From assembly GCF_009857885.1 (NCBI RefSeq), contig NZ_WWER01000004.1, positions 1 to 64,000 on the forward strand: a stretch of DNA of 64,000 nucleotides, read 5' to 3'. How positions within the stretch are numbered: position 1 is the stretch's first letter; every line of letters starts with the position of its first letter. The notes under the pieces were generated by a model. It ran no database searches. It was not told where the DNA came from and saw only the letters and a list, made by a program, of their open reading frames with translations. Positions 1 to 64,000 of the stretch are shown in pieces. The DNA comes from Pusillimonas sp. TS35. GTDB taxonomy: Bacteria > Pseudomonadota > Gammaproteobacteria > Burkholderiales > Burkholderiaceae_B. The translations under genes and the position numbers were made by a program.

Positions 1-77
1 TACTCATCACGATGCTCCTGAACCAAGCGCACCGCGCGTTCACGTACTTCAGGGGAAAACTTGTTGTTCTTGCTCAT
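1..77 (-). CDS. IS3-family transposase OrfA, N-terminal fragment
   Basis: Translation of the minus strand from the ATG at 77 gives MSKNNKFSPEVRERAVRLVQ followed by EHRDE, cut by the window edge. This is the typical start of the small helix-turn-helix OrfA protein of IS3-family elements, which with OrfB makes the DDE transposase. Only 25 residues are visible, so intactness and subgroup cannot be judged. It sits about 120 bp from the 3' end of tRNA-Asp at 251. Confidence 0.75.
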   Translation of the reverse strand, partial: MSKNNKFSPEVRERAVRLVQEHRDE

Positions 78-127
78 GACTCCATTCTCTCAAGAATTGA
101 AGCCTCCTCAAAACCCGGTTCGATTCA
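1..127 (-). mobile_element. End of an IS3-family insertion sequence (cut by window edge)
   Basis: The first 127 bases look like the left terminus of an IS3-type element read on the minus strand. They hold the start of an OrfA transposase gene and a short leader. On the minus strand the leader begins TGAATCGAACCGGG, and the TG at the tip fits the TG...CA ends usual in IS3 elements. The boundary at 127 is inferred from that terminal sequence. The rest of the element, its other inverted repeat and the target duplication lie outside the window. Confidence 0.6.
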
Positions 128-250
128 GTTCCGGCAATGTGGTGCATCGTAGTGCAATTTGAGTGCAGTGAAAGGCTATAATTCGCCTTGATTGGGTTAT
201 ACCATCCACCCAATGCAATCACCTAAGTGCTTGATACTACTAGAGAAATG

Positions 251-327
251 TGGCGGAGCGGACGGGACTCGAACCCGCGACCCCCGGCGTGACAGGCCGG
301 TATTCTAACCAACTGAACTACCGCTCC
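251..327 (-). tRNA. tRNA-Asp (GTC), copy 2
   Basis: The minus strand folds as a 77-nt tRNA including an encoded CCA (251-253). The 5' end GGAGCGG pairs with CCGCTCC, the anticodon is GTC, and the T-loop GTTCGAGTC is present. It is the last gene of the downstream Ala-Glu-Asp tRNA operon and is identical to the copy at 906-982. Confidence 0.97.
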
Positions 328-362
328 GCAGCGGTGTGTACTGCAACTGTGCCAGAGAAAAC

Positions 363-438
363 TGGCGTCCCCTAGGGGATTCGAACCCCTGTACTCACCG
401 TGAAAGGGTGATGTCCTAGGCCTCTAGACGAAGGGGAC
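363..438 (-). tRNA. tRNA-Glu (TTC), copy 2
   Basis: A 76-nt tRNA with encoded CCA (363-365), acceptor stem GTCCCCT and anticodon TTC in a CCTTTCACGG arm. It lies 35 nt upstream of tRNA-Asp in transcription order, with the same 35-nt spacer as the other copy. It is identical to 1018-1093. Confidence 0.97.
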
Positions 439-464
439 AGGACTTGCATAATCTGCCGTGGAAC

Positions 465-540
<76 letters not shown>

Positions 541-858
541 TACGTGTGAACATAGTGTTGCCAGCGACAGGGCCGTAATTATGCACTATTTTTTTGTTTC
601 TCGCTTTTGGCTGCGGCGGCAGTGGACTAGGCAGGAGGGGGTGAGGCCCTGTGTTGCGCCGTTGATGGTGCAAGGTACGGTGCGCGTCCACCGAAGCGAC
701 TCACAGCAGCCTTGCGCCGCTGTGAGCGCCGTAGGAATCCCTTTTCTTTAGGGAGGGGAGGATGTCAAGCGGCTGGAACGATATACCGTCTGGTAGTGCT
801 CGCTAGCAGGTGTCAGTTGCAATGCAAGCATTCTGCATTTGGAATACAAATGGGGGCG
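541..858. other. Gene-free spacer between the two tRNA operons
   Basis: No believable protein-coding gene is seen here. On the minus strand a -10-like CATAAT lies at 578-583, 38 bp upstream of tRNA-Ala copy 2, but no good -35 is found 16-18 bp upstream of it. An inverted repeat CTCACAGC/GCTGTGAG at 700-707 and 719-726 could form an 8-bp hairpin with an 11-nt loop. The remainder shows no recognisable element. Confidence 0.6.
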
Positions 859-894
859 AAAAAAAAGCGCTTACGGTAAGTAAGCGCTTTTTTT
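859..894. terminator. Bidirectional intrinsic terminator after tRNA operon copy 1
   Basis: GCGCTTAC (867-874) and GTAAGCGC (880-887) form a perfect 8-bp stem around a GGTAA loop. An A-run lies on one side and a T-run on the other, so it can work in both directions. It sits 12 bp beyond the 3' end of tRNA-Asp copy 1 and should end the upstream tRNA transcript. Confidence 0.9.
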
Positions 895-905
895 ACTGAA
901 TTATT

Positions 906-982
906 TGGCGGAGCGGACGGGACTCGAACCCGCGACCCCCGGCGTGACAGGCCGGTATTCTAACCAACTGAACTACCGCTCC
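906..982 (-). tRNA. tRNA-Asp (GTC), copy 1
   Basis: A 77-nt tRNA with encoded CCA at 906-908, anticodon GTC and acceptor stem GGAGCGG/CCGCTCC. It is the last gene of the promoter-proximal Ala-Glu-Asp operon and is followed directly by the terminator at 859-894. Confidence 0.97.
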
Positions 983-1017
983 GCAGCGGTGTGTACTGCA
1001 ACTGTGCCAGAGAAAAC

Positions 1018-1093
1018 TGGCGTCCCCTAGGGGATTCGAACCCCTGTACTCACCGTGAAAGGGTGATGTCCTAGGCCTCTAGACGAAGGGGAC
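1018..1093 (-). tRNA. tRNA-Glu (TTC), copy 1
   Basis: A 76-nt tRNA with encoded CCA at 1018-1020 and anticodon TTC, identical to the copy at 363-438. The block from here through tRNA-Asp, including the 35-nt spacer, is repeated exactly. The spacer towards tRNA-Ala is 79 nt here against 26 nt in copy 2. Confidence 0.97.
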
Positions 1094-1172
1094 AGGACTT
1101 GAAACAAGCTGCGCATTTTAGCATATTAAACACGCGGTACTGCAGGTGCCCGAAGGCAGACTTCGTTAGAAC

Positions 1173-1248
<76 letters not shown>

Positions 1249-1290
1249 GAGGCTGCAAATTGCTGCTTCGTTCTCTAGCGAAGAAGCGAG

Positions 1291-1319
1291 ATTATGCACG
1301 AATTTTTGAATCTGTGCAA
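1291..1319 (-). promoter_or_regulatory. Sigma-70 promoter of tRNA Ala-Glu-Asp operon copy 1
   Basis: Read on the minus strand, TTGCAC (1314-1319) is separated by exactly 17 bp from CATAAT (1291-1296). This is close to consensus and well placed to drive tRNA-Ala at 1248. The downstream operon copy keeps a CATAAT at 578-583 but lacks a comparable -35. Confidence 0.75.
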
Positions 1320-1407
1320 GCCAAAGCCGCCGAGGGCGATATTTGGTTACGCAACCTGTCGTCAATGACATGGACGCTTTAAGGGGCGCTTAGGTCAAAC
1401 CATTGGA

Positions 1408-3045
1408 TTACGCGGGGCCAGCCGCGCGCGGGCGGCGCAGTAGGCCCAGGAGCAGGAACAGGGCGATCCACGCCAGTGCGGGGGCGTTGCCTAGCCGCAC
1501 GTAAGGCGTAAGGCCGCTGCGACCCTGGACTTCGACGTCGAGTACACCCTTTCGCATGGGCTCGAGCACGCCGCGCACCACACCGTTTGCGTCGATGGCG
1601 GCCGTCATGCCAGTGTTGGTGGCCCGCAGCATGGGACGGGCGGTTTCCAGTGCCCGCATGCGTGATATCTGCAGGTGCTGGCGCAGCGCCCAGGAGTCGC
1701 CGAACCAGCCCAGGTTGCTCAGGTTCAGCAGGATGGTGGCGCCGGGGCCTTGGGTGGCGCTGTCGCGCACACTGCGGATGATTTCTTCGCCGAACACGTC
1801 TTCATAGCAGATATCAGGGGCGATGATTTGGTCGCCGATCTTGAACAGCGCTTGCCTTTCGGGGCCGCTGTTGAAGTCGCCCAGAGGGATGTGCATAGCG
1901 TCGACAAACCATCGGAAGCCAGGCGGTACGAACTCGCCAAAAGGCACCAGGTGGTGTTTGTCGTAGCGCATGGGCGGCTTGGCGGCGGCGATGGCGGCGG
2001 CGGTTGTCTCGCCGTTGAAGCCGATGGCGCTGTTGGTATAGCGATCGGCGCCGTTGGCGGCGTCGTGCAAGGGTGCGCCCATGATGACGTGCGCATTATG
2101 CTCACGCGCCACGTTCAGCCAGTGCTCCCACAGGTTGGGTGCGACATTGTCCTGAAACAGAGGGACGACGGTTTCCGGCATGACAACAAGGTCGGGCACA
2201 GCTTTCGGATCGCGCGGCGGCAAAGATGCGAGCTCCAAGTAGTCCATTTGCGCTTGTACAAACATCGACGCGTCGAATTTCTGTGATTGCGGGACATTGC
2301 CCTGTGTGAGCCGCACCAGCAGCGGCTCTCCGTGGGGCGAGGACCAGCTTACGTGGCCCAGGAAAATGCCGGCCAGGCCCGACAGGACGGCAAGCCCAAC
2401 GCCTATCGCTGTCCGGGCATCGTTTTGCGTGTCTTTGGCGCAGGCCAGCAAGGCTATGGCCGCGGCGGCGAACGCCGCCAGCCACGCGATGCCATAGACG
2501 CCAACCACGGGTGCCCAGCCGGCCAGCATGCCTTCGACGTGTGCATAACCGATGTTGAGCCAGGGCAGCCCGGTGAACAGTGTGCCGCGCAGCCATTCGG
2601 CGCCAGCCCAGCATGAGGCCCATGCCGCGGCGGCGAGCAACTGGCGGCGGTAATGCGTGGCTTGCGGGAGGTAGCGCCCGCCAAGCAGGCTTGCTGCGCC
2701 GGTGGCCAGGCCTGTGTATAGGGCAAGAAATGCCGACAGCAGCAACACGGCCAGCACAGCGAGGGGCGCGGAGATGCCCCCGTACTCATGCATGCTGATG
2801 TACAACCAATACAGCCCCACCGCAAAATGGGCCAGGCCGAAGACAAAGCCGGTGAGTGCGGCCCGCCAGGCGGTGGCAGCGCGCATGGCGTGCCAGGCCA
2901 GCACCGCCAGCGCGAATAGCTGCACAAAAGGCAGCGACCAGTGCGGCAGCGGGCCCGGCGCGAATGACAATGCATGCACGGCGCCCAGCGCCAGCAGGGC
3001 GGCCAACGTCGTGGCGGGCAATGTGGCGCTGCGGGGTGTGGGCAT
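1408..3045 (-). CDS. lnt: Apolipoprotein N-acyltransferase
   Basis: This inner-membrane enzyme transfers the third acyl chain from phospholipid to the N-terminal cysteine of apolipoproteins, the last step of lipoprotein maturation. The product is about 545 residues, in the family's usual range. Several hydrophobic helices form the N-terminal half and a nitrilase-like periplasmic domain follows. The catalytic triad is visible: Glu in VVMPETVVP, Lys in RYDKHHLVPFGEF and Cys in APDICYEDVFGE. The frame is open back to 3165 inside corC, but the ATG at 3045 (MPTPRSAT) is preferred because it clears the corC stop at 3077. It is the last gene of the miaB operon. Confidence 0.93.
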   Translation of the reverse strand: MPTPRSATLPATTLAALLALGAVHALSFAPGPLPHWSLPFVQLFALAVLAWHAMRAATAWRAALTGFVFGLAHFAVGLYWLYISMHEYGGISAPLAVLAVLLLSAFLALYTGLATGAASLLGGRYLPQATHYRRQLLAAAAWASCWAGAEWLRGTLFTGLPWLNIGYAHVEGMLAGWAPVVGVYGIAWLAAFAAAAIALLACAKDTQNDARTAIGVGLAVLSGLAGIFLGHVSWSSPHGEPLLVRLTQGNVPQSQKFDASMFVQAQMDYLELASLPPRDPKAVPDLVVMPETVVPLFQDNVAPNLWEHWLNVAREHNAHVIMGAPLHDAANGADRYTNSAIGFNGETTAAAIAAAKPPMRYDKHHLVPFGEFVPPGFRWFVDAMHIPLGDFNSGPERQALFKIGDQIIAPDICYEDVFGEEIIRSVRDSATQGPGATILLNLSNLGWFGDSWALRQHLQISRMRALETARPMLRATNTGMTAAIDANGVVRGVLEPMRKGVLDVEVQGRSGLTPYVRLGNAPALAWIALFLLLGLLRRPRAAGPA

Positions 3046-3076
3046 ATGCAAGTTGATGGCGTCCGGATACGTGTGG

Positions 3077-3961
3077 CTAGTTGCCGCCGTCGGGCAGGGG
3101 TGCCGGTGTGGTGGAGTCGTGTTGGATGTGCAGCCAGAGCGCCCGCTTGGCGTCGGCGCCAACAACGGTGATATTCAGGCCTTCGTAACTGATGCTGTCG
3201 CCTCGGCGCGGGATGCGGCCAAGTTCAGCGGCCAGCCAGCCACCCAGCGTGTCGTAGTCTTCGTGCGGCAAGTGGGTGCCGAAGCTTTCGTTGAACGCGA
3301 CGATTTCGGTGATGCCCATGGCCCGCCAGCTATTGGTGCCGGTCTGGAAAATGGTTTTCTCGTCATCTTCATCGTATTCGTCTTCGATGTCGCCGACGAT
3401 CTGTTCCAGCACGTCTTCCATCGAAACCAGCCCCGAAATGCCGCCGTGCTCATCGACGACGATCGCCAAGTGGTTGCGGCTCACGCGGAACTCGTGAAGC
3501 AGCACGTTCAGGCGTTTGGTTTCGGGGATGAACACGGCCGGCCGCACAAGGGGGCGCAGCGCGATCGAGGGGTTGCTGACCGAAAGCAGCAGGTCTTTGG
3601 CCAACAGGATGCCGACAATGTTGTCGCGGTCGTCTTCGTAGACGGGGAAGCGGGAGTGGCCAGTCTCGATGATCTCGGGCAGGATTTCGGCCAGTGGCTT
3701 GCCGATGTCGAGCATGTCGATCTTGGAGCGGGGCACCATGATATCGGCCACTGTTTGCTCGGCCATTTCGAGCGCGCCGGAGATCATGGTGTAGGCTTCG
3801 CTGTCTAGGATCTGGCGCCGGTGGGCGGCCTCGAGTACAGCCTTGATGTCGTCCCGGTTAGCGGGTTCGGAGGGCCGGATAAGCGAGGTAAGCCGTTCGA
3901 GCAGCGATCTGCCGTGTTTGGCCGGTTGAGGTTCGGGGTCGGTGGGGCTAGGGTCTGACAT
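3077..3961 (-). CDS. corC: HlyC/CorC-type CBS-domain protein
   Basis: A 294-residue cytoplasmic protein with two CBS motifs (about residues 70-190) followed by a CorC_HlyC domain (about 210-285). Members of this YbeX/CorC family have been linked to Mg2+/Co2+ efflux and to ribosome metabolism. The CBS pair is expected to bind an adenine nucleotide, and VADIMVPRSKI is a typical family motif. Its place between ybeY and lnt is conserved in many proteobacteria. A 116-bp gap with a small hairpin separates it from ybeY, so differential expression within the operon is possible. Confidence 0.9.
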   Translation of the reverse strand: MSDPSPTDPEPQPAKHGRSLLERLTSLIRPSEPANRDDIKAVLEAAHRRQILDSEAYTMISGALEMAEQTVADIMVPRSKIDMLDIGKPLAEILPEIIETGHSRFPVYEDDRDNIVGILLAKDLLLSVSNPSIALRPLVRPAVFIPETKRLNVLLHEFRVSRNHLAIVVDEHGGISGLVSMEDVLEQIVGDIEDEYDEDDEKTIFQTGTNSWRAMGITEIVAFNESFGTHLPHEDYDTLGGWLAAELGRIPRRGDSISYEGLNITVVGADAKRALWLHIQHDSTTPAPLPDGGN

Positions 3962-4044
3962 TGTCCGGAGACTGAATACACGAGTCCTTAGGATAACCGA
4001 TAATCCACGGCGCGGCGTAGCGGCTGTTTGGCTGCCCGCACCGC

Positions 4045-4082
4045 GCCGATGCTGTCATCGGCGTGTCCTACTGTGTCCTACT
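4045..4082. repeat. Hairpin plus 10-bp tandem duplication at the ybeY 3' end
   Basis: GCCGATG (4045-4051) and CATCGGC (4056-4062) form a 7-bp hairpin with a 4-nt loop. Directly beside it GTGTCCTACT occurs twice in tandem (4063-4072 and 4073-4082), and the second copy contains the ybeY stop codon. The first copy supplies a second in-register TAG-like triplet just downstream on the minus strand. Function unknown. Confidence 0.5.
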
Positions 4083-4546
4083 GATAGGGGTTGGGCAGGC
4101 CCATGGCGGCCAGGATGGCGACTTCGAGCGCCTCCATTTCACGGGCCTCATCATCGTCCAGGTGATCGTAGCCAAGCGCATGCAGCACCCCATGCACTAC
4201 CAGGTGCGCAGCATGATGCAGCAAGGGTTTGCCTTGTTCGGCAGCCTCGCGGCGCAATACAGGCATGCACAACACAATATCGCCGCTTGCCGTGCCGCCT
4301 TGGTCGGTGCCGTATTCGAAAGTCAGCACGTTGGTGGCGTAGTCTTTGCCGCGATAGGCGTGGTTGAGAGCGCGGCCTTCTTCGGCATCGACCAGCCGCA
4401 GGGTGAACGCTGCAGTGCTGAAGCCACCGTGCGCGCCACCTTGCGCTACACCCGCCACGGCCTGCGTAACCCAGCGGCGCAGCCGCCAGCGCGGCAGCTC
4501 GACGGCTTCGGTGCCATATTGCACAGACAGCGACAGGGCGGGCGCA

Positions 4547-4557
<11 letters not shown>
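4078..4557 (-). CDS. ybeY: Endoribonuclease YbeY
   Basis: YbeY is a single-strand endoribonuclease involved in 16S rRNA 3'-end maturation and 70S ribosome quality control. The product has 159 residues, the normal family size. The zinc-binding signature HxxxHxxxxxH is present as HGVLHALGYDH near the C-terminus. The frame extends upstream inside phoH to 4677, but the ATG at 4557 (MSPDAPA), overlapping the phoH stop by 11 bp, gives the usual length and suggests translational coupling. Confidence 0.94.
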
Positions 4558-5559
<1,002 letters not shown>

Positions 5560-5563
<4 letters not shown>

Positions 5564-6993
5564 GCGGAGGTTTCCTGCGAGTCGTGGGTGACGATCTCGC
5601 CGCGCAGCGAATTGCTGAGAGACTGCGTGATGCGCACGTCCACCATTTGCCCGATCAGGCGCGGATTGCCCTGGAAGTTGACGGTGCGGTTGTTTTCGGT
5701 GCGGCCGGCGAGCTCACCTGGGTCGCGCCGCGAGGGCTTTTCGACAAGGATGCGCTGCACGGTACCGACCATGGCCTGGGCGACGGCGGCAGCCTGCTCG
5801 TTGATGAGTGTCTGCAATTTTTGCAGGCGCTCGAGCTTGATCTCTTTGGGGGTGTCGTCTTCCAGATCGGCGGCCGGGGTGCCGGGGCGACGTGAATAGA
5901 CGAAGGAAAACGAGGTGTCAAAGCCCACGTCGCGAATAAGTTGCATCGTACGTTCGAAGTCGGCCTCGGTTTCGCCCGGAAAGCCGACGATGAAATCGGA
6001 AGAAAGCGTAAGCCCAGGGCGGGCCGCGCGCAGGCGACGTACGATGGATTTGAATTCGAGCGTGGTGTAGCCCCGCTTCATGGCCGCCAGGACGGGGTCG
6101 CTGCCAGCCTGCACGGGCAGGTGCAGGAAGGGCACCAGCTTGGGCAGTTTTCCATGGGCCTCGATCAGGCGCGTGGTCATTTCTTTGGGGTGCGAAGTGG
6201 TGTAGCGGATGCGTTCGATACCCGGGATGTCGTGCACGTATTCGAGCAACATCGCGAAGTCGGCGATCTCGCTGCTGCCTTCCAGAGGGCCGCGGTAGGC
6301 ATTGACGTTCTGCCCCAGCAGGGTGACTTCTTTCACGCCCTGGTCGGCCAGGTCGGCGACTTCGGTGAGTACGTCTTCAAACGGGCGAGAAACCTCGGCA
6401 CCCCGTGTATAGGGCACCACGCAGAAGCTGCAGTATTTGCTGCAGCCTTCCATGATGGACACAAAGGCGGTGGGGCCTTCGACGCGTGCCGGTGGCAGGG
6501 CGTCGAACTTTTCGATCTCGGGGAAGCTGATGTCGACCTGTGAGTGGCCCGATGCACGACGCCGGGCGATGAGATCGGGCAGGCGATGCAGGGTTTGCGG
6601 GCCAAACACGACGTCTACGTAGGGCGCGCGGCGAATGATGGCTTCGCCCTCCTGGCTGGCGACGCAGCCGCCCACGCCGATGATCAGGTCGGGCCTGGCC
6701 TGGCGCAGGTGCTGAACGCGGCCCAGGTCGGAGAACACCTTTTCCTGCGCCTTTTCGCGCACAGAACAGGTGTTGAAGAGGATGATGTCTGCCTCTTCGG
6801 GGTTCTGGGTGAGTTCTACGCCCTGGTCTTCGCGCAGGACGTCCGCCATTTTTTCGGAGTCGTATTCGTTCATCTGGCAGCCAAAGGTGCGGATGAACAG
6901 TTTACGGTGCGGGCCGGTCGCAGCGGCGGGCGAGGCAGAACTGGCGATGGCGGCAGGCGTGCCGGCTTCGCGCTTGAGGTTGATTTCTTGCAT
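5560..6993 (-). CDS. miaB: tRNA-2-methylthio-N6-dimethylallyladenosine synthase
   Basis: This radical-SAM methylthiotransferase converts i6A37 to ms2i6A37 in tRNAs reading UNN codons, the step after MiaA (61194-62138). The 477-residue protein has an N-terminal UPF0004 domain with cluster ligands Cys39, Cys76 and Cys110. Its radical-SAM CxxxCxxC is Cys184-Cys188-Cys191 (GCSKYCSFC), and a C-terminal TRAM domain follows. It is the first gene of the minus-strand operon. A -10-like TACAAT at 7042-7047 lies 49 bp upstream without a clear -35. Confidence 0.96.
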
Positions 6994-7332
6994 GTTTGGC
7001 CGTTACGGGTGTAGATCCCGGGGGCGTTGAATAAAACCAATATTGTACCGGGAAGGCGCCAGCCGCGTAGCCGCCTGCGGGATGGCGGAACGTCGGTTGT
7101 GAATTGGGCTCGCGTCTGGATGCATAGAAGTTTTAGATCTGGACTATATATACTTATATGTATTGTCGATATAATCGGCGCAAAATAAGGGCAGACGGCC
7201 CGCGCGGGCTTACGGGCTCGGGGCAACACGGCGCCAGCCGGGTGCCGTGCCGTTTGCCTACGATCGAGTGCGTGCGGTGCGTGGAAATTCCGCGGGGCAT
7301 GCAGAGCAAACTACACGACAAAGGAGAACGAT
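6994..7332. other. Divergent intergenic region between miaB and sorA
   Basis: A 339-bp region with no convincing gene. It holds the promoters of two divergent units. The stretch about 7125-7190 is much more AT-rich than its surroundings and contains TATAAT at 7170-7175 on the plus strand, a candidate -10 for sorA, but no good -35 precedes it. The sorA ribosome site AAGGAGAA lies at about 7320-7327. Confidence 0.5.
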
Positions 7333-8565
7333 ATGAGTGATTTGCAAAGCCTGGCTCGCCGCCGCATGCTGGCTTCCACAGGTGGTCTTGCCGCCTTGGC
7401 GGGCTTGGGTGGGCTGGCGCAGACGGCATCGGCGCAGGGTGCCGCCGCCGCGCCCCCCGCTGCAGCCAGTGGCGCCAAGCCGCTGCCAGATTATGCTGCA
7501 TGGAAGGATGTGGACAGCATGATTGTCCACAGCAACAACACCATCGAACTCAAGCGTTGCGCCTTGGGCTCTGGCGGCATCACACCGCTTGATCGCCTGT
7601 TTGTGCGTAACAACGTATCGCCGCCTTCCGCCGACATCATGAAAGACCCCGATAGCTGGGCGGTGGCCATCGAGGGCGTAGCCAAGCCGCGCAGCTTCAC
7701 TGTGGCCGAACTCAAGACGCTGGGCCTGGCTTCGGTGCCTATTGTGCTGCAGTGCTCGGGCAACGGTCGCGCCTGGTTCCCCAGCAAGCCCAGCGGCACC
7801 AAATGGACGGTCGGCGCGGCTGGCTGCGTGGTATTCAGCGGCGTGCCAGTCAAGGCCGTGCTGGAGGCTGTGGGCGGCATGTCCGACGGCATGGTCTACA
7901 TGACCAGCACAGGGGGCGAGGAAATACCGGCGGGCATCGATCCCAACACGGTGATGGTCGAGCGCTCTGTGCCGCTGTCGGCAATTGAAGATGCCATCCT
8001 GGCCTGGGAGGTCAATGGCGAGCCGATTCCGTTGGCGCATGGCGGCCCTCTGCGCATGATCGTGCCGGGCTATACGGGTGTGAACAACGTCAAATACATC
8101 AAGCGGCTGGCCTTCACCAAAGAGCAGTCGCCGGCCAAGATCCAGCAGACTGGCTACCGCTTTGCCCCGTTGGGCGAGAAGGGCGCCCCGGTGCATAAGT
8201 CTATCTGGGAAATGCCGGTCAAGTCCTGGGTCACGCATCCTTGCGAGGATGGTGAAAAGCTCAAGGCTGGCAAAGTACAGATCCGTGGTGTCGCCATGGG
8301 CGGCATGACGGCGGCCAAGAAAGTGGAGGTGTCCGTCAACGGTGGCAAAGATTGGCAGGAGGCTACCCTGATCGGGCCCGACTTGGGCAAGTACGCTTGG
8401 CGCGAGTTTGTGCTGTCCACCACCTTGAAGCCGGGCACCTATGAAGTGACGAGCCGGGCAGTCAATGAGAAAGGCGATGCACAGCCCGAAGAGCGCCTGG
8501 AGAACAACCGCGGCTATTTGAACAATAGCTGGCGCGACCACATGGTGAAAGTTACGGTCGCCTGA
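7333..8565 (+). CDS. sorA: Sulfite dehydrogenase, molybdopterin subunit (SorA-like)
   Basis: A 410-residue member of the sulfite oxidase family. It is predicted to oxidise sulfite to sulfate in the periplasm and pass electrons to the cytochrome encoded next. A twin-arginine signal is visible (LARRRMLAS at residues 8-16, then a hydrophobic stretch ending near TASAQ), so export with its cofactor by Tat is likely. The molybdenum-binding cysteine is Cys141 in VLQCSGNGR, and a C-terminal dimerisation domain follows. Clear AAGGAG site before the ATG. SoxC of the Sox pathway is a close relative, but no other sox gene is present and the cytochrome partner fits SorAB. Confidence 0.88.
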   Translation: MSDLQSLARRRMLASTGGLAALAGLGGLAQTASAQGAAAAPPAAASGAKPLPDYAAWKDVDSMIVHSNNTIELKRCALGSGGITPLDRLFVRNNVSPPSADIMKDPDSWAVAIEGVAKPRSFTVAELKTLGLASVPIVLQCSGNGRAWFPSKPSGTKWTVGAAGCVVFSGVPVKAVLEAVGGMSDGMVYMTSTGGEEIPAGIDPNTVMVERSVPLSAIEDAILAWEVNGEPIPLAHGGPLRMIVPGYTGVNNVKYIKRLAFTKEQSPAKIQQTGYRFAPLGEKGAPVHKSIWEMPVKSWVTHPCEDGEKLKAGKVQIRGVAMGGMTAAKKVEVSVNGGKDWQEATLIGPDLGKYAWREFVLSTTLKPGTYEVTSRAVNEKGDAQPEERLENNRGYLNNSWRDHMVKVTVA

Positions 8566-8595
8566 CGCGGCCCCAACATTCTGTTTTTACCCTGG

Positions 8596-8632
8596 CGGCG
8601 CCTGGCCCGGCTCGCACCGGAGCCAGGCGCCG
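8596..8632 (+). other. Intercistronic hairpin between sorA and sorB
   Basis: CGGCGCCTGGC (8596-8606) and GCCAGGCGCCG (8622-8632) form a perfect 11-bp stem, followed by a T-rich stretch (GTTGTTTGTTGTTC). It could be a partial terminator, or an mRNA stabiliser that sets the sorA:sorB ratio. Confidence 0.6.
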
Positions 8633-8664
8633 TGTTGTTTGTTGTTCATTAAAAGGAAGTGAAG

Positions 8665-9009
8665 ATGAAATACCCGGTTGCAGCACGAATTGCCGGAGCG
8701 ATGATCCTGATGTGCGCGGCGGGCGCCAGTATGGCGGGCGGCCCCGATGCCGCCAAGCTGGAAAAGGGCAAGGAAGTGTTCCTCAAGCGTGCCACACCTG
8801 CCTGTGCCGTCTGCCATACCCTCCAGGACGCAGGCGCGGCTGGCACCATCGGCCCCAATCTCGACGAGCTCAAGCCCACCTACGATCAGGTTAAGTCCAT
8901 GGTGATCGAAGGGGCGGGTGCCATGCCGGCTTTCGGCCAGATGCTGGACGAGGCCTCCATCGATGCCGTGGCGGCCTACGTGTCGCATATTACGGGCGGC
9001 GGTCAGTAA
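8665..9009 (+). CDS. sorB: Sulfite dehydrogenase cytochrome c subunit (SorB-like)
   Basis: A 114-residue monohaem cytochrome c, the predicted electron acceptor of SorA. It has a Sec signal peptide (about residues 1-24, cleaved near SMA), one haem site CAVCH (Cys47, Cys50, His51) and a likely distal Met ligand in the AMPAFG segment. A GTG six bases upstream is also in frame, but the ATG at 8665 sits at the right distance from AAGGA at 8653. It is separated from sorA by a hairpin and followed by a strong terminator. Confidence 0.88.
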   Translation: MKYPVAARIAGAMILMCAAGASMAGGPDAAKLEKGKEVFLKRATPACAVCHTLQDAGAAGTIGPNLDELKPTYDQVKSMVIEGAGAMPAFGQMLDEASIDAVAAYVSHITGGGQ

Positions 9010-9120
9010 CTCGTTGCCAAGCACCGCTCCGCATAAGCGAAGGCGTGTGCCCGCAAGAATGCTGCCCAGGGCGGCGTTTCGCTCGTACGCCGGGCGACGC
9101 GGGTCACACATGGATATGCA

Positions 9121-9174
9121 AAAAAGCCGCCCGGCTGCCCGCCTTGTACAGGACGGGCAGCCGGGCGGCTTTGT
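9121..9174. terminator. Strong bidirectional terminator between sorB and secF
   Basis: GCCGCCCGGCTGCCCG (9126-9141) pairs perfectly with 9154-9169 to give a 16-bp stem with a 12-nt loop. It is flanked by an A-run on the left and TTTGTTT on the right. It lies between convergent units and can end both. Confidence 0.92.
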
Positions 9175-9189
9175 TTGAACGTCGTGGGA

Positions 9190-10125
9190 TCAGTTGACCT
9201 CGGCGCCGGGGTCTTCCTTCTTGACCGGTTTGACCAGGTCTTCGCGTTTGACGCCCAGCCACATGGCTATGGCGGCGGCCACGAACACCGATGAATAGAT
9301 GCCGAACCAGATGCCGATGGTGAGTGCCAGTGAGAAGTAGTGCAGCGTTGGGCCGCCGAAGAACAGCATGGCCAGCACCATCATTTGCGTAGACCCGTGG
9401 GTGATCACCGTGCGCGAAATGGTTTGTGTAATGGCACTGTTGATGATTTCTTGGACCGATGCTTTGCGTTGCTTGCGGAAGTTTTCGCGGATACGGTCCA
9501 TGATGACGACCGATTCATTGACCGAATACCCTAGCACCGCAAGCACCCCGGCCAGCACCGAGAGTGAAAATTCCCACTGGAAGAAGGCAAAGAAGCCCAG
9601 GATGATGATTACGTCGTGCAGGTTGGCCACCACGCCCGCGACGGCGAATTTCCATTCGAAGCGGAGGCCCAGGTAGACCATGATGCCGATGATCACGCAC
9701 AGCAGCGCCAGCAGACCGTTATGGACGAGCTCCTGGCCCACTTGCGGGCCTACGAATTCAACGCGGCGCAGCTCGACGCCCTTGTCCTGCGCCTGCAGCG
9801 CAGCAAGCACGGCATCGCTTTGGGCTGCGGAGCTTTCGCCCTCGCGCAGCGGCAGCCTGATCATCACGTCTTGCGAGGTGCCGAAGTTCTGTACCTGGAA
9901 ATCGGAGTAACCCAGCCCGCCAATGGCGCCGCGGACTGTGTCGAGCTGCGCGGCCTGCTGATAATGCACTTCCATCACCGTGCCGCCAGTGAACTCGATC
10001 GACAGGTGAAAGCCCCGGGTGACGATGAAAAACACCGCCAGCACGAAAGTGATGAAACTGATGATGTTCAGCACCAGCGCATGGCGCATGAAGGGAATGG
10101 TGCGGTGTATGCGGAAAAATTCCAT
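9190..10125 (-). CDS. secF: Protein translocase subunit SecF
   Basis: SecF forms the SecDF-YajC complex, which uses proton motive force to help SecYEG complete protein export. The product has 311 residues, six predicted membrane helices and a periplasmic loop after the first. The conserved fourth-helix segment SVNESVVIMDRIREN is present. It follows secD after 69 bp and is the last gene of the queA-tgt-yajC-secD-secF run. Confidence 0.96.
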   Translation of the reverse strand: MEFFRIHRTIPFMRHALVLNIISFITFVLAVFFIVTRGFHLSIEFTGGTVMEVHYQQAAQLDTVRGAIGGLGYSDFQVQNFGTSQDVMIRLPLREGESSAAQSDAVLAALQAQDKGVELRRVEFVGPQVGQELVHNGLLALLCVIIGIMVYLGLRFEWKFAVAGVVANLHDVIIILGFFAFFQWEFSLSVLAGVLAVLGYSVNESVVIMDRIRENFRKQRKASVQEIINSAITQTISRTVITHGSTQMMVLAMLFFGGPTLHYFSLALTIGIWFGIYSSVFVAAAIAMWLGVKREDLVKPVKKEDPGAEVN

Positions 10126-10194
10126 GTCTGAATCTTGCCTGTGTGTTGCCTGTTATCGGGAAGCCCTGCGCCGCGCGTGGGCGGCGGGCAGGGG

Positions 10195-12069
10195 TTATTC
10201 CTCGTTGGGTTTCCAGATCTGGCCGATGGAGACCGTGCGCAGCTTGCGCTGGCGGCCATACCAGAGGTTGACCAGTGCCCGCACACCTACGATGGACGAG
10301 AACATGGAGGTGAGGATGCCGATGCAGTGCACGACCGCAAAGCCGCGGATGGGGCCGGTACCAAAAGCCAGTAGCGCCAGCCCGACAATCAGCGTGGTGA
10401 GGTTGGAGTCGAGAATCGTGCCCCAGGCCCGTTCGAAGCCCAGGTGAATGGCCTGCTGCGGCGGCAGCCCCAGGCGCAGCTCTTCGCGGATACGTTCGTT
10501 GATGAGCACGTTGGAGTCGATGGCCATGCCTAGTGTGAGCGCAATGGCCGCAATGCCAGGCAGCGTGAGGGTAGCCTGCAGCATCGACAGCACCGCCAGC
10601 AGCAGGAGCACGTTGAAGGCTAGCCCCAGCGTGGAGAACATGCCGAACAAACGGTAGTACATGATGATGAAGATCGCGATGGCGATAAAGCCATACAGCG
10701 TGGAGTAAAAGCCCTTGGCGATGTTGTCGGCGCCCAGGCTGGGGCCGATGGTGCGCTCTTCGATGATTTCCATGGGCGCGGCCAGCGAGCCGGCGCGCAG
10801 GAGTAGCGCGATGTCGGCGGCGTCCTGCGCCGTCATGCTGCCGGATATCTGCACCTGCCCGCCCGGGATCTCGCTGCGGATGACCGGCGCGGTGACGACC
10901 TGGCCCTTGCCCTGCTCAAACAGAAGGATGGCCATGCGCTTGTTGATATTGTTGCGCGTGACGTCGCGGAAAATACGCGCGCCCTTGTCGTCGAGCGTGA
11001 GGTTGACGGTGGGCTGCTGCGTTTGTTGGTCGCGGCCCGGTTGTGCGTCTTTCAGGTTTTCGCCGGTGAGGATGACCTGGCGGCGCAGAAGCATGGGGCG
11101 ACCGTCAGCGTCGGTATAGCGCTCAAGCCCGAAGGGCACGCGGCCGGCGGCCAGCGCCGCCTGGGCCGACGGCGAATCGTCGACCATGCGGATCTCGAGT
11201 GTGGCCGTGCGGCCCAGGATTTCTTTGGCCTTGGCGACGTCTTGTACGCCAGGCAACTGGACGACGATGCGGTCGGCGCCCTGCTGCTGGATGACAGGCT
11301 CGGCGACGCCAAGCTCGTTGATGCGATTGTGCAGCGTGGTGATGTTTTGCTTGAGTGCGTTGGTTTGCACTTGCGTGACTGCGGTTTCGGTGAGCTTGCC
11401 CGTGAGCATGAACTGGCCGCCGGTTTCGCCCGTGGCGGTGAATACCATTTCGGGCATGGCGCGGGTGAGTTCTGATGCGGCGGCCGAGCGGTCGGCCTCG
11501 CTGTTGAAACCGGAAACGATGGACAGGTTCTCGCGCTCGACACTGGCAGGGTTGATCTTGACGTTGCGCAGGGTATTGCGCACATCGTTGGCCATGGAGT
11601 CGTAGCGGCCGGTGAGGGCGCCCTGCATATCGACCTGCAGCAGGAAGTGCACGCCGCCGCGAAGATCGAGGCCCAGGTACATCGGGTGCGCACCCAGCGC
11701 GGACAGCCAGTTGGGCGAGGCCGGCAACAGGTTAAGCGCCACCGTGTAGGACGGGTCGGCTGGGTTGGTGTTCAGGGCCTTTTCGATAAGGTCCTTGGCC
11801 TTGAGCTGGACGTCTGTGTTTTCGAAGCGTACGCGCACCGTACCGACCGGGCCGTTCATGTCGAACCGGCTGCCGGTGTAGGCGAGGTTATTGCTGCGCA
11901 GGACGTCTTCGACCCGGCTCAAGGTGCCCGCATCGACCTTGACGGTAGACTTGGCGCCAGCGACCTGAACCGCGGGAGATTCACCAAAGAAATTGGGCAG
12001 TGTGTACAGCAGGCCGAGAATAAGGGCCACCAGTACGGTCAGGTATTTCCAGAGGGGATAGCGGTTCAT
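10195..12069 (-). CDS. secD: Protein translocase subunit SecD
   Basis: A 624-residue inner-membrane protein with a large periplasmic P1 region between the first and second helices and five more helices in the C-terminal third. The conserved motif GMAIDSNVLINERIREE contains the acidic residue implicated in proton transport. Length and layout match family members. It lies 58 bp downstream of yajC and 69 bp upstream of secF. Confidence 0.96.
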   Translation of the reverse strand: MNRYPLWKYLTVLVALILGLLYTLPNFFGESPAVQVAGAKSTVKVDAGTLSRVEDVLRSNNLAYTGSRFDMNGPVGTVRVRFENTDVQLKAKDLIEKALNTNPADPSYTVALNLLPASPNWLSALGAHPMYLGLDLRGGVHFLLQVDMQGALTGRYDSMANDVRNTLRNVKINPASVERENLSIVSGFNSEADRSAAASELTRAMPEMVFTATGETGGQFMLTGKLTETAVTQVQTNALKQNITTLHNRINELGVAEPVIQQQGADRIVVQLPGVQDVAKAKEILGRTATLEIRMVDDSPSAQAALAAGRVPFGLERYTDADGRPMLLRRQVILTGENLKDAQPGRDQQTQQPTVNLTLDDKGARIFRDVTRNNINKRMAILLFEQGKGQVVTAPVIRSEIPGGQVQISGSMTAQDAADIALLLRAGSLAAPMEIIEERTIGPSLGADNIAKGFYSTLYGFIAIAIFIIMYYRLFGMFSTLGLAFNVLLLLAVLSMLQATLTLPGIAAIALTLGMAIDSNVLINERIREELRLGLPPQQAIHLGFERAWGTILDSNLTTLIVGLALLAFGTGPIRGFAVVHCIGILTSMFSSIVGVRALVNLWYGRQRKLRTVSIGQIWKPNEE

Positions 12070-12127
12070 GTCGGGGCGGGAGCTGATGCTGAAAAAGGCG
12101 CCGCGAGGCGCCTGGCGAGGCCGGGGA

Positions 12128-12475
12128 TCAGAGCGACTTGATCGTGCCCTTGGGCAGCACGGTGGTGACTGAGGTGCGCTGCACCAGCACTTCGACCGGT
12201 TTTTCGGCCAGGGTGGCCACTTCGATGGTGACGTAGCTGTCGGTCAGCTTGGTGACCTTGCCCAGCATGCCGCCGCCGGTGATGACCTCATCGCCCTTGC
12301 CAAGGCCAGCGACCATGTTGCGGTGCTCTTTCTGGCGTTTCATCTGAGGACGGATCATCAGGAAGTAGAGGATCACGAACATCAGGATGATGGGCAGCAT
12401 GCCCATCAGCGCGTTTTCGCCACCGGCGGGCGCGGCCTGGGCCATGATGAGGGGAAGGGTGTCGGTGACAGCCAT
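12128..12475 (-). CDS. yajC: Preprotein translocase accessory subunit YajC
   Basis: A 115-residue protein with one membrane helix (about residues 27-43, ending in the typical MIRPQ(M)K(R)Q) and a cytoplasmic C-terminal domain. It associates with SecDF. A good CTCCTGGAGG-type ribosome site lies just upstream of the ATG on the minus strand. A 144-bp gap separates it from tgt, so an internal promoter is possible. Confidence 0.95.
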   Translation of the reverse strand: MAVTDTLPLIMAQAAPAGGENALMGMLPIILMFVILYFLMIRPQMKRQKEHRNMVAGLGKGDEVITGGGMLGKVTKLTDSYVTIEVATLAEKPVEVLVQRTSVTTVLPKGTIKSL

Positions 12476-12619
12476 GAATTCTCCTGGAGGATATTTTTGG
12501 TTAACTCTGTATTGTAGCGATATATTGCGTCACGGCCAGCGGGGGCCGCCGGGGCGGCCGGGTTGCCATCTTGCAGCGGTATCTCGCGACATGACTGGCA
12601 TATGCCTGCCGGGGCGCAC

Positions 12620-14802
<2,183 letters not shown>

Positions 14803-15005
14803 TGAAAGTCTTCTCGGGCCGGCGCCGTGGTGGCGCGGCAGGGTGCGGAGTGGTGCGCGGTACAGGCATCAGCCAGGCGCGGCAGCGCCGGCTATCATGG
14901 CCAGGCGGTATTTTAAGCGTTTGCGGCGAAAAATTCCCCACGGCGGGTGCCGCGCACTGGCCAGGATTGTTTATGCTGATGTTTTTTGCGGGTGGGAGAC
15001 GGGAC

Positions 15006-16583
15006 ATGTTTGCATGGTTGGGGCGGTTGGCCAAGGGTCTTAGCGCGGGGTTCGTCCTTCAGGGCCATGCCGGGCGCGGCCATTGCTTCGCCGGCGATGC
15101 TGGCGCGCGAGCTCGATGGCGGCATGTCCAGGCCGAAAGGCCGGGTGTCGTCCCGCCCGGCGGCAGCCGGTTGCGCACGGGCTTGGCGATGGCGCTACTT
15201 GCCTGTACAGTGCCCGCCTCTGCGCTTTCCCAGGCGCTGCCGCCCGAACTGGCCAAACTCTGGGGCGCAACTGGTATGCCCGATAGCGTTCTGTCTGTGC
15301 AGGTGCAGGAAATCGGCGGCCCCGCGCTGGTTTCCGTCAATAGCGACACGCCGCGCAACCCAGCCTCTGTCATGAAAATGGTGACAACCTGGGCGGGGCT
15401 GGCCGGCCTGGGGCCCGACTACACTTGGCGCACGACAGCGTTGGCCGAAGGCAAGGGGCGTATCGATGAGCAGGGCACGCTGGCCGGGCCGCTGTACCTG
15501 AAGGCAGGCGGCGACCCCTACTTTACCGTGCAGGATCTTTGGGCTTTGCTGCGCGAGCTGCGCCTGCGCGGCATCAAGAATCTGACTGAGGTGGTGGTCG
15601 ACCGCTCGGTGTTCGGCGCGGTGGACATTGACCCAGGCGCCTTCGACGGGGCGCCGGAACGGCCCTACAACGCGAGCCCCGACGCCATGATGGTAGGGTT
15701 GGGCGCGATACGCCTGCTGTTTCAACCCGACATGGCCGCCCACAAATGGATCGGCGTGATCGACCCGCCGGTACGCGGTGTGCGTCTGGAAGGCGAGGTG
15801 AAATGGAGCGGCGCGACATGCCCCGGATCGCCTTCGATTTCCACCCAGGTGCTGCCGGTGCAGAACGAGTTCGTCGTGCGCATAGGCGGGACGGCGGCCG
15901 GATCGTGCGGCGAGTTCAGCATCTACCGGCTGGCCCTGCCGCAGGGCGAATACTTTGCGCAGTTGTTCACCATGCTGTGGCGCGAGCTGGGCGGCACCCT
16001 GGCGCGCGGTGTGCGCAGCGGCCGTGTACCCCGCAACGCCACGACGCTCGCTTGGCACGATTCCCAGACCCTGGCCGATACCATCCGCTATATCAACAAG
16101 CACAGTAACAATGTCATGGCGCGTACGCTGCTCCTGACGCTGGGGGCCGAGAAGTCCGGGCCCGGCGCGACGCCCGCCTCGGGTGCGGCAGCCGCGCTTG
16201 GGATACTCGCGCGGCAGGGTGTAGATACGCGTGGTTGGGTGCTGGACAATGGTGCCGGGCTGTCGCGCAACGGCCGGGTGACGGCGGCGGGTATGGCTGG
16301 CATGCTGGACGCTGCCTGGCGTTCGCCCCTGATGCCTGAGTTCATGTCGTCGCTGGCGATTGCCGGGGTGGATGGCACCGTGCGGCGCCGCATGCGCGAT
16401 GACGAGGTCAAGGGCATGGCGCACCTGAAGACTGGCAGCCTGCGCGACACCCGCGCGCTCGCGGGTTATGTGCTGGGGGCAAGCGGCAAGCGATACATAC
16501 TGGTCAGCCTGGTCAACGATGATCGCGCGGCCGCCGTGCGGGCGTTCAACGATGGCTTGGTCGCCTGGCTGGCGGCACGCTGA
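15006..16583 (+). CDS. dacB: D-alanyl-D-alanine carboxypeptidase/endopeptidase (PBP4 type)
   Basis: A low-molecular-mass class C penicillin-binding protein that trims and cleaves peptidoglycan peptides in the periplasm. All three active-site motifs are visible: SxxK in NPASVMKMV, SxN in NKHSNNVMA and KTG in HLKTGSLRD. The start is uncertain. The frame is open back to 14790, into queA. ATG 15006 has a GGAG eight bases upstream but gives an unusually long segment before the apparent signal peptide ([19 protein letters not shown]). A TTG at 15171 or ATG at 15189 would place the signal peptide at the N-terminus. Confidence 0.85.
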
Positions 16584-16674
16584 ATCGCCATGCGTGTCGC
16601 GTCATTGCTTCTACAATAATGGCATTGTCGATTACCGGCTTACCGAACGTCCGGGCCCTCCCCAAGGAAGCATC

Positions 16675-17316
16675 ATGCCTATCCACGAAATCCGCCATCC
16701 CTTGATTCGCCACAAGCTGGGCCTGATGCGCCGGGCGGATCTCAGCACCAAGAATTTCCGCGAAATGTCGCAGGAAATCGCCGCGCTGCTTACGTACGAG
16801 GCCATGAAAGACATGCCACTCGAAACCGTGCGTATCGACGGTTGGGCTGGCCCGCTGGATGTGGAAAAGCTCGCGGGCAAGAAGGTAACAGTGGTGCCCA
16901 TCCTGCGTGCGGGGATCGGCATGCTCGATGGGGTGCTCAGCCTCATCCCGGGGGCCAGGGTTAGCGCCGTGGGCATTGCCCGCAATGAAAAAACCTTGCA
17001 GGCTCATACCTACCTGGAGCGGCTGGCGGGCCAGATGGACCAGCGTGCCGCGCTGATCGTGGACCCGATGCTGGCCACTGGTGGCTCGATGGTAGCCACC
17101 ATCGATCTGCTCAAGCGCGCCGGTTCACGGCATATCCAGGCGCTGGTGCTGGTGGCCGCGCCCGAGGGCATCAGGGCGGTGCAGGAGCGGCATCCCGATG
17201 TCGACATCTACACCGCCTCGATCGACAGCCATCTCAATGAAGACGGTTACATTATTCCCGGCTTGGGTGATGCGGGCGACCGCATTTTCGGTACACGCCA
17301 GAAAGAACCCTGCTGA
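16675..17316 (+). CDS. upp: Uracil phosphoribosyltransferase
   Basis: Pyrimidine salvage enzyme making UMP from uracil and PRPP. The 213-residue product begins [19 protein letters not shown], typical of the family, and contains the PRPP-binding motif [12 protein letters not shown] and a C-terminal uracil-binding region ([12 protein letters not shown]). The frame is open to 16468, but the ATG at 16675 after AAGGAAG is clearly right. It lies 91 bp after the PBP4 gene. Confidence 0.97.
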
Positions 17317-17417
17317 TGCGGCCAGTTAATATTTGCTAACCGATTCGACCAACTGGCGGCAGGCAGGCCTGCTTGGATCGGTTAGTATCTGGGCTGAAGC
17401 AATTTCATTGGACGGCT

Positions 17418-18140
17418 ATGCGTATTATCTGGATTCATCGCATTGTCGCGTGTGCATTGGGGTTGGCCGCCCTGCCTGCCTTTGCGGGGATGTGCCAGAC
17501 ACCATTCATGCATGACGGCGGCAAGGTCAAGCTCAGTGGTTCGGGCCTGCTCGCGCTGGGGGCCGATCTTTCATTTTCCAATGTACGCAAGCAAGGTGGC
17601 GATGTCTGTGAGGCCCGGGTGCAAGGTACGGCCACTTACGGCTTGGCGGGATTGCCGGCGGGGCAGGCCGGGCTCGACTACCTGATGCGCATCAATCGCG
17701 GCGAAGCCCGCTTCGAGCGCGACGACGGCAGCGGCCGAAGGGTGCCGGTGCAAGGCAAGTTCGACCTGCGCGTGCTGGGGCTGTTTTCATATGGCACGCC
17801 TATTACGCAGGCGGGCCAGCGCTTTCCGGCCCAACGTTTCGAGATCAATGTCGACAAAAAGGCGGCTCAGGCCCAGCCCGTTGTCATCCAGACTGGTGAA
17901 CGTACGGTGGGGCAGCGGCAGGATATCAATACAGCCGCAGGAAGCCTTTCGTGCTGGCCGGTGCGCTACACCCGCATCAGTGAGCCAACCCAGGCGTCAT
18001 TCAATGGGCTGATGCTGCCGGTGCCGGGGATGACGGCCAGTGTCACGGACTGGTATTGTCCCGATGTCAGCATGGTCATGCGCCAGGACAGCGTCCAGAA
18101 TGGCGTGACATCCACGGTAGAGGTCACTGAGCTGCGCTAG
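17418..18140 (+). CDS. Secreted protein of unknown function
   Basis: A 240-residue protein I cannot assign to a family. Residues 1-23 look like a Sec signal peptide (IHRIV, hydrophobic core, AFA cleavage site). The mature part has four cysteines (about residue 26, then in DVCEA, LSCWP and WYCPD), which suggests two disulfide bonds in the periplasm. Composition is ordinary for a soluble beta-rich protein and no lipobox is present. The upstream in-frame ATG at 17373 would hide the signal peptide. It stands alone between upp and the DUF883 operon. Confidence 0.75.
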   Translation: MRIIWIHRIVACALGLAALPAFAGMCQTPFMHDGGKVKLSGSGLLALGADLSFSNVRKQGGDVCEARVQGTATYGLAGLPAGQAGLDYLMRINRGEARFERDDGSGRRVPVQGKFDLRVLGLFSYGTPITQAGQRFPAQRFEINVDKKAAQAQPVVIQTGERTVGQRQDINTAAGSLSCWPVRYTRISEPTQASFNGLMLPVPGMTASVTDWYCPDVSMVMRQDSVQNGVTSTVEVTELR

Positions 18141-18201
18141 GCATGCGGGGTGCTGAAGTTTCGTTGTACTGTTTCTAAAACGTCTGATTGGGAGTGAAAT
18201 T

Positions 18202-18519
18202 ATGGCAACACGACAAAGCCTGCGCGAGAGCGAAGAGGATTTCATCGAAAGCCTCAAGGTCAGCCTGGACGAGGCGGAGAAGCTGATGCGCGAAGCCGCC
18301 GAGGCTACCGGCGACAAGGCCACCGAACTGCGTGAAAATGCACTGCGGTCGCTGCGGCGCACCCGAGAAGCCCTGTACGACACCCAGGATGACTTGATGG
18401 CGCGCGGCCGCCAGGCCTGCCGCGCAACCGACGATTACGTCCATGACAATCCCTGGCAGGCCATCGGTTTTGCCGGCTTGGCGGGTGTGCTGCTTGGTGC
18501 GTTGATCTGCCGCCGCTAG
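18202..18519 (+). CDS. DUF883 family membrane-anchored protein (ElaB/YqjD-like)
   Basis: A 105-residue protein with a long charged, probably coiled-coil N-terminal part (about residues 5-75) and one C-terminal membrane helix (GFAGLAGVLLGALI) ending in the short tail CRR. This is the layout of the ElaB/YqjD/YgaM family, some of which bind ribosomes at the membrane in stationary phase. A GGAG ribosome site lies about 10 bases before the ATG. It starts a three-gene unit like yqjD-yqjE-yqjK. Confidence 0.85.
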   Translation: MATRQSLRESEEDFIESLKVSLDEAEKLMREAAEATGDKATELRENALRSLRRTREALYDTQDDLMARGRQACRATDDYVHDNPWQAIGFAGLAGVLLGALICRR

Positions 18520-18582
18520 CCGCCGCTACCGCCGCCGCCAGCGTGGTTGCGCTGGCGGTGCGTCCAACCGGAAAGGGCCATC

Positions 18583-19002
18583 ATGTCTCTTAGACAATCG
18601 GCCGGCGACTTGGCCGGCATGCTGCTGTCCATTTTGCGTACGCGCCTTGAACTGTTTTCGCTCGAGGCGTCCGAGCAGAAGGCGAGCGTGATCAGTCTGC
18701 TGGGGATGGCATTCGGCGCCTTGTTGTTTCTTACATTGGCGGTGCTGGTGTTTTCGATCGCCGTGGCGCTTTATTTCTGGCCGACCGAGCAGCGTTATCT
18801 TGCACTGGGGCTGTTGGCACTGATCTACGCGCTGATCGGCGCGGGCCTGTTCCTGGCCCTGCGGCGCAAGCTGGTGTACGGGCCAATGCCGTTTGCCGCT
18901 ACGCTTGAGGAGCTTCAGCAGGATGTAGCGCTGGTAGAGCGGCTGCGCGGATCATCGACCCGTGCACATGACGGCCCTGCGCGGGACGAGGAGGCACGAT
19001 GA
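18583..19002 (+). CDS. YqjE-like phage holin superfamily membrane protein
   Basis: A 139-residue protein with two membrane helices in the middle (about residues 45-70 and 75-100) and charged ends. It matches the YqjE / Phage_holin_3_6 type that follows DUF883 proteins. The ATG at 18583 (MSLRQSAGD) is chosen over the open frame from 18547 because it follows a GGAAAGG site. The last four bases overlap the next gene. The name reflects the fold only; no lysis function is implied. Confidence 0.75.
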   Translation: MSLRQSAGDLAGMLLSILRTRLELFSLEASEQKASVISLLGMAFGALLFLTLAVLVFSIAVALYFWPTEQRYLALGLLALIYALIGAGLFLALRRKLVYGPMPFAATLEELQQDVALVERLRGSSTRAHDGPARDEEAR

Positions 19003-19409
19003 CCGCCGAACGACACTCAACGCGAAACACGGCAAGCGAACGCGCCGTGCGGATAGAGTTGGCGCGGATGCGTGCGGCGCTTGAGCGCGAGGCGGTGGCG
19101 CGCGATGCATGCAAGCTGGCCGGGGCGCTGCGGCCAAGCGCCATCCTGCACAGCATGGTGCCGCGGGCAGGCTCGCGTTCGGTGGTCGACTGGCTGCTGC
19201 GCGCGGTTGCGCTCACGCGTCGCTACCCCCTGCTCACGTCGGCCGCGTCAGCCCTTCTGTCAGGCGTGGGCCGTGGCAGGGGCCGTCAGCGCTGGCTCTG
19301 GCGGGTGGGCGCGGGCCTGCTGATCGCCTGGCAGGTGGCGCGCAAGCACGGCGAACACAATGCGCCGGGTCGCCACGATATTGACCTGCCCAAAGGGCGG
19401 GAGCGCTAG
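18999..19409 (+). CDS. YqjK-like small basic protein
   Basis: A 136-residue arginine-rich protein that starts within the stop codon of the preceding gene (4-bp overlap). A helical, possibly coiled-coil N-terminal half (RIELARMRAALEREAVARD) precedes a short hydrophobic stretch in the C-terminal half. Position and size match YqjK-type partners of DUF883/YqjE proteins, but sequence support for that name is weak. Confidence 0.6.
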   Translation: MTAERHSTRNTASERAVRIELARMRAALEREAVARDACKLAGALRPSAILHSMVPRAGSRSVVDWLLRAVALTRRYPLLTSAASALLSGVGRGRGRQRWLWRVGAGLLIAWQVARKHGEHNAPGRHDIDLPKGRER

Positions 19410-19552
19410 ACGGCGGCTCGCACAGCCAGGCATGCACCTGCCGGTCTACGTCGATAACGAAGCGTCGCACCACATGCATCGCCCTTGATGCGTCGCTCCG
19501 AGGCATGGCCAACCCCGGTGGTGCCGCGCCTTGCATTGCGCATATCGGCGCG

Positions 19553-21139
19553 CTACAGGCCCAGTTCGCCCCAGATGGCATCCACACGGGCCTTCACCTG
19601 TGCATCCATTTCGATGGGGCGGCCCCATTCGCGCTGGGTTTCACCCGGCCATTTATTGGTGGCATCCAACCCCATCTTGCCACCCAGGCCCGATACGGGC
19701 GAGGCAAAATCAAGGTAATCAATGGGCGTGTTCTCGACCAGCACGGTATCGCGCACTGGATCCATGCGCGTGGTCATGGCCCAGATCACTTCCTTCCAGT
19801 CGCGTACGTCTACATCGTGGTCGACGACCACGATGAACTTGGTGTACATGAACTGGCGCAGTACGCTCCAGAGCCCGAACATGACACGCTTGGCATGGCC
19901 AGGATACTGCTTGCGCATCGACACGACGGCCATGCGGTAGCTGCACCCTTCGGGCGGCAGGTAGAAGTCGACAATCTCGGGTAACTGGCGCTTGAGCAGC
20001 GGCACGAATACTTCGTTGAGCGCGACGCCCAGCACAGCGGGTTCGTCGGGCGGTTTGCCGGTATAGGTGCTGTGGTAGATCGGGTTGCGGCGCATGGTAA
20101 TGCGCTCTATCGTGAATACCGGGAACCAGTCCTGCTCGTTGTAATAGCCGGTATGGTCGCCGTAGGGGCCTTCGAGCGCCATTTCGTAGCCCGTGTCGGG
20201 CGCGGGCGGCGGCGCATGGATGGCGCCTGGCCCTGGTGTGGCGCTGTGCTCTCGCGAGGCCGGCGCCCGAGGCGGTAGGGCGCGCGGGTCGCTGGATGGC
20301 AGGATGTGCCCCTCAAGAACGATTTCGGCGAAGGCGGGTACCGACAGGTCGCTGTGCAGTGTCTTGGCCAGTTCGGTGCGCGAGCCGCGCAGCAGGCCCG
20401 CAAACTGGTATTCGGATAGGCTGTCGGGCACGGGGGTGACTGCGCCCAGAATGGTGGCCGGGTCGGCCCCCAGCGCCACGGCCATGGGAAAGGGCTTGCC
20501 CGGATGCGCCAGGCAGTGATCGCGGAAATCGAGCGCGCCGCCGCGGTGCGACAGCCAGCGCATGATGAGTTTGTTGCGCCCGATCAGCTGTTGGCGGTAG
20601 ATGCCCAAGTTCTGGCGCCGCGCATTGGGGCCGCGCGTAACCACCAAGCCCCAGGTGAGCAGCGGTGCCACGTCGCCGGGCCAGCAGTGTTGCAGCGGGA
20701 TAGCGTTCAGATCGACATCATTGCCTTCCAGTACGACCTCTTGGCACGGGGCCGCCTTGATCATGCGCGGGCTCATGTCCCAAAGCGCTGATTTGAGCTT
20801 GCCCACCGTGGCAATGGCATCGCGCAGGCCGCGAGGGGCTTCGGGTTCGCGCAGCGAGGCCAGCAGTTCGCCTACGTCGCGCAGGGCGCTGACGTCGTCG
20901 GCGCCCATACCCCAGGCGACGCGCTTGGGCGTGCCGAACAGGTTGGCCAGCACTGGCATGCGCGCGGGCGCGCCATTGTGCTGCGCATTTTCGAACAACA
21001 GGGCGGGGCCGCCCGCGCGCAGCACGCGGTCGCTGATATCCGTGATCTCGAGGTGAGTGGATATGGGCGCCTGGATGCGCTTGAGCTCGCCGTTGCGCTC
21101 AAGTTGGGCGATGAAGTCTCTCAGGTCACGATATTTCAC
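19553..21139 (-). CDS. ubiD: 4-hydroxy-3-polyprenylbenzoate decarboxylase
   Basis: The prenylated-FMN-dependent decarboxylase of ubiquinone synthesis. The 528-residue protein has the conserved C-terminal segments [29 protein letters not shown] and [13 protein letters not shown]-type residues ([13 protein letters not shown]). It is about 30 residues longer than the E. coli enzyme because of a Pro/Ala-rich insertion between EGHI and EGPYGDH (about 20187-20306). It is monocistronic on the minus strand, divergent from the transglycosylase gene. Confidence 0.95.
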
Positions 21140-21219
21140 AGATTTTTGCCGATCGGGTTACATTGGACAGTGGCCGGAGGTTAACATCGGCCCACTTCAT
21201 TTTATCTGCAAGGGGCAGC

Positions 21220-22092
21220 ATGGCAGTTGCGGCGTCCACCTTTTCGGGTGTGCTCGTGCGTTCGCTGCGCGGCATTTCCTACCGCCTGAGTGAAATCGTT
21301 CACGTATGTGCCATCTATTTGGGCATTACCGTGCTGGTCGCTGGTGTGCTGGCTTTTGTCGTGCCCTCGCTTCGCGAGCAAGTGCGCGAAGTCCACGAGG
21401 CACTGATTATCGCGCTTCAGCCCGACAGCGCCGGCAGTGAAATGCTGCATGCGCTGGCCGACCCGGATGGCAATCTGTATTTGCCAGGCCGGGAGCCGGG
21501 GCGTTTGCCCCCCGAAGATGCGCAAACCGCGGGCGTGGCCGAATCCGCCACGCGACCCCCCGCGGGTGCCCAACTCAGCTTCGCTCAGGCTTTGCGTGCT
21601 TCCGAGGCCGGTCGCCATGCTGTGGGGCTCACCCGCGCACAGGCCGAGGCGCTGCGCAGCTATATTTCGCGCAAATTCCGGATTGCCGGCACGGTGGCTG
21701 GCGCGCTGGTCAATACGGTATTTGTTGTTGCCCGCGAAAGGGGCCTGGACCCGCAACTGGTGCTGGCGGTCATCGCGATCGAGTCGCGCTACAACCCCTA
21801 TGCCGAGAGCCATGTGGGGGCTCAAGGGCTGATGCAAGTGATGCCCAAAGTGCACAAAGACAAGTTTGAGGCATTTACTGACGGCCAGATCGCGGCACTC
21901 AACCCCATTGCCAATATCCGTGTGGGCACGCAAATCCTGTACGACTGCATCCGCCGACGCGGTTCAGTGGAAGGTGGCTTGGCGTGCTATGTGGGCGCGA
22001 CAGGCCCCTCGGACGGCGGCTACGGCGCGAAAGTATTGGCCGAGCGGCGCCGCATCGCCCTGGCGTCGGGCATACGCGTGGCGGACCGTTGA
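21220..22092 (+). CDS. Lytic transglycosylase, SLT domain
   Basis: A 290-residue predicted murein lytic transglycosylase. A membrane helix near residues 26-50 probably anchors it, and a low-complexity linker leads to a C-terminal SLT domain. The catalytic Glu is in AIESRYNP, followed by the diagnostic GAQGLMQVMP. The ATG at 21220 (MAVAAST) is preferred to 21163. Substrate and partner are unknown. It lacks LysM or other cell-wall-binding repeats. Confidence 0.85.
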   Translation: MAVAASTFSGVLVRSLRGISYRLSEIVHVCAIYLGITVLVAGVLAFVVPSLREQVREVHEALIIALQPDSAGSEMLHALADPDGNLYLPGREPGRLPPEDAQTAGVAESATRPPAGAQLSFAQALRASEAGRHAVGLTRAQAEALRSYISRKFRIAGTVAGALVNTVFVVARERGLDPQLVLAVIAIESRYNPYAESHVGAQGLMQVMPKVHKDKFEAFTDGQIAALNPIANIRVGTQILYDCIRRRGSVEGGLACYVGATGPSDGGYGAKVLAERRRIALASGIRVADR

Positions 22093-22164
22093 GGGGTTGC
22101 TGCTGGATACTGATCGTGGGATGTCGATCTCTGTTGCCGATGATTGTTGGCGACGTCGCCCTGC

Positions 22165-23322
22165 CTAGCCCAGAAAGCTGCCGATGCGCCCGATGGCTTC
22201 TTGCAGCCTGTCCAGCCCGGTGGCGTACGACAGCCGTATGGTATGGCCTGCATGGGCAGGCCCAAAATCCAGCCCGGGCACGACGGCAACCCCCGCTTCG
22301 TGCAGCAGGCGGTGCGAAAACACGGTGCTTTCCTGGCCCAGGCCGCTGATGTCCGCATAAATATAGAACGCACCATCGGGCCTGACCGGTACGCGCAGGC
22401 CCAGGTGATCGAGTTCGGGGAGCAGGTAGTCGCGGCGCTGCCTGAACGACAGGCGGCGGTTTTCATAGATTTGCATCACCTCGGGCTCGAAACAGGTGAT
22501 GGCTGCGTGCTGCGCCAGCGACGGCGCGCAGATGGCGAGGCTGGCGGCTAGCTTCTCGATGGCTGGCACCATGTCCGCGGGTGTGATGAGCCAACCGAGG
22601 CGCCAGCCCGTCATGTGGAAGTATTTGGAGAAGCTATTGATGACGACAATGTCGTCGTCCAGGGTGAGTGCGCTGAGCGGGGCATCGTCGTAGTACAGGC
22701 CAAGGTAGATCTCGTCCATGATGATGAAACCGTCGTGTCGGCGTACTTCGGCGATGAGCGCGCGCAAGTCTTCGCGCGCCATGCTGGCCCCGGTGGGGTT
22801 GCTGGGCGAGGCGATCAGCACGCCGCGCGTGGCCGGCCCCCAGTGCCCGCGCACGTCTTGCGCGCTCAGGTGAAAGCGCTGCGCGGCGCTGGAGGGGATC
22901 AGGCGGGGCACGCCGCCGGCGGACATGATGAAGTTCTGGTTGGCCGGGTAGGACGGATCTGGCATGAGCACTTCGTCGCCGGGGTTGATCAGGGCCATGG
23001 CGGCCAACAGCAGGGCGCCAGACGCGCCGGACGTTACCACCACACGCGAGGGGTCGATGGATGCGCCGAATGTGGTGTCGTAATAGCGGGCGATAGCGTC
23101 GCGCAGCAGGGGCAGGCCTGCTGGTGAGGTGTAGCCGCTCAGCCCCGCTTCGGCCGCACGGTGCAGGGTTTCGAGCACCTGGGCGGGGGCGGTGAAGTCA
23201 GGCTCGCCAATGCCCAGGCTGATGATGTCCCGGCCTTGCGCCTGTAGCAAGCTGGCTTGTTTGAACAGTTCCACAGCGTAGAATGGCATGACTTGTTCAG
23301 TACGCTTGGCGAGGCGGGACAT
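22165..23322 (-). CDS. Class I/II pyridoxal-phosphate aminotransferase
   Basis: A 385-residue fold-type I aminotransferase. The PLP lysine lies in NSFSKYFHMTGWRLGW, the ring-stacking and phosphate-binding region in TSGASGAL, and the SNPTGA motif is present. The C-terminal Arg that binds the substrate carboxylate is in HTIRLSYA. The family includes aspartate, alanine and aromatic aminotransferases; substrate cannot be decided from sequence. No biosynthetic partners are adjacent. Confidence 0.9.
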   Translation of the reverse strand: MSRLAKRTEQVMPFYAVELFKQASLLQAQGRDIISLGIGEPDFTAPAQVLETLHRAAEAGLSGYTSPAGLPLLRDAIARYYDTTFGASIDPSRVVVTSGASGALLLAAMALINPGDEVLMPDPSYPANQNFIMSAGGVPRLIPSSAAQRFHLSAQDVRGHWGPATRGVLIASPSNPTGASMAREDLRALIAEVRRHDGFIIMDEIYLGLYYDDAPLSALTLDDDIVVINSFSKYFHMTGWRLGWLITPADMVPAIEKLAASLAICAPSLAQHAAITCFEPEVMQIYENRRLSFRQRRDYLLPELDHLGLRVPVRPDGAFYIYADISGLGQESTVFSHRLLHEAGVAVVPGLDFGPAHAGHTIRLSYATGLDRLQEAIGRIGSFLG

Positions 23323-23453
23323 ATCGCGGAAACCTTTGAGTCAAATGAGGTAGCCGCATTGTAGCCCTGGGGCATGGCCTTGGTGCTACATCATGTAGGC
23401 CCGCCGACCGGTGCCGCGGGCCCATGGCGCCGTATCGCACAATGCAATGTGCT

Positions 23454-23497
23454 GAATGCGTACCGAATTCGTACCAAATGTGCGTCGAATGCGTATC
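23454..23497 (+). repeat. Tandem 11-bp repeats upstream of the FAD-fold gene
   Basis: Four units lie on an exact 11-bp grid: GAATGCGTACC (23454), GAATTCGTACC (23465), a degenerate AAATGTGCGTC (23476) and GAATGCGTATC (23487). They end 32 bp before the ATG at 23530. The 11-bp spacing is not a multiple of three, so it is not a protein repeat. It is close to one helical turn, as in arrays of regulator sites. No regulator is known. Confidence 0.65.
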
Positions 23498-23529
23498 GGC
23501 CGCACATCGATTGTCGCCAGGAAGCCATC

Positions 23530-24456
23530 ATGCAGTCATCCTCCCGCCGCGCCTTTCTTACCGGGCGGCGTGCCCTCAGCGACCCGTGGCAGGCGTTTTG
23601 CCAGGCCATGCGCCGCAATGTCGAAGGTTCGTTTTTCGAGCTGGACACGCATGGCGGCGCGCCTGCCGCGCGCCTTGTCCCCAAGCAACCTGGGGATGTG
23701 CGCAAGGCGCGCGCCTTGTGCGAGCGCCATGCCGTCATCCTGGCACTGGACGGCGTGCCGGGGGCGGCACGGCTAGACGACGAAGCTGTGCTTTGGGTCG
23801 ATCCGGGCCGCGCGCTGGGGCGCTGCGAGCGGCTGGAGCCTGGCAGCCCGCAGTGGTTCGTGCAGCCGGGCTGCTTGTTGGGGGAGCTCGAGGCAGCCGG
23901 CCTCACCGCGTTTGCCGATCTTCCTTGTCATATTTCGGTCGCCGCATGGCTTGCCGATCGCACCCTGTGCGATTGGCCTTCCGGCCAGACGCATGAATCG
24001 GGCATCGTGCATGCATCTGTTCTGCTGGGTGACGGAGAGGTCGTCACCTTGGGGCCATTTGGCGAACACAACCGCAAGCCGCTCGACGGCATACGGTTGC
24101 AGCAGCTCATCCCGGCGCTGTTCCAGCTGTCCACACAAGCGGCGGGCCGTGCCTGTCGCGCGCAACCCGCGTGGCCGGCGCGCTACCGGCTGGATGCGCT
24201 TGCGCCTGTGGACGGCCAGGCGGTCAACCTGGCCCATCTGCTGTTGGGGCACGGGGGCGACCTCGGCTGGGTGGAGTGGCTGGTCATCGACGAGCGGCTG
24301 GCGCGCCCGCTCGCAGAGCAACCCTACGACGCCCGTTACGCCGCCGGCCGTGCCGTCGCGCTGGGCTTGGAAGCCGAGGCGGGAGAGCTTGATGCCGCCG
24401 TCAAATCATTGTTTGATCCCCATTGCCGCTTGTCGCATCCCGGGCAGTCTCTGTAA
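23530..24456 (+). CDS. Divergent FAD-binding (PCMH-like) protein
   Basis: A 308-residue protein. The segment WFVQPGCLLGELEAAGL, followed later by ESGIVHASVLLGDGEVVTLG, resembles the FAD-binding half of PCMH/VAO-type oxidases (as in glycolate oxidase GlcD/GlcE). The substrate-binding cap and C-terminal domain of those enzymes are missing. The N-terminus SSSRRAFLTGRR resembles a twin-arginine motif but no hydrophobic stretch follows, so export is doubtful. The ATG at 23530 is chosen over the open frame from 23374. No obvious partner gene; function unknown. Confidence 0.55.
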   Translation: MQSSSRRAFLTGRRALSDPWQAFCQAMRRNVEGSFFELDTHGGAPAARLVPKQPGDVRKARALCERHAVILALDGVPGAARLDDEAVLWVDPGRALGRCERLEPGSPQWFVQPGCLLGELEAAGLTAFADLPCHISVAAWLADRTLCDWPSGQTHESGIVHASVLLGDGEVVTLGPFGEHNRKPLDGIRLQQLIPALFQLSTQAAGRACRAQPAWPARYRLDALAPVDGQAVNLAHLLLGHGGDLGWVEWLVIDERLARPLAEQPYDARYAAGRAVALGLEAEAGELDAAVKSLFDPHCRLSHPGQSL

Positions 24457-24616
24457 GAGCGGCGTATGATGGCGGCCTGTGGGTGAAGCTGCCGCGGCCT
24501 CGCCGAGGTCGGGGCGGCGGGGCGATGCGCCATGTGCCCCGGCCATGTCCCAAATCGGGGCAAAACGCTAGAATGGGCGTCACATACTTTTACTGTTGTC
24601 GGGGTTACACGTCATC

Positions 24617-26905
24617 ATGGAAGAAAATCTTCGCAAAGCCGCGCTGGAATATCACGAATCGGGCCGCCCCGGCAAAATTGCCGTCACGCCCACCAAGCAG
24701 CTCTCCAATCAGCGCGATCTGGCGCTTGCGTATTCGCCTGGCGTCGCCGCGGCGTGCGAAGAAATCCAGATCGATCCCCAGAACGCCGTGCGCTACACCG
24801 GCCGCGGCAACCTGGTAGGGGTCATCACCAACGGCACCGCGGTGCTGGGCCTGGGCAACATCGGCGCACTGGCCTCCAAGCCGGTCATGGAAGGCAAGGC
24901 CGTGTTGTTCAAGAAATTCGCCGACATCGACGTCTTCGACATCGAAATCAACGAAACCGACCCGGACAAGCTGGTTGAAATCATTGCCGGCCTTGAGCCC
25001 ACCTTCGGTGGCATCAACCTCGAAGACATCAAGGCGCCCGAATGCTTCATCGTCGAACGCAAGCTGCGCGAACGCATGAACATCCCCGTTTTTCACGACG
25101 ACCAGCATGGTACGGCCATTTGCGTGGCTGCGGCCTTCCTCAACGGGCTTGAAGTCGTCGGCAAGCAGGTTGACAAGGTCAAGGTGGTGGTATCGGGCGC
25201 CGGCGCGGCCGCGCTGGCCTGCCTCGATCTCATGGTCGACATGGGCCTGCCGCTCCAGAACATCTGGGTGTCCGATATCGAAGGCGTCGTCTACAAGGGT
25301 CGCACCGTGCTCATGGACCCTGACAAGCAGCGTTTTGCGCAAGATACATCCGCGCGCACCCTGGGCGAAATCATCGGCGACGCCGACGTGTTCCTGGGCT
25401 TGTCGGCGGGCAATGTACTCAAGCCCGAAATGGTGGCCCGCATGGCGGCGCGCCCGCTTATCCTGGCGTTGGCCAACCCCAACCCCGAGATCCTGCCCGA
25501 GGCTGCGCACGCCGTGCGCGACGACATCGTTATGGCCACGGGGCGCTCCGATTATCCCAACCAGGTCAATAACGTTCTGTGCTTCCCGTACATCTTCCGG
25601 GGCGCACTCGACGTCGGGGCCACCACCATTACGCGCGGCATGGAAAAGGCCGCCGTCATGGCTATCTGCAAGCTGGCCCGCGAAGAGCAGAACGACATGG
25701 TCGCGGCTGCCTATGGCACTTACGGCGTTTCCTTCGGTCGCGAATATTTCATCCCTAAGCCCTTCGACCCACGCTTGATCGTTCGGTTGGGCGTCGCGGT
25801 AGCCAAGGCGGCCATGGAAGACGGCGTGGCCACGCGGCCGCTGTCCGATCTGGACAGCTACGCCGAACAGCTCCAACAGTTTGTCTATCGCTCAGGCTCC
25901 TTCATGAAGCCGTTGTTCTCGTCCGTCAAGCGGCTGGTACGCGAAGGCGGCAAGGCCCGCATCGTGTTCACAGAAGGCGAAGACGAGCGCGTGCTGCGCG
26001 CGGTGCAGATCATCGTCGACGAGAAGCTGGCCCGGCCTATCCTGGTTGGGCGCCCCTCGGTGCTGGCAGACCGCATCCAGCGCTTTGGCCTGCGTATCCG
26101 TCTGGGCGAAGATGTAGAGGTCACTAACCCCGACTACGACGAGCGCTTCCACCGCTACTGGACCACATACTGGGAAATCATGTGCCGGCGCGGTATCACC
26201 AAAGAAATGGCACGTGTCGAAATGCGCCGCCGCCTCACCCTGATCGGCGCCATGATGGTGCGGCTGGGCGAAGCCGACGGCATGGTATGCGGCACGGTGG
26301 GCAGCTACGCCAACCACCTGCAGTTCATTGATGAAGTGATCGGCAAGGCGCCGGGCGCGCGCACCTATGCAGCCATGAATATCCTGCTGCTGGCCGAGCG
26401 CACCATCGCCATTGCCGATACGCACATCAACGACAACCCCGACGCCCAACAGATCGCCGACATCACCCTGGCGGCGGCAGCTGAAATGCGCCGCCTCGAC
26501 ATCGAGCCGAAGGTGGCGCTGCTGTCGCGCTCCAACTTCGGCACCGGCAGCTCCTCTTCGGGCAGCAAGATGCAAGAAGCGCTGAGCATCATCCGCGAGC
26601 GCGAACCGGGGCTGGAAATCGACGGTGAAATGCACGGCGACTGCGCACTCGACGAGGCGCTGCGCCAGCGCATCCTGCCCTCGACCACGCTGCGCGGCGC
26701 AGCCAACCTATTAATCTGCCCCAACGTCGATGCAGGCAACATCGCTTATAACCTGCTCAAGACGGCTGCCGGCGGTAACGTGGCGGTGGGGCCGTTCCTG
26801 CTCGGGGCCAACGCGCCTGTCACGATCATGACATCCAGCTCCACCGTGCGGCGCATCGTCAACATGGCCGCTCTCACCGTGCTCGATGCCAATCGGCCTG
26901 TGTGA
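24617..26905 (+). CDS. maeB: NADP-dependent malic enzyme with phosphotransacetylase-like domain
   Basis: Converts malate to pyruvate and CO2 with NADP+. The 762-residue protein has a malic-enzyme half (about 1-420; [18 protein letters not shown] and FHDDQHGTA motifs) and a C-terminal phosphotransacetylase-like half, the MaeB architecture. In MaeB proteins the second half is regulatory and binds acetyl-CoA. A TTG at 24596 is in frame, but ATG 24617 ([13 protein letters not shown]) is standard. A -10-like TAGAAT is at 24569-24574. The last 20 bases overlap the patatin gene. Confidence 0.95.
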
Positions 26906-28100
26906 ATCTCACAAAAGCGGTGCGGTCGGTCTTGTCCTGACCGGTGGCGGCGCGCGCGCCGCCTACCAGGTCGGGGTGCTGGCCGGCATCCTCGATGTAC
27001 TTGATCCGGCCCGCTCCCGCGGGCTGCACAACCCTTTCGACATTATTTGCGGTTCATCGGCCGGTGCGGTCAACGCCGCGGCGCTGGGCTGCCGCGCCAA
27101 CGATGTCTACCATGCGGTAGACCACCTGGTGCGGCTTTGGGGCGGCCTGCATACCGGCATGGTGTACCACGCCGACGCGCCGCGCCTGTTCCTGACAGGG
27201 CTGCGCTGGCTGCTGCTTATGGCGCTGGGCTGGGCGATGCCTGGCGCGCCCGGCGCGCAACCGCGCGCATTGCTCGACAACATGCCATTGCGAGGCCTGC
27301 TCGACGAGACGCTCGATTTCGAGCGCTTGCAGCACAATCTCGATCATGGCTGCCTGCGGTCACTGGCGATTACCGCCGCGGCCTACACTACCGGCGAGCA
27401 TCTCACGTTCTACCAATCCACCGACACCATCGACCCCTGGAGCCGGCCGTTGCGCCACGCCGTCCCGTCCAACCTTACGGTCGAGCATCTGCTGGCCTCC
27501 AGCTCCATCCCTTTCATCTTTCCGGCACAATTGATCGACGTAAAAGGAAACGCGCACTGGTGCGGGGACGGCTCCATGCGCCAGCTTGCGCCCATGAGCC
27601 CCGCCATCCATCTTGGGGCTCAGAAGATCTGTGTCATCGGCACCGGCCACCGCGATGACATACACCCGGAAGTGCAGCAGAGCAACCCGCCTTACCCGTC
27701 CATTGCGCAGATCGGCGGCCACACCTTGTCCAACATTTTTGTCGACAGTCTTTCCATGGATGTGGAGCGTATGCAACGCATCAACGATCTGCTTGCACTT
27801 CTGCCGCCAAATGTATTAAAAAGCCAGTCGCTGCGACCCGTCAGCACATTAGTGATCACGCCCAGCCGCTCTCTCGATGACCTGGCACTGGCGCATATGG
27901 ACAAGCTGCCGCGCGCTGCGCGCATCCTGTTCCGGGTTCTTGGTGTATCGTCGTCTTCCGGGCCCACAACCGGCGGTGCACTCATCTCATATTTGTTGTT
28001 CGAGGCCAGTTACACGCAAGCGCTCATTGACCTCGGTCGGTCCGACAGCATGAGCAGAAGTGAAGAAGTGAAAGCGTTTTTCAAGGAGACGCAGCAATGA
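26886..28100 (+). CDS. Patatin-like phospholipase
   Basis: A 404-residue patatin-fold acyl hydrolase. The oxyanion-hole sequence GGGAR is at residues 20-24, the nucleophile elbow GSSAG at 56-60 (Ser58) and the catalytic dyad aspartate in GDGS (Asp228). A hydrophobic stretch around 103-118 (FLTGLRWLLLMALGW) may touch the membrane. No signal peptide, so it is probably cytoplasmic. It begins 20 bp inside maeB and its stop overlaps the barstar start by 4 bp, so all three may be coupled. Substrate unknown. Confidence 0.88.
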   Translation: MPIGLCESHKSGAVGLVLTGGGARAAYQVGVLAGILDVLDPARSRGLHNPFDIICGSSAGAVNAAALGCRANDVYHAVDHLVRLWGGLHTGMVYHADAPRLFLTGLRWLLLMALGWAMPGAPGAQPRALLDNMPLRGLLDETLDFERLQHNLDHGCLRSLAITAAAYTTGEHLTFYQSTDTIDPWSRPLRHAVPSNLTVEHLLASSSIPFIFPAQLIDVKGNAHWCGDGSMRQLAPMSPAIHLGAQKICVIGTGHRDDIHPEVQQSNPPYPSIAQIGGHTLSNIFVDSLSMDVERMQRINDLLALLPPNVLKSQSLRPVSTLVITPSRSLDDLALAHMDKLPRAARILFRVLGVSSSSGPTTGGALISYLLFEASYTQALIDLGRSDSMSRSEEVKAFFKETQQ

Positions 28101-28561
28101 GCCAGGCGCAGTCGTTGCAAAAGAAATTGCAAAAAGGCGGTTTGATCGATGTGTCTGCCGATACCCAGCAACAAGCCATACAGGCGGCTCGCGATGCGGG
28201 CATGACGGCCTATGTCGTCGAGTGTGATCGCGCGCGCAGCCGCTCCGCAGTGTTGCGCGCGGTGGTGAAAGCCGTGGATTTTCCCGAGTATTTCGGGGGT
28301 AATCTCGATGCGCTCTATGATTGCTTGTGCGATACCGTGCTCGACCACAAGAACGGCCTGTATCTGTGGTTCAGCAAACTGCATTCCGGTGATCCGGCCC
28401 TGGCCGAAGACGCCAAGGCAATCATCGCCGTTTGTGACGATGTCGCCGATTTTGCCGCTAATAACAGCCGGCACTTCTGCTACAGCGTCGAGCACGCGGG
28501 CAAGCATCCGGACCCTGAGCCAGGCAAAGCACCTTCGCCCTACGGCGAAGCCAGCGAATAA
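28097..28561 (+). CDS. Barstar-family protein
   Basis: A 154-residue protein whose core, FPEYFGGNLDALYDCL (residues 62-77), closely matches the barnase-binding region of barstar, including the two aspartates corresponding to Asp35 and Asp39. It has N- and C-terminal extensions; the C-terminal tail is Pro/Glu-rich. Barstar inhibits the RNase barnase. No barnase-like gene lies beside it here, so the partner is unknown. It overlaps the patatin gene by 4 bp and ends 11 bp from the convergent rsmE gene. Confidence 0.88.
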   Translation: MSQAQSLQKKLQKGGLIDVSADTQQQAIQAARDAGMTAYVVECDRARSRSAVLRAVVKAVDFPEYFGGNLDALYDCLCDTVLDHKNGLYLWFSKLHSGDPALAEDAKAIIAVCDDVADFAANNSRHFCYSVEHAGKHPDPEPGKAPSPYGEASE

Positions 28562-28572
28562 CACCCTTGGTG

Positions 28573-29307
28573 TCAGGCCCAGCCCAGCAGCGCGCTGCTG
28601 GCTGCGATCAGCGCCAGGCCGGCGGTTTCGGTGCGCAGCACGCTGCGCCCGAAGCTTACCGGCGTCAGTTGGTGTGCCTGGGCCAGCGCCAGTTCTTCGT
28701 CAGACCACCCCCCCTCGGGGCCAACCATCAGGGCCAGGCTGCGCTGCACGCCGTCGAGCGCTTGGGGTAGTGTGCGCGCAGCGCCGGGGTGGCAGAACAG
28801 CGTGGGCGTGGATGCTGGTGTGCGCTGGGTGAGATAGTCGTGCAGCGTGGCGGGTGCCTGTATAACGGGCAGCCGGTTGCGCCCGCATTGTTCGGTGGCC
28901 GCCGAAGCTACGCGGCGCCAGTGCTCGAGCCGCTTGCGCAGACGCTCGCCCGACAACTGCAAGACACTGCGCTGCGCGAAGATAGGCGCGACCTCATTGG
29001 CGCCCAGTTCTACCGCCTTTTCGATGATCCAGTCCATTTTGTCGCCGGCGGCGATGCCTTGCACCAGGGTGATGTGGCCTGCGAGCTCTGCTTCGACGGG
29101 ATCGTGGGCGCCCAACTCGGCGCTGGCCCGCTTGCCGTCGATGATGAGCCGGGCCGGATACTGGCCGCCGCGGCCGTCGAAAAGCACGATGGCTGCATCG
29201 GGCTTGAGCCGCAGTACGCGCACCGCGTGATGGGCCAGCGCCTCGGGCAGATCGATAATGGTGTTGGCCGCCAGGGGGCCTGGGTGAAGGAATCGGGGCA
29301 GCGACAT
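28573..29307 (-). CDS. rsmE: 16S rRNA (uracil1498-N3)-methyltransferase
   Basis: A SPOUT-family methyltransferase modifying U1498 of 16S rRNA. The ATG at 29307 (MSLPRFLHPGPL) gives 244 residues, the usual size; the frame upstream to 29520 is spurious. An N-terminal PUA-like part precedes the SPOUT knot, with SAM-binding segments LMVGPEGGWSDEE and SFGRSVLRTETA. It is divergent from tkt. Confidence 0.93.
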   Translation of the reverse strand: MSLPRFLHPGPLAANTIIDLPEALAHHAVRVLRLKPDAAIVLFDGRGGQYPARLIIDGKRASAELGAHDPVEAELAGHITLVQGIAAGDKMDWIIEKAVELGANEVAPIFAQRSVLQLSGERLRKRLEHWRRVASAATEQCGRNRLPVIQAPATLHDYLTQRTPASTPTLFCHPGAARTLPQALDGVQRSLALMVGPEGGWSDEELALAQAHQLTPVSFGRSVLRTETAGLALIAASSALLGWA

Positions 29308-29546
29308 GAGACGAACGGGTTTCAGAGGGGCGGGGTGGGGCCCGGGCGGGCTCGGGCCGGCCACAGGCAATGCGGGCCAGGACATCGAGCGGCAAACCCG
29401 AATCATACTGTAGCCATCCCGCCAGACGGTGTGTGTAGAGCGGTGCCCGGCGAGGCGCAGGCCGATGGTAAAATCGAATGCTTTGAAAACCATCCCAGCC
29501 GCAGGGCTGGCCCCTACCATGGGGCGATGCCCGCTACGAGTCCTTC

Positions 29547-31592
29547 ATGAGCCTTACTCCCGCCCAAGATGCCTCCATGGCCAACGCTATTCGTGCGCTC
29601 GCCATGGATGCGGTACAACAAGCCAATTCGGGTCACCCCGGTGCCCCGATGGGCATGGCCGATATCGCCGAGGTGCTCTGGACGCGCTATCTGCGCCACA
29701 ATCCGTCCAACCCCGCCTGGTTCGGCCGCGACCGCTTCGTGCTGTCCAACGGGCACGGGTCCATGCTGCTGTACGCGTTGCTGCATCTCACGGGGTACGA
29801 CCTGCCCATCGAAGAGCTGCGCAACTTCCGCCAGCTGCATTCCAAAACGCCGGGCCACCCCGAAGTCGGCCTGACCGCCGGTGTCGAAACCACCACCGGC
29901 CCGCTGGGCCAGGGCATTGCCAACGGTGTGGGCATGGCGCTGGCCGAGGCACTGCTCGCGCAAGAATTCAACCGCGCCGGGCACGCTATCGTCGATCATT
30001 ACACCTATGTGTTCCTGGGTGATGGCTGCCTGATGGAAGGGATCTCGCACGAGGCCTGCTCGCTGGCCGGCACGCTCAAGCTGTCCAAGCTCATCGCGTT
30101 CTACGACGACAACGGCATCTCGATCGACGGCGAGGTGCAACACTGGTTTGGCGACGACACGCCCAAGCGTTTTGCCGCTTATGGCTGGAACGTCATCCCG
30201 GGCGTGGATGGGCACGATGCCGAAGCCGTCAACGCCGCCATCCTGCAGGCGCATCAATACGCCGCCCAGGCCAATGGGCCTACGCTCATCTGTTGTCGCA
30301 CCGTGATCGGCAAGGGCGCGCCCAATATGGCCGGCACTGAAAAGGTGCACGGCGCCGCGCTGGGCGAAAAAGAAGTCGCCGCTACCCGCGAAGCCCTGAA
30401 CTGGCCCTACGCGCCGTTCGATATTCCCGCCGAAATCTACAGCTACTGGGACTGCCGCGAAAAAGGCGCTGCGCTGCAGACGCAATGGGAGGAAGGCTTC
30501 TCGGCCTACGCGCTTGAATACCCCCACGAGGCGGCCGAGTTCCAGCGCCGCATGCAGGGCGACCTGCCGGCCGATTTCTCCGAGCGTGTGCGTGCGTTCA
30601 TCGACCAAACCAACGAAAAGGCGGAAACCGTTGCCACGCGCAAGGCGTCGCAGCTTGCCATCGCCGCATTGGTCGACATGCTGCCCGAAATGCTGGGCGG
30701 CTCGGCCGACCTCACTGGTTCCAACCTGACTGACTGGAAGGGGGCTGAACCCGTGCGCGCGGGCGAGCTGCACCTGCGTTTCGGCCGCCACGTCAACTAC
30801 GGCGTGCGCGAGTTCGGCATGGCCGCCATCATGAACGGCATTGCGCTGCATGGCGGCTATTTGCCGTTTGGCGGCACCTTCCTCACGTTCTCCGATTACT
30901 CCCGCAATGCCATCCGTATGGCGGCGCTCATGAAGCAGCGTGTGGTGCACGTATTTACCCACGATTCCATCGGCTTGGGCGAAGACGGCCCCACGCACCA
31001 ATCGGTCGAGCATGCAGCCAGCCTGCGGCTTATTCCCAACCTGCACGTCTGGCGGCCTTGCGACACCACCGAAACCGCAGTGGCGTGGGCGTACGCCTTG
31101 CGCCGCCCAGTCAGCGTCGGCGCCACCGTGCGCGACGGCGGGCCCAGCGCGTTGCTGTTGTCGCGCCAGAATCTGCCGTTCGTGGCGCGCGACGCGCAAA
31201 CCACTGCCGACATCAATCGTGGCGGCTACATCCTGCGCGATGCCGACGGCGCCCGCGCAATCATCATCGCAACAGGCTCCGAAGTCGACCTGGCCCTGAA
31301 GGCCCAGTCTCAGCTTGCCGAAAAGGGTATCCCGGTGCGTGTGGTGTCCATGCCCTGCTGCAACGTCTTCGACGAGCAGGAGGCCGCCTGGCGCGAAAAA
31401 GTATTGCCCAAGGGGCTGCCGCGCGTGGCTGTCGAAGCGGGCGTGAGCTGGGGCTGGTATAAATACGTCGGCACCGACGGCGCGGTGGTCGGCCTGGATC
31501 GCTACGGCGAATCGGCACCTGGCGGCGCCCTGTTCAAGTTCTTCGGGTTCACGCCCGAACGCGTTGTCGAAGCGGTAGAAAACGTTTTGTAA
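29547..31592 (+). CDS. tkt: Transketolase
   Basis: A thiamine-diphosphate enzyme moving two-carbon units between sugar phosphates. The 681-residue product has the N-terminal [13 protein letters not shown] motif, the TPP-binding [13 protein letters not shown] region and the central [16 protein letters not shown] motif. It heads the run tkt-gap-pgk. A -10-like TAAAAT lies at 29469-29474. With gap, pgk and fba it can serve the pentose-phosphate and gluconeogenic routes; no RuBisCO or phosphoribulokinase gene is in view. Confidence 0.96.
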
Positions 31593-31626
31593 CGGCCGGG
31601 TTTTCCGGGCGTTGAAAAGGGGTTGT

Positions 31627-31656
31627 GGTTGTGCGGCGCCGAGGGCGCCGACAACC
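31627..31656 (+). other. Hairpin in the tkt-gap intergenic region
   Basis: GGTTGT-g-CGGCGCC pairs with GGCGCCG-ACAACC around a GAG loop, making a 13-bp stem with one bulge. There is no T-run after it, so it is more likely an mRNA-stability or attenuation element than a simple terminator. Confidence 0.5.
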
Positions 31657-31689
31657 GGATAGGTTCCATGTAAAACAGGAGTTCATGCA

Positions 31690-32700
31690 ATGACAATTCG
31701 CGTCGCGATCAACGGCTACGGCCGCATTGGCCGCAATATTCTGCGTGCCCACTACGAAGACGGCAAAAAGCACGATATCGAAATCGTGGCTATCAACGAT
31801 CTGGGCGATCCCAAGACCAACGCGCACCTCACGCGCTACGACACCGCCCACGGCAAATTCCCCGGCACGGTAACGGTGGATGGCGACTACATGGTTGTCA
31901 ATGGCGACCGCATCCGCGTGCTGGCCGAGCGCAACCCCGCCTCGCTGCCGTGGGGCGAGCTGGGTGTCGACGTCGTGCTCGAATGCACGGGCCTGTTCAC
32001 CAGCAAAGAAAAGGCTGGCGCACACCTGAAGGGCGGCGCCAAGAAGGTCATCATCTCGGCCCCCGGCGGCAACGATGTGGACGCCACCATTGTGTACGGC
32101 GTCAACCATCAGGTGCTCAAGTCCAGCGACACAGTCATCTCCAACGCATCGTGCACCACCAACTGCCTGGCGCCGCTGGTCCTGCCGCTGCATCGTGAGC
32201 TGGGCCTGGTCAATGGCCTGATGACCACTGTGCACGCCTACACGAACGACCAAGTCCTTACGGACGTCTATCACTCCGACCTGCGCCGCGCCCGCTCGGC
32301 AACGCAAAGCATGATCCCCACCAAGACAGGCGCAGCCTCGGCCGTCGGCCTGGTGCTGCCCGAGCTGAACGGCAAGCTCGACGGCTACGCCATCCGCGTG
32401 CCGACGATCAACGTTTCCATCGTAGACCTGTCCTTCGTGGCCGCCCGCGAAACCTCGGTCGACGAAGTGAACAGCATCCTGAAGAAGGCGTCCCAGAACG
32501 AGCTCAAAGGCATTCTCAATTTCTGCGAAGAGCCTCTGGTATCGGTCGACTTCAATCACGACCCCGCATCCAGCACGGTAGACGCCGGCCTGACCAAGGT
32601 GTCCGGCACCCTGGTCAAGGTTTCGTCGTGGTATGACAACGAGTGGGGTTTCTCCAACCGCATGCTCGACACCACCGTTGCGCTGATGGCGGCCAAGTAA
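31690..32700 (+). CDS. gap: Glyceraldehyde-3-phosphate dehydrogenase
   Basis: The 336-residue NAD(P)-dependent enzyme has the N-terminal Rossmann motif [13 protein letters not shown] and the catalytic cysteine in SCTTNCLAP. The C-terminal part has [14 protein letters not shown] good AGGAG ribosome site is present. It is flanked by hairpins at 31627-31656 and 32720-32743, consistent with processing of a tkt-gap-pgk transcript. Confidence 0.97.
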
Positions 32701-32719
32701 AGCGGCATTGTGGCGGCGG

Positions 32720-32743
32720 CAAGGGCGGGGTAACCCGCCCTTG
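32720..32743 (+). other. Hairpin between gap and pgk
   Basis: CAAGGGCGGG (32720-32729) pairs with CCCGCCCTTG (32734-32743) in a perfect 10-bp stem with a 4-nt loop, 20 bp after the gap stop codon. No long T-run follows, so readthrough to pgk is plausible. Confidence 0.6.
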
Positions 32744-32794
32744 TCATATCTGCCGTCCTGTAACAGGTTTTCTCATTTCCCGGCTCGAAACGTT

Positions 32795-33994
32795 ATGTCC
32801 AAGAACACTGTCAACACTCTGTCCGCCCTCGTCAAGGCCGATGCGCTGGCGGGCAAGCGGGTATTCATCCGCTCCGATCTAAATGTACCCCTGAAAGACG
32901 GCCAGATCACCGAAGACACGCGTGTGCGCGCCTCCGTGCCCGCCATTCGAATGGCGCTGGATGCAGGTGCCGCCGTCATGGTCACATCGCACCTGGGCCG
33001 CCCCAAAGAGGGTGTGGTCGGCCCTGAAGACACACTCGCGCCGGTGGCGCACCGCCTCTCCGAACTGCTGGGCCAGCCGGTCAAGCTGATCGCTGGCTGG
33101 GTGGACGGCGTCGAGGTGGCGCCCGGCCAAGTGGTGCTGCTGGAAAACTGCCGCTGCAATGTGGGCGAAAAGAAAAACGACCCTGGGCTGGCCAAGAAAA
33201 TGGCGGCACTGTGCGATGTGTATGTGAATGATGCTTTCGGTACGGCGCATCGTGCCGAAGCAACCACGCACGGCATGGCGCAATACGCGCCCGTCGCTTG
33301 TGCGGGTCCGCTGCTCGAGGCCGAGCTTGATGCGCTGGGCCGCGCCCTGCACGCCCCCAAGCGCCCACTGGTGGCGATTGTGGGTGGCGCCAAGGTGTCG
33401 ACCAAGCTCTCCATTCTGCAGGCGCTGGCAGCCAAGGTAGACCAGCTGGTGGTGGGCGGCGGCATCGCCAATACCTTTATGCTGGCCGCAGGCCTGTCCA
33501 TCGGCAAGTCGCTGGCCGAACCCGACCAGAAGAACGAAGCCAAGGCCGTCATCGACATCATGCGCCAGCGCGGCGCGGCGGTGCCAATTCCCGTGGATGT
33601 CGTATGCGCCAAGTCTTTCAGCGCCGACGCTGCAGCCACGGTGAAGGCGGCCGATCAGGTTGCGGAAGACGACATGATTCTGGATATCGGCCCCAAGACG
33701 GCGCAACAGCTTGCCGACATCCTGGCGCAGGCGGGTACCATTGTCTGGAATGGCCCGGTGGGCGTGTTCGAGTTCGATGCATTCGCCAATGGCACGAAGG
33801 TCGTGTCCGAAGCCATTGCCCAATCGGCGGGTTTTTCGATCGCGGGCGGCGGTGATACGCTGGCAGCAATTGCCAAGTATCATATCGACGACAAGATCGG
33901 TTATATATCGACAGGCGGCGGTGCTTTCCTCGAATTCCTGGAAGGCAAGACGTTGCCGGCAGTCGATATACTGCAACAACGCGCACAGGGCTGA
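32795..33994 (+). CDS. pgk: Phosphoglycerate kinase
   Basis: Interconverts 1,3-bisphosphoglycerate and 3-phosphoglycerate with ATP formation. The 399-residue product has the N-terminal [11 protein letters not shown] and [10 protein letters not shown] motifs and the C-terminal nucleotide loop GGGDTLAAI. The ATG at 32795 (MSKNTVNTL) is chosen over the open frame from 32708. It is followed by an aldehyde dehydrogenase gene, where related genomes often carry pyk. Confidence 0.96.
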
Positions 33995-34104
33995 CAGCCT
34001 GGGCTTCGCCTTCATCCGGAAGGCGCCCGCAAGGCAGGGCGGGGCGCGGCAAAATCGCGCGCCCGCGCTGTCCTGTGCCGGGCGCATTCCAGGAGACAGG
34101 CGGC

Positions 34105-35538
34105 ATGATTTACAAGAACTTCATCGGCAACCAGTGGCTCAGCGCACTGGCGGGGCAGACGCTTCCCGTCATCAATCCTTCTGACGGCCAGTTGTACGGC
34201 GAGATCGCTCGTTCGGGCGAGGCCGATATCGACACGGCAGTGCGTGCGGCGCGCACGGCGTTCAATGGCGAATGGGGCAAGATGGCCCCGGCAGCCCGCA
34301 GCCGCCTGCTCTGGCGCATCAGCGCCGCGCTGCTTGCGCACCAGCGCGAGCTGGCCGAGATCGAGTCGCGCGATACAGGCAAACCCATCCAGCAAGCCAT
34401 GGCCGACGCAGGCGCCGTGGCGCGGTATTTCGAGTTCTACGCTGGCGCGGCCGACAAGCTGCACGGCGAAACCATCCCCTATCCCAGTAATTTCACGGTA
34501 ATGACGGTGCGTGAGCCGCACGGTGTTACCGGGCATATCGTGCCCTGGAACTACCCGCTGCAGATTTTCGGCCGCAGCGTTGCTGCTTCGCTGGCGGTGG
34601 GCAATGCCTGCGTGATCAAGCCAGCCGAGGATGCCTGTGTATCGCTGCTGAAAGTGGCTGAAATCGCGATGGATGCAGGGCTGCCCGCAGGCGCGCTCAA
34701 TATCGTGACAGGCCTGGGGGCCGAGGCGGGGGCGGCGTTGTCGGCGCATCCGGGCATCGATCATGTTTCGTTCACAGGTTCGCCGGCCACGGGCAAGGCG
34801 GTCGCCATGGCGGCTGCGGCGCATTTCGCGCCGGTCACGCTCGAGTTGGGCGGCAAGTCGCCGCAGATTGTGTTTTCGGACGCGGACATCGAGGCCGGGC
34901 TTCCGGTGTGGCTCAATGCCATCATCCAGAATGCGGGGCAGACATGTTCGGCGGGCAGCCGGCTGCTGGTGCAGCGGGCCATCTACGCCGATGTGGTGGC
35001 GCGGCTGTCTGAGCGTTTCGAGGCTACCCGCACCGGGGCGGCGGGCGATGATCCCGATTGCGGGCCGCTGATCAGTGCCCGCCAGCGCGAGCGCGTGGCA
35101 GGCTACCTGGGTATGGCTGATGAGGCGGGTATCACGGTGGCCGCGCGTGGCAAGCTCGATGCCAACGCACCCAAGGGTGGCTTTTACCAGGTGCCGACGC
35201 TGTTGAGCGATGTGCCGCCCGATCACGTGCTGGCACAAGAAGAAATTTTCGGGCCGGTGCTGGTGGCGATCCCGTTCGACACCGAGGAGCAGGCGTTGCG
35301 CATTGCGAACAGCACCGCATATGGGCTCGCGGCGGGCGTCTGGACGGCCGACGGCGCGCGCCAGATGCGCATGGCGCGCCATCTGCGCTCGGGCCAGGTG
35401 TTCGTCAACAATTACGGCGCCGCCGGCGGCGTAGAGCTGCCCTTCGGCGGTACGGGGCAGTCTGGCTACGGGCGCGAGAAGGGTTTCGAGGCGCTGTACG
35501 GGTTCACGACACTCAAGACGATCGCGATCAAGCATTGA
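34105..35538 (+). CDS. NAD(P)-dependent aldehyde dehydrogenase
   Basis: A 477-residue member of the ALDH superfamily. The catalytic cysteine lies in NAGQTCSAGSR, the general-base glutamate in TLELGGKSP, and the cofactor-binding VPWNYPLQ and GSPATGKA segments are present. The substrate is not determinable; similarity in layout is to betaine-aldehyde, gamma-aminobutyraldehyde and related dehydrogenases. ATG 34105 (MIYKNFIGNQW) follows AGGAGACAGG. It sits between pgk and mogA. Confidence 0.9.
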   Translation: MIYKNFIGNQWLSALAGQTLPVINPSDGQLYGEIARSGEADIDTAVRAARTAFNGEWGKMAPAARSRLLWRISAALLAHQRELAEIESRDTGKPIQQAMADAGAVARYFEFYAGAADKLHGETIPYPSNFTVMTVREPHGVTGHIVPWNYPLQIFGRSVAASLAVGNACVIKPAEDACVSLLKVAEIAMDAGLPAGALNIVTGLGAEAGAALSAHPGIDHVSFTGSPATGKAVAMAAAAHFAPVTLELGGKSPQIVFSDADIEAGLPVWLNAIIQNAGQTCSAGSRLLVQRAIYADVVARLSERFEATRTGAAGDDPDCGPLISARQRERVAGYLGMADEAGITVAARGKLDANAPKGGFYQVPTLLSDVPPDHVLAQEEIFGPVLVAIPFDTEEQALRIANSTAYGLAAGVWTADGARQMRMARHLRSGQVFVNNYGAAGGVELPFGGTGQSGYGREKGFEALYGFTTLKTIAIKH

Positions 35539-35616
35539 TTGCAGCGGTTGGCGCGTGGCCGCACAAGCGGTCTGTGGCTGCGCGGCGCCGCTGTATAGGT
35601 TTTGCAAGGAAAGAAA

Positions 35617-36252
35617 ATGGCAGGAAGTATGGTGCGGTTGGTCCGCGAGCATCCCGATCAGTTGCTGGTGGGCCTGGTGTCGGTGTCGGACCGCGCGTCC
35701 AGCGGCGTCTATGAAGACCAGGGTCTGCCGGCGCTGCGCGAATGGCTGGATGGGGCCCTGACGGTGGCGCCGCAGTATGCGCAGCGGTTGATTCCGGATG
35801 ACCCTGCGCGTATTTCCGCCGCGCTGATCGAGTTGGTGGATCAGGCGGGTTGCGATCTGGTGTTGACGACAGGCGGAACGGGGCCGGCCCGGCGCGACTT
35901 GACGCCGGAGGCGACACTGGCGGTGGCGACGAAAGAGATGCCTGGTTTTGGCGAGCAAATGCGGCAGATCAGCCTGAGGTTTGTGCCCACGGCTATTTTG
36001 TCGCGGCAGGTGGCGGTGGTCCGAGAGACGCCGTCGCACGCGGCGCTGATTATCAACCTGCCGGGGCAGCCGAAGGCGATACGGGAGACGCTGGAGGGGC
36101 TGAAGGATGTCGATGGCAAGGCGCTGGTGCCGGGGATTTTCGCGGCGGTGCCATACTGTATCGATTTGATCGGCGGGCCTTATGTGGAAACGCATGAGGC
36201 GGTGGTGAAGGCATTCCGGCCCAAGTCGGCTGTGCGGGCGGCGCGATCCTAG
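35617..36252 (+). CDS. mogA: Molybdopterin adenylyltransferase
   Basis: Adenylylates molybdopterin before molybdenum insertion. The 211-residue protein has the MoCF-domain motifs GLVSVSDRAS near the N-terminus, TTGGTGPARRDLTPEA, and the late NLPGQPKAI segment. The start at 35617 follows AAGGAAAG. It is the only molybdenum-cofactor gene in view, and the sulfite dehydrogenase at 7333 is a likely client of the cofactor. Confidence 0.9.
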   Translation: MAGSMVRLVREHPDQLLVGLVSVSDRASSGVYEDQGLPALREWLDGALTVAPQYAQRLIPDDPARISAALIELVDQAGCDLVLTTGGTGPARRDLTPEATLAVATKEMPGFGEQMRQISLRFVPTAILSRQVAVVRETPSHAALIINLPGQPKAIRETLEGLKDVDGKALVPGIFAAVPYCIDLIGGPYVETHEAVVKAFRPKSAVRAARS

Positions 36253-36409
36253 CCCCGGCGCCGTTGCTGGTGGCGGGTGGGCTGGCCGGTTACAGGTTGT
36301 CGCCGATCCCTTCATACGTTATCGCGCTGGCGGAAGCGCTGTTACGCATTTCCGTTAAAATGGGAAGATTCATCAATCCCACTAATATCAAGCTTTCAGG
36401 AGTCTAACC

Positions 36410-37474
36410 ATGGCCCTCGTTTCCATGCGCCAACTACTCGACCATGCCGCCGAGAATGGCTATGGCATCCCCGCGTTCAACGTCAACAACCTCGAACAGG
36501 TGCAGGCCATCATGGAAGCCGCCGCTGAGACCGACAGCCCGGTGATCATGCAGGCGTCTGCCGGCGCGCGCAAATACGCCGGCGAAGGCTTTCTCAAGTA
36601 CCTGATCCAGGCTGCGGTCGAATCCTACCCCCACATCCCCGTGGTGATGCACCAGGATCACGGCCAGTCGCCCGCCATCTGTCAGGGCGCCATTGATCTG
36701 GGCTTCTCCAGCGTCATGATGGATGGTTCGCTGAAAGAAGACGGCAAGACGATTGCCGATTACGAATACAACGTCGATGTCACCCGCCGCGTGGTCGACA
36801 TGGCGCACAAGGTAGGCGTTACCGTCGAAGGCGAGCTGGGTTGCCTGGGCTCGCTCGAGACCATGAAGGGTGACAAAGAAGACGGCCACGGTGCCGAAGG
36901 CACCATGACGCGCGAGCAACTGCTCACCGATCCCGAGCAGGCCGCCGACTTCGTGCGCAAGACAGAACTCGACGCGCTGGCGATCGCCATCGGCACCAGC
37001 CATGGCGCTTACAAGTTCACCCGCAAGCCTACCGGCGATATCCTGTCCATCGAGCGCATCAAAGAAATCCACCGCCGCCTGCCCAACACCCACCTGGTGA
37101 TGCATGGCAGCTCCAGCGTGCCCCAAGACCTGCTGGCCGAGATCCGTCAGTTTGGTGGTGACATGAAGGAAACCTACGGCGTGCCCGTCGAGGAAATCCA
37201 GGAAGCCATCAAGTTCGGCGTGCGCAAGGTCAACATCGACACCGATATCCGTCTTGCCATGACGGGTGCTATCCGCCGCTTCATGGCCGAAAACCCCGGC
37301 AAGTTCGATCCGCGCGAATACCTCAAGCCCGCGCGCGCCGCCGCCAAGGCGATCTGCGTGCAGCGCTATCAGCAGTTCGGTACCGCCGGTAACGCCAGCA
37401 AGATCAAGGCTATCCCCCTGAGCGAGATGGCTAGCCGCTATGCGGCCGGCAAGCTGGCGCAAATCGTCCAGTAA
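36410..37474 (+). CDS. fba: Class II fructose-1,6-bisphosphate aldolase
   Basis: A zinc-dependent aldolase of 354 residues. Metal-binding histidines are visible in [10 protein letters not shown] and in [10 protein letters not shown], and the phosphate-binding [14 protein letters not shown] motif is present. This resembles the CbbA/FbaA type of beta-proteobacteria. A -10-like TAAAAT is 54 bp upstream (36356-36361) and a strong terminator follows (37531-37566), so it may form its own transcription unit. Confidence 0.96.
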
Positions 37475-37530
37475 GCGAGTCGCGTGGCCCATGACCGTCT
37501 GCTCATGACTGCCTGCTCATGACCGTTGTC

Positions 37531-37566
37531 ATCCCGCCTGTTCGCACAGGCGGGATGTTTCTTTTT
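37531..37566 (+). terminator. Intrinsic terminator after fba
   Basis: ATCCCGCCTGT (37531-37541) pairs perfectly with ACAGGCGGGAT (37546-37556) around a TCGC loop and is followed by GTTTCTTTTT. Its position rules out purC starts upstream of 37567. Confidence 0.92.
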
Positions 37567-37578
37567 CAAGGACACACC

Positions 37579-38463
37579 GTGGCGCAAGCCCTACACCAAT
37601 CCACCATCAAGTCTCTGCCGCTGCTTGGCCGCGGCAAGGTGCGCGATATGTATGCCGTTGGCGACGACAAGCTGCTGATTGTCGCCTCCGACCGCATCTC
37701 CGCATTCGATGTCATCCTCGATGACCCGATCCCGGGCAAGGGCGAGGTGCTGACGAAGCTGACCGAGTTTTGGCTGGACAAGCTCTCGCACATCATGCCC
37801 AACCACCGCACCGGCATCAGGCCCGAAGACGTGGTGGCGCCCGATGAGCGCGATCAGGTGGCGGGCCGCGCCATGGTGGTCAAGCGCCTCAAGCCCATTC
37901 TGGTCGAGGCCGTGGCGCGTGGCTACCTCATCGGTTCGGGCTGGAGCGACTACCAGGCCACCGGCAGTGTCTGCGGCGTCAAGCTGCCTGCCGGCCTGAA
38001 GCAGGCCAGCCGCTTGCCGCAACCCATTTTCACGCCTGCCGCCAAGGCGGAGTTTGGCTCGCACGACGAAAATGTGGATTTCGACCACGTGGTGGCCCTG
38101 GTGGGGCTCGAGCTGGCCGGCCAGATCCGTGACGCCACGTTGCACCTGTATTCCGAGGCGGCTGCCTACGCGGCGACCAAGGGCATTATCATTGCCGACA
38201 CCAAGTTCGAGTTCGGCCTGGACGACAACGGCACCTTGCACTTGATGGACGAAGTGCTGACACCCGATTCCTCGCGCTTCTGGCCGCAGGACCAATACGC
38301 CGAAGGCATCAGCCCGCCATCGTTCGACAAGCAGTTCGTGCGCGATTGGCTGGAAACCCAGCCTTGGGGCAAAACCCCGCCTGCACCGCGCCTGCCTGCT
38401 GACGTGCTGCAGAAAACCGCCGCCAAGTACCGTGAGGCGCTCGAGCGTCTCACGGCCAATTAA
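37579..38463 (+). CDS. purC: SAICAR synthetase
   Basis: Condenses CAIR with aspartate in purine synthesis. The 294-residue protein begins near [20 protein letters not shown], with the family segments [11 protein letters not shown] and [10 protein letters not shown]. The GTG at 37579, seven bases after AAGGA, is preferred; the upstream frame to 37519 would run through the fba terminator. It is followed by purE and purK, giving three consecutive de novo purine genes. Confidence 0.94.
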
Positions 38464-38525
38464 ATAGTCCCTACTTGCCTAGCGCCTGGCAGCGCCGCGC
38501 AGCGACGGCCAGGCAACATCACACA

Positions 38526-39065
38526 ATGAGCGAACTGCCTACCAATCCATCCCGGGGCGCCGCACCCGAGGCCCAGCCTGTCGCCGGCATCATCATGGGG
38601 TCGTCCAGCGACTGGGACATCATGAAGCACGCCGTGACGGTGCTGGAAGAATTCGGCATTGCCTACGACGTGCGCGTCGTCTCAGCGCACCGCATGCCGC
38701 TCGACATGGTCGAGTATGGCGCCCAAGCGGCCGCGCGGGGCTTGCGCGGCATTATCGCGGGCGCGGGCGGCGCCGCCCACCTGCCGGGGATGATGGCAGC
38801 GCTCACGCCGGTGCCGGTATTCGGCGTGCCAGTGCCGTCGCGCTATTTGCGCGGCGAAGACTCCTTGCTGTCTATTGTGCAGATGCCTCGTGGGGTGCCG
38901 GTGGCTACGTTCGCCATCGGCGAGGCCGGTGCCGCCAATGCCGCACTGCACCTGGTTGCCTGCCTGGCGACGACGGATGCCGCCCTGCAGCAGCGGCTTG
39001 TGGATTACCGCAGCCGCCAGACCGAAGCCGCGCGCGCAATGGTTGTGCCGCCGCCGGCGGCCTGA
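38526..39065 (+). CDS. purE: N5-carboxyaminoimidazole ribonucleotide mutase
   Basis: Converts N5-CAIR (made by PurK) to CAIR (used by PurC). The 179-residue product contains the diagnostic [16 protein letters not shown] and VVSAHRMP motifs and the glycine-rich [10 protein letters not shown]. The ATG at 38526 is chosen over an open frame from 38475. The gene is 62 bp after purC and 29 bp before purK. Confidence 0.96.
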
Positions 39066-39094
39066 TTTCTTGAATACACACAGGTTCTTGATCC

Positions 39095-40288
39095 ATGACT
39101 GATGGCGATTCCGCCTTTTATCTTGCGCCCGGTAGTTGGCTGGGCATGATCGGCGGCGGCCAGCTTGGCCGCATGTTCTGCCAAGCGGCGCAGAGCATGG
39201 GCTACAAGGTAGCCGTGCTCGACCCCGACGTGCACAGCCCGGCGGGGGCGGTGGCCGAACTATATATCCGCGCGGGCTATGACGACCCAGGCGGCTTGGC
39301 GCAGCTTTCCCAGCGCTGCCCCGCCATCAGCACCGAATTCGAAAACGTGCCGGCCACCAGCCTGGATGTGCTGGCGCGTACAAGCAAGGTCAGCCCGGGA
39401 GCACATGCGGTCGCCGTCGCGCAGGATCGCATCACCGAAAAGGCTTTCATTCAGAAAGCCGGCGTGCCTGTGGCGCCGCATGCGGCGATTCGCGCCGAGT
39501 CCGATCTCGCTGCCGCGCCTGTCACGCTCTATCCCGGCATTCTCAAGGCTGCTCGCCTGGGCTACGACGGCAAGGGGCAGGCACGTGTGCGCAATCACGA
39601 TGAAGCGCTGGCGGCCTTTCGCAGTTTCGGCGGCGTGCCCTGTGTGCTAGAGGCCATGCTGCCGCTGGCGAGCGAGCTGTCGGTCGTCATGGCGCGCGGC
39701 CACGATGGCCAGGTCGCGTTTTATCCGTGTGCGCGCAATGAACATCGCGATGGCATCCTGGCGGTATCCACCGTTGACGCCGGCCGTGCGGGCGAGGCGG
39801 GCGACGAGACGCTGGATGGCCGTGCTGCGCGTGCTGCTGTGGCGATCGCCGAGGCGTTGGGCTATGTCGGTGTCATGTGCGTAGAGTTCTTCGTGCTTCG
39901 GGACGGCTCGCTGGTGGCGAACGAAATCGCGCCCCGGCCGCACAACAGCGGGCACTACACCATGGATGCCTGTGCCTGCAGTCAATTCGAACAGCAGGCC
40001 CGGGTCATGGCTGGGCTGCCGCTGGGCGACACCCGCTGCCTGGTGTCATCGGTGATGTTGAACATTCTGGGTGATGTATGGTTCGATCCCGCCACGGGGG
40101 CGCAGCGCGAACCCGACTGGCGTGCTGTGCTGGCCGTGCCGGGTGCGCGCCTGCATCTGTATGGCAAGGCTGAGGCGCGCCGAGGGCGCAAGATGGGCCA
40201 CGTGAATATCGTTGGCGCTACGCTGGCCGAGGCCCAGGCGCGTACCGCCCGCGTGGCACAGGCCTTGGGCATTGCCTATCAGGCCTGA
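39095..40288 (+). CDS. purK: N5-carboxyaminoimidazole ribonucleotide synthase
   Basis: An ATP-grasp enzyme making N5-CAIR from AIR, bicarbonate and ATP. The 397-residue protein starts with the dinucleotide-like fold motif [17 protein letters not shown], and the ATP-grasp region contains [12 protein letters not shown] and [12 protein letters not shown]. It directly follows purE and precedes tsaC by 32 bp. Confidence 0.96.
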
Positions 40289-40320
40289 GCGCGGCCCGCC
40301 GTTCGCAACAGAGACCTTCA

Positions 40321-41376
40321 ATGCCCTCACACAACGCTAAATCCGACGCTGAGGCGGCCGACATGGCCGGCATGCTGGCCGAAGGCGCGCGGCGCCTCGC
40401 CCAGGGGCGTCTGGTGGCCTTTCCGACGGAAACGGTTTACGGGCTGGGCGCTGATGCGGAAAACCCCGCTGCCATTGCCGCCATTTATGCGGCCAAGGGC
40501 AGGCCGTCGAATCACCCTGTGATCGTGCACGTTTCGCCTGAAGCCGATCTCTCTTACTGGGCCTCGTCCATTCCTGCCCAGGCGCGCGCGCTTATCCAAG
40601 CTTTCTGGCCCGGGCCTTTGACATTGATACTGCCGCGTGCCGCGCATGTGCCGGCGGCCGTCAGCGGCGGCCAGGACAGCGTGGGCCTGCGCTGTCCGTC
40701 GCATCCCGTGGCCCAGGCGCTGCTGCGTGAATTCGCGCGGCTCAAACCCTCGGGGCAGGGTGGCGTGGCCGCCCCCTCGGCCAATAAATTCGGCCAGGTT
40801 TCGCCCACGCTCGCGGCGCACGTACGGGCTGAGTTCCCCGAACTGGACGACGAGGCGCTGTTGGTGCTGGAAGGTGGGCCATCGCGCGTGGGGATAGAGT
40901 CCACCATCGTTGATTTGTCGCGGCTGGGCCAAGGGATAGGCCCGGTTCTGCTGCGGCCGGGTGGCATCACGGCTGCACAGCTTGCCGAGGTGCTGGGCTG
41001 CGAGCCGATGCGGCCCGATGCCGCCGCGCCGCGGGTATCCGGCTCGCTCAAGGCGCATTATGCGCCGCGCACGCCGCTTTCCATCGTGACGCGCGAGGCC
41101 ATTGAGCAAATGGCCCGGCGCGGCAGTGCGGGCCACGCAGTGGCAGTGGTGTTCGACTCGCCGCCTCAGGCGGGCGCACCCACCGCGGGCAAGCAGGCAC
41201 TGTCGTGGCATGTGTGCCCGCGTGATCCGGAGACCTATGCGCGCAATCTATATGCCATGCTGCGCGAGCTGGACGCGCAGGGCTATCGCCACATTTATCT
41301 GGAAGCGCCACCCAGGGATGAGGCGTGGCGAGCCGTCAACGACCGCATCGGGCGGGCCGCCGCTGCGTTTGACTGA
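40321..41376 (+). CDS. tsaC: L-threonylcarbamoyladenylate synthase (Sua5 type)
   Basis: Makes the threonylcarbamoyl-AMP used for t6A37 of ANN-decoding tRNAs. The 351-residue protein has a YrdC domain (AFPTETVYGLGADA, KGRPSNHPVIVH, KFGQVSPT) plus a C-terminal Sua5 domain joined through a proline-containing linker (SLKAHYAPRTPL). It is therefore the long Sua5 form rather than the short TsaC. Last gene of the purCEK run. Confidence 0.93.
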   Translation: MPSHNAKSDAEAADMAGMLAEGARRLAQGRLVAFPTETVYGLGADAENPAAIAAIYAAKGRPSNHPVIVHVSPEADLSYWASSIPAQARALIQAFWPGPLTLILPRAAHVPAAVSGGQDSVGLRCPSHPVAQALLREFARLKPSGQGGVAAPSANKFGQVSPTLAAHVRAEFPELDDEALLVLEGGPSRVGIESTIVDLSRLGQGIGPVLLRPGGITAAQLAEVLGCEPMRPDAAAPRVSGSLKAHYAPRTPLSIVTREAIEQMARRGSAGHAVAVVFDSPPQAGAPTAGKQALSWHVCPRDPETYARNLYAMLRELDAQGYRHIYLEAPPRDEAWRAVNDRIGRAAAAFD

Positions 41377-41535
41377 GCCGGGCGCCATAGGAATACAGCT
41401 GGCAGGCCGCTCGATTCAGCGGATAATGGCCAGGGCGCGATGTGCGGTAAGCCGTTGCCCATGGGGTGCCTGCGCGCGCCCCGCAGAGTATTGCTACACT
41501 GTTAGGTTTGCACAAACCCGGAAAACGGTAGCGCC

Positions 41536-41985
41536 ATGAAATATCAGGACTTCAAAGTCGGGATGGTAATCAAGCACGGGCCTGTGACTGTGGCCGAGGA
41601 AGAAATGATTTCCTTTGCCAAGTCCTATGATCCTCAGTGGTTCCACGTTGACGCCCCGCGTGCGCAGGAAAGCAGATGGGGCGGCTTGATCGCCAGCGGC
41701 TGGTTTACTTGCGGCCTGGCTATGCGCATGGCTGTAGAGTCTGTGCTCGAGGGGTCGGAGTCGTTTGGCTCGCCGGGGCTGGAAAAACTGCGCTGGCTCA
41801 AACCCGTGCGTGCCGGCGATGCGCTGCGGCTGGAGTCCAGGGTGGATTCGCTGCGCCGTTCTGAATCACGCACCGAGCTCGGCATCATGCGTTGGTCGTG
41901 GCTGGTGTACAACCAGCACGACGAGCAGGTGCTGGACGTTCAGGTGACCAGCATGTTCGACCTGGGCGGCGAACAGCCCGCCTGA
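41536..41985 (+). CDS. MaoC-like hot-dog dehydratase
   Basis: A 149-residue single hot-dog-fold protein with the sequence of MaoC-type (R)-specific enoyl-CoA hydratases, including the dehydratase-like stretch FAKSYDPQWFHVD followed by IASGWFTCGLAMR. It probably hydrates an acyl-CoA ester; substrate unknown. It stands alone, 159 bp after tsaC and convergent with the membrane protein gene. Confidence 0.85.
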   Translation: MKYQDFKVGMVIKHGPVTVAEEEMISFAKSYDPQWFHVDAPRAQESRWGGLIASGWFTCGLAMRMAVESVLEGSESFGSPGLEKLRWLKPVRAGDALRLESRVDSLRRSESRTELGIMRWSWLVYNQHDEQVLDVQVTSMFDLGGEQPA

Positions 41986-42054
41986 GCCTGGCGGGCGCAT
42001 GGCTGCTAGGCCGTCATTTGCCCGGCCGTGCGCCACGCCCCAGCGGCGCCGCGT

Positions 42055-43284
42055 TTAGCCAAAAAACCAATAACACACGGCAATCGACGCCAACACGCCG
42101 GCGAGGTCGGCGACCACGGCGCAGCCCACGGCGTGGCGTGCGCGCTGTATGCCGACTGCGCCAAAATACACCGCCAACACATAAAACGTGGTTTCTGTGC
42201 TGCCCTGTACGGTGGCAGCCATCAGGGCGGGAAAGCTATCCACCCCGTAGTGCTGCATGGTTTCGATGAGCAGGGCGCGCGCGGCGCTGCCCGAAAATGG
42301 CTTGACCAGCGCAGTGGGCAGGGCATCGACAAACCGTGTATCCAGCCCCAGCGCGCTGACAGCCCAGCGCACTGCGTCCAGGAGGATGTCCAGCGCCCCG
42401 GAGGCACGCAGCACGCCGATGGCGCACAGCATGGCGACCAGGTAGGGCAGCAGGTCGCGCGCAATATTGAACCCATCTTTGGCGCCTTCGATGAAACACT
42501 CGTAGACGGCCACCTTTTTGCGCGCGCCGGCAAGCAGAAACAGCATGATGATGCCGAACAGGGTGAGATTGCCCAACAGCGACGACATGGCGGCGACTGC
42601 GGCACTGCTGAGCGAGGCCAGCACGGCCATCAAGCCGCCCAGCACCAGCGCCAGGCCGCCCAGCCACGCCAGTACGACTGGGTCGTACAGCCGCAAGCGC
42701 TGCATGAAGGCGACTGCAAGCAGCCCCGCCAATGTCGAGCAGGTGGTGGCCAGCAGAATTGGCAGGAACACCATGGCTGGGTCTGGCGCGCCTTGCTGGG
42801 CGCGGTACATGAAAATGGTGACCGGCAACAGCGTCAGCGACGAAGAGTTGAGCACCAGGAACAGAATTTGCGCATTGGTGGCGGTCTTGGGGTCGGGGTT
42901 GAGGGTTTGCAGCTCGCGCATGGCGCGCAGGCCTATCGGGGTGGCTGCATTGTCCAGACCCAGCCCGTTGGCAGCGAAGTTCAGCGTGATCAGGCCCAGT
43001 GCGGGGTGGCCGCGCGGCACCCCCGGCATCAGACGGGCGAACAGCGGCGCCAGGATGCGGCCGAGGCGTTCCACCAACCCAGCTGCTTCGGCGATGCGCA
43101 GAAACCCAAGCCAGAGGGTCAGCGTGCCGAACAACAGGATCATTACCTGAACCGACAGTTCGGCCATTTCGAACAGGCCCTGGACCAGGCGTGCGAAAAC
43201 CTCGCCGTCGTGCAGGATGATCCACTGATATAGCCCCGCCAGCGAGGCGACAATGAAAAAGGCGAGCCAGAGCGTATTGAGCAT
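42055..43284 (-). CDS. SpmA-SpmB fused nucleoside-recognition (Gate) membrane protein
   Basis: A 409-residue multi-spanning membrane protein. The N-terminal half has the SpmA-like segment GLGLDNAATPIGLRAM and the C-terminal half the SpmB-like VQGSTETTFYVLAVYFG, so it fuses the two spore maturation homologues that are separate in Bacillus. This organism group does not sporulate; the family is of unknown transport function. Start uncertain: ATG 43284 (MLNTLWLAFF) fits the first helix, ATG 43314 is an alternative, and neither has a good ribosome site. Confidence 0.82.
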   Translation of the reverse strand: MLNTLWLAFFIVASLAGLYQWIILHDGEVFARLVQGLFEMAELSVQVMILLFGTLTLWLGFLRIAEAAGLVERLGRILAPLFARLMPGVPRGHPALGLITLNFAANGLGLDNAATPIGLRAMRELQTLNPDPKTATNAQILFLVLNSSSLTLLPVTIFMYRAQQGAPDPAMVFLPILLATTCSTLAGLLAVAFMQRLRLYDPVVLAWLGGLALVLGGLMAVLASLSSAAVAAMSSLLGNLTLFGIIMLFLLAGARKKVAVYECFIEGAKDGFNIARDLLPYLVAMLCAIGVLRASGALDILLDAVRWAVSALGLDTRFVDALPTALVKPFSGSAARALLIETMQHYGVDSFPALMAATVQGSTETTFYVLAVYFGAVGIQRARHAVGCAVVADLAGVLASIAVCYWFFG

Positions 43285-43472
43285 GAGCGGTGGATGATGG
43301 GCGGAGCGCTTCATCGCAAAGCGCAAGGTGCGGCGGTATCCCGCCCCGCATGCTGCCAAGGCAGGAAGGAAGGCTTGATTGTCGCAGACAATCATGGGTG
43401 GCGTCTGCAGGTTCGCGCGGGCTGGGGATTCCGTGGATAATGAATATATCCGACGTTCGTTTCGAGGGCATT

Positions 43473-45689
43473 ATGGATTGGAGAGCTTGGCGCAGGCGCT
43501 GGTTGACTGAACCCTTGTATCGCATGGGCCGCAAAGCCATGCCGACGCTATCGCCCACAGAACAAGCTGCTATTGATGCCGGTGATGTCTGGTGGGATGC
43601 GCAGTTGTTCTCGGGTGCGCCCGATTGGCACGCCATGCTCGATCTCCCGCCCGTGAGCCTCACCGAAGAAGAGCAGGCCTTCATGGATGGCCCGGTGGCG
43701 CAGGTGTGCCGGATGCTGGATGACTGGCGTATCACGTGGCACGACGCCGATCTGCCGCCGGAGGCCTGGGGCTTTCTGAAGGCGCACGGCTTCTTTGGCA
43801 TGATCATTCCCAAAGAATACGGCGGCCTGGGTTTTTCGCCCTACGCGCATTCCGAAGTGGTGCGCCAGATCTCCGTGCGCTCGGTCACTGCCGCAGTCAC
43901 CGTGATGGTGCCCAATTCGCTGGGCCCGGGCGAGCTGTTGATGCAGTTCGGCACCGACGCGCAGCGCAGGCACTGGTTGCCGCGCCTGGCCAGCGGCCAG
44001 GAAATCCCGTGCTTCGGCCTCACCAGCCCCGAGGCCGGCTCCGACGCCGCATCCATGGTGGATACCGGGGTTGTGTGCCGCAGGTTGGTGGATGGCGTCG
44101 ATCAGCTCGGCATCCTGCTGAACTGGCGCAAACGCTACATTACGCTGGCGCCGGTTGCAACGGTGCTGGGGCTCGCTTTCAAGCTGCTTGATCCCGACCA
44201 TCTGCTGGGCCCCGACGACGCCCCAGGTATTTCCGTGGCACTGGTGCCTACCAACCTGCCTGGCGTCACGATCGGCCGGCGCCACCTGCCGGCCATGCAG
44301 TCTTTCCAGAACGGTCCCACCGAAGGTCATGATGTGTTCGTACCCATCGACGCGCTGATCGGCGGGCCGGCACAGGCCGGCAAGGGCTGGCAAATGCTTA
44401 TGAGCGCCCTGGCGGCCGGGCGCGGCATCTCACTGCCATCGCTGTCGGCGGCGGCTTGCGTGTTTGCCGCCCATACCGCGGGTGCCTACGCCCGCGTGCG
44501 CACGCAGTTCGGCATTCCCATCGGCAAGTTCGAGGGCGTTCAAGAAAAACTCGGCCATCTGGCAGCCAATGCTTATCTGGTCGAGGCCGCCCGGCGCTTT
44601 ACCTGCGCCGGCCTGGCCACAGGCATCAAGCCTGCTGTGGTGTCCGCCATCATGAAGCTGCATGCCACTGAACGCATGCGCCAGTCTGTCAACGATGCCA
44701 TGGATATCCATGCCGGCAAGGCGGTGATCGACGGCCCCAGCAATTACCTGGGGGGCTTGTACCGCGCGTTGCCTGTCGCCATTACTGTCGAGGGCGCCAA
44801 CATCCTTACGCGCAACCTCATTGTGTTCGGGCAGGGGGCGATCCGCGCCCATCCCTATTTGATGCAAGAAATCGCGGCCCTCAACGACATCGATGAAGCG
44901 CGCGGTGAAGACGTCTTCGATGCAGTCATCTGGCGTCATCTGGCGCACAGCGCCCGTAATACGCTGCGCGCGGTCGGCACTGGCTGGACGGCCGGGCATT
45001 TCGCCTTCGCCCCCTCCGGGGTGGGCGCAGCGGCACCTTATTATCGCGGCTTGGCGCGCTGGACGGCCGCCTTCTCGCTGGTGTCTGAAGTAGCCTTGCT
45101 GACGCTGGGCGGCAGCCTCAAGCGCAAAGAAATGCTGTCTGCGCGCCTGGGCGACATTCTGGCCGAGCTGTTTCTGATTTCCGCCGTGCTCAAGCGCTGG
45201 CACGACGAAGGCAACCACGATGCCGACTTGCCTCTGGTGCGTCAGTGCACGTTGCAAGGCTTCTACGCGATTGACAGGCGCATGGACGAGCTGCTCGCCA
45301 ACCTGCCGTCGCGCCCCGCGGCTTGGCTGCTGCGCATCTTGCTGCTGCCGCCCTGGTCGCGTGCCAAGCGGCCGACCGACGACACCACTGCGGCCTGCGC
45401 GCAGATCCTGCTTGAACCCTCCACTGCACGCGACCGTCTGGTGGGCGCCGTCTGGGAAGGGCATGACAGCGCCAGTGTCGAGCTGCTGGAGCGTGCCTTT
45501 GAACTGATGGTAGATGTGCGCCCCTTGCAGGATCGCCTGCGAGAGGCAGGCCTGTCCGATTGGCGGAAGGCCCGCGCGCATGGCGCCATCACCGAAGAGC
45601 AGGCGCACATGCTGGAGGCGGCCGAAGCAGCGGTTGCGGCGGTCATCGAGGTGGATGATTTCGACCCCGAAGCCTTGAAGCGGCCGTAG
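43473..45689 (+). CDS. Acyl-CoA dehydrogenase, FadE-like
   Basis: A large (about 738 residues) acyl-CoA dehydrogenase. The FAD-dependent core covers about residues 80-500 (IIPKEYGGLGFSPYAHS, FGLTSPEAGSDAASM, TQFGIPIGKFEGVQEKLGH). A C-terminal DUF1974-type domain follows. Unlike E. coli FadE it lacks the N-terminal membrane segments. The first step of fatty-acid beta-oxidation is the expected role. Starts at 43440 and 43473 are both possible. The gene is divergent from the SpmA-SpmB gene. Confidence 0.88.
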   Translation: MDWRAWRRRWLTEPLYRMGRKAMPTLSPTEQAAIDAGDVWWDAQLFSGAPDWHAMLDLPPVSLTEEEQAFMDGPVAQVCRMLDDWRITWHDADLPPEAWGFLKAHGFFGMIIPKEYGGLGFSPYAHSEVVRQISVRSVTAAVTVMVPNSLGPGELLMQFGTDAQRRHWLPRLASGQEIPCFGLTSPEAGSDAASMVDTGVVCRRLVDGVDQLGILLNWRKRYITLAPVATVLGLAFKLLDPDHLLGPDDAPGISVALVPTNLPGVTIGRRHLPAMQSFQNGPTEGHDVFVPIDALIGGPAQAGKGWQMLMSALAAGRGISLPSLSAAACVFAAHTAGAYARVRTQFGIPIGKFEGVQEKLGHLAANAYLVEAARRFTCAGLATGIKPAVVSAIMKLHATERMRQSVNDAMDIHAGKAVIDGPSNYLGGLYRALPVAITVEGANILTRNLIVFGQGAIRAHPYLMQEIAALNDIDEARGEDVFDAVIWRHLAHSARNTLRAVGTGWTAGHFAFAPSGVGAAAPYYRGLARWTAAFSLVSEVALLTLGGSLKRKEMLSARLGDILAELFLISAVLKRWHDEGNHDADLPLVRQCTLQGFYAIDRRMDELLANLPSRPAAWLLRILLLPPWSRAKRPTDDTTAACAQILLEPSTARDRLVGAVWEGHDSASVELLERAFELMVDVRPLQDRLREAGLSDWRKARAHGAITEEQAHMLEAAEAAVAAVIEVDDFDPEALKRP

Positions 45690-45702
45690 GCCTAGGCCTA
45701 CG
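45685..45702. repeat. 18-bp perfect palindrome over the fadE-like stop codon
   Basis: CGTAGGCCTAGGCCTACG is a perfect palindrome that includes the TAG stop of the acyl-CoA dehydrogenase. As RNA it can form a 7-bp stem with a CTAG loop. It lies between convergent genes and may act in termination, but no T-run follows. Confidence 0.6.
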
Positions 45703-45790
45703 CTTAGGCGCCGGCGTACGGCCCGGCAGGCGGTGGGCGCCCGCAATCGCAGCGCGGGCAGGCCCGGTGTTGCGGGCCGTGTGCATCCGC

Positions 45791-46186
45791 TCAGTCGTTG
45801 CGGCCCTTGCGCTGGATCAGCTCGATCTTGTAGCCGTCGGGGTCTTCCACGAATGCGATCACCGTGGTGCCATGTTTCATGGGGCCCGCTTCGCGCACGA
45901 CATTGCCGCCTTTTTCTTTGATGCGCGCACAGGCGTCATAGGCATTGTCTACCTCAAGGGCGATATGGCCGTATCCCGAGCCCAGGTCGTAGCTGTCTGT
46001 ATCCCAGTTATGGGTCAGCTCGATGACCGCGCCGTGTTCTTCGTCCTGGTAGCCCACAAAGGCGAGTGTGAACTTGCCGTCGGGGTAGTCTTTGCGGCGC
46101 AGCAGGCGCATGCCCAGCACATCGGTGTAAAAAGCCAGCGAGCGGTCGAGGTTGCCCACGCGCAGCATGGTGTGAAGTAAGCGCAT
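45791..46186 (-). CDS. gloA: Lactoylglutathione lyase (glyoxalase I)
   Basis: Isomerises the methylglyoxal-glutathione hemithioacetal to S-lactoylglutathione. The 131-residue protein begins [20 protein letters not shown], typical of proteobacterial GloA. Metal ligands fit His5, a Glu in AVIELTHNW, a His in GYGHIALEV and a late Glu in YKIELIQR. A short inverted repeat overlaps its ribosome-binding site (46191-46226). Confidence 0.95.
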
Positions 46187-46190
46187 TGAA

Positions 46191-46226
46191 TGCTCTCCTG
46201 ATAAAACGTTATGAAGAACGAGAGCA
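46191..46226 (-). promoter_or_regulatory. Possible RBS-occluding hairpin ahead of gloA
   Basis: On the minus strand TGCTCTC (46220-46226) can pair with GAGAGCA (46191-46197), which overlaps the AGGAGA ribosome site just before the gloA ATG at 46186. The loop is 22 nt and the stem 7 bp, so stability is moderate. Confidence 0.45.
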
Positions 46227-46280
46227 GTGTATCAGGCTGGGTCAATTGACAGTGGCTGCGACTCGGACTTGCTCGGCCGA

Positions 46281-47291
46281 TCAAATCAAGGGGAGCGACC
46301 CTGGATCGTGCTGGCGCAGCACGTCGCGCGATTTCTCGAAGCCGGGCAGGATGATGCCGACTTCGCGCCAAAAGGCAGGGCTGTGGTTGAGGTGGCGCAG
46401 GTGGGCAACTTCGTGGGCGATGACGTAGTCGATGACGTCGTGGCTGAAGTGAATCAGCCGCCAGTTGAGCATGATGTTGCCGTCGCTGCTGCATGAGCCC
46501 CAGCGTGTGGCGGCGGAGGACAGGCGCCATTTGCGGATGGCCAGGCCGTTGGTTTCAAGGAAATGTTGCAGGCGTGGGCCGAACCAGGTGCGCGCCTGGT
46601 GTTGCAGCCAGGCATGAGCGCTGTCGCGCACGCGGGATTGGTCTGCACCCGCGGGCAGCGGCAATGTCAGGGTGTCGCCCGCTTGCGGCAGGAAGGGGCT
46701 GCCACTGAAGTCGGCGGTGCGGCGGGCGCCGTCCAGTTGGAGCACAATACGGGCGCCCAGGTAGGGCAGGGTGCCGCCGTGCAGCCATTGGGTGTCGGCG
46801 GTGGCAAGCTGCGCTTTGCGTTGATGGCGGATGCGCAGCTTGCCGATGATCCAGCGCGATTTTTCGATGACAGCGGCATCCACTTGGGCCAGTGTGACCC
46901 AATTGGGCGCGATGACCTGCAGGCCGCTGTCGTCCACCGTAAGCCCGATGCTTTTGCGGCGCGAGCGGCGCAGCACAAAGCCAATCGTTTGTTCGGGGGT
47001 GGCGACTTCGCGCCAGCGCGCATTCATGGGCAGGCTGGCGGGTTGCGGCGTGGGCACTGCCAACCCTGGCGTTGTTGGGCGCGAAGGTGTTTTGACGGGA
47101 GGCGTAGCACGGGGCGGCGTGGGTGGGCCGCCCGGCGAGGCGTGCAGGCCCCGGGCTCCACGCGGCGGCAGCCGATAGGGCGAGGGAGACAGGGGCGGGG
47201 CCGCCTGCTCCGGCTCGATGGTTTCGCGCTGGCCTGCGCCAGCCGGCGCGCTCAGTGCGTCGAAAAGATCCAGTTGCTCATGTGCGTTCAT
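46281..47291 (-). CDS. YgjP/DUF45-type metallopeptidase with Pro-rich N-terminal extension
   Basis: A 336-residue protein. The C-terminal two-thirds matches the YgjP-like (DUF45, WLM-related) zinc peptidase family, with HEVAHLRHLNHSPAFW carrying HExxH and a downstream third histidine. Residues about 20-90 are Pro/Ala/Gly-rich low complexity and longer than in typical members. It overlaps plsC by 14 bp, placing it at the end of the glyQ-glyS-gmhB-plsC operon. Substrate unknown. Confidence 0.82.
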   Translation of the reverse strand: MNAHEQLDLFDALSAPAGAGQRETIEPEQAAPPLSPSPYRLPPRGARGLHASPGGPPTPPRATPPVKTPSRPTTPGLAVPTPQPASLPMNARWREVATPEQTIGFVLRRSRRKSIGLTVDDSGLQVIAPNWVTLAQVDAAVIEKSRWIIGKLRIRHQRKAQLATADTQWLHGGTLPYLGARIVLQLDGARRTADFSGSPFLPQAGDTLTLPLPAGADQSRVRDSAHAWLQHQARTWFGPRLQHFLETNGLAIRKWRLSSAATRWGSCSSDGNIMLNWRLIHFSHDVIDYVIAHEVAHLRHLNHSPAFWREVGIILPGFEKSRDVLRQHDPGSLPLI

Positions 47292-48009
47292 AACGCTCGG
47301 GGTTGAGCACCCGCATTTCGCCTTCGATCCAGCCTTTCACCTTTTCGTTGAACTCGTCGGCCGTCAAACCGTCGGGATTGATCAAGGGGCCGAAAGAAAT
47401 GGTGACGACGCCCGGCTTCTTGAGAAAGGCCCGGCGCGGCCATAATTCGCCGGCATTATGCGCAACGGGGATTACCGGGGTGCCCGTTCGTGTGGCCAGC
47501 AGCGCGCCCCCCAACTTATACCGGCCTGTTTTGCCCGGGGCGATGCGGGTGCCCTCGGGGAACAGAACAGGCCAGCGGCCGGCCCGGATGCGGTCCCCCC
47601 CGATACGGATGACTTGCTCGAAGGCATCGCGCCCCTTGGCGCGGTTGATGGGGATCATGCGCAACAGCGCCAGGCCCCAGCCAAAGAAGGGCACCAGGTG
47701 CAGTTCTCTCTTGTACACAAAGCACACTTCGCGCGGCATCATGGCAGGGAAAAACAAGGTTTCCCAGGCTGACTGATGCTTGGACAGAATAATGGCCGGG
47801 CCATCGGGCAGGTTTTCCCAGCCCTTGACCCGCCAGCGTATGCCCAGGATAAAGCGGGCGCCCCACAGCGCCAGGCGAGGCCAGCCTGCGGTAAGGCGGT
47901 AGCGCCACCGCAGCGGTAGCGGCGCCCACAGCACACAGGCGATGGCATAGGGGATGACGGTGATGATCAGGAAGGCCTGATAAAGTACTGCGCGCAGGAT
48001 GCCGATCAT
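47278..48009 (-). CDS. plsC: 1-acyl-sn-glycerol-3-phosphate acyltransferase
   Basis: Acylates lysophosphatidic acid to phosphatidic acid at the inner membrane. The ATG at 48009 (MIGILRAVLYQAF) overlaps gmhB by 4 bp and gives 243 residues, starting with a membrane helix. Acyltransferase motif I reads KHQSAWET, with Glu where the classical HX4D has Asp. The later FPEGTRI motif is intact. Its place after gmhB is common in beta-proteobacteria. Confidence 0.92.
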   Translation of the reverse strand: MIGILRAVLYQAFLIITVIPYAIACVLWAPLPLRWRYRLTAGWPRLALWGARFILGIRWRVKGWENLPDGPAIILSKHQSAWETLFFPAMMPREVCFVYKRELHLVPFFGWGLALLRMIPINRAKGRDAFEQVIRIGGDRIRAGRWPVLFPEGTRIAPGKTGRYKLGGALLATRTGTPVIPVAHNAGELWPRRAFLKKPGVVTISFGPLINPDGLTADEFNEKVKGWIEGEMRVLNPERYERT

Positions 48010-48551
48010 GATGCCTCGCCATCCAGCCAGGCATCGACCACAGCCGCCAGGTTTTTGCCAACGTGGGTGCCGGCCGGTAGTTTGCCTTGAGCCTGGGTTT
48101 TGGCGCCCTTGCCGGTAAGCACCAGCCAAGGCGTGCAGCCTAAGGCTGCGGCGGCTTGCAGGTCGCGCAGTGAATCGCCCACGGCCGGGACGCCGGCCAG
48201 GTTGATTTCGTAGCGGTGGCTGATGTCTTCGAACAAGCCCGATTTCGGCTTACGGCAGGCGCAGCCGTCGTCGGGCCCGTGCGGGCACACGAAGATGGCG
48301 TCGATGGTGCCGCCGGCCATGGCAACTTCGCGCCGCATCTTGGCATGGATGGCGTTGAGCGTATCCATGCTGAACAGGCCGCGGGCAATGCCAGACTGGT
48401 TGCTGGCGACAACCACGCGCCAGCCCGCATTGGTCAGGCGTGCGATGGCCTCGAGGCTGCCGGGCACGGGTATCCATTCGTCCGGGCTTTTGATGAAGGC
48501 GTCGCTGTCTTCATTGATGACGCCGTCGCGGTCAAGGATGGCGAGCTTCAC
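48006..48551 (-). CDS. gmhB: D-glycero-beta-D-manno-heptose-1,7-bisphosphate 7-phosphatase
   Basis: A HAD-family phosphatase in ADP-heptose synthesis for lipopolysaccharide. The 181-residue product has the DxD nucleophile motif ILDRDGVIN and the zinc-binding loop CPHGPDDGCACRKP typical of GmhB. It overlaps glyS and plsC by 4 bp on each side, so all three should be translated from one message. Confidence 0.94.
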   Translation of the reverse strand: MKLAILDRDGVINEDSDAFIKSPDEWIPVPGSLEAIARLTNAGWRVVVASNQSGIARGLFSMDTLNAIHAKMRREVAMAGGTIDAIFVCPHGPDDGCACRKPKSGLFEDISHRYEINLAGVPAVGDSLRDLQAAAALGCTPWLVLTGKGAKTQAQGKLPAGTHVGKNLAAVVDAWLDGEAS

Positions 48552-50686
48552 CGCGCGAGCCTCGATATGTCGGCGACCTGGTTCATGAGGCCATGCAGGT
48601 TGGCCAGCAGGGCCAGCCGATTGGCGCGCACGGCAGGGTCGTCCGCCATGACCATGACACTGGTGAAGAAGTCATCGACGGCATCGCGCGCCTGGGCCAT
48701 GGTGGCCAGGCTGGCCGCGAACTCGCCGTGTTCGAACTGTGCACGCGCCTGAGGTGCAAGCTTATCGATCACTGCGCCCAAGGCCTGTTCGGCCGGTTCG
48801 AGCAGGCGCACGGTGTCGACCGCGCCTGGCTCGGTATCAGCTTTTTTGAGCAGATTGGCGATGCGCTTGTTGGCGGCGGCCAGGCTTTCGGCCTCGGGGC
48901 GGCCGGCAAACTGGGCGCAGGCTTCGATGCGGGCGTGAACCTGATGCAGCGGCGGCGACAGGGCCAGCACGGCGTCGACCACATTGCGGTCGTGGTCGGT
49001 CGCAAGCTGATTACGGTAGCGTTCGTAGATGAAGGCTTCGATTTCATCGGTGGCGCTGGCGGCAATCACACCGTCGGGGAAGGTGGCGGCGCTGGCTCGC
49101 AGCAGGCCTGCCAGGGGCAGGGCCTGCCCGTCGGCCGGGTCCAGGTAGCCGCCCGCCAGCAATTGCTCGTAGGCGCTGATCAGGCCCAGCGCCGCACGGC
49201 GCAGGCCGAAGGGATCGCGCTCGCCCGTGGGCTGAAGGCCGATGCCCCAGATGCCCACCAGTGTTTCGACGCGGTCGGCAATGAACAGGGCAGCGCTGGT
49301 GAGCGTGTCTGGCGTGACGGGGGCGTCCATGCGAACGCGGTACTGATCGCCGATGGCGCGCACGACATCAGCCTGTTCGCCGTCGCCCGCCGCATAGTAG
49401 GCGCCCATGACACCCTGCAGCTCGGGGAATTCGCCCACCATGCTGGCGTTGAGATCGGCCTTGGCAAGCAGGGCGGCGCGATCCGCATGGGCGGCGTTGC
49501 TGCCCAACTGTTGCGCCACCTGGACGGCGACCTTGCGCACACGCGCTACGCGGTCGAGCTGCGAACCCAGCTTGTTGTGATAGACGCTGCCGGCCAGCGC
49601 CTGCACGCGGTCGGCCAGGCGTACTTTGCGGTCGGTGTCGAAGAAGAAGCGCGCGTCGGCCAGGCGGGGCCGCACCACGCGCTGGTTGCCTTCGATGATG
49701 TTGGCGGGGCTGGCCACCTGCATGTTGCTGACGATCAGGAAGCGGTTGGTAAGCCTGCCGCCTGCCGGCTCGAAGAGTGGGAAGTACTTTTGATTCAGCC
49801 GCATCGTGAGGATGAGGCATTCTTGAGGCACGTCGAGAAACTGGGCTTCGAACTCGCCAACGTAAACCGTGGGGTGCTCTACCAGGGCAGTGACTTCGTC
49901 GAGCAGGGCGTCGACCTCGGGGCCTTCACCCAGGGAGGCGCCCAACTCGCCCGCGCGGGCCAGCAACTGGTCAAGGATCTGCGCGCGACGCTCGGTGAAC
50001 GAGGCCACCACCTTGCCTTCCTCAGCCAGTTGCGCTTCATACGCGGTGGCGTCGTGGAAGACGATGTCGTCGCTTGACATGAAGCGGTGGCCCAGCGTGC
50101 TGCGACCGGCTGACAAGCCCAGCGCTTCTACGGGCACCACGTGTTCGCCCCACAACGCAACCAAGCGGTGCGCCGGGCGCACAAACTTGACACTGGTGAC
50201 GCCGTCGGCCAGTTGATAGCGCATCACCTTGGGGATGGGCAGGTTGGCCACTGCGTAGTCCAGGGCTTCTTGCAGGCCTTCGGCCAGGGTTTTGCCCTGC
50301 GCCACACCCTGCGCGTAAAGGTAGTCTTGCTTGCCGTCGGATTCGCGCACGAGCCCGCTGGCCGTGAGATGCCCCAGGCCTTTGGCGGCCAGCTTCTTGG
50401 CCAGCGCGGGCAGGATCTCGCCCGCTTCGGACAGGCCGATCTTGGCGGGCATGAGTTTTTCGGTATAGGGCTGGTCGGGTGCGCGTTCGCGCACGGCGCT
50501 CAGGCGCACGGCTAGGCGGCGCGGTGTGGCGAAGTCGGTGACCGTGGCGGTGTCTTCAAGCAGATGATGCTGGGCCAGCACCTTGCGCACGGCGTCGGCG
50601 AAGGCTTGCCCCAAGCGATTGAGTGCCTTGGGGGGGAGTTCTTCGGTGAACAGTTCAAGCAGCAGAGGGTGGACGGCGGCGCTCAT
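48548..50686 (-). CDS. glyS: Glycine--tRNA ligase beta subunit
   Basis: The 712-residue beta chain of the alpha2-beta2 bacterial glycyl-tRNA synthetase, involved in tRNA recognition. The N-terminus [15 protein letters not shown] and segments such as GHRFMSSD and [12 protein letters not shown](D) are typical, and the C-terminal anticodon-binding DALR-like part is present. It overlaps glyQ by 4 bp. Confidence 0.97.
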
Positions 50687-51591
50687 TGTGCGGCCTCCGC
50701 CTGGGACTGGGCCAACATGGGAAATCCTAGGGTTTCGCGTGAATCGTAATAAGCCTGGGCCACCGCGCGCGACAGGTTGCGGATGCGGCCGATGTAGGCG
50801 GCGCGTTCGGTGACGCTGATGGCGCCGCGCGCGTCGAGCAGGTTGAAGGTGTGGGCGGCCTTGAGGGTTGCTTCGTAGGCCGGCAAGGCCAGTGGCACCG
50901 CAATCAAGCGCTGGGCTTCGGCTTCGTAGTCGTCGAAGTGCGCGAACAGCATGGTGGTGTTCGCATGCTCGAAGTTATACGTGGACTGTTCGACCTCGTT
51001 TTGATGGAAGACGTCGCGGTACAGCACAGCACGGCCATCGGGGGTGTGCGTCCAGATCAGGTCGTACACGCTTTCGACGCCCTGCAGGTACATGGCCAGG
51101 CGTTCGAGACCGTAGGTGATTTCGCCGGTGGTGGGGGTGCAGTCCAGCCCGCCCACTTGCTGGAAATAGGTGAATTGGGTGACTTCCATGCCGTTGAGCC
51201 AGACTTCCCACCCCAAGCCCCAGGCGCCCAGCGTGGGGTTTTCCCAGTCGTCTTCGACAAAGCGGATGTCGTGTTCGCGCGGGTTGATGCCCAGCGCCTC
51301 GAGCGAGCCGATGTACAGGTCGAGAATATTGGGCGGCGCAGGCTTGAGTACCACTTGGTACTGGTAATAATGCTGCAGGCGGTTGGGGTTTTCGCCGTAT
51401 CGGCCGTCTTTGGGGCGGCGCGATGGCTGTACATAGGCGGCGCGCCAGGGCTCGGGCCCGATGGCGCGCAGGAAGGTGGCCGTGTGCGAGGTACCGGCGC
51501 CCACTTCCATGTCATAGGGCTGCAGCAGTGCGCAACCCTGGCGATCCCAATATTGCTGTAGCGTTAAAATGAGGTGCTGAAAAGTGAGCAT
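50683..51591 (-). CDS. glyQ: Glycine--tRNA ligase alpha subunit
   Basis: The catalytic class II alpha chain, with [19 protein letters not shown] at the start and the YMEVGAGT-like segment [20 protein letters not shown] 51591 gives 302 residues; the open frame from 51621 is not needed. First gene of the glyQ-glyS-gmhB-plsC-ygjP run, divergent from the enoyl-CoA hydratase gene, with a -10-like TAAAAT at 51631-51636 on the minus strand. Confidence 0.97.
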
Positions 51592-51695
51592 GTACGAAGG
51601 CCGAAAGGCGAGAAGCCGCAAAAGGCTTCGATTTTAACTCACTCCCCTAGTAGCTCCATCGCCGCCCCCACGCGGCGGCCAACCGAGGATTGTTC

Positions 51696-52463
51696 ATGTC
51701 TGACCTGGTCAAAACCGAAATTCGGGAAGGTGTCCTGATTATCACAATCAACCGCCCCGAGGCGCGCAATGCGATCAACTATGACACTGCGCAGCAACTG
51801 GCGGCGGCGTTTGATGCGCTGGATCAGGACGACAGCATTGTCATTGGCGTTCTGACCGGCGCCGAGGGTACTTTCTGTTCGGGCATGGATCTGAAGGCGT
51901 TCGCCAAGACGGGCCAACGCCCGTACGCGGGCGACCGAGGTTTTGCGGGCATTTGTGAGCGCCCGCCCAGCAAGCCCCTGATCGCCGCCATCGAAGGCTA
52001 TGCGCTGGCAGGTGGTTTCGAGATTGCGCTGGCTTGCGACATGCTGGTGGCCGCTACCAACGCAAAATTCGGCCTGCCCGAAGTCAAGCGCGGTATTGTT
52101 CCGGGCTCTGGCGGCATGCTGCGCCTGCCCAGCCGCATGCCCTACCACATCGCGATGGAGGCGGTGCTGACCGGCGAAATGTTCTCCGCCGAACGCGCGC
52201 ATGGCTACGGCCTGGTCAATCGCCTGGTCGAACCCGGTCAGGCGCTGGACGGCGCCCTTGATCTGGCGCGGTTGGTGGCGGCCAACGGCCCGTTGGCTGT
52301 GCGTACCGCCAAGTCCATCGTCACACAGTCGCGCGACTGGCGCCAGGCCGATATGTTCGACCTGCAGCGTCCCCGCATTGCGCATATTTTTACCTCGGCT
52401 GATGCAAAAGAAGGCGCGACCGCCTTTGCCGAGAAGCGCAAAGCTGTGTGGACGGGCAAGTAA
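51696..52463 (+). CDS. Enoyl-CoA hydratase/isomerase (crotonase family)
   Basis: A 255-residue crotonase-fold protein. The oxyanion-hole segments are FCSGMDLKAF and IEGYALAGGFEIALACD. One catalytic-type glutamate is in FGLPEVKRG, but the other position is not clearly the usual Glu, so hydratase versus other crotonase activity is open. ATG 51696 (MSDLVKTE) is chosen; ATG 51690 is in frame. It lies 68 bp before the class I fumarase and may be co-transcribed. Confidence 0.87.
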   Translation: MSDLVKTEIREGVLIITINRPEARNAINYDTAQQLAAAFDALDQDDSIVIGVLTGAEGTFCSGMDLKAFAKTGQRPYAGDRGFAGICERPPSKPLIAAIEGYALAGGFEIALACDMLVAATNAKFGLPEVKRGIVPGSGGMLRLPSRMPYHIAMEAVLTGEMFSAERAHGYGLVNRLVEPGQALDGALDLARLVAANGPLAVRTAKSIVTQSRDWRQADMFDLQRPRIAHIFTSADAKEGATAFAEKRKAVWTGK

Positions 52464-52531
52464 CAGACGTATTTCCACATCGACCCGGCGGGCTGCCTGC
52501 GGCCCGCCATTTTCACGATTGAGCCTGACCT

Positions 52532-54058
52532 ATGACGACCATCATCAAAGAAGATGACCTGATCCAGTCCGTTGCCGACGCGGTGCAGTTCATCAGCTAT
52601 TACCACCCTGCCGATTACATCCAGCACCTGGCGCGCGCCTACGAGCGCGAGCAGAGCCCAGCTGCCAAGGATGCGATCGCGCAGATCCTCACCAACTCGC
52701 GCATGTGCGCCGAAGGCAAGCGTCCCATCTGTCAGGACACCGGCGTGGTGAACGTGTTCCTGAAGATCGGCATGGACGTGCGCATCGACAGTAAGCGCGG
52801 CATGCAGGAATTGTGCGACGAAGGCGTGCGCCGGGGCTACCTAAACCCTGACAACCCGCTACGCGCCTCTATCCTCACTGATCCGCTCTTCACGCGCAAG
52901 AACACGCGCGACAACACGCCCTGTATTGTCTCGGTCGAGCTTGTCGAAGGCGACAAGGTCGACGTGCAGGTGGCTGCCAAGGGCGGCGGCTCCGAGAACA
53001 AATCCAAGTTCGTCATGCTCAACCCCAGCGATTCGCTGGTCGATTGGGTGCTCAAGACGGTGCCGACCATGGGCGCGGGCTGGTGCCCTCCCGGCATGCT
53101 GGGCATAGGCGTGGGCGGCACGGCCGAAAAAGCCATGCTGCTGGCCAAGCAGTCGCTGATGGAAGACATCGATATGTACGAGCTGCTGCAGCGCGGGCCG
53201 CAGAACAAGCTCGAAGAGCTGCGCATCGAGCTCTATGAAAAGGTCAATGCCTTGGGCATCGGCGCCCAGGGGCTGGGCGGCCTGACCACGGTGCTGGATA
53301 TCAAGATCAACACCTTCCCGACCCACGCGGCCTCCAAGCCTGTGGCCATGATCCCCAACTGTGCCGCTACGCGTCACGTGCATTTCGTGCTGGACGGCTC
53401 CGGCCCAGCCGCGCTCACACCGCCCCCGCTGTCCACCTGGCCCGACGTGCATTGGGCGCCCGACTACAACAAGTCGCAGCAGGTCGACCTGAATACGCTT
53501 ACCCCCGAGCAGGTGGCAAGCTGGAAACCCGGCCAGACGTTGCTGCTGTCAGGAAAGATGCTGACGGGCCGCGATGCGGCGCACAAGCGCATCCAGGACA
53601 TGCTGGCCAATGGCGAGAAGCTGCCGGTGGACTTCACCAATCGCGTCATTTACTATGTCGGCCCGGTCGACCCGGTGCGCGAAGAAGTGGTGGGCCCCGC
53701 CGGCCCCACAACGGCCACCCGCATGGACAAGTTCACCGACATGATGCTCGAACAGACTGGCCTGATCGCCATGATCGGCAAGGCCGAGCGCGGCCCGGTT
53801 GCCGTCGAATCTATCCGCAAGCACAAGTCGGCTTACCTGATGGCAGTGGGCGGCTCGGCCTATCTGGTGTCCAAGGCCATTCGCGGCGCCAAGATCGTGG
53901 CTTTCGAAGACCTGGGCATGGAAGCTATCTACGAGTTCGACGTCAAGGACATGCCGGTGACGGTGGCCGTCGATTCGCAAGGCGTGTCGGTCCACGATAC
54001 CGGCCCGCGCGAATGGAAAGCTCGAATCGCCGAGATTCCGTTGGTTCCGGTGGCCTGA
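52532..54058 (+). CDS. Class I fumarate hydratase (iron-sulfur)
   Basis: A 508-residue class I (FumA/FumB-type) hydratase with both N-terminal and C-terminal fumarase domains in one chain. Likely cluster cysteines lie in NSRMCAEGKRPICQDTG and IPNCAATRH. Class I fumarases interconvert fumarate and malate, and several also hydrate mesaconate. The next two genes encode a dehydratase and a CoA-transferase, which makes a role beyond the citric acid cycle worth testing. Confidence 0.93.
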   Translation: MTTIIKEDDLIQSVADAVQFISYYHPADYIQHLARAYEREQSPAAKDAIAQILTNSRMCAEGKRPICQDTGVVNVFLKIGMDVRIDSKRGMQELCDEGVRRGYLNPDNPLRASILTDPLFTRKNTRDNTPCIVSVELVEGDKVDVQVAAKGGGSENKSKFVMLNPSDSLVDWVLKTVPTMGAGWCPPGMLGIGVGGTAEKAMLLAKQSLMEDIDMYELLQRGPQNKLEELRIELYEKVNALGIGAQGLGGLTTVLDIKINTFPTHAASKPVAMIPNCAATRHVHFVLDGSGPAALTPPPLSTWPDVHWAPDYNKSQQVDLNTLTPEQVASWKPGQTLLLSGKMLTGRDAAHKRIQDMLANGEKLPVDFTNRVIYYVGPVDPVREEVVGPAGPTTATRMDKFTDMMLEQTGLIAMIGKAERGPVAVESIRKHKSAYLMAVGGSAYLVSKAIRGAKIVAFEDLGMEAIYEFDVKDMPVTVAVDSQGVSVHDTGPREWKARIAEIPLVPVA

Positions 54059-54110
54059 TCCAGGCAGTAAGCCCCCACAGGGGCTGTCAACGAGTCCGGG
54101 GGCGACCAGG

Positions 54111-54142
54111 CCGGGCAGGCGGGCCCCGCCCGGCCTGCCCGG
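54111..54142 (+). terminator. Terminator-like hairpin after the fumarase gene
   Basis: CCGGGCAGGC (54111-54120) pairs with GCCTGCCCGG (54133-54142). The loop itself can pair GGGC with GCCC, so the structure is a long GC stem. Only TTCT follows, so it is a weak intrinsic terminator on its own; the C-rich tract downstream could support Rho. Confidence 0.55.
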
Positions 54143-54213
54143 TTCTCCGCTTTGGCCCCTCTCCTGGGCCTTTTCAGTTCTTCCTCCCCTTCCGCTTTTC
54201 CCCGTTTCCTTCT
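54143..54213 (+). promoter_or_regulatory. C/T-rich, G-poor tract (possible Rho utilisation site)
   Basis: Most bases in this stretch are C or T on the plus strand, with few G. This is unusual for the window and is the composition expected of a rut site in the RNA. Function is inferred only. Confidence 0.35.
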
Positions 54214-54368
54214 GTCCGCGCGCTGCGCGGTGGGGGCGTCCGTGCCTGCTGTAGGGGGGCGATGTGTGCGTCTCGCGGGCCAAAACCGTCGTTTCTTCGT
54301 TCGCTTTGGCGCCTTGAAACGCCCTGTTGCGCAAAACAAAATTCAAAAACCGGCCGGGAGCAGGCAAA

Positions 54369-54385
54369 GTGTCGGTTATAGACAC
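54369..54385 (+). promoter_or_regulatory. Inverted repeat GTGTC-N7-GACAC before the dehydratase start
   Basis: A 5-bp inverted repeat with a 7-bp centre ends three bases before the ATG at 54389, covering the place of the ribosome-binding site. It may be an operator or a small mRNA hairpin. No canonical Shine-Dalgarno sequence is visible here. Confidence 0.35.
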
Positions 54386-54388
54386 TAC

Positions 54389-55231
54389 ATGGATAATCCG
54401 ATGACGACTCCCAATCTTGATGCCTGGCTGGGACGCAGCGAAGCCTGCGACGACAGCCTCGACCTCAATCACGTCGAGCGGGTAGCGCTGGCGCTGGACG
54501 CCGCAGCCCCGGGCCAGGGCGAAGCACTGCCGCCGCTGTGGCAGTGGTGCTTTTTTATCAAGAGCGTGCCTTATGCCGAAACTGGTGCGGATGGCCACCC
54601 CGCGCGTGGCGGTTTCCTGCCGCCGGCAGACAACCGCAACCGTATGTGGGCGGGCGGCCGGGTGCGTTTTGTAGCGCCACTGCTTGCCGGTGTGCCCGCG
54701 CGCCGCACGTCCACCATCCTGAAGATTCAGGAAAAAGAAGGCCGTACCGGCAAGCTGCTGTTCGTTACCGTTGGCCACCGTTATACGCAGGACGGCAAGC
54801 TGTGCGTGGATGAGGAGCAAGACATCGTGTACCGCGAGCCTAGCCCGCCCAAGCTTCAGGGCACCATCGATGCGCCCGCCAGCCAGTGGTCCAGCGAGAC
54901 TGTGCCGCATTCGCTCATGTTGTTCCGCTATTCCGCGGTCACTTACAACGGCCACCGCATCCATTACGATTACCCCTATGTGACGGAAGTCGAAGGCTAT
55001 CCCGGCCTGGTTGCGCACGGCCCGCTGCTGGCCACCCAGATGTGCCGCGCGTTTGTCGAAGCCAATCCTGGCAAGGCCCCCGCCTTGCTGACATATCGGG
55101 GCTTGCGTCCACTGATTTCACCCAGGCCGTTCAAGGCAGCCGGCCGCATCGATGAGGACGGCAAGGCCAGCCTGTGGGTAGAGCAGGACGGCACCCTGGC
55201 GCATCAGGCAGAATTGGAGTTCAAACAATGA
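54389..55231 (+). CDS. HTD2/FAS1-type double hot-dog acyl-CoA dehydratase (hydratase)
   Basis: A protein of about 280 residues with two hot-dog modules. An N-terminal FAS1-like dehydratase half (PPLWQWCFFIKSV, RMWAGGRVRF) precedes a C-terminal half with the catalytic-type YNGHRIHYDYPYV and GLVAHGPLLATQM. This is the layout of mesaconyl-C4-CoA (3-methylfumaryl-CoA) hydratase and HTD2-type proteins. ATG 54389 or 54401 could be the start; neither has a good ribosome site. It overlaps the CoA-transferase gene by 4 bp, which strongly suggests a shared substrate. Confidence 0.82.
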   Translation: MDNPMTTPNLDAWLGRSEACDDSLDLNHVERVALALDAAAPGQGEALPPLWQWCFFIKSVPYAETGADGHPARGGFLPPADNRNRMWAGGRVRFVAPLLAGVPARRTSTILKIQEKEGRTGKLLFVTVGHRYTQDGKLCVDEEQDIVYREPSPPKLQGTIDAPASQWSSETVPHSLMLFRYSAVTYNGHRIHYDYPYVTEVEGYPGLVAHGPLLATQMCRAFVEANPGKAPALLTYRGLRPLISPRPFKAAGRIDEDGKASLWVEQDGTLAHQAELEFKQ

Positions 55232-56457
55232 CAGACACGCATCACGACGCGCACAGCGGCCACGCTGTGCCAGTAAGGCCCCGTCCCCTGGACGGCATCA
55301 CGGTGATCAGCATGGAGCACGCCATTGCTGCGCCGTTCTGCACGCGCCAGCTGGCCGATCTTGGCGCGCGGGTCATCAAGATCGAGCGCCCCGGCGTGGG
55401 TGATTTCGCGCGCAAGTACGATGAGCGCGTGAAGGGGCTGTCCTCGCATTTTGTGTGGACCAACCGATCCAAAGAAAGCCTGACGCTGGATCTTAAGCGC
55501 CCCGAAGCGCGCGAGGTGCTGGACAAGCTGCTGGGCCACGCCGATGTGCTGGTGCAGAACCTCGCGCCTGGCGCCGCGGCGCGCCTGGGCCTGTCGTACG
55601 AGGCCTTGTCGCCCGACCATCCGCGGCTCATCGTCTGCGATATTTCGGGGTATGGGGATGGCGGTTCGTATCAGGACAAGAAGGCCTACGATCTACTGAT
55701 CCAGAGCGAAGCAGGCTTTCTGTCCGTCACGGGCACGCCGGAAAGCCCGGCGAAAGCGGGCTGCTCGATTTCTGACATTGCCGCCGGCATGTACGCCTAC
55801 AGCAGCATTTTGTCGGCCCTGCTGCTGCGCGAGCGCACCGGCCATGGCAGCCGGCTCGATGTGTCCATGCTTGAAAGCATGGTCGAGTGGATGGGCTTCC
55901 CGATGTACTACGCGTTTGACGGCGCGCCTCCGCCGCCGCGTGCCGGCGCCTTCCATGCCACGATCTACCCCTACGGTCCGTTTCCGGTGGGCGACGGTAC
56001 CGAGGTTATGCTAGGCCTGCAGAACGAGCGTGAATGGGCAGCATTCTGCAAGACTGTGTTGGGCCAGCCCGAATTGGCGCAGGATGAACGTTTCAATTCC
56101 AATTCAAAGCGGGTCGCCAACAAAGAGGCGCTGCGGGTGCTGATCGTGACCGAGTTTGCGTCGCTCACGCGCCAGAAGGTGATCAGCTTGCTTGAAGAGG
56201 CCGCCATTGCCAACGCAGGCGTGAATACCATGGCCGATGTCTGGCACCACCCCCAGCTTGCCGAGCGCAATCGCTGGCGCCAGGTGGGTACCGAGAAGGG
56301 TGCCATCCCCGCCTTGATACCGCCGGCAAGCAGCAGCGCGTTTCAGGCCCGCATGGATGCCATTCCTGCGCTGGGCCAGCAGTCGCGCGGTATTCTGGCC
56401 GAGCTGGGCTATTCCGCTGCCCAGGTCGAGGATTACGCGAAGCAGGGGATTATCTGA
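55228..56457 (+). CDS. CaiB/BaiF family CoA-transferase (family III)
   Basis: A 409-residue class III CoA-transferase. The N-terminal Rossmann half has LADLGARVIKIERPGVGDFAR, and the catalytic aspartate fits KKAYDLLIQSEAGF. Members move CoA between carboxylic acids such as succinate, mesaconate, citramalate or carnitine. The start within the stop of the dehydratase gene implies coupling. The substrate is probably the acid whose CoA ester that dehydratase handles (inference). Confidence 0.9.
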   Translation: MTDTHHDAHSGHAVPVRPRPLDGITVISMEHAIAAPFCTRQLADLGARVIKIERPGVGDFARKYDERVKGLSSHFVWTNRSKESLTLDLKRPEAREVLDKLLGHADVLVQNLAPGAAARLGLSYEALSPDHPRLIVCDISGYGDGGSYQDKKAYDLLIQSEAGFLSVTGTPESPAKAGCSISDIAAGMYAYSSILSALLLRERTGHGSRLDVSMLESMVEWMGFPMYYAFDGAPPPPRAGAFHATIYPYGPFPVGDGTEVMLGLQNEREWAAFCKTVLGQPELAQDERFNSNSKRVANKEALRVLIVTEFASLTRQKVISLLEEAAIANAGVNTMADVWHHPQLAERNRWRQVGTEKGAIPALIPPASSSAFQARMDAIPALGQQSRGILAELGYSAAQVEDYAKQGII

Positions 56458-56541
56458 AGCAGAGGGTGGGCGCCGGCCAGGCCGGTGCCTGCTTGTGTCG
56501 GCATGCATCAAAAGAAAAAGCGCCGCGGCGTTAGTTCCGGC

Positions 56542-57036
56542 TCAATCCATTTTTTCCACGGCTTGATCGGCGCACGCGGCCAGCAGGGCGCCGACGGCGC
56601 CTTGGGCCAGCGTCAGGGCCGGCGCCAGGTCGGCCAGCGGCTGCAGTACGAAGGCGCGCAGGTGCATGCGGGGGTGTGGCACGGTCAGCGTGGGCGTATG
56701 GATGCGCGCATCCCCATACAGCAGCAAATCCAGATCCAGCGTGCGCGGCGCATTGCGGTACGGCCGTGTGCGGCCGTGCGCATGTTCGATTTCTTGCAGC
56801 AATGCCAGCAAGTCGTGCGGCGAAAGCGTTGTGTGCAACTCGGCGACGGCGTTGATGTAATCGGGGCCTGACGACGCCACCGGCGCGGTGCGATAGAACG
56901 GCGACAGGCGCAGGCCGTCAATGCCCGGTGCCTGTGCCAGGCTTGCCGCAGCCTGCTCGAGCGCCGCCCTGGCATCGCCCAGATTGGCACCCAGGCCGAT
57001 ATAGCAGCGATTCGTGGATGTGTTCGGTGCGGACAT
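56542..57036 (-). CDS. folK: 6-hydroxymethyl-7,8-dihydropterin pyrophosphokinase
   Basis: Transfers pyrophosphate from ATP to 6-hydroxymethyl-dihydropterin in folate synthesis. The 164-residue protein begins MSAPNTSTNRCYIGLGANLG and has the diagnostic RTLDLDLLLYGD and VPHPRMHLRAFVL motifs. The frame is open far upstream to 57771 within pcnB, but the start at 57036 matches the family. It is 89 bp after pcnB. Confidence 0.95.
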   Translation of the reverse strand: MSAPNTSTNRCYIGLGANLGDARAALEQAAASLAQAPGIDGLRLSPFYRTAPVASSGPDYINAVAELHTTLSPHDLLALLQEIEHAHGRTRPYRNAPRTLDLDLLLYGDARIHTPTLTVPHPRMHLRAFVLQPLADLAPALTLAQGAVGALLAACADQAVEKMD

Positions 57037-57125
57037 GGCTGGCTGGGTAAGGGCGAATAGTTGTTGAGCGCAGTGGTGGTACGTGTACCGCTCAGAAGGC
57101 GGCGGGCGCAGGGCCCTTGCCGCGC

Positions 57126-58493
57126 TCAGCCTTGTGCTTCGGGTGCGCCGCTCGCCTGTGCGCTGCGCTTGCGGCCGCGCCCGCGGCGGCGGCGGGAGGC
57201 CCCGCCCGGGCGGGTGTGCTGCTCGGCCTGCCTGGCCTCGATCATGCTGGCGCGATCGGCGTCGTCGGCGTTGGCTAGGTCCATCCACCACTGCGCCATC
57301 ACACTGTCCACCTCGCGCGCCTCGGCTCGCAACTGCAGGAAGTCTACCGCCGCGCGGAAGCGCGGTTGTTCGAGCATGCGCCAGATGGTGCGTGGATTGG
57401 CGTGCTCGAAGCGCGCCTGCATGAACCAGATGTCGCGCATGTCGGCTTGGAAGCGGCGCTGGATGGCCAGCTTGCGCGTTTGGGCGTCGAGCACGTCGTC
57501 CGCGGCCTGGACCAGTGCCTGTGCCGCGTGTTCGCCGCCGGCTGTGAGTTGGCGCCAGCGCGCATACACCGGCTTCCATAACAGCGCGGCAAATAGAAAA
57601 CTGGGGCTGACTGTCTTGCCCGAGCGCACCCGCATATCGGTGCGCGACAGCGCCAGTTCGATGAATGCCTCGCCACCTTCTTCTTGCAGCACGAGGTCGA
57701 TCAGCGGCAGCAGGCTGCGGTGCAGGCCCGAGGTGCGCAGGTGCTGCAGGCACTGCATGGCGTGGCCACAAGTGAGCAGCTTGAGTGTTTCGTCGAACAG
57801 CCGCGATGCGGGCACGTTTTCGATCAGCCCCGCCATGCGCATGATGGGATCATTGGTGGCGGGGTCGATGGTGCCATCGAGCTTGGCCGCAAAGCGGATG
57901 GCGCGCAGCATGCGCACCGGATCTTCACGGTAGCGGGCCTCAGGTTGGCCGATCATGCGCACAACGCGGTTCTTCAGATCGGCTACGCCGCGGTGGTAGT
58001 CGATGACCACTTCGCTGATCGGATCGTAATACAGAGCGTTGAGCGTGAAGTCGCGCCGCGCGGCATCTTCGGCTTGGGTGCCGAAGAGGTTGTCGCGGAT
58101 GATGCGGCCGTGTTCGTCCGTGAACTCATCGCCGTTTGCAGTGGCGCGGAAGGTGGATGTTTCGATGATTTCTTGCCCGAACACCACGTGTACGAGCTGG
58201 AAGCGCCGCCCAATGATGCGTGCGCGGCGAAACAGCGGGCGCACCTGTTCGGGCGTGGCGTTGGTGGCGACGTCGAAATCCTTGGGCACCAGGCCCACGA
58301 TCAGGTCGCGTACCGCGCCGCCCACGATATAGGCCTCGTAGCCTGCGTTGCGCAGGACTTCGCAAACCTTGATGGCGTGGCGGGATACGTTGCGGCGGTC
58401 GATGCCGTGTTTTTCGCGGGGCAGCCTGATGGGGCCGCGGGTGGCCGGCGAAAACAGGCGCTCGACGAAGTTTTTTATTGTCTGCTTCAGCAT
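57126..58493 (-). CDS. pcnB: Poly(A) polymerase I
   Basis: Adds poly(A) tails that mark RNAs for decay. The 455-residue protein has the nucleotidyltransferase signature GGAVRDLIVGLVPKDFDVATNA (within residues 57-80) with its metal-binding DxD. The C-terminal 40 residues are Arg-rich and basic, likely RNA-binding. It is distinguished from CCA-adding enzyme by this tail and by the LFRRARIIGRRFQLVHV segment. It is followed by folK, a conserved order in gamma- and beta-proteobacteria. Confidence 0.94.
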   Translation of the reverse strand: MLKQTIKNFVERLFSPATRGPIRLPREKHGIDRRNVSRHAIKVCEVLRNAGYEAYIVGGAVRDLIVGLVPKDFDVATNATPEQVRPLFRRARIIGRRFQLVHVVFGQEIIETSTFRATANGDEFTDEHGRIIRDNLFGTQAEDAARRDFTLNALYYDPISEVVIDYHRGVADLKNRVVRMIGQPEARYREDPVRMLRAIRFAAKLDGTIDPATNDPIMRMAGLIENVPASRLFDETLKLLTCGHAMQCLQHLRTSGLHRSLLPLIDLVLQEEGGEAFIELALSRTDMRVRSGKTVSPSFLFAALLWKPVYARWRQLTAGGEHAAQALVQAADDVLDAQTRKLAIQRRFQADMRDIWFMQARFEHANPRTIWRMLEQPRFRAAVDFLQLRAEAREVDSVMAQWWMDLANADDADRASMIEARQAEQHTRPGGASRRRRGRGRKRSAQASGAPEAQG

Positions 58494-58502
58494 GGCGGTA
58501 TT

Positions 58503-59204
58503 TTATGACTTTGCGTCGCGCATGTCCTCGAAGAGGTCGATCACCCGCCAGCCGCGCTCGCGCGCCAGCTCACGCAGCACCGGGCTGGGATTGGTGGCGA
58601 TGGGGTGGGAGACCACTTCAAGCAGAGGCAGGTCGTTGTGCGAATCGCTGTAGAAGTGGATGGACGTAAAGTCGTCCATCGTCTGGCCCATGCCGGCCAG
58701 CCATTGTTGTACACGTGTGATCTTGCCGGCCTGGAAGCTGGGGACGCCCGAAATACGGCCGGTGTAGCGGCCCTCGTGCATTTCGGGGATGGTGGCGATC
58801 AGGTGCGGGATATTGAAGGCGCGGGCGATGGGCGCGGTGACGAATTCGTTGGTGGCCGTGACAATGGCGCACAAGTCGCCCTGGCCCAGGTGCTGCTCGA
58901 CCAGCGCGATTGCACTGGGCAGGATAGCCGGCAGGATGACTTGCGCCATGTACGCTTCATGCCATTCGTCCAGCTCCCGCAGTGTGCCGCGGGTGAGCAG
59001 GCCAAGCATGAACTCGGCGGACTGCTCCGCGGTCAGGCGCCCGGCGTTGTAGCGTTCCATCAGTTCTTCGTTGCGGCGCTGCGCCTCAATGGGATCACCT
59101 GCGCGGCCAGTGCGGGCCAGGAAGTCGGCCCATTGGTAGTCGCTGTCAAGCGGCAGCAGTGTGTGGTCGAGGTCGAAAAGCGCCAGGCGTTGGGTGGTAG
59201 TCAT
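58503..59204 (-). CDS. HAD-IB family phosphatase (SerB-like)
   Basis: A 233-residue haloacid-dehalogenase hydrolase. Motif I is FDLDHTLLP, the helical cap follows, and the acidic motif IV is FYSDSHNDLPLLE. It resembles phosphoserine-phosphatase-like and glycerol-3-phosphatase-like HAD-IB proteins; substrate not assignable. It lies between hda and pcnB, the usual place in this group. Confidence 0.88.
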   Translation of the reverse strand: MTTTQRLALFDLDHTLLPLDSDYQWADFLARTGRAGDPIEAQRRNEELMERYNAGRLTAEQSAEFMLGLLTRGTLRELDEWHEAYMAQVILPAILPSAIALVEQHLGQGDLCAIVTATNEFVTAPIARAFNIPHLIATIPEMHEGRYTGRISGVPSFQAGKITRVQQWLAGMGQTMDDFTSIHFYSDSHNDLPLLEVVSHPIATNPSPVLRELARERGWRVIDLFEDMRDAKS

Positions 59205-59300
59205 GGATATCCGGAAATAATGATGTTCTGTGCGTCGTGCCGCTGGGCCTTGCGTGTGGCGTTGCGCACTATGTTGCCTGCAGTGCGGCGTACGGGCCCG

Positions 59301-60011
59301 CTAGCCATGCTGCCCGGGCTCCGCGGCGGGCTGGCCCGACGCCAGCAAATCTTTTAGCAAGGGCAGGGTGATGGCCCGGTGTTTTTCGAGAGAGTAGCGG
59401 TCGAGCGCGTCGAGCAGCGCGCTGAGCAGCCGCATATCGCGCGAATAGTGCGTGAGGATCCACGCCACGACCTCGGGCGCCAGCCGTAGCCCGCGCTCGG
59501 CGGCGCGAGTTTCCAGCGCTTGGGCGCGGTCTTCGTCGGACAGCAGCTCGAGCCGATAGACCACGTCCCAGCCCAGCCGGGTGCGCAGGTCTTCGCGCAG
59601 CGGCATGGCCATGGGGGCGCGGTCGCCCGCCAGCACGATGGCAAACGCCTCGCCCGTGGCGGCCACTTCTCGCCAGCGATTGTACAGGGCGAACAGCGCC
59701 GCCTGCCCGTCCGTGCTCAGCCCCTCGATGTTGTCGATGGCGACCAGGCGCCAGGGCACGACGTCGGCTGTGGCGATGGCCGTGAGCTCGCGCGCAGCAC
59801 TGGCGGGCTCGATGTAGCAGGCGTCGGCGCGCCCCGCGACAGCGCGCAGCAGATGTGTGCGGCCGGCGCCGGGTGCGCCCCACAGATAGATGGCGCGGCC
59901 GGCTTCGCAACGGGCCAGCGCGTCGAGCGCGGCCGCGTTGCGGCCCGCAACGAAATTCTCGAGCGAAGGCGGTGAAGGCGGCAGGAGGTCGAGGAGCAAT
60001 TGCTGTGTCAT
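59301..60011 (-). CDS. hda: DnaA regulatory inactivator Hda
   Basis: An AAA+ protein related to DnaA that, with the DNA-loaded sliding clamp, promotes DnaA-ATP hydrolysis. The 236-residue product starts with a clamp-binding-like QQLLLDL at residues 3-9. It has the Walker A variant GAPGAGRTH (Arg in place of Lys, as in other Hda proteins) and Walker [10 protein letters not shown]. It is divergent from purM with a 95-bp intergenic region. Confidence 0.93.
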
Positions 60012-60106
60012 GGCCCCCGGGGCGGCATGGTGCGCGCGTTCATCGTAAAATCCACATTCAGGTTCATACTAAACATGCAATTCTTGCACATCCCACGGCT
60101 TTTCTC

Positions 60107-61159
60107 ATGACAAACAAACAATCCGCTTCCATGACCTACCGCGATGCCGGGGTCGATATCGACGCCGGCGACGCGCTGGTCGATCGCATCAAGCCTCTGG
60201 CGGCGCGTACCATGCGGCCCGGCGTCATGGCGGGCATTGGCGGTTTCGGTGCCCTGTTCGAGGTGCCGCGCCACCTGAAAGAGCCAGTGCTGGTGTCGGG
60301 TACCGACGGCGTGGGCACCAAGCTGCGCCTGGCGTTTGAGTGGGGCCGTCACGATACCGTGGGTATCGATCTGGTCGCCATGAGCGTCAACGATATTCTC
60401 GTTCAGGGCGCCGAGCCGCTGTATTTTCTCGACTACTTCGCATGCGGCAAGCTGGCGGTGGATACCGCCGCTGCGGTCGTGGGCGGCATCGCAAAGGGCT
60501 GTGAACTGGCCGGCTGTGCGCTGATCGGGGGCGAAACCGCCGAAATGCCCGGCATGTACCCCGACGGCGAGTACGATCTGGCCGGTTTTGCGGTAGGTGC
60601 GGTCGAGAAATCACGCATCATCGACGGCAAGTCCATCGCCGAGGGCGACGTGGTGTTGGGCCTGGCTTCCAGCGGCGCGCACTCCAACGGCTATTCGCTG
60701 GTGCGCCGCATTCTCAAGCATGCCAATGCTCGGCCCACGCAAGAGCTCGGCGGTCGCCCGCTGCAAGACGCGGTCATGGAACCCACCCGCATCTATGTCA
60801 AATCTGTGTTGGCCGCCTTGGCCGCGCACGGCACCGACATCAAAGGTCTGGCCCACATCACGGGCGGGGGCCTGCTCGAAAACGTACCACGTATCCTGCA
60901 GCCCGGCCTCACGGCCCGTTTGCACCGTGATGCCTGGCAAATGCCCGAGCTCTTTACCTGGCTGCAGCAAAATGGCGGGGTTGAAGACCGCGAAATGCAC
61001 CGCGTTTTCAATTGCGGCATTGGGATGGTGATCGTGGTGCCCGCCGCTGCGGCCGATGCCGTGGCGGCTACCCTGTCGGCTCAGGGCGAGCAGGTCTATC
61101 GCGTGGGTGAAATTACTGCCCGCGAAAGCGCCGACGCGCCACAAACCGTCGTCGTCTGA
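60107..61159 (+). CDS. purM: Phosphoribosylformylglycinamidine cyclo-ligase (AIR synthetase)
   Basis: Makes AIR, the substrate of PurK. The 350-residue protein has [15 protein letters not shown], the [14 protein letters not shown] motif and the C-terminal [17 protein letters not shown] 60107 ([17 protein letters not shown]) is chosen over the open frame from 59855. A -10-like TAAAAT lies at 60046-60051. It converges with miaA over a 34-bp gap that holds a small GCCCGC/GCGGGC hairpin (61172-61186). Confidence 0.96.
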
Positions 61160-61193
61160 GCCTGGGTCACGGCCCGCGCAGCGGGCTTCGTGG

Positions 61194-62134
61194 CTACTCC
61201 AGATAGGGGGCTGCAGCGTCGATCACCTGGGCGGCCGCATCGGCCGCCAGGCAGTCCACTACGGTTCTGTCGGGTTGGCTGCGCAGCCAGGTCAGTTGAC
61301 GCTTGGCCAGTTGGCGCGTGGCGGCAATGGCGCGTTCCACGGCGGCTTCCAGGCTTGTTTCCCCGTCCAGGTAATCCCACAACTGCCGGTAACCAACACA
61401 GCGCACCGACGGCAGGCCGGTGTGTAGGTCGGGCCGCGCATGCAGTGCGGCGACTTCCTGTACCAGCCCTTGTTCGATCATGGCGTGGTAACGCTGCGCA
61501 ATGCGCGCATGCAGGGCCAGCCGGTCAGAAGGCTCCAGGCTCAGTGTTACGTATCGGTCTTGCGTGGCGGGGCGCGGGCGCGCCTCGTTCAGCCAGGCTG
61601 ACATGGGCTTGCCGCTGGCGCGATAGATTTCGATTGCGCGCTGCAGCCGCTGGCTATCGTTGGGCGACAGCCGGGCGGCGGTTTCAGGATCGTACCCGGC
61701 CAATTGGCGATGCAGGCCAGGCCAGCCTATCCGCGCGGCCTCCAGATCGATCTCCGCCCGTATGGTGGCATCCGCCGGCGGCAGGTCATTCAAACCTTCG
61801 CGCAATGCCTTGTAGTAGAGCATGGTGCCGCCGCACAGTAGCGGGATATTTCCGCGGCCTCGTATCTGGCGGATAAGCGCCTGGGTGTCAGCCACGAATT
61901 CGGCGGCAGAGTAGCTTTGCGCGGGGTCGCGGATGTCCAGCAGATGCTGCGGCACCTGCGCCCGCTCTTCAGCGGACGGCTTGGCAGTGCCGATATCCAT
62001 GCCACGGTAGATCGTCGCTGAATCCACCGTAATGATCTCGAGCGGCCAGCGCTGTGCCAGCGCCAGCGTGGACGCCGATTTGCCGGCCGCAGTAGGGCCG
62101 GCCAGACACAGCACAGAAGGGACGGGTGGTTGCA

Positions 62135-62138
<4 letters not shown>
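61194..62138 (-). CDS. miaA: tRNA dimethylallyltransferase
   Basis: Prenylates A37 of tRNAs, providing the i6A37 that MiaB (5560-6993) thiomethylates. The protein of about 314 residues has the Walker A GPTAAGKS near the N-terminus, the [17 protein letters not shown] motif and the later GYRQLWDYL segment. Two adjacent ATGs (62138 and 62135) overlap the mutL stop. The mutL-miaA order is a classic proteobacterial arrangement, though hfq does not follow here. Confidence 0.96.

Positions 62139-64000
<1,862 letters not shown>

Follow-up and report, generated by a model that had tools for sequence, protein, structure and literature searches.

A putative itaconate ich-ict gene pair without an adjoining ccl in Pusillimonas sp. 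TS35

The 64,000-nucleotide stretch of Pusillimonas sp. TS35 DNA analysed here (the window) carries at 54389-56457 what is, by homology, an itaconate gene pair, ich-ict, of the P. aeruginosa type in a reduced arrangement. It departs modestly from a known pathway in that the genes for a putative itaconyl-CoA hydratase (Ich) and itaconate CoA-transferase (Ict) stand without ccl, the gene for citramalyl-CoA lyase. The explanation we favour, with a probability of roughly 70%, is that the pair acts on itaconate, that ccl was lost, probably once, that the last step most likely falls to an unlinked CitE-type lyase or else leaves citramalate as the product, and that the fumarase and crotonase genes upstream are neighbours. 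It builds on the homology of Ich and Ict, the absence of a ccl ortholog and the retention of the pair, all of which are observed. The earlier note on this DNA had proposed a mesaconate/citramalate-type module, an idea that comes close but draws the module too wide; its hydratase and transferase do form a putative C5-dicarboxylate pair, but itaconate is the main substrate by homology and the fumarase and crotonase are not tied in.

The gene pair and its relation to known itaconate systems

All four genes lie on the + strand where the earlier note had placed them, as Pfam matches and reading frames agree, with the crotonase directly upstream of the fumarase and the dehydratase and transferase genes overlapping by the four bases ATGA at 55228-55231 (Table 1). 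The crotonase protein as originally listed began at 51699, one codon short. About 330 bases separate the fumarase from the double hot-dog gene, and since a terminator-like stem-loop (from 54154) and a promoter-like site (from 54314) precede ich, the sequence weakly suggests that ich and ict form a transcription unit of their own; promoter-like sites in the region number two against 0.9 expected. The ATG at 54401 is a likelier start of ich than 54389, as aligned homologs start about there.

Table 1. Features of the ich-ict locus in window coordinates
Feature	Position	Strand	Basis
Crotonase	51696-52463	+	PF00378, 193.5 bits
Class I fumarase	52532-54058	+	PF05681 323.8 bits, PF05683 283.7 bits; both class I domains, full length
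Terminator-like stem-loop between fumarase and ich	54154-54170	+	Consensus match only
Promoter-like site upstream of ich	54314-54342	+	Consensus match only
ich, double hot-dog (MaoC/HTD2 type), itaconyl-CoA hydratase by homology	54389-55231	+	PF13452 weak; solved chains strong
ict, family III CaiB type, itaconate CoA-transferase by homology	55228-56457	+	PF02515, 358.9 bits
Gap of 84 bases, position of ccl in relatives including congeners G001 and G004	56458-56541	.	Gene order

The double hot-dog protein scores 25.8 bits against PF13452 (cut-off 22) and aligns over 268 residues with two solved chains, 8khg, deposited as 'Itaconyl-CoA hydratase' (344.4 bits, E 4e-102, 57% identity in the alignment), and 8huc, named only 'MaoC_dehydrat_N domain-containing protein' (344.8 bits, E 3e-102). 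Its N..HRIHYD stretch, in which we take N..H to be catalytic, is kept in all nine alignment rows, one variable residue aside. In an NCBIfam scan of both proteins, no model named either the window Ich or the Pseudomonas Ich. By homology the protein is termed a putative itaconyl-CoA hydratase. The second hot-dog match of the genome (C11:44239, 27 bits) was rejected as another Ich, the locus reading by eye as two short MaoC-like proteins (L082). Mesaconyl-C4-CoA hydratase, whose layout the earlier note saw in the protein, is an activity that the published Ich also has in the part of PMC12290011 available, with itaconate as the main substrate by homology.

When the transferase of the P. alcaliphila itaconate cluster (L086) is compared with the window genome, the CaiB protein comes first among 35 matches (629.5 bits, 72%), the runner-up reaching 330.3 bits and 45%, a margin that matters because 36 CoA_transf_3 matches, 35 of them above the cut-off, are found in this genome. 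Being the best match there to the Pseudomonas itaconate-cluster transferase, it is named Ict, a putative itaconate CoA-transferase by homology. The region of the family III aspartate, which is presumably catalytic, aligns with solved transferases. The equivalog names of mesaconyl-CoA transferases were rejected, the scores lying far below the cut-offs for succinyl-CoA:mesaconate transferase (NF041294, 197 against 700) and 2-methylfumaryl-CoA isomerase (TIGR04253, 54 against 725); the Pseudomonas Ict does no better (196 and 52). Both the Ich and the Ict tree place the window protein among ccl-bearing family members. The view of hydratase and transferase as a C5-dicarboxylate pair accordingly stands by homology, the published enzymes also handling mesaconyl-C4-CoA (Ich) and, for P. 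aeruginosa Ict, citramalate and methylsuccinate (PMC12290011, from the text available).

A scan of named genomes with the Ich alignment returned at least 574 relatives. Among the best 80 loci kept, homologs of ich, mcd, msi, ict and ccl stand together in 53, with a LysR-like gene in 50 of those 53, and several of the other loci end early at contig ends; genes took their names from position and from homology with the P. alcaliphila locus, with LysR, Bug and dehydrogenase genes named by eye. This layout is the five-gene itaconate/methylsuccinate cluster described in PMC12290011, as far as its text was available. Compared with the P. aeruginosa-type cluster (ich-mcd-msi-ict-ccl, PA0878-PA0883), the window shares Ich (57% to 8khg) and Ict (72% to the P. 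alcaliphila copy), whereas the gene order read at the locus has no ccl or LysR-like gene beside the pair and neither mcd nor msi of the methylsuccinate version. The ripABC genes of Yersinia carry out the same three reactions by published description, but are said to have arisen by convergence, their enzymes being non-homologous or distant, and are likened to the pair here by description only (PMC12290011, in part). Bordetella is said to carry a cluster like that of P. aeruginosa (PMC7397319 and PMC13307414, from the portions available), and in the accessible portions of the literature on the cluster in Bordetella, Achromobacter or Alcaligenaceae, or on a Ccl-less cluster, no study of the window pair was found.

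Fumarase and crotonase as older neighbours

The crotonase, a protein of the crotonase/enoyl-CoA hydratase family, belongs to the PRK08252 subfamily (404 bits, cut-off 282). Three Pseudomonas genomes each have one class I match to the fumarase, at 69-70% identity, and it is through these three matches that the window fumarase is likened to the class I fumarase/mesaconases Bxe_A3136 of B. xenovorans and PP_0897 of P. putida; its own genome also carries fumC and another enzyme of class I (58%). Eight family genomes without Ich have a fumarase match, and in all five of those that were read the fumarase stands beside folK, with gaps of 34-657 bases in four and 1780 in one; the crotonase lies within 45 bases of the fumarase in three of the five and went undetected in the other two with a 55% identity filter. 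In other relatives the ich-ict pair sits between fumarase and folK. Because the adjacency of fumarase and folK exists without ich, gene order fails to tie the fumarase and crotonase to the pair, and the two genes are older neighbours by descent and mostly bystanders; the crotonase, which adjoins the fumarase without ich in those three relatives, was dropped as a module member.

A single mesaconate/citramalate unit made up of fumarase, hydratase and transferase, together with the crotonase, is on these grounds quite improbable. It would draw on the ability of class I fumarases to hydrate mesaconate and of Ict to take citramalate (PMC4682846, PMC9875883 and PMC12290011, each in part), and in 14 of the 27 family loci read no more than 520 bases do separate the fumarase from ich, but the fumarase adjoins folK in the five Ich-less relatives, and 54 of 61 relatives have a fumarase match (at least 64% identical in 51) as against 32 with Ich. 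Co-occurrence in relatives, on which the earlier note had staked the module, therefore fails in part for the fumarase and crotonase, and it holds for ich with ccl (see below).

The statement that class I fumarases hydrate mesaconate is itself borne out in the texts available, which report conversion to (S)-citramalate by the enzymes of E. coli and Burkholderia (PMC4682846) and, for P. putida, that deletion of PP_0897 stopped growth on mesaconate in an engineered strain (PMC9875883). By analogy, the window fumarase could feed mesaconate in as citramalate through a side mesaconase activity, and so may add a side entrance to the pathway. As described in the available part of PMC9875883, however, use of mesaconate and citramalate requires Ict and Ccl, and that of mesaconate did not need Ich, so this entrance would lead nowhere without a lyase; the same requirement speaks against the single mesaconate unit, Ccl being missing here.

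Loss of ccl and retention of the pair

The 27 family loci read (the window and L044-L069) include eight in which fumarase, ich, ict and ccl stand in a row (L046, L047, L048, L050, L051, L053, L055 and L058), followed by folK in seven, the eighth stopping at the side of its contig; ccl lies within 152 bases of ict in 15 of the 27. The window has the same site between fumarase and folK and the same order and orientation as the ich-ict-ccl set of these relatives, but ccl is missing in the window species and in its congeners G002 and G003, the stop of ict lying in the window 84 bases from that of folK. Searches with a Ccl alignment and with the Pseudomonas Ccl found no ortholog at the site, in the window or in the whole assembly. 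Against its own genome the alignment gave best matches of only 187 and 134 bits, and the Pseudomonas Ccl only 115 and 64 bits, whereas the top 20 matches to the alignment among 61 genomes score at least 359 bits and 19 of them adjoin an Ich (the exception being in G032). Even the Pseudomonas Ccl falls short of the cut-off of the NCBIfam model RipC_Ccl (166 against 375), which makes this model unusable as a test for the lyase. The earlier observation that the window lacks a citramalyl-CoA lyase gene holds in its gene order, and the lyase it suggested seeking elsewhere has no ccl ortholog in the assembly to answer for it, though two CitE-type genes, C22:105590 and C20:265591, came to light; their match scores are too low for Ccl orthologs, and both stay candidates for the reaction. 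An assembly gap is an unlikely cause of the absence, because the genome is rated 99.98% complete and the site is internal to a 407 kb contig.

Across a sample of 151 family genomes, with presence taken as E 1e-90 or better (a cut-off set after seeing the lists), Ich is found in 97 and Ccl in 84, both in 78, Ich only in 19, Ccl only in six and neither in 48; three genomes were counted as lacking Ich and seven as lacking Ccl despite weaker matches, and G013, one of the genomes so counted, has a 267-bit Ccl-like gene elsewhere. The co-occurrence of Ich and Ccl is strong (Fisher p 4e-17, over genomes that are not independent), and the two genes start less than 3 kb apart in 68 of the 78 genomes with both, or 68 of the 97 Ich genomes. 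Twelve of the 19 Ich-only genomes come from two genera.

The Ich tree unites the window species with G002 and G003 in a clade (98/89) that is sister to the ccl-bearing G001 and G004. The Ict tree joins the window with G002 (100/96) without resolving the position of G003, which does not group with the window there, and a backbone tree of seven neighbouring genes groups all three (0.81), the G002 and G003 stretches sharing only the fumarase among the seven. The simplest account, and probably what happened, is a single loss of ccl in the line leading to the window species and these two congeners; over all rows of the trees, starred branches force at least three changes of ccl state, and the trees as drawn require six (Ict) and seven (Ich). 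Among the three ccl-less congeners dN/dS is 0.11-0.12 for ich and 0.06-0.09 for ict, rough values in that dS exceeds 1 in all ccl-less pairs and is near saturation, as compared with 0.07-0.24 and 0.05-0.10 in three pairs with ccl, where the lowest values come from the congeners G001-G004. Judged from these sequences, ich and ict have been kept open and constrained after the loss of ccl.

Candidate fates of citramalyl-CoA

As predicted from homology, Ict would move CoA to itaconate from succinyl-CoA, or from citramalyl-CoA once the cycle runs, and Ich would isomerise and hydrate the resulting itaconyl-CoA to (S)-citramalyl-CoA. Most likely an unlinked CitE-type lyase would then cleave this to pyruvate and acetyl-CoA; failing a lyase, Ict may hand the CoA of citramalyl-CoA to the next itaconate, with free (S)-citramalate as the product. 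Every reaction in the window organism, like the single loss and the substitute lyase, is a prediction from sequence.

The lead for the substitute lyase is the CitE gene at C22:105.6 kb of the window genome (G000), whose product shares only 40% identity with the Pseudomonas Ccl (115 bits) and whose surroundings at C22:103-107 kb read CaiB, Bug-type receptor, CitE and LysR (Bug and LysR by eye). Genes of this C22 type occur in 50 of the 97 Ich genomes and in one of the 54 others, a link that may reflect genome size as well. They are found in 14 of the 19 Ccl-less as against 36 of the 78 Ccl-bearing Ich genomes (p 0.04), a count that leaves out G027 (5e-51) by a decision made after seeing the lists. 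Divided at 3.5 Mb, a split likewise chosen after seeing the lists, the Ich genomes give seven of 11 Ccl-less against one of 27 Ccl-bearing below that size, and seven of eight against 35 of 51 at or above it, the latter not significant (p 0.42). One genus (g26) accounts for six of the seven small-genome cases, and the excess of the C22 type in Ccl-less genomes rests on few lineages. Within the window genus the C22 type is found in all three Ccl-less members and neither of the two Ccl-bearing ones. The copies of G002 and G003 are less similar to the window copy (46% and 49%) than those of G031 and G021 (69% and 67%), so inheritance of a single gene does not simply account for the C22 type in the genus. 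In C. necator, a Ccl homolog linked to a CaiB gene was judged to play no part in itaconate use, in the part of PMC12290011 available.

On this evidence it is a tentative possibility that the non-orthologous CaiB-CitE locus on C22 took over the last step after the loss of ccl, itaconate breakdown then being divided over two loci far apart, with (S)-citramalate or its CoA ester as the link, a reading made less likely by the low identity of the C22-type proteins within the genus. Detoxification only, in which Ict and Ich without ccl would turn itaconate into (S)-citramalate in an exchange cycle independent of succinyl-CoA, the citramalate being either excreted or passed to the class I fumarase for dehydration to mesaconate, is a doubtful alternative. 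The cycle, in which CoA passes from citramalyl-CoA to itaconate to give citramalate, is described for P. aeruginosa Ict and Ich in the available text of PMC12290011, several lineages keep ich and ict without ccl, both genes are constrained in the window genus, and in genus g32, by the cut-offs applied, four of the six genomes lack Ccl and the C22 type alike, the type being found in the other two; the 14 Ccl-less Ich genomes with a C22-type CitE nonetheless imply that a lyase may be available. A shift of the pair to another acyl-CoA substrate after the loss of ccl is unlikely. Two acyl-CoA dehydrogenase genes (named by eye) adjoin ich-ict in four Ccl-less loci (L057, L059, L160 and L163), and such a shift is suspected for a second Ich homolog of C. 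necator by the authors of PMC12290011 in the text available, but no such dehydrogenases stand beside the window pair, the conserved stretches of Ich and CaiB are unchanged, and the pair groups with those of ccl-bearing congeners. The favoured reading remains an itaconate pair that has lost its adjoining lyase gene, with C22 CitE as a lead only.

Fungi and activated macrophages produce itaconate, an antimicrobial acid, and Ccl and Ich are named as pathway-specific for its degradation (both from the accessible part of PMC12290011). Where ich-ict is kept and ccl is not, detoxification of itaconate is set apart from its use as a food source, and the window pair offers a test case for two-step detoxification or a replaced lyase. 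With 19 of the 97 Ich genomes lacking a Ccl ortholog at the cut-off used, ich alone as a marker would therefore mislabel about one-fifth of the Ich genomes in the family as itaconate degraders.

Neighbours of the ich-ict pair

Two acyl-CoA dehydrogenase genes lie immediately upstream of ich-ict pairs that lack the lyase gene ccl (loci L057, L059, L160 and L163), and homologs of the same two genes stand upstream of complete ich-ict-ccl sets in the Achromobacter loci and in two Bordetella loci, L143 and L148. In the ccl-less congener G002, ich and the class I fumarase gene are separated by approximately 8 kb, an interval in which genes for a GntR/aminotransferase-type regulator, a flavodoxin-fold reductase, a Bug receptor, an IclR-type regulator and a P450-like protein were recognised by eye.

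Loci discussed, with coordinates counted within each locus
Feature	Locus	Genome:contig:position	Coordinates
ich-fumarase interval	L044	G002	about 10200-18490
Second CitE-type protein	L165	G000:C20:257000-276000	8508-9470
MaoC-like pair	L082	G000:C11:34300-54200	9351-11453
glyQ, crotonase, ccl	L167	G032:C9:56000-75000	

Related proteins in the own genome

The second CitE-type protein of the genome under study, whose gene by eye adjoins a chloride-channel-like gene, has a 79% match in the congener G003 and a 62% match in G035, a genome with Ich and without Ccl. Elsewhere, two neighbouring genes encode small MaoC-like proteins of 174 and 154 aa, the second protein bearing an HTD2-like NTHRIHYD stretch, and an acyl-CoA dehydrogenase gene follows them, all as read by eye; judged in the same way, the two proteins together are related to the Ich fold, in split form.

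A possible lone ccl

In the relative G032, glyQ, crotonase and ccl are consecutive, and fumarase, ich and ict were not detected; the arrangement perhaps reflects the reverse loss and leaves ccl on its own.
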